Notes under the pieces: model-generated
Told to the model about the DNA's origin: nothing
The model's database searches: none
The model's input: the letters and a program-made list of their open reading frames with translations, nothing else
Program-made: the position numbers and the translations under genes
Part shown: positions 1 through 64,000 of the stretch, piece by piece
Position numbering within the stretch: the stretch's first letter is position 1
Layout of the letters: each line of letters opens with the position of its first letter
Assembly: GCF_000189635.1 (NCBI RefSeq)
Contig: NW_002476163.1
Location: forward strand, 248,001 to 312,000
Source: Tetrahymena thermophila SB210
Taxonomy: Eukaryota > Ciliophora > Oligohymenophorea > Hymenostomatida > Tetrahymenidae
Direction: 5' to 3'
Length of the DNA: 64,000 nucleotides

Positions 1-621
1 TATGAGTATTAGCACATAATTAAAATATTTCTTTTTAAAGAGAAACATATCAATTTCAATTTTCAATAAAACCAAACTAATCTTAAAAAAACAGAACTAT
101 AAATAGTATAACACTCTATGTACCAGCGAGTCTTAAAAAAGCAGAAATAAAGTGCTTAATTTATTAAAGATTTATAAGAAAATATTTTTTAATATATTTT
201 ATGTTTGAAGTAAAATAAATGCTTAAATAGGTTTAGAAATTATATATTTGAAATAATTTATACCAAATATAATATTGAATGTATAAAATTTACAAATAAT
301 AATAAATTAACAAATAAAATTTGCATAAAATAAAGAGCTTGCTTTTACAGAATAATAAATAAGTAGTAATTAATTAATTCTAACAAAAATATAAAAGTAC
401 AAAATAAATAATTTGAAATTTGAGTAGTTTATTAAGATTTAATTTAATTGGATATTAATATTATATATGTAATTCATTAATTAATTAATTAATTCATTTA
501 TTAAACAATCAATTATTTAATTAGCTTTCTTAGTTAGTAGTCGTTTATTTTTTATTCATTCAAATTTTCTATTAAAATTTCTTAATTTATTTCTTTTTAC
601 AATAAATAAAATTTGCTTTAC
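1..621. other. AT-rich intergenic sequence, nothing recognised
   Basis: This stretch lies 3' of the minus-strand gene ending at 622. It is rich in simple A/T runs such as TTAA and ATTA. I see no ORF with coding-like composition and no RNA-gene-like GC-rich island. Confidence 0.6.
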
Positions 622-3479
622 TCACACAGAATTAGATTTCTTTCTTTATTAATCATTATTATTATCCTAGTTTAACTCTTGCTAAATATCATTTCTGCTT
701 TATACAGTAATATGATTATTTTTATTTTTACGAATAATATTTTAGACATTCATTTCTTTTATTTTTTAGTCAAGCGATGTATTTGAGCAAAATTCTTCAT
801 TTTATCTAATTAAGACAGGCTCACTTGTGGTTCTTAGATTTTAAAACGTGATTTATTCCAAATTTGTATCTCCTTCAACCTATTTTTCTTTTGTTATAGA
901 TATTTATTTAATCAAACGAACAATAGGATTGAATTATTTATTTATATTTTTTTTCTAGTTTTTCTTTTTGTTAGCATCTTAGTCTTCGCTACTAAGTACT
1001 CTTGGTCTGTTTGTGTTAAAGTTTTATTTTTAAATTATTTATACAGGCTATACTAACTTATTTTCATCACTATTCATATCAAATAGATTAGTGTTACCAG
1101 GATTTTCACCTGCAATACTTTAAAGTGGATTATTATTATTATTATTATTATTATTGTTATTTATTTCAGATTCGTCTTCTTACATGGAATTTTATCCTTA
1201 ATATTCATTAAATTAATCTTCATCAGCAGCTTCATATTCATCTTCTTCTTAATCAATTTAATCATCTGAATCGTAATAATTTTCACTCATAGTGTATTCT
1301 TATTCCATATTTTAAGCATAAAGATCTTCATCGTCATCATGATCATCGAATTCTGCATCTTCCAATGAAAATTCTTCTTCTTCTTACTCCTCCTCTTCAT
1401 CAATTTTCCCATTTAACTACAATTTAAGTTTCTTTTTTTTATCTTTACTCTTTTATAAAGCAATCTTGAGCTTTCTTATTTTGTCAGACTTTTTATTGAG
1501 CTTTTAGACTAATGCCTAAACTATCTTCTTAAGAGACTGTGTATCACTACAACCATTTGCATCAAGCAATTAAGCAACTTTCTTGTTATAAATTTCCTTT
1601 TTTTTCTCATCGTTTTCTAAAATAGAATCTAATTTTATTTTTTAAGATAAATAAATAAAAAACATAATAAAAAAATATTACCTAACATAGAGAAATTATT
1701 TGATTATGCTGGAAAAGTTTCTTCGTTAATATCGATGCTAGGATTAGCAGTAAGCTCATTATTATTATTATTATTTTAATTTTCATCTGCTTTTTTGAAA
1801 TCTACAGAACAGTTTTCTTCAAAATTAGAGTCGCTTAACTTTTTTTGTCTATTTTCTTCTATTTACTGAATAGATTTACTCATTTCTTTAAAATCATTCA
1901 TTTAATTATTCATAAGCGCTTGTGTTGTAATTTTGGGTGTAGCTTATGATTTATTCATTTTTTATTTCAATTTTTTATATTTCTTATATTATTTTATGAT
2001 AAATTCCTTTGAATAATTTATTTCTTTTACTCCTCTTTGCTTTTTTATAATTTTTTTAGTTTTTTCATGTGCTTTTTACTTTGGGTACTTACTATTTTAT
2101 GTAAAAGTAGGCTAATTTTATTAAAACTATTCTTGCATATATTAATTCTGACTAGAAATATCTGGCTGCTGCTGTAACTATTACAACATATTTAATTTCT
2201 ATTTTTTTTTCTTTTTCTTAGAATTTGTTTAGAGATTATTTTAATTATTGTTATTATTATTATTGCAAAAATGAAAAGAATCACTTCTGTTTTTCCTATA
2301 GCCTTGATGCTGTTAAGGAACAGGATTAGCTTAATAGACTTATTACTCTAAATTATTGATAGGTTACAAATTATTATTATTATTTTATATTATTGCAGGT
2401 TGTTACTGCTGTTAGAAAGAATAAAAATTATTCTAAAAGCTATTTCTTGGATTCGGTTGCTAGTTTGATGGTTAGTTCTATTAATTAATGTGATTATTAG
2501 AAGAGATTCCTGTATTATTTGCATTATTTATATTCTTGTAATTTTAATTATTCCCTTAATTAAAACTATTATTTTCTTGAAAGAATCCCATATTTTATTG
2601 ATTGCCACTTGCAATTTACTGATTTGATTTGTTATTATTTCGATTTTATTGAGAAAAATTTTTATTTTTTTTGCTATGATCTCTATAAGCTTACTATTAT
2701 TGAATTGGTTAGTTCAAATCTGATTGTATTACCTATTAATTTTACTATTCAGATGTATTGGGAGAATTAGAAATGTTATTTAAATTCTTAAAGTTATTAT
2801 TGCTTTTACTGTATCTTTGATTAGAATTATTTGTACTTTATCCACCTTGATAATATTAATTTTAATAATTATTAATATTTTATGGCTTAAATCCTTTTTT
2901 ATTAGATTATTAATTTTTACTATGATTGCCTTAAGTAAATTGTTGGCTTCCTTGAGAGTATCCATTTTAATTGTTATTCATCATTCCATTTTAAGTATTT
3001 TGCAAATTCATTTGTTACTGATTCTGCTGCTGCTTCTGCTACTGCTGCTACTACTAATGATATACATTTACAGATCCATTTTTCTAAATCTAACCTTGTT
3101 GTATCTATTGCTAATACTATTACGGTATTTGTGGGTTTGACTATTACTGATTTCCTGATTGAATCTGCTGTTATGCCTACTACTAAGGAGTTTGCTGAGG
3201 AGAAGATGCTTGTTGTGGCGACGTATTTTGATGCTAGTTGTGATATTGAAATTAGTTCCAATTTTAGGGTTATTAAATCTACATTTATTATGGCTGCTGA
3301 TGTTGCTGAGACTACTGTTATTGTAACTGTGACTACGACTGCAACTACGACGGCGTATGATGAAGATTGTTATTGGTATTCTTCTGATTGTGTTTTAATG
3401 ACGGATTTTATTGTTGAGTCTATTAGTTAATGTTTTAATATACCTCAAAATTATTTCCAAATGTATTGCTTTTTTACAT
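622..3479 (-). CDS. Q/N-rich protein with acidic C-terminal half, function unknown
   Basis: Predicted 934-residue protein in two exons (3479-1682 and 1628-622). A 53-nt GT-AG intron (1629-1681) splits an Asp codon in phase 1. Read with TAA/TAG as Gln, the frame is open to a TGA at 624-622. Roughly the first 450 residues are Gln/Asn-rich low complexity with several Q runs. A basic, helix-prone segment follows around the intron (residues about 480-680). A strongly acidic D/E stretch then spans about 680-760, with an Asn run near 755-768. The start is the first in-frame ATG, preceded by A-rich sequence; the frame stays open upstream, so the true start could differ. I recognise no domain. Nuclear, chromatin or condensate roles would be typical guesses for this composition but are not supported by any motif. 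Confidence 0.75.
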
Positions 3480-4158
3480 AAGGAAGCTTTCTTTCTTTTA
3501 GCTACGATTAATTCTTCTTTGTTTGCTTTAATATTTTATTTTTTTGTTTATAATTGTTAATTTTAGTGAAGAAAAGTATTGATATATATAAAGACAGACA
3601 GATAGACCCCTCCCAACAAAAACATTCAAAATAGAATGTTTTATTTTATTCTATAATAAATACAAATGAATTTCATGTATAAATCACTAACAATATTTTA
3701 TGAATTCCTTTTAAATCAGCACTCTAATCAAGTTTATTATTTCTCAAAAATTACAGTAGTATTTTTTGAATTTAGTTTTAAATAATTTTTTTTAGGCTAA
3801 GATAAAATATAGAGTTAGGGTAAGCTCAATTCCGTTATTAATTTCTATTAATCTAATTAATTAATAATTCATTCCTTGAAAGAAAAAGTAATTTAAAAAA
3901 GGCAAATCCACACCAATGCATAGTATTTTTTAAAAATCCTAATAAAAATATAAATTCAAATAGATAACTTTTTTGCTATTTTCCTTCTATAGTTTAAGTT
4001 TTTAAATATTGATAATACTTGAAATTATTCATTAAAATCCAATTAAGAATCTGTTAAAATATGCCATAAATTTATAGCTTAATTACAGCACACACCAAAA
4101 TATAGATTTTAATTAATTTTTCACCTAAATATAAATTAAAAGTTTTTTTTACCATTTT
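3480..4158. other. Intergenic, between the Q/N-rich gene and the 5S gene
   Basis: AT-rich sequence that must hold the promoter of the minus-strand gene starting at 3479. A short CCCCTCCC patch near 3606 is the only GC-rich feature. No gene is supported. Confidence 0.5.
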
Positions 4159-4172
4159 AAAAAATATTAAAA
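4159..4172 (-). terminator. Pol III T-run terminator of the 5S gene
   Basis: On the minus strand the 5S 3' end runs into a T4 tract (4172-4169). After a short AATA spacer comes a T6 tract (4164-4159). T-runs immediately after the mature 3' end are the standard RNA polymerase III termination signal. Confidence 0.75.
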
Positions 4173-4291
4173 GGTTGTCGACACTGGGACTTCCCAAGCG
4201 GTCCCCCACCTTAGTACTAACCCAGCCTTAAGGCGCTTAACTTCGGAGTTCGAATGGGATCCGGTGTTTTCACCTTAGTATGGCCGACAAC
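4172..4291 (-). rRNA. 5S ribosomal RNA
   Basis: A 120-nt segment that reads on the minus strand as a complete eukaryotic 5S rRNA, beginning GTTGTCGGCCATACTAAGG and ending CGACAACCT. The two ends are complementary and form helix I. The internal Pol III control region is present: a box A-like AAGTTAAGCGCC and a box C-like GGTTAGTACTAAGGTGGGGG. The sequence agrees with what I remember of Tetrahymena 5S rRNA. Its GC content is far above the surrounding AT-rich DNA. Only one copy is present here. It is followed by T-run terminators. I see no damage in the internal promoter or the terminal stem, so it looks functional. Confidence 0.95.
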
Positions 4292-4624
4292 AAAATTATG
4301 TGTTAATATTTATTAATTAAATATGAAATAACATAAAATTAACTCTAATTTAATAATTTAAGATATTTTTTTAAAAATTTAACTCTAAAAGCATTGATTA
4401 TTTTTTAAAAATTTTAAATAAAATTTTCTTAAGTATTTAATTAAATAATAATATCATATCACTTTTTATAAAAAATTTTCTTTAAATTGAACTGTTTAAA
4501 TTTAAAGCTATTTTAATTTTGAATAAAATTGATTTAAATTTTAAAAAAATAAAAATTGAATAGAAAAACAGATAATATTATTTATTTATTTAAATAATTA
4601 ATAATTTATTAATATTTAATTTGA
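4292..4624. other. Intergenic between 5S gene and TPR-like gene
   Basis: About 330 bp of nearly pure A/T sequence forming the 5' flank of the 5S gene and the 3' flank of the next minus-strand gene. Nothing is recognised. Confidence 0.5.
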
Positions 4625-7285
4625 TCAACTATTGTTTAATTAGTTTACCTTAATTTAGCACTAATAATAAAAGTATTATATATTTTCTTTGACTTGTTCA
4701 ATAACTCTTTTCATAATGATAGAAACCTTCTTCAATCTCATTGCATCATTTGATATAAGCTCAATAGTTTTTTCATGAATTCGATTATTTAAATTGACCA
4801 TAGCATCTATTTAACGACTATTGCTCAGATGATTTATATAAATTTTATCAAAATTCTTTATTAAATTATTCTTCATTACTTTAAACTTTAACTTATCAGA
4901 TGATATATCAATATTTCCTCTTAAGTTAACTTATCCATGCTTTCTATATAGCGCTTTAGGAGTTATTGGCCCATAAGGAATTGACATTTTATTTTTTATG
5001 GTAGCTATAGCTTTCATTCCCTCTAATGAAGAAATGTTATTATTGAATTTATACTTATTAAGCCTTGTATTTTTAATTGACTCATTCATTTAATTTTGTA
5101 AAATGGACTATTCATTAAGGCCAATACTAGGGCTTCTTTAAAGAATTTCCTGTGATTAGTTTTTTTTTAGGCTGTCTGTATCAAATTTTGCTTCTTTTAT
5201 GCTCTGACTTTGAAGCTGATTTTAGGATAAACCAGCAGTTTTAAATTATTCTAGTTCAAATTCATCCTCAGAGAATGAGTTGTCCTAGAGTGTTTTCATT
5301 TTTTACTCTTACTCATATTTGACTAATTAAATTCCTAATTACCTATAAAATGAGTTTAAATTATTTTCCTAATCTCTCTAATAAAAATAACTTACTTTAA
5401 TCTTGAGTTGTTTGTTTCTAAATTATAATCAATCATTCTTTTGTGGAAGAAAATAGCTAATTCTAAGTTATTTTTATAAAAATAAGCTTTTGATATTTAC
5501 TCATAAGCATAGTTTTCAAAATCTTTTTTATTATAAAACCATGAATATTTCAACAATTTTTTTAGATATGCTAATTGACGATCATATTCTCCCTTTTTTC
5601 TATAAATTTCTGCCATGTTCTTGTATCCTATGATTTTATATAGGAAAGTTTATGAGCAATTACAAACTTTTAAAAATTCTTTCCAGCTTTTTAAAGATAT
5701 GTCTAAATCACTGCATAAAGAAGCAAGCAAACACTATATAAAGTTATTTATTTATTAATGTAAAAAGCTAGTAAAATAATTTAATTAAAAACAATAAAAT
5801 ATAAACTTTGATGTATTTGATCTACAGAGATACTGAGATATTGATGCAATTAAATGCTCTGTCTTCAATATCAGTCAATATTTTATACAGCTCACCCATG
5901 CTTGTCTTGTAATTGTTCAATTTTTAAATAAATAAGTCAAAATCTTGATAAAGTTATTAACATAGATTTGTCTGTTGTGATAATTTGCTGTTTTCATTTT
6001 AATTATTTGAAGTTTCTTTAAGTTTATTTTTTCTTTTTCTTTAAAGAGGGGAAAGTTCTATATCTATTTTCAACTATTCCTATTTTTGAATTAAAAATTA
6101 TTGAAAAATAAAATTATTTGCTGAAATTCTTATGTTTACTGCTTGTTTTATATTAATAAATTCTATCTCTTAAATGTATGAGCTTGTTTCATGAAGGAAA
6201 CTCTACTTTTGTTATATATATGTTTTTAACTTTTTTTTGCTATTTAATTTTGAAAGAGATTAAGAACCAATTAGCAGCTTATCACTCCTTTTATTAGGCT
6301 GAATGATATTCTATTATTTTTGTTACTAGAAGTAATAACTTTATTAATCAACAAATGATTTCTATAAAATTTCTTTGCTTCCATTTAAATCTAATTTAGA
6401 AAAAGCTCTGCTTTTAAATATATCAGACGCTTTGTGCGAAAAACTACTTTCTTCTTCTTTATTTAAGGATTAAATTGAAAATTCTCTTGCTGTTTCTTCT
6501 GTTAAAATAAATTTCTGAATTGATTCTTTCATTAAATTCTTAGTTGAGTGGAAAGATGAAGACTTTGGTTAATAGTTTGGTAGATATTTTTACTATTAAT
6601 TTTATGTAGAATTTAATACTGTTTGAGAAGCATTCATTTATAATAAATTTGATTAAGTTTACTGCACTATTTTTTATACAAATTAAGCATCACTATTCTT
6701 TCTCTGGCCTCTAACTAATATTGAAGTATTTTAATTAGTGAATAATTCAGAATTAAGTGTGTTAGGGTATGATGCTGTTTAAATATTATTTGAAATATCG
6801 CTTTATTGGGTTAAATTAGTTTGGTGCAACTTATCATAAGTTTCATTGGTCTCTGCAAAAAAAGAGTTTAAAAAGTTGGTCGAAGTTTAATTAGTTTTTA
6901 AATTTTTAATACTTTAAAAGGGATTAAACTAGTCTTTTAAGTAGTGCATTTATTTGATGTTATCTTTCTTAGATATGTGGAAAGGCTGAGAGTTAATTGT
7001 TGTTTAAAAGTTTGAATTGCTTTAATCTTAATAATATGAAGTGTTTGGACTTTTTAAAGATATGTGTTTGGAGGTGTTTAAAGACTTCAATCTAATTTAC
7101 TAAATATTTTTGAAAATATTTTAGCTTTTAAATTCTTGGTTTTATTAGATGTTATTTTTATTAAGAGTGCTCTGCATGCTTTAGTTGTTGCTCTCGTTTA
7201 ATAAGTTAAATAATTCATTTTTTCTAGCAACTATTTCTCCATTAAATTCATTTTATTAGACTATATTTAACAAAGCATTCCTCAT
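4625..7285 (-). CDS. TPR-like protein with long Q/S/N-rich N-terminal half
   Basis: Predicted 844-residue protein in three exons (7285-5807, 5733-5396, 5342-4625). The introns are 73 nt (5734-5806, phase 0) and 53 nt (5343-5395, phase 2); the total is divisible by 3 and the stop is TGA. The first ~430 residues are disordered and rich in Ser, Gln and Asn. After that the chain becomes helical. Around residues 480-610 it shows helix pairs with TPR spacing, such as MAEIYRKKGEYDRQLAYLKK and ISKAYFYKNNLELAIFFHKR, with the alternating small and aromatic residues typical of tetratricopeptide repeats. Such repeats act as protein-binding scaffolds; the partner is unknown. The C-terminal ~230 residues are basic and unrecognised. 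No signal peptide or membrane span is seen. The start is the first ATG of the open frame. Confidence 0.75.
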
Positions 7286-7896
7286 TTATAATAAATATAT
7301 TGCACTGAATTTAGTTATGAATCTTTCCTAATAACTTAATAATTATCTCTTTTTATGTTAATAGAATTATTTTTTTATTTTATGTCCTAAAAAATTCTTA
7401 GTTTAATTGTTTATTTTATAAAATAAATGAATGTTTTTATTAACTTCTACTTAAAAAGAAATATGTTCTATCTAAAAACTACAAATCAGTTTATAATTGA
7501 ATTTATTTTTTATAGATGTAATTTGCTTTAATGAAAACTAATTCAAACTATATACTTTAAAGACATATAAACTCTTAATTATCATTTTTAAATTAATTTA
7601 TTAAGTAATAATATTATAAAAAATAGGCCATTACTAATATGACTAAAACAAATAATTAAAGCTCATTTATTTTAAATTATATTATTACTTAGCTTATTTT
7701 ATTATTTAATAATAAATTGCTTTAATGCAAGGAAGTCATAAAAAATAAATATAATTCAAGATATAAATAACATAAATATTATAAATAATTATTAATTAAT
7801 TAAGATCATATAAGAAGAACTTACTTATATTTTTTTATTACTTTGTGTGTTGTTAATAAGGGAATCAGTATCAAGTTTTCTTTTATTAAAAGAAAA
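7286..7896. other. Intergenic, promoter side of the TPR-like gene
   Basis: About 610 bp of AT-rich sequence between two co-oriented minus-strand genes. Poly-A/T tracts only; no gene supported. Confidence 0.5.
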
Positions 7897-10800
7897 TCAA
7901 ACTATATTTTAAAGGAAAATTGATTTGAAAAATGGAACACCTACTAGACAAATCAAGTGCTCAAACAGTGACCTACATCTCTTAATTGAAAGTTCATAAT
8001 CATCGTTTTTATTGTCTTAATTTTGACTACTTTAATCTATGCCATTTTAAATTTGGTTGATAGAAAATTTCTGGTCTTTATTTTGGTTGCTTTAATTTGG
8101 AAGAAAAGGCTATTTTTAAAACTTAAATGTTTTTTTCTTCATACTTTTATCATTGTTTTCATCGTCATCTTCTTTTTAAATTGGTATAACTTTTTTCTAT
8201 TGATCTTCAGCTAAAGTTATGAAAGTTCTTTCAATAAAATTAATAGGATTATTTAAGTTTCCATTGAATAAAATCTCCTTCATTATTATTAATTTACTTT
8301 TTTACTAAACTTCCTCTATTAAAAAAGAATCTAAAATCTTCTTATTTATAAGGCCATTTAAGATTAATTCAAATTACAAACTCAAGAAAACTTTAACTTA
8401 ATCAGTCAGAGTTTTCAGATAATACTATACGTACTCCTTCAATATATCTACTATATGATCTAGATTAGTATAATCTCTTTAATACATGTATAGCCAGATC
8501 TCGTTAAGAATGTTAGATAAGTCTTAATTTGTTTCTTGTTGTATTTTTAGTATTTTAAATTGGATGATTTTCAATTCAACAATTTTATTTAGATAAATAT
8601 TTTCCTTTCCCTCAAAAAATTGAAGACAGTAAGTACTATATTTTCCACACTTTTCTAATTCCCTCAATGTAAAACTCTCGAGTGCTATTTTATATGCAAT
8701 ATCAGCACTATTTTTATTTTAATCTCCTTTTATCGAAGTGTATATGTAAAAGGCTGTTTCATATTGGCCTATTGCTTAACTAGTCATTCCATTTTGAGAT
8801 AAAATAGTTGCCAATTCAAAAATACCTTAAAAAAGAAAAAAATTTTAATACATTCATCTCTTTAACCATCAAATAAAAAGATAATTTACTCTAAGCAGTC
8901 CTTTTGTGATTGGTGCCTACAATTTTCTACACTAAATTGCAACTAGCTTTCATTAAAATTATTTACTCTTAGTATTAACCTATAAACTCGTAATAAAGAG
9001 CCATGTTATTTAACAGTCTGCAGTGTAGAGGATGCATCTTACCTAGATTAAAGTTAATAATTTCTTCTGTTTTCCAAAAAAGGTATTGAACTTTTTGATT
9101 TTATTTCAATATAATGTAGCACTGTATTAACAGGCATAGTGGATCAACAAGCAAAATAGATGGATAATACTTTTTTATAGATTATAAATCAATATAAAAT
9201 ATTTTATTGTAATGAAATTACATCTAAGCAAGATATGCACTTGTTTAAGGTTTCTATACATTCTTTATAATATCCAATAGAGAAATAAGATTTAGATAGG
9301 CCATATAAAGTAAAAAATCTTTCTTTATGCTCTTAATTGATAGCCTTAATAATAATTAAAACATTTTAAAATCAGAATAGTTAAAAATGATTAATTAAAT
9401 TTCAACCTGTGAGATTTTATCCTAAATCAAGATAGTTTAAACTTGCTTCTGAGGATCACTAGGATACTACAAATTCGCATAGATCTAAATTGGAATATCT
9501 TTATAGTCAAACATTTTAGATTCGTATTAGAAGTCAAGAAAATTTTCTAAAGTCAAGATTTCTACAGGTTCTTCAACTTCCTCAGAAATGTTTGATGCAT
9601 CCACAATTTTAGCAGGCTGAAATTCAAAATTAGATTAATCCTGCCATGGCATTTGCACATCGCTTTTTTCTTCATAATTCGTTTCTTAATCTACCATTTC
9701 TAATTACTGTAATATCTACTAGGCAAAGGCATTGCTATATTTATTTCTATCTCTCTTTTAGGTATCAAATATATCAGTACCATATGAGAGTATAAATTGA
9801 GAATGATAATGAATAGCATTAAGAAGTCCGCCTTTTTCAAACTAGTCAAGAGATACTTTTTAACGATAACCATATTCCATTAAAATCTATGTATTTATCT
9901 ATTCCCAATATTGCTGAGACTCAGCTGAATTCTCAAAAATTAAATTTAAAGTTTCAATTATAGCTTTTTTTTAATTTGTATTTGTATTGAACTTTATGTC
10001 ATTAGCTTTCTATTGCTAGTTATTCATTTCAAGAATATTTCTTTTATTAAATTTTTGTTTAAATGAAATTAATTTATTCCAGGAAATTTTATTTTATTTT
10101 ACCCTCTTCTTAAAATTGATGAGGAAGTTTTTCTGCTTTGAAATGTAAACTAAGTTAAATAACACCTAATCATTCTTTTGACAGTCCTTGCTACCATTTC
10201 TTATTCAAATAAAAGTTTGACATAAGGCGTGTTACTGTGTTCAGCAATATAAGATATATACCTAGTTATATTAATTTTTTTCTCCAGTAAATAAATTCAA
10301 AAAAAACCAAAAAATTAATTTACTTAATATTTAAACCATTGCTATGTAAAGCTTCTTTGATAGTGTGACTATCATAAGGTATTATATCAAGACTATCAAA
10401 TTATTTTATTAGCTTAAAAAGTTTCGTTGTTGATAGATAAAGTGAATATTATTCTACTTCTTCAATATCAAGCTAATCTTATTTTTCTATTTTTATTAAT
10501 TGAAAATAGTTCATCTAATCCTACTTTTCTCTAATATTAGTATTATCTGGATTTTTTCCTAACTTTATCTAAGAAAAATAAGCTTCAGGATTTAGAGATT
10601 TCTTCTTTTTCAGAAGAATTTCAGGCCTTATTTTTCTAGGGTAACGCATTTGATTTTTATTAAATTAGCAATCTAAAAATGAGTTAATAGGATAGAAATC
10701 ATTATAATTTTCAATATAAAACTAGTCTTCTTCTTTATCTTGATCAATTAAAATTGTGTCTTTTTAATACTTAACTAAATTACTCTTTGTAGCTCTGTCT

Positions 10801-13736
10801 CCTGCTGATTTGTGAATCTAAATTTTTTTATTAAAATACAAAAAAAAGATATTTTTTTAACTAACTATCAAAGCAAAATATAAAAAATTTTCAATATATT
10901 TATATATTTAACACTCAAATTACCTCTGTTTCAAATGTTAAAATACATTGTATAGGCTCGTCATGCTTCCAACCAAAATAATGAGACTTAATTCTCAATC
11001 TTTATCTCAGTTTTTCTGCATCTTCTTCTATTTTTTATTCATATTTTTAAACTTTTTTATAGCCAACAAAAGTCCCATCTTTTTCAATGTCTGGTCCATA
11101 AACTATATTCTTTTCATATTAAGGCCTTGCATAAACTAGTATCTTAAATCCAAGGTAGTCTACTATAACAGACAAAGGAACTCTTAAGGAGTAAGTAGGA
11201 TCATACTTTCTAATCTTTATGTAACTACTGCTTATACTGTTTAATATTCTAAATTAATCCCCTCCAAACTTAATACTTGATGAATCAAAATAATCAACAC
11301 CTTCTTCTTAATTATAGCTAATATCTTACAAATAATCAGGTACCAAGTTAATTTGCTTTGTAAAAAAAACTTTAGCTATAACATTCTCTTCTGGAATATA
11401 AAACATATCATCTATATCAATTTCTTTGTTTGGATCTAATTGGAATAAATCCTTAGTGCCTTGATTTTTCTTTGTGGGACTTTAACTTTTTAAATTTTAG
11501 CTACTATTTAACTCTCGAATTTTCTCTAGTTCAGGAATAGCAACCATACTTTTAAATCTAGGTTCATAAATTGGTTTTGGCTACATTAAATCCTCAACAA
11601 GAGATTTAGCAGCTCTTATCGCCTTTTCTCTAAATTATCCTAGATATAAAAATAGTTTAATTCCTTCCTTTAGCTAATCCTCAAGTGTTGATGCTTTTAA
11701 ACTACTCTCTAAAAAACTATGGTATCTAAATTAATTTATAAAATATTTAACATAAATATTATTTTATTCAATAAACTTTGTCTAAAATATTTATTATATT
11801 TAAACATCAAAAATATTTTGTATTAACTTTCTGATATGAAACATACAATTTTGTAAGCTATTAATAATTATTTAAAATGCATTCAAATATTTACTCCTTT
11901 CAAAATCAATTAACTAATCAATCAATAAGACAATCTCTTAAAATTCATTCATTTTTAATACAACCAATTAATTACATATTCTAAAAAATTTAAGAGGAGT
12001 AATAATAATGTATTTTAATTGTGTTAAATACTCTTTATTAAAGTCTAAATTTGATTAAAATTAACTTTACCTAAACTCATGACTGTTTTCAGCATTTCTT
12101 CTGACAATAGCTTTTTCAATACTATCTTTGAGTGAATTGTCAGAAGACATAGGAAAATATCCTATAGTTGTATGCTATTTACCTAATCTTAATCTTTAAT
12201 AGGGAGAACCTCCATACTAGCTGTTTAAATTTGAATCACTACCTATATAGGTTAGAGTTTTTTATTTTTACACTATTCTATTTGCAGTAGTCATACTCCC
12301 TCCATCAGAGATATTTTATTAAATAGCTGATTATGTGTTTCTTAAAGCTGGAGTTGATGGCACATTTTTTAATTCTTAATCACTGTTTTGATCTGAAAGC
12401 ACTTGCTATGACTGTGTTTTTTGAAGTTAGCTACTTTAAACTGTTGGTTGAGGTAATAAATTGCTAAAATTAGGTATACTAGAATTACCATTTCTTTAAA
12501 AATTTCTTTTAGTTTCTAACATAGGAGATGCCACATCTTTTTCTTCTTCAGGATCTTAATTCGAAGAAGAAGATGATGACTATGATTACTACACTTTTTC
12601 CATATTTATCTTAAATGTTTCGTTTGTAGTTTTTTAATAGGATTCTGTGAGGTAAGGAATGTTTGAGAGTGTATCTTTTAATAATTAAAAATAATTTCAA
12701 AAACACAAATCTCAAATAAAATAATTAAGTCACTGACTGCTATAAAATATAAAACAATTTATTTATTTATTTATACCTTTATCGTTTTTTATTTCTAAAA
12801 TGCTTTGTCTCTTTCCTTTAAAGTTTGCTAAGCGTTAAACTGTATGAGCTATATTATTTTCTTTTCTGGGTGAAGATGAAACTTACTCAAAAGAGGGGAG
12901 CTAATTAAAAGATCCTTTTAAGCTAGGCTAAGAATTTAGCTTCATTTAAGATGTATTTTTTAATGGGGATTAATCATTTCCTTTTTTAATAGGACTTGCC
13001 TTATCATCTTGATTTTTCTTTTCTTAATTCATTTTTTTCTTTAAATTATTTAAGTCTTCTTATTCATCATAACGACTAGCTTCTTCATCTTCCTCATCTT
13101 CTTCATTTAATTACTCATTAAAATTTTTAATAAATAAGTTTTCTTTTTGGTTCCCATTAAAATTTAGAGAAGATTGAGACTCCTTTTTCTAAATTGAGTT
13201 GTATTAATTTGTATTATGATTTGTTTAATCTTCTTTTTTGCTACTTTTCGCTTCAAATATCTTCTATTTTATAAACTCTGCTTGCTCAGATTTTTTACAA
13301 ATGAACTCCCAAGTTTCAATGTCATTTTCCTTTTTGCTTATAATTGATTTTCTTTTCATATCAAAAAGACCCTTTTTAAGGAACTCAATTACAATTCTAT
13401 TTTTCTTTTCTGAAGTTAAGTTAATAGCCTAAATATATTCTATGTTAATGCCTTTTTTAAATTTGCCACTAACTGGCTTATCTTCAACAAAATTCTTTAC
13501 AGGCTTGAAATACTTCAATTATGCATCTTCAAGTTATAAAATTCTCTTAGTTTTTTTATATTATACTAAATTTAATGTGGTTCTAAATTGGAATCATCAA
13601 ATAAATGTACTTCGTTGCTAAATAGCTTGCTTGATGATATTTTATGAACTTTCTTACTAAAAAAAATTCCTTATGGCAGTGCTGGCTCTGATCTATTTTC
13701 TCCATTTGTATTTGTCCTAATTGAAGGAGTTGTCAT
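7897..13736 (-). CDS. CLU (clustered mitochondria / TIF31) family protein, 1754 aa
   Basis: Nine exons: 13736-13611, 13545-12777, 12674-10924, 10817-10324, 10261-10103, 10040-9407, 9344-9222, 9169-8890, 8825-7897. The introns are 52-106 nt, all GT-AG, and phases agree throughout. Family evidence: a CLU-domain stretch near residues 790-870 contains VDYLGFKILVYARP and a following NIVYG. A RPEIL segment lies near 950. The most telling block is near 1035-1090, with EALHSNGLNIKYISYIAE and then FEQEMVARTVKRMI, matching the conserved CLU central region. Residues about 1310-1480 contain TPR-like pairs such as YGLSKSYFSIGYYKECIETL, as expected of the family C-terminus. CLU proteins bind mRNAs for mitochondrial proteins and keep mitochondria dispersed. 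The first ~600 residues include a helical region near 70-140 and long Ser/Gln-rich linkers unlike other CLU proteins. The first intron (13546-13610) and the intron at 10041-10102 are the least certain. Confidence 0.82.
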
Positions 13737-14503
13737 ATTAGATGAAGCTTACAAAATATAATAAATATATCAAATTTAATGATAAACTTTGTATACAGCT
13801 TTTTTTGTTAAAGCTTAATTGTTTAATTAAACATCCTGTTTTTGATTACGCTAAATAATAATACTATAATAAGTAAATAGATAGATTAACAATTCAAGAC
13901 CAATTCAAATCAATATTTTAAAAATGAGAAACTAAAGTATTTAGCTTAAATCAAAATAAGAGATTTTTCTGTTAAATAATATTTTTTAGAAAAGTTTTTA
14001 TCATGCATATGGTCAATATATTTGAGTTTAAAATATTAAATGCAGATGCTTCTCAATTGTCCTAAAAAAAAAGTGAATTTATTTTTATTGTTTTTATGCT
14101 ACAATCTTTTACCAATATTTCCCTGAAATATTAATTTTCAAACATCCTAAATATAAAGTTTTCTCTCACATATTTAATAAAAAAGTAAGAATCCTTTGAG
14201 TGGTTAAAAAAATGAATTAAAAAATAATTAAAAATCTAAAATTATTATCAAAAATCTGATTAAAATTTTGAGTTTAAATTTTCTAAAAACTTGGATGAAT
14301 TTCTGGATAAGCAAAATTATTTGATTAATATAAGTGAATTAATTCTAAAATAATCTACAAATATATAATATAAACTACTTAAAAATTAAAAATAAGCATT
14401 AATTTATTTGTATACTTCATAAAAATGTTAATAATAAGATTTTGTAGAGTAAGCAATTTCAAAATAGAAGTTTATAGAGAAATTTTATTCTTTTACACTA
14501 TTT
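13737..14503. other. Intergenic between the WG-repeat gene and the CLU gene
   Basis: About 770 bp of AT-rich sequence holding the CLU gene's 5' flank and the 3' flank of the WG-repeat gene. No ORF or RNA gene supported. Confidence 0.5.
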
Positions 14504-17500
14504 TCATTCATAGGCAGGTATTTTTTGGCAAAAAGAGTCGTAAATACTTGCTTCAAGAGTGTTAAGGCAAATAAGAGATGTTTTCTAGTTTTCAGACTAT
14601 TCAGGTAATTCGACATATTCTAAATCAGGAAAAATTTATTTCACATGCATCAGATTGATTGTAGCATGGTTGGTGTAGTTATAACCTGCTACCATATTTT
14701 TATCAAGCAAATATTTAGCGAGCTTGTTGAGCTCAACATGCTAGTTTGGTAATGAAGACTCAACCCAGCAAGGGAAAATAGTTCTTCTCTCTTTAGTTTC
14801 TTGTATTTAAATCTATTAAAAAAATTATTTATAAAATAAATTAGGTTTTTAAATAATTACATTTTTGATAGATTCAATAGCAGTTTCATAGTCTAAAAAT
14901 CCAAGCTCCTATTAAGAAGTTCTGTTACGTGTTGATATCAATGGTAAATGTCTATATTACTCATATGGCATGAATGTATTAAACTAGCATAGAATGTTAT
15001 AGCGCTTGGGCTCATCAGGTATTACGTATACTAGTCTATCATGAAATAGCTTTTAAGTAAAATATTAAATTAAATAATTAAGTAAGTAAATCAAATAATA
15101 CATTGTAAGCTGTGTTTTCACAGGGTTCGCAAAGAATTGACTACTTTTCAGGGACAAGATATTTCTTATATACTTAGAAAAATCCGGAGTATGTTTAATA
15201 CTTTTTAAGTTGACTTTCCAACAATTTTTATGGATTAATAATTATAGCCATTTCTAGATCATCATCATCTCCATCCTCTTGATCTATAGTGTCTTTATTT
15301 GAAATTAGTTAATTTATTGATCCTTCGTAAATCTACTCATCGAGAGGTATACCTGTAGGATTATACTCCTTGTCAGTATCCCTATCAACAATCAAAGGAG
15401 AAAATCTAGCAAAGCATCCTTCTTCCTCTTTTTCTAAATCTATGAATTATGGAATTTTAGACTTAGCTTAAAGAATGGAATCTTCACCTTCTTCATTTTT
15501 TTTAACTCTTTTAGTACCAAATATTCTCTCCTAAACTTCTGTTTCTGACATATCATTAATACTAAGTACTTGAGTTTATTTTTTTTCTTACAGTCTAGGG
15601 TCTTTCGAGGGTCTTTTAGTGAGTAATTTGCTATCATTATTTAAAGAATCTTAATTATTACCTCCCCAGCTTGATGTTGTTGTTGCTTAAGTACTTGCTG
15701 CTTCTTTTACTTAAGATGAACCCCATCCACCCCCACAACCTCCTTATACTGTAGTGTTATCTTCAGTAGTAGATCCCCATCCACCTCCTCCACTTTAAAC
15801 TGAAGGTGCATTGTCTGAAGAGTTATTCCAACCACCTTCCCCAGAGTTACTTTTTTATTTATTGTTATTTACAAAAGAAGAATTATTATTATTATTATTT
15901 CTATTATTATTTCCCCTAAAATTTTATCTCTCTCCTCCTTAATTTTAATTTGAGTTGTTTCTATTATTTCCATTTCCCCATGAGCCTTATCTTTTATTCT
16001 CACCCTAATTCTAATTGTCAGATGCTCCCCATTTTTTACCATTGTTGCCTCCTCCATTATTTTCACTAGAGCTGTTGTTATTATTAGAGAAAGATGAGCC
16101 CCATCCACCAGTTCCAGACTAAGTTGAATTTTCTATTTTTGAGGATTCTTAATTCCCCCATCCTCCTGATGTTGTAGAATTTTCATTATTAGAACTATTA
16201 TTACCCCACCCATCTTAAGAATCACTCTTATTAGCTTATTATTCGTTATTTTGTTTTGAGTTTCCCCAACTTCCGTTTCCTTGCTTTCCTCCTTACTAAT
16301 CTTTATTTTAGCCCCATGCTCTATTTCCTCCCTATCTATTATTATTGTTATTCTAGTTGTTGTTCCCATTATTTCTAAATCTGTTGTTATTATTAGTATT
16401 GCTATTATTGTTATTATTTGTAGATGTTGAACCCCAGGAATCTCCTCCTCCTTGAGTTTAATCAGAAGTGTTTCCCCAACCTCCACTACTTGATTGAGAT
16501 TCTTATTTATTTTCAGTTTATTAAGATCCCCATCCTCCACTAGATTCACTGGTTTAGTTTGTATTTGCTGTTGTATTAGTATTCGAAGAACCCCAACCTG
16601 AAGAAGCTTCAGAACTGTTTTTATTTTCATTTGTAGAAGATCCCCATCCACTAGAAGAAGTGGTTGTATTATTTTAATTAGCATCGTTTGAGGAAGCTCC
16701 CCAGCCACTTCCTCCTGTAGATTAAGAGTTATCATTAGATTAGCTATTCCAACCACCAGAGTTGTTACTTTAACCTTCGTTTGAATTGGTCTTTTTGAAT
16801 GAATTATTTCTATTTTGGTTTTAAAACCCTCCACCATTATTATTGCGTTCTCCGCCATTTCTGTTGTTGTTATTCTTATTCCAGCCTCCTCCGTTATTTC
16901 CATTTTTATTCTCTCCTCCTTCTTTGTTAAAGTTCCTATTATTATTGTTGTTGTTGAATCTCCTTTATCCTCCATTGTTATCATTTCCAGATTCTCCATT
17001 ATTGTTATTTCTATCGAATCTTCTTCCACCTCCATTATTTCCATTGTTATTGTTATTATTTCTATTAAATCTACCTCCGCCTGAGTTATTATTATTATTA
17101 TTATTATTACTTCCATTGCCATTTGAAGAACCCCATCCTCCGCTATCAGTAGATTAGTTACCCCATCCACCTTCTGAGTTATTTTTATTGGAATTATCTT
17201 CATTTCCAGAAGTAGAACTTCCCCATACTGCTGTTGATGATGATGGATTGTTATTGGTAGATGATCCCCATCCACCTCCATTTCCTTCATTATTTTAGCT
17301 TGATGTATTATCATTGCTTTGTGCTCCCCATCCTCCTGTACTAGAAGATTGAACGGATTCATTATTAACTTTATCTTTATTACTAGAACCCCATCCTGAA
17401 GAAGATGATTTACTTTCTGTTTAAGCTCCCATAGAGTTTTAACTGCCTCCCCATATATTAGAGGAAGAATCTGACTTAGGAACTAACTCATTTTAAGATT

Positions 17501-17987
17501 ATCCTCCCCATCCGCTTCCGCTAGTGTTTGAAATCGATTAATTTTATGTAATTGAAGTTTCATCTTTAGTATTAGATTCCCATGTAGTAGAACAATTACT
17601 CATTTTAGCAAAATCTACCTATGTATTAGCACTTTCTCTCAAAGGTTTAGAGTCATCTGTTCTCATATCACTTTATAATTATCTAAGAGGTTGATCTTCA
17701 TTTCCATTTTAATGCATAGAATCTTTCTCTCCTGATGATTGCTTTTTAGGCTTTTCATTTTATTTTTCTTGTAGAATTTGCTGCACTCTATCTGTATTTA
17801 TTTCTTCAAAAACAAAGCTTTTAGGTTCTTCATCTTCTGCTTCTTTATCGTCTAAAGCAGGTTACTTATTCTAAATCATGTGATTGATGTCCTTAGCTGC
17901 ATCCAATTACTCACAACTTAGCTAACCACTTTCAATTGAAATATCATCTTTTTGTTCCATTTCTTAATTAACTAGAGAAACTTCCAT
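14504..17987 (-). CDS. WG/GW-repeat (Argonaute-hook type) protein, 1127 aa
   Basis: Three exons (17987-15102, 15049-14861, 14812-14504) with 52- and 48-nt phase-0 introns; stop TGA at 14506-14504. Residues about 158-775 hold roughly 24 Trp-Gly dipeptides, mostly as GGWGS, SGWGS or GGWGN. They sit in Ser/Asn/Gly/Gln-rich sequence, with R-G-N-rich patches around 330-430 (for example GGRRFDRN). WG/GW arrays of this kind are the Argonaute-hook platforms seen in GW182, SPT5L/KTF1, NRPE1 and Tetrahymena Piwi-associated proteins; binding here is inferred from the repeats. The N-terminal ~150 residues are acidic and charged. The C-terminal ~350 residues are ordinary folded-looking sequence with conserved-type Cys, Trp and aromatic residues that I cannot assign. 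No zinc knuckle (CCHC) was seen. It may be one of the known Tetrahymena WG proteins or a new one; I do not give a symbol. Confidence 0.85.
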
Positions 17988-17988
17988 T

Positions 17989-18076
17989 CTAAATTTTTGT
18001 ATAAAATAGGATATCAAAATCAATTATTTTTGCTGAGATAAAAATCATGTGAATCTTCATCTCTAATCAAAATTAC
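17989..18076 (-). other. Probable intron in the 5' UTR of the WG-repeat gene
   Basis: Reading the minus strand, a GTAATTTTG donor (from 18076) follows a purine-rich exon-like sequence. An acceptor AAATTTAG ends at 17989, one base before the ATG of the WG gene. The 88-nt length and AT-rich interior suit the introns elsewhere in the window. No ATG is needed upstream, so the intron would lie in the leader. Confidence 0.45.
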
Positions 18077-21000
18077 CTTCTTCTTAAAAGTTGCACGTCA
18101 GGTATAGCCTCTTTATCTATCTTAAAGCTCTACTTTCTTGTTTGAGATTATGTTTATTATCTTTTATGTTTTTTTTTAATTTATTCTAATTAATTTATTA
18201 ATTTTAATAATCCGCAAAATCTTTCTAGCTATTAAATTAAAATTTGAATATAAACAGACACATTTTTAGTGAGAATCCAAAAGCAAATGAAATTACTTTT
18301 TTTTAGCTAAAACTCTAATAATTCAAACCAGTATTTATTAAATTCTAACAAATAACTTTTGATACTCATCTAAACAAATTTTAAAAGCTAATAAACTTAG
18401 CTAAACTCTATGATGAAATGAATGATTAGCTAAGATTATTATCCATTTTAGTTAGCATCTAATAAGTGTTATTATTTCACGATAAATAATTTTATTAGTA
18501 GTAGTGAGTTTTTATGAAAACAAATTTAATTTATTATCTTCAATTTAATATTAAAATTTTGGAGAGATTTTTGTAGAATAAAAAAATAAATATTTTATTG
18601 CAATTATTGGAAGATGGAAGGAAGAGACAAAAATAATTTTAAAATAAGTTTATTAGTAAAAATGAGTTTATATTTTTTAAAAATGTACAAATAATATTTT
18701 TTATAAAAATTAAAATAAATTATTTAATTGCAATTAAAATTAAGTTTAATATGTATTTAAATAAAAATTTAATATGATTTTCCTCCATTTTTAAATAATC
18801 TGAAATTAAAATAAAGAAAATGTCCAAATTATCGTTTATATAAATTTCAAAAAAAATTATATTTATAAAATTTCTTTTAAAAATTATATTTATTTAAAGA
18901 TATATTTTAAATGAAAATTTTTGATTAAACAAACTCATTTTATATTTCACTATTTTTTAGTGTGTTAAGAAAAATAGCTTTTACCTAATCTCAATATTTA
19001 AAAATTTTGTTTATTTTTTTTATAATAAACACTTTTTCATTTTTAGAAAATGCGTTTAAAATTAATTCAACATAATAAATAAATTGGTGTAACATAAGTT
19101 TTATTAATTTATGTAAATGAGTGAATGATTTTAAAAATTTATTTATGATCATTGTAAAGTTTTTTAGTTTAGTAATAAATTTTGTAATGTTTTAACATCA
19201 TAATTAACTATTTTTTATTTTTTTTGATTTATTTAAAATTCAAGCTCTTATATTTGACTTTTCCTTTTTCAAGCTTTGATTTTAGATATGAATATAAAAT
19301 TAAAAAAATTAAGCAAATATTCTTAAATTGAGTTTCTTTTAACTTACAGTTATTAGTGATAATATACTTTAAGTTGATGATTAATTACAAATTTATTTCA
19401 ATGGCTTAACTTTATTTTCACCAATACTCTTCTCATTATGAATAGCAAAAAATTAATACGTATACAAACTTTAGCTGATATAAAATCAAATTTACTAAAA
19501 TTATAGATTGTTTAGCTTGATTGATTGAGAAGTAAATTAATTAAAAATCTTTTAATAGTTAGCTAGTGTTTCTTAAGAAAAAAATAATATTTTTTGCAGC
19601 TATCTAAATTAGATTTTTAACAGATTGTCATAGGGTGGGTAATTAGTTAGTTGTCTATAAATTTCTAAACTTATAGTATTTACAAAAATTCTTACTCTTA
19701 TTTCATAAATAATGAAAAATATACTTATTTATAATAACAAGATAAATATATTGCAAGTTTTAAAGCAGTATCTAATCGAATTTTGTATAATCAAAATTTA
19801 ATTTTTATTAAAATAATAAATATATTTTTTTATTTATTACTTAGATTATTTGTGGTGATACTTGAATTCTCAAAAAAAGTCAATTATAGTTACTATTAGT
19901 TTTTTTATTTTTTGCATAATCTTGAATTGTAATTTATCTGATTAATTAAATCGCTTTCTTATCTATTTCATTAGTCTGATTTTACATAATCTAAATGAAT
20001 CCACAATTTATAATTCAGAGAATTGTTTGTGAGCTTTCTTTTTCTCAATTTTCTGAGAAATTGAAAGCAAATAATAAAAAAAATAAAGATTAATTAAAGT
20101 ATATGTGGATGATATCTAAATTAATTTATAAAAAAAATAATATTTATTATAGCTTTTTAAAACAAACATATTTTATTACATATCCCTCTTATTTATTTAT
20201 AACTATTTTTAATGTAAGTAACCTCAATTTAATTTTTTAATCATCTAGGAATAGTTAATTTTATGTTAATAAAAGTACCCAGTACTTTTTATAAAAATTA
20301 GCTAGTCAAAATCCAATTTTAATTCTTATGATTTGCTCTTATATTAAATGTAATAAACAAAATACAAGTAAATAACTACGAATATATATTAAAATATACT
20401 CTAAATCTTTAATTTAACAAAATTTACTACTTAAAAAATACCAACTATGTTGCTTATCTTTTTTTAATTTCTAAGGGCTAAGCTAAATTATTTGTTTATG
20501 AAGCTGTATTTAATTTATTTAGAAATTGAAATCTAAAATTACATTTTATCATTTAAAAAAGAAAATTCAGAATTTTTTCATATGGATATTTCTTAACTAA
20601 ATCTTTTCTTCATATAAAATATGAGTTTATTTAAGTATGTATCTATGTAAGAATTATCAATTAAGTTTTTTCAAAAGCTAATCATTAAGAATTAAGATTT
20701 TTATTATTGAAAATTACAGATAAATTAACACAACTAATTAAAAAAGCTCAACTTGATTATTGTCGATGGAAGCACCTTCATTTAATTAAAATATTCTATC
20801 AAATTGATTTTATTGTGAATTATTTTTTTAATATCTTGTGTTCTATTTGTAATAAGTTTTATATAATCGAAATATAAAGAAAGTACAAGACTTTACAAGA
20901 AAAGTTATGTAGATAATGTAAAATAGCTTAGCTTTTATAAAAATTTTTAATTTCTTATTTTTTTCTACTTATTGTTTATTATTATTATACTTGTTTTAGA

Positions 21001-24000
21001 TAAAAAAATAAATAAATAATTCAAAATGCCAATTTTAATCTATTGGAATTATTAATATATTTACAAAGAAAATTAATAATATTGCAAATAAATGCTAATA
21101 TTTTTTATTTACACTTTCAAAAAAACAAGTAAATACTAAAATTTAATTAAATTTAAATTTTCTAACAATATTTATTAAGTATCTATCATCTATCTTAAAA
21201 GAATTTTAAGTTTTTAAAATTGTGAAAGAATATAAAACATCCACACACTTATTTAATTATTTTGCTTCATAATATGTAGCTGTATGATATTTTTACTGAT
21301 TAAGTGTTCCAAAATTAAAAGTTAAAAAAATCCATAATAGCTTATTTTACCAATTAGAAGAATAAAAAATAGATTGCTTTACATTTAAAAAAGTAGAATA
21401 TAAGACAGTGACGCACATATCGATTATAGTGTAAGATTATGTTTTAGATTATAAAATATTGAATAAATAATGATTTAAATGTCTTGTTTTTTTTTTTGTG
21501 ATACTTTGAAAATGCGAGTTTCTAAAATTAATTTTTTTGTCTTCATCTCAATAAATTTCAACACAAATTTTTTAAATTAAAAATCTCTGATTATTTTTAT
21601 GTAATATTTTTATGGTAAATGAGTTTTATTTAAAAATAAATTATTGTCGACAATATTTCAATATTTTCATCAAAATAAAACGAAGTATATTAAAATTGAT
21701 CTTATAATTGAAGTTACTATTATAGAAGTAACTTATGATAGAAAGGAGACGTTTATAAAGAATTTGTTTTCAGTCTATCAAAAGACTTTAAACATTATCC
21801 TTTTGAATTATTTGTTTGGATATTCACCTAAATTTAATTAAAAGTTTGTCTTTTTTTATTACATAAAAACTTATATTATTTTAAATGGTAATAAATACGC
21901 ATATCCAATCTATAGAAACATAACAAGTTAATAACTTTTAATTATTGTTTTTGTTTTTCTACCTTCACCTAAATATTAAAATAAATACAATTGATTTCAA
22001 AATATTTACCAGTACTATTGAATCTATTTTTTTTAGTACGCAACATATACCATTTTGTTTATCTAAATTAGTTTGAACAAAATTAGTGGGATCAACTAAT
22101 TTTTTACTTTAATACGAGTAAAAACAAGAGAATTTGATCTTCATAAAAAATATTATTAGATTTTCTTATATAATTTATTGTAATGAGGCCTTTTGTAAAA
22201 AGTATAAACCCTAATTTCTGATTTAATCCTGCAACTAAATTGATACCTAGCTATTATTTAAATCACTAATACTTATAGTAAACGAATGATTGAAATTTGT
22301 ATTTTATTAATTTTTTATGAATATTATAAAATCTGATAAGTGCCTAAATGCTTTCTGTAATTATTTATATAAATCATGTGATTTAAAAGCTTTTTCAATT
22401 CACTAATATATGCCTTACAATCTTCCTGACTAATTATGGGAAAATAATAGTGTAAAGTAAGATTATTTTATCTTAGTTTCAAGCGCTAGCTTATATTTTA
22501 GAAAATAAAAATTAACTTAAATATTGTATGATCTGCAATAGTTTGCTTTTTGTGGTTATATATATTTTTTTTAGTTTATTTGAACCCCTTTGAAATACCG
22601 CCTATTTCTCTCAATAACAAAGATCTGTAATCAAAATTTTTAATTAACTCAGCTTCTATTGTTAGTCACTAATTATTAGCTGGTAATTAACTTTTTAATT
22701 TACATAATCATTTAATTTACTGTTATCATTTTATTTAATATGATAAATTTTTGATTTTGTTTTTTCAAGAATAGAATTAAATAAATTAAATCAATCAATT
22801 TAAGACTTAATTATTTTTTATCCATATCTTCTTTATTATTGTATTTAAATTCAAAATACTTAAAATATTTACTTATAGCTTAATGGTGAGCATAAATTAA
22901 AAAAAAATTACTTTAGCATTTTTAAATATTGAGTTAGTAATTATTATTAGATATATATCCAGTACTGCAATCTGAAGTAAAAAAATAGTATGCTATTCAT
23001 TTATCTACAGATAAACAATTTGAAGAGGAAATAAGATCTATAAAAGTTGATAAATAAAATTTAAATATTAGTTCATTAACTTAAATTCCAAATATAAGCA
23101 TTTTAATCAGCATTTGCTTAATAAAATATAAGTCTTCTCAAAATTATCATCAAACAATTGATTATTTGTTTAGTATAAACCATTTCTATAGTAGCGTCTC
23201 AAAATAATCTTGAGATCTTGATAGCATGTTCATTTAAGGAGTTTTGATAAAACAAGTAAACATTTTTATCGAGAAGTTATCCAAAAGATTAAAAATGCAA
23301 GTTTATTGTGTTGGTTGAATACTTTTGTAAAAAAAACTGAAAATAGAAAATAAAATATAAAATAACAGAAAATACAGTTAATACTTATTTTAAGATTTGA
23401 TATCAAAGATTAATAAATTAAACAAACTGACACAAAATGTTTAAATAAAGAATATTTTGTATGTTTGGTATTTTCTTATATAATTTTTTTGAAATAGCTT
23501 TTAGCTTTTGGAATATGATTCAATTCTGTAAAATGCATACAACGCATCTATTTCATTAAATTATTCTTCTAAAATTGTAAATAATTTTAGACCATGTTAA
23601 AAAAAATTAGGCGGTCTATTTCTTTCTTTTTTTAACAAATCTAACTCAGTAATTTAATCAAATTAAATGTTTGAGAAGCTGCACTAAAAAACAAAGAAAC
23701 TCATTAAAAAAAAAACCTTTAAAAACAATTAACAAACATTTAATTAAAAAATTTAATTTCCTTCTTCTTGAATATATCTATTTACTTAATTTCCTCTTCT
23801 TTTTCCTTTGAGCAGACACCAATTTAACTTTTATTTTTCACTATTTTAAAAAAAAGGTCAGTAGGAATTGAGTTAAACAGAAGTAAAATTTATATCTGAA
23901 TTTTATGGTTACATTTAGATATTTACTAGGAATAATCTAATAATAAGATGTTAAATATGTAAAATAAATGATAGTAATATTATTTCTGATTCTTTGTTTT

Positions 24001-26068
24001 TATTTTACAAATAATTTTGTAGCAAATTTTACAAACTTTTAACTTTCATGTCCTAAAATTTATTTTTGTTGATAAATTTTTCATCAAAAATATAGTTTTA
24101 AAAAATAACAAAATTTTACTTGAAATCAAATTGAAATGCGATAACAATTACAATGTCTGCATGTTCTGATGAACGTTCAAAAATTGAATTTTTTTAGTTT
24201 ATAGAAAATAAATCCTCCTAAATTAATTTGGCTTCCAAAAGAAAGATCAGAATAAAAAATTTCCTCTTTATTATCGTGCAAAATAAAAATGTGTTTATTC
24301 AAGCAATAAATTAATTATTTAATTTTATTATTAATAAATTTTAGGTATTCTTGAGTATTCAACTATTATTTCTATTCATATATATTTAAAAATCAATAAT
24401 TTTATTATAAAAACAGATAGAAATGTTTTCTTATTCTATAAAAAATGATAATATCTTCTCAAAGTAAAAATAGAATTGGAATTAGTAATTATAATTTAGG
24501 GTATAAAGAAAATCAAATAGATAATCATTGTAAACATAGAGTTAAGGATTAAAATTTTTTAAATTTATTTCTATTGTAATTCATAAGAAGTGTTGTTTGT
24601 AAGTCTTTGCAAATATTAAAGTCTCTAAAAATATTTGAAGAATAACAAATTATAAAAAAATTTTATAAAAGGTTAAAAGATTTTGTAAGACTTATTGTTT
24701 TTAATGGAATTGTTTGTTTGACTTTAATTTTATTAGATTATCTAATGGTTTATAATCATAAATTGATATAATTTTACTGGTTTTTTAATAAAATTATTTA
24801 TTTTGAAAGAATTTATTTATTAATTACTATCAATTAGCTTAAATATTTGACTGCTTTATAAATATTTAAATTAACATGATAAATTCATCAGTTTTTAAAT
24901 AAAAAGGAAAAAATGTAATATTTGTTTTTAATTGTAAAAATTTGTGGTATTAGTGTCAGTCAAGTAGTCTACACTTTAAGTTTAAATATGTTGATCATTG
25001 ATATGTAAAAATATCCGAATGAATTGATTTCAGAATAGATAGGAATAAAAAGAGAAAGGGTGCGAATAATTTTTTCAAATTTTGCTAAGAAAATGAATGG
25101 GAACCAGCTGGCCGCTCTGTGGTATATTATTTATTAGTAATGAATTATATATCTTTCCTTACAAAATTAATTTTGAAAATAGAAAAAAATTATGCCAACA
25201 AAACTTAATCTAAATTGGTTATTCCCCAGTAGATGAAAAGAGTAAATCAAAACAATAAAAATAATAGAAGAACGGGTAATACCAAAATTACGTTTGCCAA
25301 AAATTATTTAATCTGTCTTTTTTACATATTTTTTTTTCAATTTCATTTTTATTAAGACTTGTATTCTTATTTTTTTTACAAGTGCCATTTACTTCAATAT
25401 TTTTCTAAATAACAAAAAAGCTTTTCTACTAAGTAAATTTTCAGTAAAATTTTCAGAAACTGTAAAATTATTTCATATTACAGCCTAGTTGATTTATATA
25501 AACGTTTTCTCTCCTCATTTATGATTTGTTAAAGACATATTAACTTATTTTTATCAATGTATTACTTTTAACTAACTAACTAATAATTTTTCTGATTAAA
25601 TAATAATTTCCTTTACACTGTTTTGCATTAGAAATCTTATTTGTTAATTAATAAAATTAGCTAAAATTTAATACACAAAGAAGGGAAGGGGTATTGTTAA
25701 TTAAAGAAATAAATTATTAATTTATTTATTTACAAAGTAATTCTTCAATTTGATTACATAGAGAATTTTAATTTGCAATTTTCTTTCTTAGCGATTTGAT
25801 TTCGTCAAAAATAATAATAAATTCAAATTAATTTTTGTGATGGAGATTGTATTTGATTAAATACAACAAAGATTCACAACAATTAATTAATAATTTAATT
25901 AAAACGAAAACAAATCAAAAAAAAAATTATCAAACAAAAACACAATCACTTATCCAAATCAATTAAATAATCTCTCAATAAAAAATAGAGATTAGAAGAA
26001 AAAAGTGATTTGAAACATCCTGCTTCATATTTTTTAAAAACTACTATCACACATCAATATAACCTATC
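18077..26068. other. 8-kb AT-rich stretch without recognisable genes
   Basis: I found no ORF with coding-like composition when reading TAA/TAG as Gln. Because only TGA stops translation here, open frames of 60-120 codons occur by chance; the frame around 21610-22000 is of that sort, with overlapping alternatives and no splice or composition support. Sequence is dominated by A/T homopolymer and TTAA-type runs. One GC-richer spot (about 25097-25122) does not fold as a tRNA. No transposase, LTR or long inverted repeat was noticed by eye. Confidence 0.5.
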
Positions 26069-26650
26069 ATGGGCTGTGTTAATGATAAATAAGGCCAAAG
26101 GTCTCCCAAACACGCTAATCCTCTTGATTCTAAGCCATTCTTACAAGAATCAAGCCAATTATTAAAAGAATATTTAAGAATTGAATAGGAACTCTTCAAA
26201 CAAAGAGTCCATCTCAACAATTTAATTTCCAGTTAAAGAAAATAAGAAATGACACTAAACAACATGTCTTTACCTAGAGGTAGCTCCTTGAATGAAAAAT
26301 AAGGTGAATGGGCTGAATAAACTTATTTTTAAGAAATGCAACTATTAAGCGAACTTGAAAAGAAAGCTTTAGCTTAGCCTGCCCACTATTAAATTTTGAT
26401 TGAGAAAATCAATCGTGTCCGTTCTAATTTCTCTCGCTTAGTCAAGTAATTAAACTAAATAAAGACTGCCCATATGAAGTTAATGTCTATGGGATAGAAA
26501 TATGGTGTTTAAAATCAAGGAGATTTTGAAATTGCCTACAATGAATTGAAGAAATAAGAAGAAAAATTCTCTGCTTATTTTGATAGAAATCAAACCCGCA
26601 ATAAAATTTCTCTTTCCGAAACAACTCAAGCTACTAATTTTAATAATTGA
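26069..26650 (+). CDS. Small predicted N-myristoylated/palmitoylated helical protein
   Basis: Intronless frame of 193 residues read with TAA/TAG as Gln; stop TGA at 26648-26650. The protein begins MGC. Gly2 after the initiator Met, followed by Cys3, is the classic pattern for N-myristoylation plus palmitoylation, which would tether it to membranes. It lacks the lysines of some Src-type signals, so the modification is a prediction. Residues about 28-190 are almost entirely heptad-like helix rich in Leu, Glu, Lys and Gln, suggesting a coiled coil or helical bundle. It is one of only two plus-strand genes and is isolated within about 14 kb of AT-rich DNA. Codon use and GC content are clearly gene-like compared with both flanks. 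No known family is recognised. Confidence 0.82.
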
Positions 26651-29600
26651 AATTGTTGAAATAACAATCATAATAAATACTTCAAAAATACCATGAATTT
26701 TCCATAGATTTTTTATAAATTTAATCAAATCAAATTCAATGCTGATAATTAGAAATTTTGTTTTTCTTAATAGTTAATAAATGAATGAATGCTCGAAAAT
26801 TGTTTTTAATGAAAACGAAGAAAATCCTAAACTAAAATTAAAATAGATAGATAAAATTTATTTGCTAATAAAATATCCCTAAAATAAACAAATAAGAGAT
26901 CTATCTATTTAGCAAATAACAAAAGCAAAAAATAACTAAAAATTTGCCTATTTCTCTTTTAATTAAAATAATTATCTCCAAAAATTTATTCAACTAACTT
27001 AATGAAGGCCAATAAAATTCTGATTAAAGCTCCTTTATTTATAATATAGAACTTCTCTAATGTATAAAAGTTACTCATGTAAATAAATAAATAAATAAAC
27101 AAACAAATAAGTATAATGAATGACCCTTTTAGAGTATTTAAACCAAATACTTAGTTAATAAACTGATTTAGCCAATATTAATATATAATTAAATAAAAAA
27201 ACTTACTAAATTATTTTAAATCTTACTAGATATTTATTTATCTATCTATATTACTTATATTTTTCTCTGTATCTTTATTCTTTACTGCTACTGTTTATCA
27301 ATTATTAATTCAAGTAATTGTTTTCTAAAAAATCAAATCTTTCGAATATTAATTTTTTTCTATCACATCTTTTTTATTCAAATTTAGTGATCTTTTTAAA
27401 TTTAAAATATATAACTCGCTTTAATCACTTTCGTTTTATAAGTTCGTTCACTCACTTGATTTATTCATTCATTTACTCTATACAGTTATTTATTTATTCT
27501 ATTTGCTCATTCATTTATTTATTGATAGATTCATTCTATATATTCAACTTTAAATACTTCATAAATTTTAAAAGTTTATCACATATTTTCCCTAAGAAAA
27601 CAGAGATGAACATAACAAATATATAATTATAATTTCATCAATTGAAGAATAATTTAAGATGTTTAAACGCTATTAGTACTTTTTTTAACTGAAATAACAA
27701 CCAAATTATTAAATTAGATTGTAAGCTAGCTCTTACATAACTCTATTCAAAATAGATAAAATTCAAATTTAATAAAAAAAAACAACTCTAAAAAAACGTA
27801 AAAATACGCAAAGTAGTGATTCAACCGAGTTATAATTTATCTGTGTTTTTTTTTAGGAGGTATTTATCAACTTTATAAAATAGTAAATAAACAAATAAAT
27901 TTAAATAAGTAGCCAGTATATAAGTCCATACTGATAATTTATTTAATTTCCTAGTAAATAATAATGCAAAGAAAATTTAACAATTTCTAATAAACATGAA
28001 GTCACTAAGAGAAGAAATAAATATTTAAAATTCATTCTTTTATTTCTTTTTTATTACTCTAAAGTATTTAAACATATAAATTTTCATTCTCAAATACTAA
28101 ACCGGGGAAAAGACTTATAATTTTTTTAATTTTTTTGTAAGGGAAAAAAATAATTGGTCATTAAATTAATAGCAAAAAGTGAAAATCAGTTAATATAATT
28201 TACAAATATATTGATCTTAAAATGAAAACCATGTAATCCAACAAATATATTACTTTAAAAATAAAATTATGTCTTTATACAAACAAAAAAATTATCAAAA
28301 ACTTAAAATATCTTAATTTATCGTTTTTAGCTTTGTAATTTTTTACATAATCTAATAGATCTATGATAAAAGTTAAATTTTACGCTAATTACTTTTTTAA
28401 TGAGTATTTAAGTTGCTTATTTTCAACCATAACCTCCTGCTTACTTTCTTTAAAAAAACATTATTATTATTGATTGGAATTTAAATATATTTTTTTCTTA
28501 TTGCTGAAACCTTTCTTCCTAAATAAAATAAGGATATACAATAAATAAAAATTTATAATGATTGATTTTATTAGAAATGAGGAATTAAAGCAGGATTCAT
28601 AAATGAATTGAGGATAAAAATATTTACAAATTAGATTTTTTAACTTTTTTAATTTTTTATTCTTTTATTGCTTAACTTTAATTGTGTAAATTTAAAATGA
28701 ATGGATGAATTCTTGCTAAATTAGGAAGGGATATAAATCAAATATTTTAGTTTAAAAATATAGAAAAGAGTATAAAAATATACTGAAAATCCTCTGTAAT
28801 CTTAGTTGCAAATATTCTTTTTGATTCTTAACTCTAATTGCAAAAAAAAAAAATTCGTAGGCGCTTTAACATAATTTTAAATTTAACTAGCAAAATATTT
28901 GTTTAGATTCAATAGACTTTTAAATTAAGAAAATTCGTTTGATAAAGATACTTCTTTTCAGCTTATTAAATATTCCTTTTTGGATGAAATCAATGACAAA
29001 AATTTATTAGGAAATAGAAAAATAATATTTATTCTTTTGAAATTTAAAAAAATTGAAAAAAGATATTGTCATGTAAATTTTATGTATTTTATATTAAAAT
29101 TAGATAATTTAGTAAGTTAAAGTTGTCTATTTCCTTTCAATTAATTGTATTCCTCCCAAAAACACTTAATAAAGTTAATATAAAGAAGCCCCATAATACT
29201 AAAATTGAAGGAGGACCTTACATAATCTTATTTTTTAATCTATTTATGTGTAACATACCTTATTAATATTAAGATTGCTTATAAATTTTTAGATTAGAAA
29301 CTTTTTTTATCTTCAATCCCTAAAAAAGATAAATAGAATAATTTATTTAATTTTATAATTCAAGTAAAATTGCTAGATTTTATTCATTGATTTTACTATA
29401 AATAACTTATTAAACCATTATTGTGTTAATAAAAATTGATACTTTTATAAATTTAAATTAAAACATGTAATCTAAAAAAGTGTTCATCGAAATCAAAATT
29501 CCAAATTTTATTCATTTAATTTAATAAATAAAAGATAAATTAATTTGCTTAATTAACATTATTCTTTATTTTTTATGTTTAAAAGTCATGCCAAAAATAT

Positions 29601-31269
29601 TTAGCTTGATAAATTAAGAGGAGAAAATATGAGTTTTATGTTTATCAAATTTAAATTTTCTTTATAGTAAGAAAACATAATCGTTTTTTATACCTAATAA
29701 ATACTTACTTAAAGACTTTTAAATATAAAATAGAAAAACCTCAAAGTTTTTTGAATTAAAAGAAGCAAATTAAATTTTCTATTTTGTAAATACATCAAAA
29801 TTAATATTATTAATGAGAATATTTTTTAACTATACATTTATTACTATTCAACTTTCATATGTAAATATACTAATTTTAGTTATTTTTCAGAATAGTTAAT
29901 TTACTTTAGATTTGATTATAATATATTATATTTAAATACTATTCTTTTTACCAATCATATTTAGACACTATGTAATCAGAATATTTAGATAATTTTAAAA
30001 CTAAATTTCCTAAATTATCAAACTTTCTATTCTTATAGGTAAAACCAAATAAATCAAAAAAATAAATTGATGTATATTTTTCATTATTTTGAATTGGAAA
30101 ACTTATCTATATTCGAATTTTATGTAGCTTTCACAACTCGAAATTAGATTAAATTAAATTACAAAATAAGTATAAATGTTAAGAAATATTCCTAAAATAT
30201 ATAATAACATCATCATCATTTATCTCTAGCTTTTAAGAATTCTTTTAATAAGTGTATATGAATTAATCATTTTAAGTCGTTCATAACTAAGTTATTAACT
30301 TATTTTTGTTCTTTTAATTAAATTTGAAAGATTACAGGAAGTTTAACTAATTTTTGTTACCTTATTTTTAAGCATAAATTACAAACAATCAGAATATAAA
30401 AATAAAAAGTATTTATTTACAACTATTTTTTCTTTCTTTCTTCCTTAAATTTAAATAATATCAAATTATCTCAAAAGTAAACATTCATTCAAAACAAAAA
30501 ATAAAACTATTAGAAAGAAGTAGTTGTCAAGAAACAATTATCTTCGCTTGTATAATTTTGAAAAAAAATAATTTTTATGATTACTTAACAAATTTAAAGT
30601 TCATTTATTTTGACATTTTTTAATTTTTTTTATCTAATTTTTTTTACTTAACTATTTTTATTTTGTAAAAATTTGATTCATTCCTAGTACTATTATCTTA
30701 TTCTGCATATATTGTTTATCCTCTGTCAATAATATTATATTTATGATTATTATTTAATACAAACAAATAAATAATTTACCACATATTTTTTTTAAAATTT
30801 GTAAAATATATTTGAAGAAGTAAACAAAAAGTGCCCATAATATTGATTGGTTACAATAACAAACAAATAATCCTAGCTAAACAATATTAATACAAAAAAT
30901 TTTTATATGTATTATTTATTAATTTTGATATTAGTTTACCTTTTAATACTTTAGATCCAATAACAAATAAAAGCTGGCTGACTTATCCAATTATTACAAA
31001 TATTTTAAAGAAATTTTTCTTTCATTTTTTATTAGTTAAAAATTAATATTTATAACTTTATATCTTAAATTAATTTCAATTCATTCATGCTTACAAATTA
31101 ATCAAAATTCTTAGTTTACTTTTCTAAAAATTTACATTTTAATACAAGCGAAATTTATCTTTTAAATTAGAAATAATACTTTAAATGCTTCAATATCTAA
31201 CTAATTTGTTTCTAAAATAGTTTTTTATTTTAATAGAAACTATTTGAAAAATATATATCAGCAGATCTA

Positions 31270-31334
<65 letters not shown>

Positions 31335-32242
31335 ATATTAAATTTAATTGTTCCCAAATAAAAAATTTATGTATTATTTTTAGAAATAGATAAGTGATTT
31401 TATGTTATTAAACTATTTAAAATGAAATCTTATTACAAATTTAAAAAAAAATAAATACCAACTTACAATTTAATCATGTCTATAAATTTAGTAAGTAAAT
31501 AAAACTAAATATTACGCTTTGTATAGTCAATAGATGTGATTATGTTTAAATAAATTTAGAACTTTTTATTGGATTTAAAATAAATTATTAAATAAATAAT
31601 ATTTCAAATTCTGAATGTAAGCTTATACAAAAACAAATCACTTAACAGTGTATATTTTGTTAGATTAGATCATTTTTTAATAAATATAAGAATAAAAAGT
31701 TGATCATAAAGATTTTATCTAAATCTAAAATTGATAATTTTTTTGAGATAAAATCTGTCTATTAGTCATAATAAAAGAAAATTGCAGCTCAGTATATTTT
31801 ATCAAAATTAATTTTGAGAATTGAAAATGGTTTTGGTTATAACTTATTTGTTTAATGGTAAACAAATTAACAGATTTAATAAAATAACAACATATTTTCC
31901 ATAAAATAACTGCAACTTTGATGCAATTTATGATAATATTTGTAGTTTTATTTAATTCTACCTATAGAACAAATAAAAATAAATTAGATTCATGCATTAT
32001 TTTTAATTAAACTAGACAAATAATATTCAATTTGCTTGAACAGTGTAGTGTATTCAGAATATATAATGCTTATTTTTTTAAATAGTTTATTCATACGTTA
32101 TTGGTGAGATTACTTGAACAAATAATAAATAAATAAATATTTGTGTGTCTTTAAAATGTAACTTATGGCAACTATTATTCTTTAGAAATTTATATCAATA
32201 ATTAGTATTTGAAGGGGAAACTGTTTGACTAATATTTCATAT
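26651..32242. other. 5.6-kb AT-rich stretch without recognisable genes
   Basis: Sequence is almost entirely A/T with short tandem runs such as AAATAAAT near 27075-27115 and ATTCATTTATTTATTC-like repeats near 27460-27530. An open frame near 27318-27626 is explained by those repeats. A TATC microsatellite lies at 31272-31334. No RNA gene or coding region is supported. Confidence 0.5.
31272..31334. repeat. (TATC)n microsatellite, about 16 copies
   Basis: An uninterrupted run of the tetranucleotide TATC, 63 bp long, inside gene-free AT-rich DNA. The absence of interruptions suggests recent expansion. Confidence 0.95.
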
Positions 32243-35065
32243 TCATTTTAGGTACATTGAAGCTAGAACAGAACCACATAAGGAGATTATGAAAAGTATT
32301 AATTTTGCTAAGAGGTTATTTGATACTGGAATACCCATCATTTTAAAAGGTTTATATTTTTCATAGAATTCAATTTATTCTATTCCTCCTTCTAGTGAGT
32401 TTAGAATTGGTCTTAAATGATGAACGACATTTGCCATAATACTAAAATCTACATCTTTGTGAGTTTCTTTAAAATATTTGACAAGTTCTCGGTACATAAA
32501 ATTTTCACATTAAGCATTTTGATCAAAGTATAAAAAGTAATTAGAACAGATATCTTCAATAATACTCAAGTTTTTCATAAGAAAGAGCTTGTGTATTTTA
32601 AAGTGTTTATTTATTTCAGCACCAAGGCGTATATCCCACATTAATAGAATTAACCAAAAAGAGCAGTAAATAGAGTATAGCTTAAAGTAAAGGTTTACAT
32701 TCATCCCAGGATTTGGTATAATGTTAAAATTTATCTATTTAATTATAAATCATGTTTTCAACAACATTTTAAAAAACATTTTCTAAAATAAACTTAAAAA
32801 TAATAGTCAAAATTTAAAATAAATATTTGAGTAGAAGCTTAAAAGTAGTTATAAGTTATTAATTAATGAATTAGATTACCAAAAAAATGATTGCCATGAA
32901 AATAAAATTAAAGAGAAAGAAAAATGAAATGATATATTCAATTCTTTTGTAAAATTTTTAGCCAAAATCCAGAGTAAGGTTTCTGAGATGAAACCAACTT
33001 CTAATTGAGAGATCTGATGTGAGATTAAGAGTAGGATAAAGCTTCTTCTCTTCATATTCTTCTACTTTTTTTGCTGAAATCATATGTGAAAGCTGATTCA
33101 TGACATAAATTATTCTATTTTAAAAATAAAATAGAAAAATAATTTAGAAGAAAATTCAATCATTGTAATGGGAAAGAATAAATAAATCATTGAAAGTTTT
33201 ATATAAAAATAAAAAGTTATTTTCAAATATATTTTGGATCTTACCTAGATTTTATATTTCAAGGAAATAATATAAAATAATGAAGGGGTAGGTCGGTTCT
33301 TGATTATTTTAGAGTATAAAAGAAAAGAAAATATAATAAATACCTTTTGAGATGGCGTTAAGAAATAGCTGTAAACATGATAAAAGTCTAAGTTAAATAA
33401 TAATCAGATAGTGCATTTGAGAAAAGGATAAAATATTCAAAAACACAATTCGATATGCATTGATCAGTAAACTGTGGAGTAAGAAGTTTCAAGCTCAGGA
33501 AAATAACTTGCTTAACTAAGGATACAAAGATACTGAAATATTCATATTTTTTAAAACTATTATTTTCATTAAAGTGTTTTATAAGTACTTTTATTAGTTT
33601 TGGTCCATATGGGTTATTTTAAAAGTCAAGATCACCGATCCCGTATGATTATGAATTAGGGTTTAAAAGTTCTTTTAATTTATCATCAGAGGGTTAGACG
33701 ATAAAGCACAAATAAAAAGACGACTTTTCAATTTCAAGTCTACTCATAGCTAAATTTAATTCTTTATCTATTACCTTATCCTTTTCTTCTGTCCACTCTC
33801 CAAGTAAGAACTCAGTCATAATTTGATCTCTCGTTAAAATTTTTGTTTTGTAAATTTGAAATTTTTGAGGAAGCATAAATCCTTTTTCATAAAATGTTCA
33901 ATAAAATTTGTTTATTTCTAAATGAATTCAGATATTTATTTCTAAATAAATGAACTCAATATTCTTTCTTCTATTTAGAATTGTTCAAAATAAATATTCA
34001 AAAATTATTAATAAAAAATATTTAAAAAATGTTTTAATAATAATCTTAAAAGCAAATATAAGAATTTGATATTTATTTACCATATTTGACTGTAATAATT
34101 ATGGCCCTTTGTATTAAAACTATAAATAGAAGAACTATTTCTACAATGTAAACTTTACTTAAGGTTTTTATGTAGTAAATCATGAGTACAAATGTTGAAA
34201 AAAATAAATTAGAGAAAACCAATTCCCATTTTTAGATTTATTTTATACCATAAAATCCTAGATTTCGAAGAGTTCTTATATTCTTTCGTTTAAGAATAAT
34301 CGCTAATATAAGTAATCCTATGATGCTGCCAAACATATAATAAATAATATGATAAAACAAGAATTCAAGAAATTAATTCCATCTAAAAATCAAATCTCTA
34401 GGTGGATCTTTAATCTCTTTATCTGTCACAAAAGGAGTGCTTTCCTTTTTTTTTTCTTAATCATTTTATGAGTTTTTTTTTCTTTTCCCAGGACTCATTT
34501 CATATTCTGGAGGTTGTTCAGGTATTACACCATCTTTACTTTATAGTATTTAACCAAGATCAACTTATCCCAACTCTGATGATTTTTGCTAGCTATTTTT
34601 CATTGAGTCTTTATCTTCTTTAAAATATTCATCAGATTCATTCGATATTGTTGTGTTAAAATATTTCATTGACTATGAACGCGGTTTTCTTCTAACAGCT
34701 GCTTCTGCCTCTCTTTCTTCATCCAGTAATCTTTAAAATTGTTGATTATTTTATTATTGAGATACATTATCGTTTGGAATAATAATCGTTTAAGTAAAAT
34801 TAAGAGCATTTGCATGAGCTCCTTTTGTGCTGGAATCTGTAATATAATTTGGGAGACTTGGATATAAAGGGTCTTTTTATAAATCAATCATTTATGATTC
34901 CTTTCTAAATTTATTATTATTTGCAATCAGTATAGTAGAAGCTCTTTGCTTTTTTCCAATTCCTTTCTATTGTTGTCGATCTAAGTCTAATCCTCTTTTA
35001 TAAGAATTGTTAGTATCTTAAATATGAGAAATATCATTAATAGTATTTTGCATCTGAATTTCCAT
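32243..35065 (-). CDS. Multi-pass membrane protein, family not recognised
   Basis: Predicted 749 residues in four exons (35065-34081, 33881-33344, 33114-32880, 32734-32243). The introns are 199, 229 and 145 nt, long for this window, in phases 1, 2 and 0. The first ~225 residues are charged and Gln/Ser-rich, with no signal peptide, so the N-terminus is probably cytosolic. Hydrophobic segments follow: about 230-258 (IIYYMFGSIIGLLILAIIL), two more before residue 325, one or two in exon 2, one in exon 3 (IISFFFLFNFIFMAIIFL), one early in exon 4 and a final one at the C-terminus (LLAKLILFIISLCGSVLA). That gives about seven or eight spans. A soluble loop of roughly 130 residues separates the last two. 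I do not recognise the fold; it could be a ciliate-specific membrane family. The 229-nt intron might hide a micro-exon. Confidence 0.7.
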
Positions 35066-35787
35066 TATATATTCTCAAAAATTAGTATTCAATTTCAACT
35101 TTTTTTGATAGATTCTAAAACTTTAAAGAGTTGCTCAAAGGATTTCTAATTAGAAACTAAATTATTAAATATTTTGTTAATTATGAAAATAAATAATTTT
35201 TTAATTACATTCTAAGTTTACTATTGAGGTAGATATTATAATTTTTAAAAATGAAAATATCTCTCTCTTAATAAATTAGCAAACTTTAAATAAAATCAAC
35301 AAATATTTATTTTAGTAATTCATAATTCCTATTTTATTCTTTAATCATTTCAATTTTAATAAAATTATAATTTTTTAAAATTCTATTTAAAAATTACATC
35401 TTAAATGAAATAAAACATTATTTTCATTCTAATATAAAATTTAAGAAATTTATAAATTAATTGAATTAAAATATTATAAAATATTATTTTAATTATTATT
35501 TAAAAAGTTTTTTAAATTTATTTTTTAGTCTTAATTGCAGAATTTATATTTTGATGGTAAATAATATTGATTTTTAATGTTTTAGAATGATAAATTAATA
35601 TTGCAAACATACTTATAGTAAATAAAACAGTTGCTGTATTTATTATAATTTGTTAATACTAACTTAATATAAATTAGTATATTAAATTATTGAAGATTCT
35701 TAACAATAAATTTAAGTGTAAAGCTTCATTTAAAATCTAAAACAATTTATTTAGTTTGTGTAAGATAATTTGATATCAATAAAAAAT
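35066..35787. other. Divergent intergenic region (shared promoter zone)
   Basis: About 720 bp between two genes transcribed away from each other (minus gene starting 35065, plus gene starting 35788). It must contain both promoters. Only A/T-rich runs are visible; no defined motif was recognised. Confidence 0.55.
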
Positions 35788-37590
35788 ATGTCGAGATACG
35801 GTGTTGAAACAGTAATCGATTTTTCATCTAGCTTATATAGACCTTATAAGACTACTGAGGCTGTTTCATAGCGAGAATAGTTGAAGAATATGGTATTAAA
35901 AAAATATATGGATTTATATGGCAAAAAGTCTTCCAAACTAGCTGATGAAATTCAAAAAGAAGTAAACTATTACTTCTACAATTAGCATGTCAATGAGGCA
36001 GGAATTAGAATTCTTAAATAGAGAATAGAGAATTTAGCTAGTAACCCAGCTTTTGGAGCAACATAAATAAAAAAATAAGCAAATACAGCACTTCCTCCAG
36101 TTAGATAATCAACTGCAGAAGCCAATAAATAAACTGCACCAAATAAATAAGATTAGAGTTAAAATGATGACAATTTATCAAGAAGATCAAACGCAAGATC
36201 TAGCCATAGCTAGCAACTTGCTAATGCTGGTTTAAAAATATTAGGTTAGAGATCATAAGGAAATTAAAATTATGAATTTGATTAAGTTAGTATGTCGAGC
36301 TCGAGTAGCAGAAAGCCTAAGAGTGTTTATTATTTAGAAGGAAGGGAAGAAGATGAATGGGCTTAACTAGTTAAATTTGATGCTTCTATGTTTTAAAAGG
36401 AATAGGAAATGCTTAGGTAGAGACAATAATTAATAAAATAAAGGCTGAAAGAAGAACTTGATAAATAATTATAAGAAAAATAAAATAAAGTTGAAAAGGA
36501 AAAATAAGATCATTATGAATACATAAGATTTTAAGATGAATTAATAAAATTACAAGATGAAGCTGAAAAGAAGAAAGAAATTGAAAAATAAAACAGATTG
36601 CAAAATGAAAAAGCAATGAGAGAAAAATAAGTAAATATTTTATTTCAAAACCTAATAAATAATATCTAGAATTTAAATACTTTAAAATATACATTTTAAT
36701 TGCTAATTTAAATAAAAATAAGAAATATGAGATTAAAATAAAGAGAAGATAAGAGAGAATTAGAGAGAAGGAGTTGGATGATGCAATGATAAACAGGATC
36801 ATTAAAGAGTAGTAAGATGAGGAAATCAACCGTCAAAAGAGAAAGGAAAAGGAAAGAGAAAGATAAAACCAAATGCTTATTGAAAACCAAATCAACAAGT
36901 AAAAGCAAGAAGAAGAACTTGTTAAAGAGAAGAAGGAAGATATATTCTTGTAAAATTAATATGCTAAACTTCTGGATGATCAAGGTAAGTAGATTAAATG
37001 CATATGCAGCCATTTTCATGCATACTAATTATTTAATTATAACAGAGGAATTCCGAGAAAGAGAGAAGAAAGAAAGATTTGATAAAATTTAAAAATTAAC
37101 TAAGAAATTCGAAAACACCATTTAAAAGGATATAAAAGAGTAAATTAGATAAGAAGATGAAAAGATGCTCTAACATATCTTAGACACCAACAAAAAAATC
37201 GAATAGGAAGATAATGAAAGAAAGCAAAAGGTTAAAGATTAAAAAGTGTTTATCAAATAGTTCCTTGATTAGCAAATACAAGAAAAGCATAATAGGTAAA
37301 TAGAAGAGGAGAAGCTCAATAAATAGCAAGCAGAAATTTGGTAGAAAGACAGAGAGCACTTTTTAGACCACGAAGATAAAAAGAAAAAATATATTTAAGA
37401 TGTTAACAAACAACACCAAAAGATACTCGTAGATCAAATCAAACAAAAGGATGATTTAACATTTAAAGGAAAGATGTCAATCGAAGAACTCAAACAAAAT
37501 AAAGATAGAATTTAAAGAATTTTGGATTAATCTCCAGACTAAGCTTCATATAAACATGCTAAAGAAAATTCTTTAAAGCGTTCTATGTGA
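35788..37590 (+). CDS. Long coiled-coil protein, trichohyalin-plectin-homology type, probably ciliary
   Basis: Three exons (35788-36630, 36723-36984, 37046-37590) give 549 residues; the introns are 92 nt (phase 0) and 61 nt (phase 1), and the stop is TGA at 37588-37590. Residues 1-~100 look folded, with a short repeat-like VDFSSSLYRPYKT-type start (the gene reads TVIDFSSSLYRPYKTTEAVS). Residues ~100-210 are a Ser/Gln-rich linker. From about 215 to the end it is nearly continuous K/E/Q/R-rich helix of the trichohyalin/plectin-homology kind. Proteins with such TPH-like helices (for example MNS1, CFAP45, CFAP53, trichoplein) are commonly axonemal inner proteins or basal-body components. That assignment rests on composition and pattern, not on a diagnostic motif. 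A cytoskeletal role outside cilia is equally compatible. It is divergently arranged with the membrane-protein gene at 35065. Confidence 0.8.
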
Positions 37591-38463
37591 GTTATTGTTT
37601 ATTTATACTTTATATATCAAATACCATTATCTATCTACAAATAAATTAATGAATAATCTTTTCTTTTTAATATTTTTAATAATTATCTATGTTTATTTCT
37701 TATTATTAATCTAATTAAGTTGAGAGACAAACAAACAAATAAATACTCAAAATTATACTTTGAAATATTTTTATCTTAAAAATACTTCAAATAAATAATT
37801 AATTACCTTTTACTTTAGATAAGTTTACTAAATTTTTTCTTTATAAAATTATAATTATAAGTTATTTTTAATTTTATATGTTAATAATATTTCAATAATT
37901 TGTTTAAGGTTATGCATCTAATTTTGAATTATTATTGATATACATACCATTTATTAATTCTAATATTTTTTTATTGTTTCAGTTTCTTTAAACATAATAA
38001 CATATCAGGTACTTTACAATATTATATATTTATTTACTTACAAAATCTTCAAAATTAAAAATATTTATTTATTTATATTGTTCTAATAAAATTTAATATT
38101 ATTTATTTCTTAAATTTATATGAATTAAAATGTATTTAAATGAAATAGTATTAAATTCATTAATATTTGAATAAATATTAAAAAATAGAATTTTATATTT
38201 TATTTACATTTTTTTTATAAAATTATACATACAACCTAAAAGAAAATTGCTTATTTGATCTAAACAAAAAATATTATTGGCATCTAGAAATTTCTAATTC
38301 AAATAGAATTACATCTATAAAAAATTATGTCTAATCTAATATAATTGCCTTCTAAAGTAAATGTTGTATTGAGATTATTAGTTATTTAACAGGCTAATTA
38401 ATTATTTTATATAATGAATTACGAAATAAATAAAATATTTTGATTTTAGTCATTTAATTAAAA
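37591..38463. other. Convergent intergenic region
   Basis: About 870 bp between the 3' ends of a plus gene and a minus gene. It is AT-rich with no coding signal, so it should hold only 3' UTRs and polyadenylation signals. Confidence 0.55.
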
Positions 38464-39675
38464 TCATAAAATATTATTATATATATAAAGTAGTCCCTTT
38501 TTAATACGTTGCTTAATATTTTAGTAAACAGAAGCTACTTTTTGCTTGTGGGTTAGAGTATAATATATTAATCCACTTAATGCTAAACCATAAATTGCCA
38601 TTTTCAGCTTTCCTTAGTAAAACTTTATATTATAATTAAGATATTCAATTATGGCTTATTTAGACCTAGCTATAAATTAAGGATTTTCCATTCTAAATGA
38701 TTATGATTTTGAATCAAAAACTAAGTCTCCAAGAAGACAAAATATTCCTCTTGCTTTTATACCAAGTTCACTATCTTGAACTCCTATTTAAATTCCATTA
38801 TAAAAAGGAAAGGGAGATAAAAGCAATGAACAAGCAAATAATATTCCGAGCTCTTTTTCTAATTTCATAATATCTTTTAAATTATAAATATGGTCTAAGC
38901 AATCTTCTGTTATGACAGTTTAACTTGAAAAGTTATTAACTAAAACTTTCATATCTTTTTATGTATCGTATAACTAGAACGAATTAACCCACTATTCCTT
39001 TACATCATGAATCGGATTTTATCTACTTTGGAGCATGTTATTAATAAAGAGTTTTTCTTTAAAATTCTTTTTGTATATCAGATACTCTGATTAATCAGCA
39101 TTTAACAAAAATTCTTGGCTATTTTCTGGCTATCCAAGTCTACCCATAACTAAAATACTATTAATTCTAACAGTAGTTTAGCCATTCTCCTTTATAAAAG
39201 TTATAGGGATATGCTCCTTTTCTGATTGGGTGTCTAACTAATAATATTTCTATATAGAATCATCTATAGTTTTCATAGATTTTTACAATCCTGCATCTAA
39301 GACCTACAACTTTTCTTTAATTTTGCTATAAATTTGATAGCTATCTAGTGAATTTTACTCTTCTGTATAAGAAAGAAAGTCTTTAATTTAAGAAGTGAGA
39401 TTATTTAAGTACTCATTCAGCTTCTTGTTTGATTATTATATTATTGATGGCGAATACACCAACTATTTTTAAAGGTGAGATCTTTTAAAGCTAGTATCAT
39501 ATATCTTATAGCTATACCAGATTATACTAACACTGCATCCTAAAGCAAAATATTTATTGAGTTTTAATCCGAATTATTTTGAAGTTATTTATTCTTCTTT
39601 TTTATCCTATTTTTCAGCCTCTAACTACTAGATAGATTGATTGGACTCTTAGATTTCTTAATTTTGATCTATCAT
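38464..39675 (-). CDS. Two-span membrane protein, weak resemblance to MUL1/GIDE membrane domain
   Basis: Intronless, 403 residues, stop TGA at 38466-38464. A charged N-terminal ~38 residues precede a first membrane span (about 42-60, YFALGCSVSIIWYSYKIY). A large soluble middle follows, then a second span near 362-380 (MAIYGLALSGLIYYTL) and a short basic tail. Before the second span lies a pattern (ARGIFCLLGDLVFDSKSQS, then a ENPQF and helix) that recalls the region ahead of the second span of MUL1/MAPL mitochondrial ubiquitin ligases. There is no RING finger after span 2, so it could not be a ligase itself. The similarity is by eye and weak. Topology suggests an organelle-membrane protein with the middle domain in one compartment. 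Neighbours give no further hint. Confidence 0.72.
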
Positions 39676-39981
39676 AAATATATATTACTCTTAATATTCT
39701 TCAATATATCTTTAAAAAATTGTTTACTCAAAATATTATTATTACATTAATAATAAATAATATTGAATGATATATTAGCATAAAAACAATTGTATTTCTT
39801 TTTTTTACACTCAAAGTGTAATACCTTAAAAAATTAGCTTTTTAACTAAACAAAGTAAAATAGCATTATAAAAAAAAAAATTATTTTAAAGAATAAATTT
39901 CATATTTTATTTTTTAATTATAAAAATATCAAATATATTAATAAATAAATAAATTTCAAAAATAGTTTTAAATGTTTAAAA

Positions 39982-40012
<31 letters not shown>

Positions 40013-40076
40013 ATAGCTTCTTTTTGAACATATTTTTAAGATAATACAATTTATAAAATAAATAAGTAAATGAAAT
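39676..40076. other. Intergenic with an (AAAT)n tract
   Basis: About 400 bp upstream of the minus gene at 39675. AT-rich; contains the AAAT microsatellite described separately. Confidence 0.5.
39978..40014. repeat. (AAAT)n microsatellite, about 9 copies
   Basis: A perfect AAAT tetranucleotide run of about 37 bp just downstream of the first of the three paralogous genes. No function is implied. Confidence 0.85.
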
Positions 40077-41213
40077 TCATTTTTGATTGCTGTAAAATTT
40101 TTCTAAAAAAAATTGAGCATTTGCATTATATTCCCAATCTTGCTCATTATCAAATACTCTCAAGTCAAATTTTTACTTAAATGCTTTCCTGTAAGAAAGA
40201 AGAAAGTCTATTTGATTTTAGCTTATCTCAAAGATTTACAAAATCATAAAATGCTGCATTTTAGTGTTAAATATATTTTTTAAAAGGGGATCATCGTTTT
40301 AGAAAATTAAAAACTTTGTTTTTGCATAGACATCTATACCATCAAATGTTTTAATTATAAAATCTTGTGGTTTTTATTAATCCCAAAAATTATTCTTCAA
40401 CTATAAAAATATACCAGTAATCCCAAATATTGTAGAGTGATATAAAACCTCTAAAATTCCTTTTCTCATCATGAACTGCTAAGCTTATTAAGGGTCAAGA
40501 CCAATAAGTGCAAGCAACAGTTCACTAGTTGAGCAATGAGTCATCTAATAATCAGCATTTTCATAATCAACTTTAAAAATATTGTATTTAAAAAAGCTCA
40601 TCTACCCTTCTTTGTACATTGTTTTAATTTATGTGTGCATTTTCTATACAAATTACTAGAAGCTTTCTTCGATAAGATTTCTAACCATATCAATTTACTT
40701 ATATTGTTATAGCATTTTTTATATGTTTTATAGTTCTTAAATTCTCTTTTTATGGTAAATAAGATGATTAGAGATAGTTCTTTATTCCTAGTTTGGTTAC
40801 TGAGATAAAAGATCTATGATATGATCAAAATTTCCTATACCATAGCTTAAAGTTTCAAAAACCATTTCTAATGTTGCTATTTCTTAATCATAATTAATGC
40901 AAACTATTTTTTTAAATTTATTATAATTTGAGAGTCTACTAAATTGACCATCTCCCCTTAAAGGAAGGATTACATCTCCTTTTATCAAAATAACACCATC
41001 ATTTAAATCATTTAAAAGCGAGCTACCAAAGTGATAAATATGCTTCACTTAATAATTTTATTACTTCAGCTCAAGACTATCTTTAACTTTTTTATCTTTT
41101 TTTATATGGTTTTACTTTTTTTATATACTTTTAAGAGTTGAAACTTAAATCTTTTGCTCTTATTCAGTTTCTATGAACTCATTTTATTCGATTGTTGCTT
41201 CATTAGTTGACAT
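40077..41213 (-). CDS. Paralogue 1 of a tandem three-gene family, 378 aa
   Basis: Intronless, 378 residues, stop TGA at 40079-40077. It shares three blocks, in the same order, with the genes at 42024 and 44487. Block 1 is LLALIGLDPQQAQQFMMRKG. Block 2 is IKTFDGIDVYAKTKFLIF. Block 3 is a C-terminal acidic-aromatic block FDNEQDWEYNANAQFFLEKF. The N-terminal ~60 residues are Lys/Gln-rich and could be a basic, coiled-coil-like leader. A helical region with Gln-rich repeats lies around 130-200. I do not recognise the family. The order basic helix then compact domain recalls bZIP-PAS-type regulators, but no bZIP consensus or PAS signature is clear, so this is only a possibility. No signal peptide or membrane span. 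Confidence 0.8.
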
Positions 41214-42023
41214 TTTAAGCTATTAAAGATAATGACTTATCTATTAATACTTTTAATTATAAATAATAAAATTGCAATTATATCCAATAATTAGATGATC
41301 TCAAATTAATTAAATTCTATCCAAACATTATTATAAACTATAAAAAAATTCCTAATTTTCTTTAAGATCACAAATATTATTAAATGTTTGAAAGGGCACA
41401 TTTGCGAATCATTATTAAACCATTAGAAATTTAATACATTACTTCTTATAATTAGAAAATTTTTTAAAAGCTAAATAAGTTGTGCATGAATAAAATATAA
41501 ATAAATTCATTAAAATATTATTTTAATTTATTATGAAAATTATTTTATGCATTAGCATTGCTTATTCTTGGATCTTTAAAATTGACGATAGTCTTTTCAT
41601 TAAAATTGAAAAGAAAGAATCATTTTTTGAATATTTTGTGTTGTCAAAGTCATAAAATTGCAAACAAATAAATGTAGTCCAAAACTTATATTCAGAGAAG
41701 ATTTATCAAAAAAATTGTTTATAAATCTTTCTTTAGCAATATTCTATTGTTAAAAATAACCAAATTAAAAATGATTTATATTGAGAGAGAAATTTAGCAT
41801 TCTAAAATTTTATATTAAAACCTTTAAAATTTCATAATTATTTTAATATTAAATTTGCAAAAATGGGAAATTCCAATCAATATTTTTAATAAAACAAATT
41901 GTATAAAAGACAATTTATAAATGAATAAATAAAGAAAGAAAGAAAATATGGTATAATTGCTTATATTAATACCAAATTAGTTAATAAATCTAGATAAAAG
42001 ATATAAAATTTTATATTTATTTC
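41214..42023. other. Intergenic between paralogues 1 and 2
   Basis: About 810 bp, AT-rich, holding the promoter of the gene at 41213 and the 3' flank of the gene at 42024. No pseudogene remnant of the family was recognised. Confidence 0.5.
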
Positions 42024-43319
42024 TCATAATTTATTTGGATAGAATTATTAAATGAATTATTTAGATTATGCAGCATAATCCCAATCTGATTCATTTTCCA
42101 ATTAGGTAAGATATTCAAAATTAGGTTCTTTTTTACGAATATCAACTAATTATCTAAGCATATTCGGAGTAATGTCATAGTCTACAACAATGAAAAATTC
42201 TGTTAATAATATTCCTCCTTTACGGGCTATCGTATTATCCATATTATAAAAGATATGAAAGTTGGTATTCACCTATAAATCAATTCCATCAAAAGTTTTT
42301 ATCATGCAGTATGATGAAAATTTTGTGATATTTTCATTATATAAGCTGAGGCAGTGCAATTCTATTCCAAATTCCTCCAGTGAAAAAACAAATTCAAACA
42401 TACCCTTACGCATTATAAATTATTAGGCTTACTCTTAGCTTACCCCTAAAATTGCTAGCAATAATTAGCTCATAGACATCTATTCAATCTCATAAGTTCC
42501 TTCTTAGTAATTAATTTTAATAAATTTTGTCTTGTAGAATTTAATAGTGTAGTCTTTTATCATTTAAAGCAACTAAGCTTAGCATTTTTATTTAAAATTC
42601 TGATAAACTATCTCACTAGCCTATACAAATTCCTAAAAATTAGGCATTTTCGATATAGATTACACGAATTATTTTAATCTATCTACTCTTTCTTGATGTC
42701 TAACAAGCTACTAAGCAATTTAGTACATTGTTTAATTGGGCTGACTGCTGCAGAATTATATCAATTCTCCAAAATGGTCAACGCCTTTTTAAAAAGTCGT
42801 CATGTGTATATTTAGTTAGTCAATATTTTTATCTATTACTAACTTAGCCATCTTCTTATATTTGTTAAAAGTTCCTATCCTTTAGAAGTCTTCGTGATTG
42901 AAGTTCATAAGGATATCACCATTTAACAAAAACTCTCTATTACAAAAAAGATACTTTTAAAGAGGTATATTAACAATTTAGAGTTTATGCATTTAATTAG
43001 GCTAATCTTCTACTACATTTACACTATTATTATTCACTAGTACTAATGTGCTATTTTCACATTTATTTTATGAAGGGCTTTCTTTCTCTCTTTCTTCTAA
43101 AGATGAGCTTTGCTATGTATTTTCATCTTCATATATTGATTGAGGGTGGCTTTAACATGAGGAATATGAATTTTATGAAGATGCTGATGGAGAGCTAAAA
43201 TTTATAACTAATTCATGATTTTGTAAATTTATTCCATATTCATCTACTGGCAGTTGTTAATTATAACTCATGTTGCTATATTGATGAAAATCTTCATGAA
43301 AAATAACTTCTTCTTCCAT
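42024..43319 (-). CDS. Paralogue 2 of the tandem three-gene family, 431 aa
   Basis: Intronless, 431 residues; stop TGA at 42026-42024. It carries the family blocks LLAILGVSQEQAQQFIMRKG, MIKTFDGIDLQVNTNFHIF and a C-terminal NESDWDYAAQSKQFIQQFY. It differs from its neighbours by an acidic Ser/Glu-rich N-terminal extension of roughly 130 residues in place of a basic one. Between about 160 and 260 it is helical and Gln-rich, like paralogue 1. Spacing to the flanking copies (0.8 and 1.2 kb) and shared orientation point to tandem duplication. Divergence outside the blocks is high, so the duplication is old. Function unknown. Confidence 0.8.
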
Positions 43320-44486
43320 TTATATTCTATTTTTTATTTTTGAGAAAACCCTTTTGTATACTTGTAATACTTATTTTATTTACTAATTAATGTATTTATT
43401 GATAAAAGCTTATGAATAATTAATTATATAAATCCAAATATATGGCTAGTACTAATAGGATTTAATTATCAGGAAACTTATAATATCACCAATACCAAAA
43501 TAATTATGGTAAAAAAAATGATACAAACTCAATTAAATTATACAATTAAACATATTTAATATAGAATTAATCTAATTTAAATTATTTAGTATATTAATAA
43601 AGAAAATTGAATTCTTTATTTTCTTTCTATCAATCGAAATATTTTTAAAACAGATTATTTACTTTTGGTAATTTTAGCCATTAGTTTCTATTAAATGAAT
43701 TAAATTAAATTTATTTTCAATTAAAATTTCAGTTTAAAATGATTTAATTTAAAATTAAAAAAAGATTTTAAATATTTTTAAGTTATTTAAAGATTCATGT
43801 TTAAAAATAGCATTTTTAAAATTTAAATTGATAACAGTTTACATTTTATTTTGAAAGATTTTATAATTGATAATTATACAGAATTCTATCTAAGAATGGA
43901 AGCAATCATATAGAAAAGAGCACAATATAAATGGGATATTCATAAAATATAAGAACTTATTTAAATAGACATCTAGAATTTTTTAGATTATATTTATATT
44001 ATTTTGTATTTTTACTCATTTTTTGATAATTTTGATAAAATTTTGATAAAATTTTTTGAACAAAATACTAATTAGCTTAATTAAATAGTAAGTTGTAATC
44101 TAACATTCTAGAAGAAAAAAAGAAAAAGTAAAAGCCTCTATGATAAGATATGATTAGGTATTATAAACAAACAAATTAAAAATTACACAATAAAATAGAT
44201 AACAAAATTTTTATTTTATTGTTTCAATTTAAAATAATTTTTTTCTTATAATTAAATATTTTTTATTAAAAAATTATTTAATGGTTGCATTCATACTTTT
44301 TATCAAATATAATTATTTTATTTAACTGAATCTATTAAAATTACATTAAAGAGCAATAATGAAAGAAAATTACTGATACATTTTAAATATAAAATTCTAT
44401 AAATATATTTTTGTTTTTTTGGATAACTTTAATAGGTTAATTTTTATTTACAACAATTTATTAGTAAAATTGTATTTTCATTTAAC
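43320..44486. other. Intergenic between paralogues 2 and 3
   Basis: About 1.17 kb of AT-rich sequence with homopolymer runs; no supported gene. Confidence 0.5.
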
Positions 44487-45596
44487 TCATAAGAAAAATC
44501 CTGATGTTTCTGAAAATGCAGTACTCAGCTAAGTTGGTACATCGTTAAAATATGCTATCTAACTTTATGTTTGTACCTTCTTTCTAGTAGAATCATAATA
44601 TCTAGAAATAAATTTTTCAACTTCCTCAGAGTAATCCCAGTCTTATTCATTTTCAAAGAGTTCAAAATTAAAAGCAGAGTTTTTTCTTATCTCCATCACT
44701 TGCTAAACCATAGTGTCGCTAACTTCAAAATCAGCTATCATGCAAAACTCAGTTCTGTCTAAAAGAGTGCTCGAGCCAGTAAGTAATTCATCATTAAAAA
44801 ATATACGATAGTTAATTTTTGCTTAAATAACTATTCCATCAAAAGTTCGAAGGGCTGTTTCAAAGCTAGTCTGCTATATTCTTTCACAAGCAATTTTTAA
44901 AAAAAATTTCACATGTTGACACATTTTTTAAACATTCGCTGAGTCAAATATACCCTTTCTCATAATAAACTATTATGCTTATTCTAAGTTAAGCCCCATC
45001 AAAGCAAGAAATAGCTCACTTATGTAATACTTTTTTATTTCATACATGAAATTTTCAGTGTTTATTTTTACTATTTTGAATGAATAAAATTTTAACTCTC
45101 CTTTTTCTTCCATTAACCTCACTTTTTATCTCATTTTTTCTTCAAAAGACTAAGAATTTTTCATAATTGTTTCTTTAAAAACCTCAAAATTTTCATTTGT
45201 CTTCATGCAGTCTGCTATCTAGATTTACTTATTGACAAATTATTAGTGTTTTTCTAAAATTAAACCAAATTCATGCATGTACTAGCAAGGATAATCCTTT
45301 AACATTTAGACAACATGTCTAAAATCAGAAATCCCGTCCACTGTATTAGTCATTTCTATTTCTAATTGTCTATTGCATTTTGAAAAATTGCAATAACTAA
45401 TCTTTTTAAAAATGTTTAATTTTGAGAATCTGTCTGACTCTATATTATCAAAAGTGACTATCGCATCACCTTTCATTATAAAAACTAAGTTTTAATTGAG
45501 ACACTTTTTTACTATTGGTTGAATTTACAATTCTTTTTTTACATATTTCTTTTCTTGTTCATCCTTTAATTCTCTTAACTTTCTTTTTAGATTCAT
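44487..45596 (-). CDS. Paralogue 3 of the tandem three-gene family, 369 aa
   Basis: Intronless, 369 residues; stop TGA at 44489-44487. Family blocks are LFLALMGLNLEQAQQFIMRKG-like (written here from residue ~200), LRTFDGIVIQAKINYRIFF and FENEQDWDYSEEVEKFISRY. The N-terminus is short and basic (MNLKRKLRELKDEQEKKY), closer to paralogue 1 than 2. About 35 residues follow the last block, a tail not present in the other two. A helical Gln-rich section lies between the N-terminus and block 1. No known domain is recognised. The start is the first ATG of the frame, and upstream sequence falls to pure A/T. Confidence 0.8.
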
Positions 45597-46338
45597 GGTT
45601 CTTTTTTAACTTTTTCAATTTAATGTTTTTTTGCTTGATTATTTTTATTGATAGATTTTGATTTCTTTACCACATATCAAATAAAATCATCTATCTAATT
45701 TCTTCAATAAAATAGATGATTACACTAATGTTAAATATCGAGAAAAAAAAATAACATATTTTAATAAAAAGGGAAATTCAAATTTCTCAAAGTATAAATT
45801 GAGCAATTTTCTAAGACTTAAATTATTAATGAGAAAAATAAAATATCTTCAGCTTTCTTCAAAGCTTATTTAGCATTATTTACTTATTTAATTTAATCAA
45901 ATATTTAAGTAATGTAACAAAAATATAATTTATTAAATGCATTTTTTATTAAAGGTACAAAAAGAGTTGGAAAATTTTATTAAAATGGGAAAAAAGATTT
46001 ATTTTGCCTTTTTCTAAAAATTTTGATTGGGTCTAGCCTTAATGTTAGATAAATTATATTAATATATTATTGAATAGCTTATAATTAATTATGTAGTTTA
46101 ATATATGTTAAAATAGATGGATAATTAAAATAATAAATGAATATTGTGATAAATGCAAAATATTAAATACTATATATAATACAAGGAGAAAAAATAGTAT
46201 AAGACAAAATAAATCAATAATAAAAAATAAAATTAATTTGTAGCTTCTTTTTAAATAATAAATTACTTAAAAAAAAATATTTTAATTGTAAAAAATTCAT
46301 TTCAATATAATATAAATAAATATATACAGTTTTTTTTA
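45597..46338. other. Intergenic upstream of paralogue 3
   Basis: About 740 bp, AT-rich, containing the promoter of the 45596 gene and the 3' flank of the WD40/coiled-coil gene. Confidence 0.5.
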
Positions 46339-49300
46339 TCATTGTTATATTTGATGAGGCTTTTGGCTTGTACTACGTACTATCCTGCTTTGAATAGTTA
46401 TATTTCCTACCTTACTTGCTATTACTTTTTCTGATATTTAATCTGAAAATTGGTTTAATTTTTCTTACTTCGGAAGTTGTTTGTTTATTATTTGCTAATT
46501 ACTTTCAAAGCTTTGGATCTAATTTAATTATTTCTTACTTTATTAGTTTTCCTTAGAAATGTATGAAAAAATAGTTTCATAATTCTCTTTAGATAGTTAA
46601 GTATCAAGAATATTTTAATTGGATTAAAATTAGATATTTTTATTTGTTTCAAAAGGCTATTTTGAATTCATATTTTCTATATCTGAAGCTGTTTAAAGTA
46701 TTTACTATAGAGATGGTGGCTGAGGATCATTAACAATTTTAATTAAATCCTCTCTACTTTAAGTACAAACTTGAGTTGGCTGAGGTATTTTAATTACTAT
46801 TTAACCATTTGTTTTAGACATAGGTGAAAATTAAGATTTAATTGGTGAAATTTATGTATTTGCAGTTTGATTGATAATTGATGTGTTATTTTATAGAATT
46901 GGCTTTTAAATACTTTCAAACGTACTTAAGCTTTTTTCTTTTATGTCAGGAGTAGCATTCTTACTATGAATTATTCTAAATGTAGAATTCTCTTAATTAA
47001 TATTAGTAGAGGTTTATGAATTCTAAAGATAAGTACTAGGCTTAGAATATGATTTCGATCTTATCACTCCTTAGCTATTCTTGGAAATGTTATTATTTAA
47101 TTTATAGCTCAATGACTCGTATATATCTTATTAATCAAACTCTGTGCTAGTTAGTTTGATTGAATTTGTTAGGTTATTATCAGTCTTCAAATGTTTATCA
47201 AATTAATCTTTCTTTATTGGAGTATTTAGAATTAGATTAGTTTACAATATTTTCTCAGTCATATTTGAGTTATTTGAGTTTGTAATACTCTTTTCTATTT
47301 AAGATTATTCTAATATTTTATCAACTTGGTTAAGATTACCTTTTTATGGGTATTAGGCATTTTTTAACAGTTTTGTGCTGTTCACTATTGTAGGTATTTT
47401 TGGCTCAGAAGTTGTTTGGTGATTTTCTGAGCTTTAAAATTTACTTTAATTTCTGTATGAGTATATTACCTTGTCAGTCAAAAAAGAAGATGAATTCTCT
47501 TTCTCTATTTAACTATCTTTCCTTGACTATTAATTAAATTATTATATTTTTAGAGGAGTTTCTTTGGATGGAGTAGTTATTTTTGTTATTGTTTTACCAG
47601 ACATCCTATTTTGTAGCCCATTTATTAATTACATAAGTTCCTTAATTCTATCTTGTGAATCCAGTATCATATTATCTTTTTCATTTATTTATTTTGAGAG
47701 CAGGTCAATATATGCATTTTTTTTTAAAGAATCCTCCACTTAAGATTCAATAATCATTTTTTAATTATCAAATGATTTCTAAAGTTCTTCTAATTAAATT
47801 TATTTATTTTGAAGAGCATCCTGTATTGTTTTCATTTATATTTATTATTCTTTATCTTTATTCTGCATTATGCTTTCTAAATTCTTAACTTGCTTGATGT
47901 AAATTAAATCCATATTAGTAAAGTATTTTCTTAAGTCTTAATTTATAGATTCAAAATCTTTCTTTAAATGCTACAAAACTAATTTGTTTGCTTCGTAGTT
48001 CTCTAAAATGATAAATATTTACTCAAATAGCTTTGCATACTTTTAATGAACCTTTTTGAGTTATTCATCCCTATCTTCTAATTTAAGTCTAAAAACATTT
48101 TATTCATTAATAAGCGTTTATCTATTTTCATTAATTTCACATTGCTAGTCTTAGAGTTATTATGTTATGAAATTATTATTAGAGGAACCCTACAATGTAA
48201 AATTGCTGCTTAACTATCCAAAGTTACTATTTAAAGGATTTTCTTAGATACTCTACTTATTGTTTTCATTTCGACTTGTTGTTAATTGGCTGCTTTGATT
48301 CACAAATTAATCTTTTAAATTCTAGCTAATTGTCTAATACTTCTTGAATTAATTTGAAAGAGTTTCGCTCTTTTTTAAATTTGATCTGTTGCTTAACAAC
48401 AAATTCAAATCATTGTTTGCATTTTGATTATTTACTTATACTAATAGAGAAGAATCCTGATTTTAATTTGATGGAGGCTATGACTGTTTTGTATTATCTA
48501 AAATTTTACATTAATAATATTTTAATTATTTTTAGCTTAAATTTTTAATTTAAGAATTAATTGAATACAGATTCACTAAAAATGTAATGTAATTTTGGTG
48601 ATATTTAAATAAAAACTAAACAATTTTACACTCTAATGGAGAAGCCAGAGAGGAAATAGGATGGCTTTCTGTTTAATATTAGCTTTTAATTCCACTTTTT
48701 TCATTCTAATTTTTTATTAATTAAATTATTTTAGAAATACTATATCAATCATAATAAAAAGAATTATTATTCAATTCTATTTACTTAACAAAATGTTTCT
48801 GCAACATTTTTGGAAGGTGATCTGCTAATTGTGTTTTCTTCTTTGTTAGATGATTGTGAATTAAAAGCATTTGGATTGAACTAATAGCACTCATTTATAC
48901 TCTAATTGAAAGAGTATTTAAAAAGTAGTATTTATCCATCAGTATCTCCTACTGCCAGACAGTTAGGATTTAATTTTATTATTGAATTTACTCTTGATGT
49001 GGTTGAGTAAATTACTGTAGAAATATTCATATTGATGTCATAAATAATAACATCTTAACCATCTCCTACACATAGATACCTAGAAGTTATTAACTCAACT
49101 GTATAAAGAGGATTTTTAAAACTAAATTCTTTGAATTGATTATTCTTTAAGTCCCAAATTCTTATTGATTTGTCGGAACCTCCACTAATTAAAGTATCTC
49201 TGTCTGCTAAATATTTCATGAAATAAACACTTTTGTTTGGCAGATGAGCTTGCAATTCTTTAACAAATTCACCACTCTACCAATTCCATATTTTAATTTA

Positions 49301-51055
49301 ACCATTAGTTCCTGCACTTGCCATTTCATAATTATTAAGTCCAACAATACTGTTAACAAATGACTCATGGCCGTGTTCTTCATGCTAATTATTTTTTATC
49401 ACCTATATAGCCTACCATTGACTCTTTCTTTTTGAAAATTTCAAAATATGAATGTAACCATTTTAGTGTCCCTATAAAATATTATAGTAATTTAAAAGTT
49501 AAAAAATTAATGATTAAATAAATAATCTTTAAAATTACTGTGGCAATCACATCTTTATGTAGCTCAAATTAACCCAAACATTAGATCTTATCTTTAAATG
49601 TCAATTTTTATATGATTTATCCAGTTTCCCAATTAAAAATTTATAAAACATTATCGCAGGCACATATTAGAATATCATTAAAACAGACTAAATCTCTACA
49701 AATATTATTTCCCAAATCCAATACTCTAACTAAAGTATTAGTTGTAGTATCCCATATTTTCAATTTAAAATCTCCTGAGCTACTGCACATAACCCTATGA
49801 TTGAGTCTTTATAATTTCCAAACACATCCTTATTTATACAAGTTCTATTTTAGTTCTACATTCAACTTTTTATCTCTTTCTTCAATAGATTTTTGTAGAG
49901 TCTCCTTTGTCAGATATTTATCATTCTAATAAGGGTATTAGGTCTCTAAATTAAATTATTGTAAATATATTTTATTTATATCTAATATATAAAAAAATTA
50001 TTGAAAATAAATATTTTGTTTTGCTTTGTGTTGTTTTGTTTTGGCTTTTTTAATACTAAATAAGATATATTTATTTTACTTTTAATTGTAACTTTTTTTA
50101 CAAATATTTTTGTTTTTATTTATTTTTAAGTTAAGGAAGATTAAAATTATTTTGATTAAATTAAATTGTTTTATGTATTGTATTTACCTTGAGTGTATTT
50201 TGATGTATAAGCAATGGACTAGTATCCTTAAACCCAAGAAAGTATTTACAAAAAAGTATTTGAGTCAAAAAGTTGAATGATTCCTTACTTAAATTTGTTA
50301 ACATTTTTGTAAAAGCCAATAAGAAGTGGGGATGAAGTTTGATTAGAATCCATGTGAATATAAACAGGGCATATTTATTCTAATTGATTAATTTATTCTA
50401 TATAAACTGTATTTTGCTAAATGTCTTGTACATATCTTTCAAGTAAAAAAGTATTACTGAGAACATATAAACACTTATTTTCATTATATTAGTCATAATC
50501 CTATAAGAAATAAAAGCTATTCTCTATTTGAAGAACTCCTACATATTCTTAAATTTCTCTTTCTATAATTAAAACAGCATAATCACAAGAAAAGATTTTA
50601 TCCTCAGTTTTTTATTCCAAAATATCTGCATCAGTATTACTTACATACTCTTCTTATTGATATAAGATTTGCTTAACCCTGTATTCTCTATTTTAGCACC
50701 TAAATAGGAGTCTATCTTCTTAAACTATTTAATCATTGATTAAGATGTTATCTATGTTGCAGAGCAAATATTAAGGACCTATAGCAATAGCTAGTCCTAT
50801 TTCTTTGTACTCATTGTAAATTTAATCATTTTCATTTAGGTCGAAATCCTATATTTAATAGGGTATTTGCTTATTTTATGATAGCTTCTTTTCATTTTCA
50901 CTTTAATTATAATTATCTTATTCATTTGATCTTTACTAGTAGTAGAGAACTCCTAGAGTATTGTGTATATCTTTTAAAAGGGCGGAAGATAAATATCCTT
51001 AAAAAAATGTTTTTTATTAGAATAAATTAGGTTTGAATTATTGATTTGTGCTCAT
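46339..51055 (-). CDS. WD40 repeat protein with long coiled-coil, Ser/Asn-rich C-terminus, 1398 aa
   Basis: Five-exon model: 51055-50188, 49945-49539, 49471-48785, 48705-48630, 48497-46339. The introns are 242, 67, 79 and 132 nt, and phases match throughout. Residues 1-~300 are unassigned. About 320-640 forms WD40 blades: WDTTTNTLVRVLDL, FNWETGQII, IKIWNWQSGEFVKELQAHL and SGGSDKSIRIWDLKNNQF show the blade-ending WD/IWN patterns. From about 830 to 1010 it is Leu/Gln/Lys/Glu heptad sequence. The rest is Ser/Asn/Thr-rich and probably disordered. WD40 propellers are interaction platforms; no catalytic domain is present. The join at 48785/48705 removes an in-frame TGA (48751-48749). Without it there would be two genes 44 bp apart, the second with no convincing start, so the one-gene model is preferred. 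Transcript data would decide. Confidence 0.72.
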
Positions 51056-52519
51056 TAGATAGGCTATTAATCTTTATGAACAATCTTTTAAAAGTGTAAA
51101 AATATTTCTCTTAAAATAGTAATACTAGATAGTTATTAATAAATCTGATTGCTATTCAATTTAATATAGCAAATATTTCTTCTTCTTATTTATGTTTAAT
51201 TTAATTTTAAATACCTCAACGATATTAAATTAGAAACAATAACACTTTCTATTTAACAAATAGTTTTTAATCATTAAATTAATTTAATTATTAAACGAAA
51301 AATTAAAAGGAACAAAATGTTATTGGCTTATAAATTTGTTATTTTTTGAAAATGAAAATTTATCTGTTAGAAATGAATGAATACCTTACATTATTTATGA
51401 TATAAAAATACACGCACTTCTTTAATATTTTCTTTCTAAAATACATAAAAGGCAATTTATTTATCCATTAATGCATATATTCGAAACAAACAAGTAATTA
51501 ATTTTATATGTGTAAAAATGGAAATATCTGTTTTAAATTATTGAGGAAATAAGCTAAAAAAAATAAATTCATTAAAAAAAAATATTTATTATTTATTTTA
51601 TTTAAATTTAAAAAATTTGAAAATAATTTTACAAATAAAAAAAGAAATAAATCTGAAGAAATGATTTAGTTGGAAAAATGGATTATTTCTTAACAAATTA
51701 AATTTTTATATTCAATTTGTTATTACAGTCAAAAATAAAATATTAAATAATTAAAATTTAGTTTTTCGAATTGTTTCAAAAAGATAACAGAAATGTCTAC
51801 CAATAAATATATTATTTTATTTTTAAATATTTATAATTTATTAAAAATATTGCTTTATCTAGATGAAAACCTTAATTCAAGAGAATCTAAGGGTATTAGT
51901 TATCTAACTAGCTTTTGGTTTTATTCTTAATAAAAGCAGAATTCAATGAAAATTTTCTTTTTCGATTTCATGAAATTTGTTTTGACTTTATAAAATTTAT
52001 TTGTAATTTGAAGATTTTAGGAATAGAATAAATAATTATTTGAATAGATTTAGAAATTTTATTTTTTATTAGATTCTTTATTATAAATTGTATTTATAAT
52101 CAAATAAAAAGCTTTTTTTTAATTTGAAAGATATAATCTATTTTTATTTTAAATATTTTAACTTTAGTTTATTAGGCAATTACAAAATTATATTTACAAG
52201 AAAGAAAGTAAAGAAAAGTATTAATTGATAAGTATTTTTGTTTGAAATAAAATTAATAATTTATCAAATGCTAAAGATGAAAGATAACTATTTTTTTTTC
52301 AATAAAATTCATTTAGTTAAATGATAGAAGCTATTACATATAGTATATTTACAAATAAAGCATGAAATTATAATAAATTTGAAGCTATTGCTACTTAATT
52401 TATTGGTTATTTTTTTAAAGTTGAATATAAATGAAGTTATAGTTATTAAATTGATTAAATAGTAAATTCTTCTAGTTATTTTTGGTATAATATACATTCT
52501 TTCTTTCAATTATTTTAAA
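51056..52519. other. Intergenic between LRR gene and WD40 gene
   Basis: About 1.46 kb of AT-rich sequence: the promoter of the WD40 gene plus the 3' flank of the LRR gene. Chance open frames occur just after the LRR stop but have no coding composition. Confidence 0.5.
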
Positions 52520-54242
52520 TCATTAAGAGACTTTGAAGTTAATGAGTCTTATATTTTTTCTTAAAACAACTTTCTTATGTACCTTTGGCTACTCGTATTT
52601 GACGTTGATATACTTTAATTATTTGAAAGAGTTAAGAGAAACACTTAGCGCGTCTGAACCTACCTCAGTAATGTCATTTGTGGTATCGAATTAAAGATCC
52701 AAAGCTTACAATTTTTATAAGAAAATTAAACTGTTAGCAATTGCAATTGATCCTTTAGCTAATATATTGTTTTACCAACTTATTAACAATTTTAAATTAA
52801 CTAAATTTGCTAAAGATTTAATTCCATCTCCTAATCCCACAGCACCATGCTCACCAATATTATTTCTTGAATCTATGTTTAAGCTGAAATGAGTTAAATT
52901 ATTCAGTTTTTTTAAAGTGTTGCCAAGGCTTACAGCTCCACTTGATTATATTTAATTAGCATAGCATATTTTTAAATCCAGATTTGTTAAATTAACTAAC
53001 TTAGCTATGCTATTACAAACGTCTTGAAAACCTTAAGACTAAATGTCATTCTTTCCAATTGTCAATTATAATTCTTTTAAATTAATCAAACAGGATAATC
53101 CTTCAGATAGACGTGTACATCCAATTACATTTAAGTTGTTATCGTGATCTATTGTTAATTTCAGAGTTTTTAGATTTTGTAGGTTTTGAAAGGATCTTGC
53201 TATAGAATGAATTCCGTGTGTTTCTAAAAATTTAAAAAACACTTTACAATTTAATTAATTTAGAAAATTTTAAATTACTTGATGGATCGCTATGATCTTT
53301 TTATAGTCTTAGGTTTACTCTGGTCTTTTTAAGATATTGAGAAAAAACTTCTGAAATATTGTCACCTATTTTGATATTATTAAATAGTAAAAATCACATA
53401 GAAAATATTAAAACAAAATTTAAGTTCATCAAAAAAGATTTTTTTTAATTGGTAGATCTAACTAAAAAAAATAATAATGAATATGAACATATTTTTTGAT
53501 TTAAAAAATCTTCTACTAAACGATTTTGTAAATATTTTTTTTTTATATAAAACAATAAATTATAAAATTTTGAAGGAAATTTACAAATATTATCCAAGCT
53601 AATGTTTTTGTCAAGCCCATATCCTATGTTGTTTTTGCTGCCTATGACAAGGTGGAGTTTCTCTAAGTTCAATTTTTTATATAGAGTGATTCCAATAGCT
53701 TGAGCGCCACTTTTTTCAATATTGTTAGAATGGATGACTAAGCTCAAATCATTTAAATTTGGTATTCTTGATATGCATTCAGTTATTTCCTAAATTACTT
53801 AAAATCCTGCTTCATTTTATTGTAAGGTAAGGCTGAATGATTTTAATTTAGGCAACCATTCTAAACAACTCAACATCTATTTTGCATTCTTAATGCTGCT
53901 CCAGTTGTCTTGATGTATGGTTATTAAAAGTTTCTATAAGAAAACTATCTAGGTTAGTACCTATCCTAAATATTTTAAATGTTCCTCCTTTAAATTAGAT
54001 GATTTCATTATTTCTAGAGATAATGATGTTATATTTTTAAATATCTTTATTTGGTCAACATAAAATTTGAATTCTTCAAAGCCCCATTATTGCTTTCCTT
54101 AAACTTTGAAGTGCAAGTCGTCCTGATCTTAAGAATCCTCGTATAAGGCTGATTAAATTTAAAAGTTTTGATGACTATGAATATGAATGAATTATCTGGC
54201 TATCGGGCTATCGCAGCTGCTTGAATTAAGCTCTGAGTACAT
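52520..54242 (-). CDS. Leucine-rich repeat (RNI-like) protein, tandem copy 1, 482 aa
   Basis: Three exons (54242-53585, 53365-53279, 53223-52520); the introns are 219 and 55 nt, both phase 1; stop TGA at 52522-52520. From about residue 70 onward it consists of 25-35-residue leucine-rich repeats of the ribonuclease-inhibitor type. Typical units are LVNLTNLDLKICYANQIQS, LNNLTHFSLNIDSRNNIGE and KLQALDLQFDTTNDIT, with the N-I-G position after each beta strand and helix residues such as GAVSLGNTLKKL. These form horseshoe-shaped binding surfaces. No kinase, membrane span or signal peptide is present. The first ~60 residues are Ser/Gln-rich. It is paired with a similar gene immediately upstream on the same strand (54666-56100). 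Confidence 0.82.
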
Positions 54243-54665
54243 TGCAAATTATATCTATTAGTTAATATTATTTAAAGATTAATTTCAATTTTTTTTTTAA
54301 TTATTGTTTATATGATTAAATCTTTTTTTTCGGTCTATCAAATATTATTTCTTTGGCCAATTACTATTCGTTTACTTATTAATAAAATCCAAAAAAATAC
54401 AAAAGATCGCCAAAATCAATTATTATTTAAACAAACAAACAAAATCAAGTGGTATCTACAAAATCAACAAAAGGAGTAACTTAAAAACTCCACAAATCTT
54501 TAATTTCTGAAAGAGAATAATTTATTTTGCCAAAGTTATATGCTTAACAAATAAATCAAATTTATACATTTTTTAATAAATACTTACAATAAACTAAGTG
54601 CATTTTCATTTGTTTAATAAAATCAAACAAAAAAATTTATTACTTTATTAAATTCAATATATTAG
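54243..54665. other. Intergenic between the two LRR genes
   Basis: About 420 bp of AT-rich sequence serving as promoter of copy 1 and 3' flank of copy 2. Nothing else is seen. Confidence 0.5.
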
Positions 54666-56100
54666 TCAAAGCTATTGAGTTACTAGTCTAACTTACTATT
54701 TCGCCAGTGTTTTCTTCAACACTTAGGATTAAAAAAATTTAGCTTACACACTTCTTAGATTGTTTAACTATAGAATAGAAGAACCTAAGAAATAAGACCC
54801 TTCAAAATTTATGTCATTACTACTTTCATCTATCAATATTATTAATTACTTTAGTTTTTACAGCTTAAAGATAGCATCTGAAATAGCTTTAGCACCTTGA
54901 ACGCTAATAAAATTCCCCCATTTTATTTGTAATTTAAGATATGTAAGAGAATTGAGCTCACCTATTGCTTCAAACAAAGTGCAAATACCTTCAGACTTAA
55001 TATTGCATTTTATACCAATTTCAAAAGAAAGATGTGTCAAATTGGGGAAATTCAGTATTGTATTTTTTAATAAAAAAATTCCTTATTAACAAATTTAGCA
55101 ATTATTTTAGATTGAAATAGATAAATTTGTTAAGTTGCTTAGTTTCTTAAAGTTTATAGGATAGGCAAGCATATTATTAAAGCAAAAATATTAACCGATG
55201 ACTAAATTTAATTTCTTTAAGTTTGACAAATTCCATAAAACTTAAATAAAATTCTTATCAGTTTGAATATTTTGCTATTAAACTTGGTCATTATCTATGT
55301 TTAAGTCTAATTCTTACAAATATTAGTGATTTTCTAGCATATTTACTATCGCGTGAATTCCATCTATTTCTATAAAAAGTTAATTTGTAGAAAAAATATT
55401 TAAAATTATGTTTACCTTAATCAATCAACTTTTCAAAATACTAGTACTCTTCATTATCCCAGCAGTTAAGAATGTGTAAATTCAAAAAGCTACTAATAGA
55501 ATTTTACTCTATTTATTATTAATAAAAATAAGTAATAGAGCAAATATAATCAAAAATAGATGAACTAATTTATTAATTAGTGATTGAAAATTTTCTACAT
55601 TAAATAATTTCTAACTAAAATAGATATTTTTTGTAGAATTAATTTTTTTTTTTTAAATGAATTCTTTTGTCATCTTTTTAAATTAAAATAAAATATTTTT
55701 TACATGCTTTAGTAGGAGCAGATATATTATTTTCTTTATCAATTTTTAGACTTAGAGTTTTGAGATTTTTAAGCTGTGAGATTGAATAAGCTAAGGCTTA
55801 TGCTCCTTTGGATTTTATATTGTTGCTTTAAATCTCTAATTTTAAATTTTGTAAATTCTTTAGCTTCAAAATTTAATAAGCAATTAGATAAGCTCCTTTG
55901 CTCCCTATTTAATTATCTTCTATTTTCAAAGATAAATTTATTAGATCGTAACTATTTTCACAACAGGCATTTAAAAGCTATCTCAACTGTTGAAATGTGA
56001 TATGGGTATTTTTTGAAATGAAGATGCTTAGTGTTGAGATTACATTTACATTTTATTATTTAACAAAGATATTTAAAATATTAGATTCAAAATATTCCAT
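54666..56100 (-). CDS. Leucine-rich repeat (RNI-like) protein, tandem copy 2, 397 aa
   Basis: Three exons (56100-55704, 55508-55416, 55369-54666); the introns are 195 and 46 nt, both phase 1; stop TGA at 54668-54666. Repeat units include LKNLQNLKLEIQSNNIKSKG, LKNLKTLSLKIDKENNIS and LNSLTYLKLQIKWGNF, all RNI-type LRR with a helix carrying Gly-Ala (GAQALAYSISQL, GAKAISDAIFKL). The exon pattern copies that of the neighbouring gene: long, about 90 nt, then exactly 704 nt, with the same phases. The protein is shorter at the N-terminus. The short middle exon (93 versus 87 nt) carries a TRP/Asn/Glu-rich stretch rather than a clear repeat. Role probably protein binding; partner unknown. Confidence 0.8.
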
Positions 56101-57598
56101 ATTAATATATTAATTTGTATTTTATTTCACTAGTTAAGCTCTGCTAAAATTCTTTTTTATATTTTTTAGCTGTTATTAAAGTTCTTTCTAACTACATTTC
56201 TCTAAAGATATTTATAGAATTTTTTCTTATGGATTATAGTTGTAATTCATTTTATTTTTAATGCTTTGTTTATTCAATATTTGGATAATTTATAATTAGT
56301 TAAATTTTTAAAAATTATTAATTTATAAAAGATAAATCGCTTTAAACATTTGAAATAGTAATTATTTGTCTATCTCATCAAATTATTAAATATTTAAGTT
56401 CATAGATAAATAAATATTGTTTATATAATTTCCACAAGTAAATTTTACTCAATCTGAAATGTTTAATTTTTAAGATGCATGGTCAAAAATTAAATAAAAT
56501 ATAAATTAAGCTGTTCCTCCATTTGAAATTATTAAATAATGATTTGTGATAATTCAAATCATTAATAATTATGAATATTTTTTAGTTACAAATCTTAATT
56601 ATTCTCTTTATATTTGATTTTAAAATGCATACGAAAATTAATCAAAATACAGAAAACTTTTTTCTCTATTTTTTTCTATTGAATACTTTAATTTAATTTT
56701 AAGAATTTATAGCAAAAAATTAAAATATCCTGCTTAGTTTTTAAGCAAAGGTATATCTTATAAATACTGATTTAAAAATTAAAAAAAATATGTAAACTGC
56801 AATTTAGTCATTTATATATTAATATTTTAAAACCCAGAGTGGCTATTTTTGATTATAAATTAGTAATAATACCGTTTCACAATTCTGATAAATTTGGAAA
56901 TATTTAAAATCAAAATAATTAAATTGAAATTTGTATTATCTTAAAAAATTTTGACATCAAAATACAGAGATACAAAGAGTAACTTAATAATCTTGATTTT
57001 ATTACTTTTAGATATAAAGTAAATTAAAAACAGAAAAGTACATTTTTATTTATTTCTTTATAAAAATGTATTTAGAATTACCTTAAAATATATATCTGTA
57101 CTATATTTTTTTATAAGAAATTGTTAATTTTAATAATTTAAGTATTAAATTATGTTAAAAAAGTTTATTTTTTAGATTTTATTGGCAAATAAAAATTATT
57201 TAGAGGTTTATTATTGTTAATTTGTTATCAAATATAACTTTATAGTAAAAAAAGAACTTTTTTGTTAAAAATAACATACTAAATCTATAACTAAAATATA
57301 AATAAAATGAACCATATTGCTTAATTTTTAAAAGAATAGAAAAATTGCCTGAAATTACTCTATGCTTTACTATTACTATCTAGTCGTAACATTAAATTTA
57401 ATAAAATTAAAATAGAAGTATAAAGTAGAAGAAAAACTAATTAAGTCTGAATTAAATTTGAAAAATAAGATTAGTAATAGTTTGTCTATATTATATAAAA
57501 AAATGTAAGAAATCAGCAAATGTAAATACATAAAAAAACTAAATATTTTTATGTAGAAACAGTCAAATTTTATAAAAACTCAAACATCATTTTACACT

Positions 57599-57926
57599 TA
57601 ATTATTTATTACCTTATAAATTCAATTCAAGTATTTTAAAATATTAAATTTGCTTTTGATTTTTTCATAAAATTTATTAATACTTTTTTAGAAAGAAAAT
57701 AAAATAACTCATTAAATCTCACAATAATACAAAAAAATAGATAAAGAAAACTGTTTCAATAATTTTGAATACCTTCTAATATCTATTAAAAAAATAAAAT
57801 TTAATAAATTCAAGAATCACATTTCAGTAATAATTTATTACTTTATAAATCAAATTCAATTATTTTAAGCTTTGAGTTTGATTAAATTTTATCAAAAAAT
57901 TTATTTACATATTTTAGAAAGAAATT
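57599..57926. repeat. Diverged tandem duplication, two copies about 230 bp apart
   Basis: About 100 bp at 57599-57704 and 57831-57926 share a series of words in the same order, beginning with a TTATTA-C/T-TTATAAAT segment and ending TTTTAGAAAGAAA. The copies differ by many small substitutions and indels. No ORF or terminal inverted repeat is attached. Confidence 0.55.
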
Positions 57927-58059
57927 AATTTCCTTTAAAAAAAGTTTAATATTTTGGTGTTTTTATAACAATTGATTAAATTTACATTAATTAATAATTG
58001 AGTATAATTTAATTGTTCGATAAACAATTAGACTCTAAAAATTAAGAAGTATTAATCTA

Positions 58060-58870
58060 CTATGAAAATAGTAACTTTCAAAGTTACACTTAATTGATTA
58101 AAAAAATTGTATTTTTTGACTTCTATATTAAATATTATATAAATCTTCTATTGTTTTTAAATCCAAAAAGAAAAGAAAAAAATTAAAAATAAACTTAATT
58201 AAATAAATTTATTTTTATTTAAATAAAATAATTCTTTTAAAAATATTTAATTAACTAGTGTATTCATTAAAAAAAACTAATAAATAATTAAAAAAATAAA
58301 ATATTTTTAAACTTCAATATAAAGTATTAATTAAATCCTCTATAAATTTTTATTCTAACTGTGAAATAAGAAAAGATATTGTTAAAGAATAATCTCAATA
58401 AAATCTATTTGCTTTTATCTATTAAGATAATTATTATTAAAAATATTAAATTGACTGAATAGATTTGAAAAATATTGATAATTTGTGAACAATAATTAAT
58501 TAAAAAAATTACTTAAATTTACTGTAATTTTTATGCAAAAAGAAAAGATATCATAAAATAATAACCAAAAATAAATATGTTTGTATTTTATCTAGTTAAA
58601 TAATTCTTTTAAAAATATTTAATTGACAAACCTATTTGTTTGAAAAATTCTAATAACTAATTTAAATCAAGAATAAATTAAAAAAAATATTTTTTTGACT
58701 TAAATATCAAAAATTATTTAAATTTTCTTTAATTTTTAATGTTAATTTTTCAAAAAGAAAGTTAGCATCAAATAATGTCAGCAAAAACTGTGTTTATTTT
58801 TATTTAATTAAATAATCTTTTAAGTAAAGTAAATTGTCTAAAGTATTCATTCAAAAATTATTATACAACT
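58060..58870. repeat. Diverged tandem array, about four units of 175-210 bp
   Basis: A 26-bp segment is identical at 58227-58252 and 58599-58624 (contains AATAATTCTTTTAAAAATAT), with degenerate versions near 58428 and 58806. A second marker, variants of AAAAAGAAAAGATAT, recurs near 58165, 58363, 58537 and 58750. The regular alternation of the two markers indicates tandem units of roughly 190 bp that have diverged. Composition is almost pure A/T, so some similarity could be chance, but the order and spacing are consistent. Confidence 0.55.
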
Positions 58871-59060
58871 AATTTTAATTTATAGACTATTTTTTTAGAA
58901 CATATACTTAATTATTAACTAACTATTTTATTAAAATTTTAATAAATATTTTTAAAAGGTTCTTTAAAAACTCAGCTTGACAATTTTAAGTTCTTTCTCA
59001 TAATTATATATTTACTTATTTATTTCAATTTACTTTATTATTCTAGTTGATAGCAATATT

Positions 59061-61825
59061 TCATACTTCAGTTTCTTATTTTTAAAATTATTTTTATTTA
59101 AGTTATTTTTATAAGAAATAATATTTACTTGATTATCTTGCTAATTAGAAAAACTCTAAAGCTTTATTTTTTGTGATAGGGTTTTCCCTTTCATAATCCT
59201 AAATTAATTATATTTTGTAAATTTATAATTAATACAAATAAACTTTAATTTTACTGTATCAAACTAGTCTTTTACTTACTTGTAAGGCTTGACTTCTTAG
59301 ATACTTACAATTTCAAAAATCCATTCATTAATTAATTAGAGTGGCAATATAATAAATATAATTGATATGCAAAATAATCCTAAACTAAAATAGTCTATAT
59401 ATTAGCCAAGGATCCATCTGAAAATAAAGTTACCCATCTAATTTAAATTTAATAAAATATCATTTAATAATTAGTATTTTTATATTACACAATGCAAGAA
59501 GACATTAAATTCAATTAATTCAAGCATTTCAAATGATAAATCATATCCAATAGATTCTTTGACTGTTCTTCTATATATTAGATTATATTTATCAAGCAAG
59601 TAATAAAAAATCATCCCTAAAAGAGAGATAAAAGTGCATATAGGTACTAAGGGAGAGAAAAAAAAAGTTAACCACATCGTTTTTGTAGTATCTGCATACC
59701 TCCAACCAATCGAATAACTTGGAAGTTCCATCAACCTGAATAAAATATTTTTTTATTTTTAATATTGATAAATCTAAATTAAAAAAATACTCATTAGCTT
59801 CTCTCTAAGTAAGAACCGAATTTTCTTTGTTTTGTAGTTCTTTTTCTCTTTTTTTGTTCTTAATAATGGACCAAGGATCAATAACCCATAAGATATTTGG
59901 TAAAGTTGCATTTAAAATTAAATTAAGAGTAACGCTATATACCATGTTACCTCCGTAGCCATAGTAATTTTAGAAAAAAAAAATGTCTGTAAAAAAGCTA
60001 GATAAAGCAGTATTTAAAAAAAGAGGTATTGCTAACTTAAAAGCAAAAGAAGTATTCATTTTAGTTTTAGTACTTTATTTCTCCATTTTAACTATAAGCC
60101 CAACTAAATAGGGAAGAGCGAGTTAATTGAATAAAGCTATAGATATAGACAGTAGAAAACAAAATATTTAGTCCCAATAAAAGCTATTTTAAATTTCCTA
60201 TAAAATTTTTTCTATTTTAATTTTATTTTTAGCTTCATCTAAAGCATGAATTTCATGTAATCTACTATAGGCCTTTTATACTTACAAAGACTAAATGTAT
60301 TTTAATAGTAAAACCAATCCCAAGCTCAAAAGCATCAAAAGTATCCACATAAATGTTGAATAAATATTTGAGATTTATCTATCACGATTAGAGCAGTGAG
60401 CAAATTCCCAGTCTATATCATTAGGTTCAGGAGCTTCTATGATTAAAATTTTTTCTTTGCCTATTTTTTAAGTATCATTATACCTTTCTAGCCTTCCATT
60501 ATATAAATAATTAAGTAACTTTGTAAAAAATCCTGGTACATGCTCATCTAATACTTAATCTTTTTCTATGTATTAAAATTTATATTATAAAACCATTTGC
60601 TTTCAATTTTAATTACCTTGCTCTGTGGAAAAACTTACAAATGCTTGTCCAGTAAACTTCTCTGGCTATAAGGGAATGAGAGTTTATTTTTCTAAGATCT
60701 CATTATTTACATTGTTTATTTCTACTTATATCTAAAATAGCTCTTCATCTTTGGAATTTATTCCATTTTTTTTAAGATATTCTTACTTTTTCTTTATAAG
60801 ATTTTTATATTTAAGTTCCAGTTCTTAAATTTCATCAATATTATAGATCAGGTTTACTTTTTCTACTGTTTTATTTTATAATGCAAAGTGATCTTTGATT
60901 GTTTGTTATATATTTTTCAAATTTTTTGGAATTAGTTTAATCCAAACTGAGTAGTCAGTAGGAGTTGTAAACTTTTGATCTACATCAACTTCAGTTTATC
61001 TCAAATTTTTTCTAAATTCAAAACATGCTATTACTTAGAATAGCATGGCAACAATCGAAAATTATAACGAACCACCTTCTTTAATTTAATCAATTGTATT
61101 TGCCAAAGATAATTCATTTACTAAAAGATTTGGGCATGGCTAAACTCTTTTTACACTATTAATATTAGCCTATATTTTTGAATATTGTGTTAATTTTGAA
61201 AACTTTTAAGCTTAATAATAATAAATAATAAGATTTTATTTACTTGCTAATACTTCATCCAATCATATACTTCAAGTTATGATTTTTAACAAAAAGAATC
61301 TAAACTATAGAATGCAGCAGTAGGAAGGCCTTAAATAAGACTTAAGAATAATAACATAAGGATACAGATATTTAAATAGCTAAAATAGAGAGGAAAACCA
61401 GAACCTAAAAATCCAAGTTTTATATTTGCAACAAATAAATTTATAGGAATTCTATTCTTTTTATTTTAGATGATTGTTGGTTGACAAAAATATTTATGTC
61501 AAAATAAATTTTACAATTTCATAGCCACAACATTCACAAATATCTTCATAATCATTGTCTGATGTTTTGCTTCTCTCAGGTTTTGTTTCTCTAGATTGCT
61601 ATTCAATTGAAATTGTTAAAATAAAAATGGAGTTTTAAATTTTACTGCATGTTTTTTTGCCTTCTCCCAATCAGGTGGAATCAAGTCCATAAAATTGCCT
61701 CCTTTTAAAAAGATAAAATAACATACTATTACCAAAATTCAGACAAAAAGATTTGAAATACTATTGTTGCTAAAGCTATGAAGATAAGTTTGATCATTAA
61801 ATGAATTGTTAATAAGCGAAGCCAT
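59061..61825 (-). CDS. OSCA/TMEM63 (CSC1-like) cation channel, 780 aa
   Basis: Eight exons: 61825-61762, 61701-61646, 61598-61515, 61456-61244, 61169-60617, 60565-59791, 59735-59276, 59198-59061. The introns are 47-77 nt and phases match. The length suits the family (700-850). After a short Cys-containing N-terminus come early membrane spans, then a cytosolic domain that begins PTDYSVWIKLIP and ends FTGQAFVSFSTEQ, a family hallmark order. A cluster of hydrophobic spans follows, with ILWVIDPWSII and then IGWRYADTTKTMWLTFFFSP leading into PLVPICTFISLLGMIFYYLLDKYN, the best match to the 7-TM region. OSCA/TMEM63 proteins are mechanically or osmotically gated Ca2+-permeable channels in plasma or lysosomal membranes. 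The last intron was chosen because the resulting tail (DYERENPITKNKALEFF) looks like protein; the unspliced reading does not. Confidence 0.85.
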
Positions 61826-62401
61826 TCTTTAAAAGTAGAACTATTTATTAGTCTGTTATTCAAAAATAAAATATTGTTTTAATTAAATTTTAGAAGATTA
61901 TTTTCACTTAAATAACAAAATTAATCTAAATTTTCTTATATAAAAATGAAATAGAAAACAAATTGTAAATAACATTTAAAAGAAGTAACAAAAAAGAAAG
62001 AAAATACCAGTTTAATTAAAATTATTTTTACTTTTTGTCCATTTTGACAAATTTATTTTTATTTTTAGTTAAATACTTTATTGATTTTAAATTTTAAATT
62101 TCTTATTGAAGCTATTATTATTTGATAATTTTAATAATATTTTTAATATCTAAATAACATTTTTAATTATAATAAAAGATAGAATTAATTGAAGCAATAA
62201 AATTTTTAAATCTAAAGAACTTTCAAAAAGTTCTAAATTACTGAATTAATTATACAATTTTGGAAATTTAATTTTTCTTTATATATATTAAAATAGATTA
62301 TTCATTATCACAAAGTTATAAAAATATTTATTGTATTTATCATACATTAATTTATAAAACGCTAAAAAAAATAATTCCTGCTGGATAAATTTTAAAATTA
62401 A
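61826..62401. other. Intergenic between channel gene and paraoxonase-like gene
   Basis: About 575 bp of AT-rich sequence with the channel gene's promoter. No further feature seen. Confidence 0.5.
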
Positions 62402-63592
62402 TCAACTACGTCTAGTACAAACAACCAAAGACTTATCAGGGAAACTTGTTAAGAATAAGTATTTTTAAGATTCATCTATTAGAGCTCCTGATATGCCAGC
62501 TACAGCTTTAGAGGAAGAAAACAATAATTAGCTCTCAAACTATTTAGTGGTAGGATTTAGCTTTATTGTGTGAACTTTAGCTTATAAATCAACTATTGAT
62601 TTTTTTGTAGGATTTTATTAAATCTTTTCAATCTTAGGGCTTAAAGTTAAATATTAATAGACACTATTTAACCCGGCTGAAATAAATTACTTATTGACTG
62701 GGTCATAAGTAATATTATCAGGTAATTAATCGACATTGAGATTCTATATTAACTCTATTTCTTGATTAGAATTGTTTAATCTGAAAATTTTTATTTACCT
62801 ATCAGCTGTATCTGTAGCTGCAATTGTATCTTTTCCATCAAAAGCAATACCGTTTATCATAACTCCTGCAGAATTACGCAATTTACTGCAAGTAGCAAGT
62901 CCTCCTTAAACATACTTACAATCCCAAACATTAGTTGTTTTAATTTTAAAAATTTAAATGACTAAAGTGAGAACCTTTTACCATATTGGTTAATCTTTTG
63001 GTCCTGATAATGGAGCTGAAAAGACCATCCAGTCGCTGATTAAAAATCTTTCGGGAGTTAAAAAGACAAGATCATTAGTAATTCCATTGAATTTTTCAGC
63101 CATTTAAGTAAAATGAAGATATTCTAATACTATTTATCCCTATTCGTCAAGCAAGATCTTGAAAGTATCTACTCTTTCTCCGCCAGTGTAGAAAGAATGA
63201 TTAATAACATGGAGATAGTTAGAATCACGAAGATAAATTCCATGAGGAATCAGGAAGACATTATCTGGGTAATTCTTTACTTGTACTTTCTTTGCTTCTA
63301 ATTTGCCTGTAGATATACCATAGACTGCATAAAATCCTCCTTTCTAAGCAATTTCAATGCTATCTAAACCTTAAAAGATTTTATGCAAATTAACATGCAT
63401 AGTAATAAGGATGTCCTTGTTATAAAAAACAGAATCTTCAGGTCCAATAGAATCAAATCCTTAAGTTTGAATGTATTCACAATCAGAATACTTTTCTTAA
63501 TACTCAGCAGATGTTGAGAATATTCCAACAAAATGAATTACATGAGCAATCAGTAAAATGGGCACTAAACTGCAAATAGTTTTACCTATCAT
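62402..63592 (-). CDS. Paraoxonase/arylesterase (PON) family protein, membrane-anchored
   Basis: Intronless, 396 residues; stop TGA at 62404-62402. An N-terminal hydrophobic segment (about residues 5-27, CSLVPILLIAHVIHFVGIF) would act as an uncleaved signal anchor, as in animal PONs. Family-type motifs follow: a Cys and Gly-rich stretch with GFDSIGPEDS near 50, FLIPHGIYLRDSNYLHVINH near 140, EKFNGITNDLVFLTPERFLI near 205, MINGIAFDG near 275 and VDQLPDNITYDP near 320. The Asn/Asp residues in NGITND, NGIAFD and DNITYD sit where PON family members hold their Ca2+ ligands and the beta-propeller core. PONs are six-bladed propeller lactonases/arylesterases in the secretory pathway. Catalytic activity is inferred; the His dyad partner residues were not verified. 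A C-terminal Cys near 392 could pair with the Cys near 42, as in PON1. Confidence 0.85.
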
Positions 63593-64000
63593 TTTAAGCC
63601 TATTTATTTATTTACTTACTTATTTATTAATTGAGTATTTTTAAATAATCAATATCTTTATTTTATATTTATATTCAGAATAAATAATTATAAAAAATCA
63701 AACAAGAATTTAAAGATACAAAATCGATAATATTATTATCAAATTTCAAATTATTATTTATTGTTTTGATAGTTAATTTTGATACAATAAGTAAGATTCT
63801 GCATATTTTTATTAAACGCTCAATTAATTCTGGTATATTTCAGTAAATTTTTCTAAATTTCTAAGTAAAATCTGAAGGAAGAAAGAAAGAAAGTGCATTT
63901 TGATTATTTTTAAAGAGTCATAAAATAATCAAAATCATCTGATTATTAAATAGAAAATCATCAAAAAATAATTTTCAATTAATTTTGACTTTTATTTTTC
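63593..64000. other. Upstream flank of the paraoxonase-like gene
   Basis: About 400 bp of AT-rich DNA to the end of the window; should contain the promoter of the 63592 gene. No other feature recognised. Confidence 0.5.

Follow-up and report, generated by a model that had tools for sequence, protein, structure and literature searches.

A WG-repeat gene of Tetrahymena thermophila that is most likely WAG1, encoding a known partner of Twi1p

Disordered regions that carry many WG dipeptides and bind Argonautes occur in GW182/TNRC6, NRPE1 and KTF1/SPT5L, all of which act with partners of the AGO clade. Their arrays are accompanied by other domains, namely UBA and RRM in GW182/TNRC6 and NusG/KOW in KTF1/SPT5L. 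For GW182, the multi-WG Argonaute-binding array is described in the available part of a 2025 Argonaute survey (PMC12477606). The same part of this survey describes the known tryptophan pockets of PIWI-clade Argonautes as variable, and questions whether GW binding is a shared property in that clade (PMC12477606).

The systems closest to the locus studied here are those of T. thermophila itself. In the available text of PMC5666084, two GW-repeat proteins, CnjBp and Wag1p, are placed in the Twi1p pathway and act redundantly in scnRNA selection, and an excerpt of PMC6562869 states that each of the two interacts with Twi1 and with the other. Both genes are listed among the 18 co-expressed with TWI1 (WAG1, R 0.93; CnjB, R 0.95) in the accessible portion of PMC2636879, which also identifies WAG1 as TTHERM_00299879, split from a prediction that had fused it with TTHERM_00299870. 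The passages available from PMC6562869, PMC5666084 and PMC2636879 report for Wag1p an interaction with Twi1p and CnjBp. The protein is further reported to act in scnRNA selection and in the excision of IESs. We found no literature on the identifiers TTHERM_002997 to TTHERM_002999 beyond PMC2636879. Nowa1/Nowa2 of Paramecium tetraurelia also belong to the closest known systems.

We analysed a 64,000-nucleotide stretch of the T. thermophila SB210 genome (hereafter the window), in which a sequence-only reading had pointed out a gene for a WG-repeat protein as a candidate new Argonaute/Piwi partner. Our main reading is that this gene is WAG1 and that its product acts as a scaffold for Twi1p by the mechanism proposed below, a joint claim to which we give a probability of roughly 0.85.

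The gene was confirmed on the minus strand at 17987-14504, as an open frame under code 6 (the ciliate code, in which TAA and TAG stand for Gln). Its predicted spliced product has 1127 amino acids, and the length of every exon is a multiple of three. Exon 1 (15102..17987), delimited by its open frame and composition, encodes a Gln/Glu-rich acidic N-terminus (residues 1-150), the WG/GW array (residues 160-774; 15666..17510) and the start of the C-terminal region, up to residue 962. Two GT..AG introns are predicted from the sequence: intron 1 (15050..15101; 52 bp, 88% AT) by a frame change and composition, and intron 2 (14813..14860; 48 bp, 92% AT) by composition and splice signals. Exon 2 (14861..15049), which lies between them, is an open frame that joins in phase and continues the C-terminal region, and exon 3 (14504..14812) is the open frame that completes it with a TGA stop. 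Intron 2 is itself open and a multiple of three in length, and could alternatively be read through. The start codon is uncertain, because a splice-acceptor-like AAAATTTAG immediately precedes the ATG. We noticed a possible intron (GTAATTTT...AAAATTTAG) directly upstream of this ATG, at 17989-18076 on the minus strand, across which an upstream frame ending in ...IDKEAIPDVQLLRR would join the open frame in phase; the protein may therefore begin further upstream.

The protein contains 29 tryptophans, 27 of which adjoin glycine, and all of these 27 lie within residues 160-774, where they form 24 WG and 19 GW dipeptides and 16 GWG tripeptides. Both the number and the spacing of the WG motifs exceed random controls. 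In 2000 shuffles of the array that kept its composition, the tryptophans touching glycine averaged 9.1 and never exceeded 18; a second set of 2000 gave a mean of 5.1 WG (maximum 12) and 0.9 GWG (maximum 5). As for spacing, 21 of the 26 gaps between successive tryptophans measure 14-24 residues, a range picked after inspection of the data; when the tryptophans were placed at random 20,000 times, gaps of this length numbered 5.7 on average and 15 at most. The array of about 24 regularly spaced WG motifs described in the sequence-only reading thus holds up well. The remainder of the array is rich in Asn (26%), Gly (18%) and Ser (18%), with Asn-rich segments that bear Gly/Arg/Phe groups (GGGRFNRN, GGGRRFDRN) interspersed, and we infer that it is disordered. 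A multi-WG array, here probably disordered, is what the protein has in common with GW182/TNRC6, NRPE1 and KTF1/SPT5L. Of the accompanying domains, neither UBA or RRM nor NusG/KOW was matched in Pfam, whether by the whole protein (E<=1) or by its C-terminus (E<=10).

In DNA, the 27 units of the array are identical to one another at 43% of their letters on average and at 65% at most. Of the five rows that Tandem Repeats Finder returned for the gene, four are runs whose units measure 3 or 6 bases, and the fifth is a 51-base array with 2.4 copies at 16998-17117, in a stretch of Asn/Gly/Arg devoid of tryptophan; no WG unit was found by this program as a tandem DNA array. Because the units are so dissimilar in DNA and form no tandem array, it looks as though the WG pattern is maintained at the protein level and not through recent copying.

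We then asked how many such genes the genome holds, scanning an assembly of 101 Mb in 445 contigs, which may be incomplete, with nucleotide patterns that represent WG as TGGGG with fixed neighbours and would be escaped by a GW-only or WG-poor gene. The strict pattern GGATGGGGN{22,52}GGWTGGGG matched nine times, six in the window gene and three at C356:21831-22999, and its reversed control matched twice. The looser ATGGGGN{20,50}VTGGGG gave 29 matches (reversed control, 22), distributed over the window gene (5), a CCHC gene on contig C356 (4), contig C277 (4) and scattered sites with at most two per contig (16). These 16 are at chance level, since the reversed control gives 22. The four matches on C277 are two overlapping pairs in what we read as a protease-like sequence with papain-like WG...WG motifs, and were rejected as a WG-array gene; likewise, a DNA match on contig C148 belongs to a cysteine-rich protein, in which it encodes a run of Ser/Asn/Gly. 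The contig ends examined carry TTGGGG telomere repeats, which swamped two further WG-codon patterns that were left out of the count. By these scans, the genome appears to contain two clustered WG-array genes, the window gene and that on C356.

The WG repeats of the C356 gene (locus L036, G000:C356:17500-27400, at 3528-5672) are interspersed with seven CCHC knuckles. Of the 23 tryptophans in its product, 18 adjoin glycine. CCHC fingers combined with glycine-rich or GW repeats are the architecture of CnjB, and by this architecture the C356 gene looks like CnjB (TTHERM_01091290). It resembles the window gene in its Ser/Asn/Gly-rich WG array and in the contexts of its tryptophans, with S or G before, and G followed by S or N after. 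The window gene differs in the lack of the knuckles: its product gave no match in Pfam at E<=1, and the 20 CCHC places listed for the genome at E<=0.001 all lie on contigs other than that of the window (C327).

With two WG-array genes found in the genome, two published GW partners of Twi1p and a CnjB-like gene on C356, the window gene is most simply, and by elimination most likely, WAG1. The gene is encoded in T. thermophila, and its GW/WG repeats (24 WG, 19 GW) stand above shuffled controls. Set beside Wag1p (TTHERM_00299879), the product is alike in the two features compared, species and GW/WG repeats, and no difference was seen at this level. The species is indicated by the TTGGGG telomeres and by exons of telomerase reverse transcriptase from the same genome. 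Over stretches of 102 and 120 residues, the printed alignment of these exons with 6d6v_A, which we take to be the T. thermophila telomerase enzyme, shows no difference; residues 1-58 and 161-181 of the query had no close match and were taken as intron and wrong-frame sequence. A gene of the window queried for the same purpose had no match in the PDB at E<=0.001. The novelty claimed in the sequence-only reading is accordingly the part that we give up: the gene very probably encodes a partner already known rather than a new one.

If WAG1 had been missed by our scans, owing to its codons, to few WG dipeptides or to an assembly gap, the window gene would become the third GW-repeat gene of T. thermophila, its so far uncharacterised product being neither Wag1p nor CnjBp and binding Twi1p or another Twi. 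Room for such a protein exists, as Piwi-domain matches occur at 11 places in the genome (13 matches in all, with three pieces on contig C173 counted as a single place; five of the places form one cluster), several of which may need a partner. Nevertheless, the clustered WG-codon scans offer no other candidate for WAG1, a gene that a complete assembly has to contain, and we consider a third GW protein improbable.

Downstream of the WG-array gene, at 7897-13518, we observed open frames of one or more genes on the same (minus) strand, and the segment 10915-12603 within them matches CLU (clustered mitochondria) at E 1.6e-7. The early prediction that fused WAG1 with its neighbour, TTHERM_00299870, is compatible with a Clu-like gene lying close behind the window gene on the same strand.

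As for function, the proposal that the protein is an Argonaute/Piwi scaffold fits both its anatomy and the literature on GW proteins of T. thermophila, and in our view it is probably correct, with only the attribute "new" very probably wrong. If the gene is WAG1, the disordered WG/GW array would offer many weakly binding tryptophans to Twi1p loaded with scan RNAs during conjugation. The tryptophans would be the contacts to Twi1p, and the array as a whole would serve Twi1p-scnRNA as a multivalent platform. This would take place in the parental macronucleus, where the C-terminal region probably tethers the complex to a further partner; the Gly/Arg/Asn-rich stretches may contact RNA. Acting redundantly with CnjBp, the protein would contribute to the removal of scan RNAs matching the somatic genome, and elimination would thereby be confined to germline-limited sequences.

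One point speaks against tryptophan-mediated binding of Twi1p. The partners of GW182/TNRC6, NRPE1 and KTF1/SPT5L are of the AGO clade, whereas L009, the single Piwi domain from this genome compared with the PDB, found its best matches among PIWI-clade structures; the variability of the tryptophan pockets in this clade would count against such binding here. The same variability (PMC12477606, in the part available), together with a composition of Asn, Gly and Ser interspersed with Gly/Arg/Phe motifs, could be taken to favour a WG-rich low-complexity protein whose tryptophans serve as generic stickers in RNA binding or condensates and not in Argonaute binding, but tryptophan stands beside glycine at a steady pitch far beyond what composition gives, and GW proteins of T. 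thermophila are reported to interact with Twi1p in the accessible text of PMC5666084, PMC6562869 and PMC2636879, which makes this last explanation highly improbable. Should the gene be WAG1 as we propose, the present analysis adds to a known pathway a model of this gene, statistics on its repeats and a count across the genome, which stands at two clustered WG-array genes. It also draws attention to two points: the C-terminal region, which has no assigned family, and the way in which a WG array would be read by a PIWI-clade Argonaute whose tryptophan pockets vary.

The C-terminal region (residues 786-1127 after splicing; 14504..15632), at most a candidate folded domain, differs in composition from the array, Leu and Ile together making up 17.8% of its residues vs 0.8% in the array. 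Consistent with the sequence-only reading, it could be assigned to no family: Pfam gave no match at the curated cut-off, and the PDB no credible relative. Searches of the genome for a second copy returned only the gene itself (14504-15391 at E<=10; 15102-15650 at E<=1), which is a further difference from the CnjB-like gene on C356. Among viral contigs, the stretch from exon 2 through intron 2 to exon 3 had no relative by tblastn, 11 stretches matching a pattern only. A single structure model of the same unspliced stretch, computed without an alignment, had a mean pLDDT of 32.4 with 181 of 181 residues below 50, and is meaningless as a guide to the fold. Two weak matches in the C-terminus were taken as chance, namely mS33 in the PDB (E 0.18-0.24) and SBDS_C in Pfam, which reached roughly half of the cut-off (E 0.025-0.049). 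Visual inspection of a short stretch had suggested a SPOC-like C-terminus, a reading that found no support in the Pfam or PDB searches; the SPOC profile (PF07744) matched nothing in the genome at E<=10, and the control genomes were equally without a match. It is tempting to go further and suppose either that the gene encodes a third Argonaute partner with GW repeats or, should the gene be WAG1, that its C-terminus is a ciliate-specific folded domain linking Twi1p-scnRNA to the machinery of scan-RNA removal, a composite idea that we hold as tentative and, on the whole, doubtful.

Elsewhere in the window, three neighbouring open frames on the minus strand (40077-45596) have the motifs QAQQFIMRKG or QAQQFMMRKG and TFDGI in common. 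One of them (42024-43943) had no Pfam match at E<=0.01, and the three look like tandem paralogues. A 5S ribosomal RNA gene (117 bits) is located at 4173-4291, also on the minus strand.
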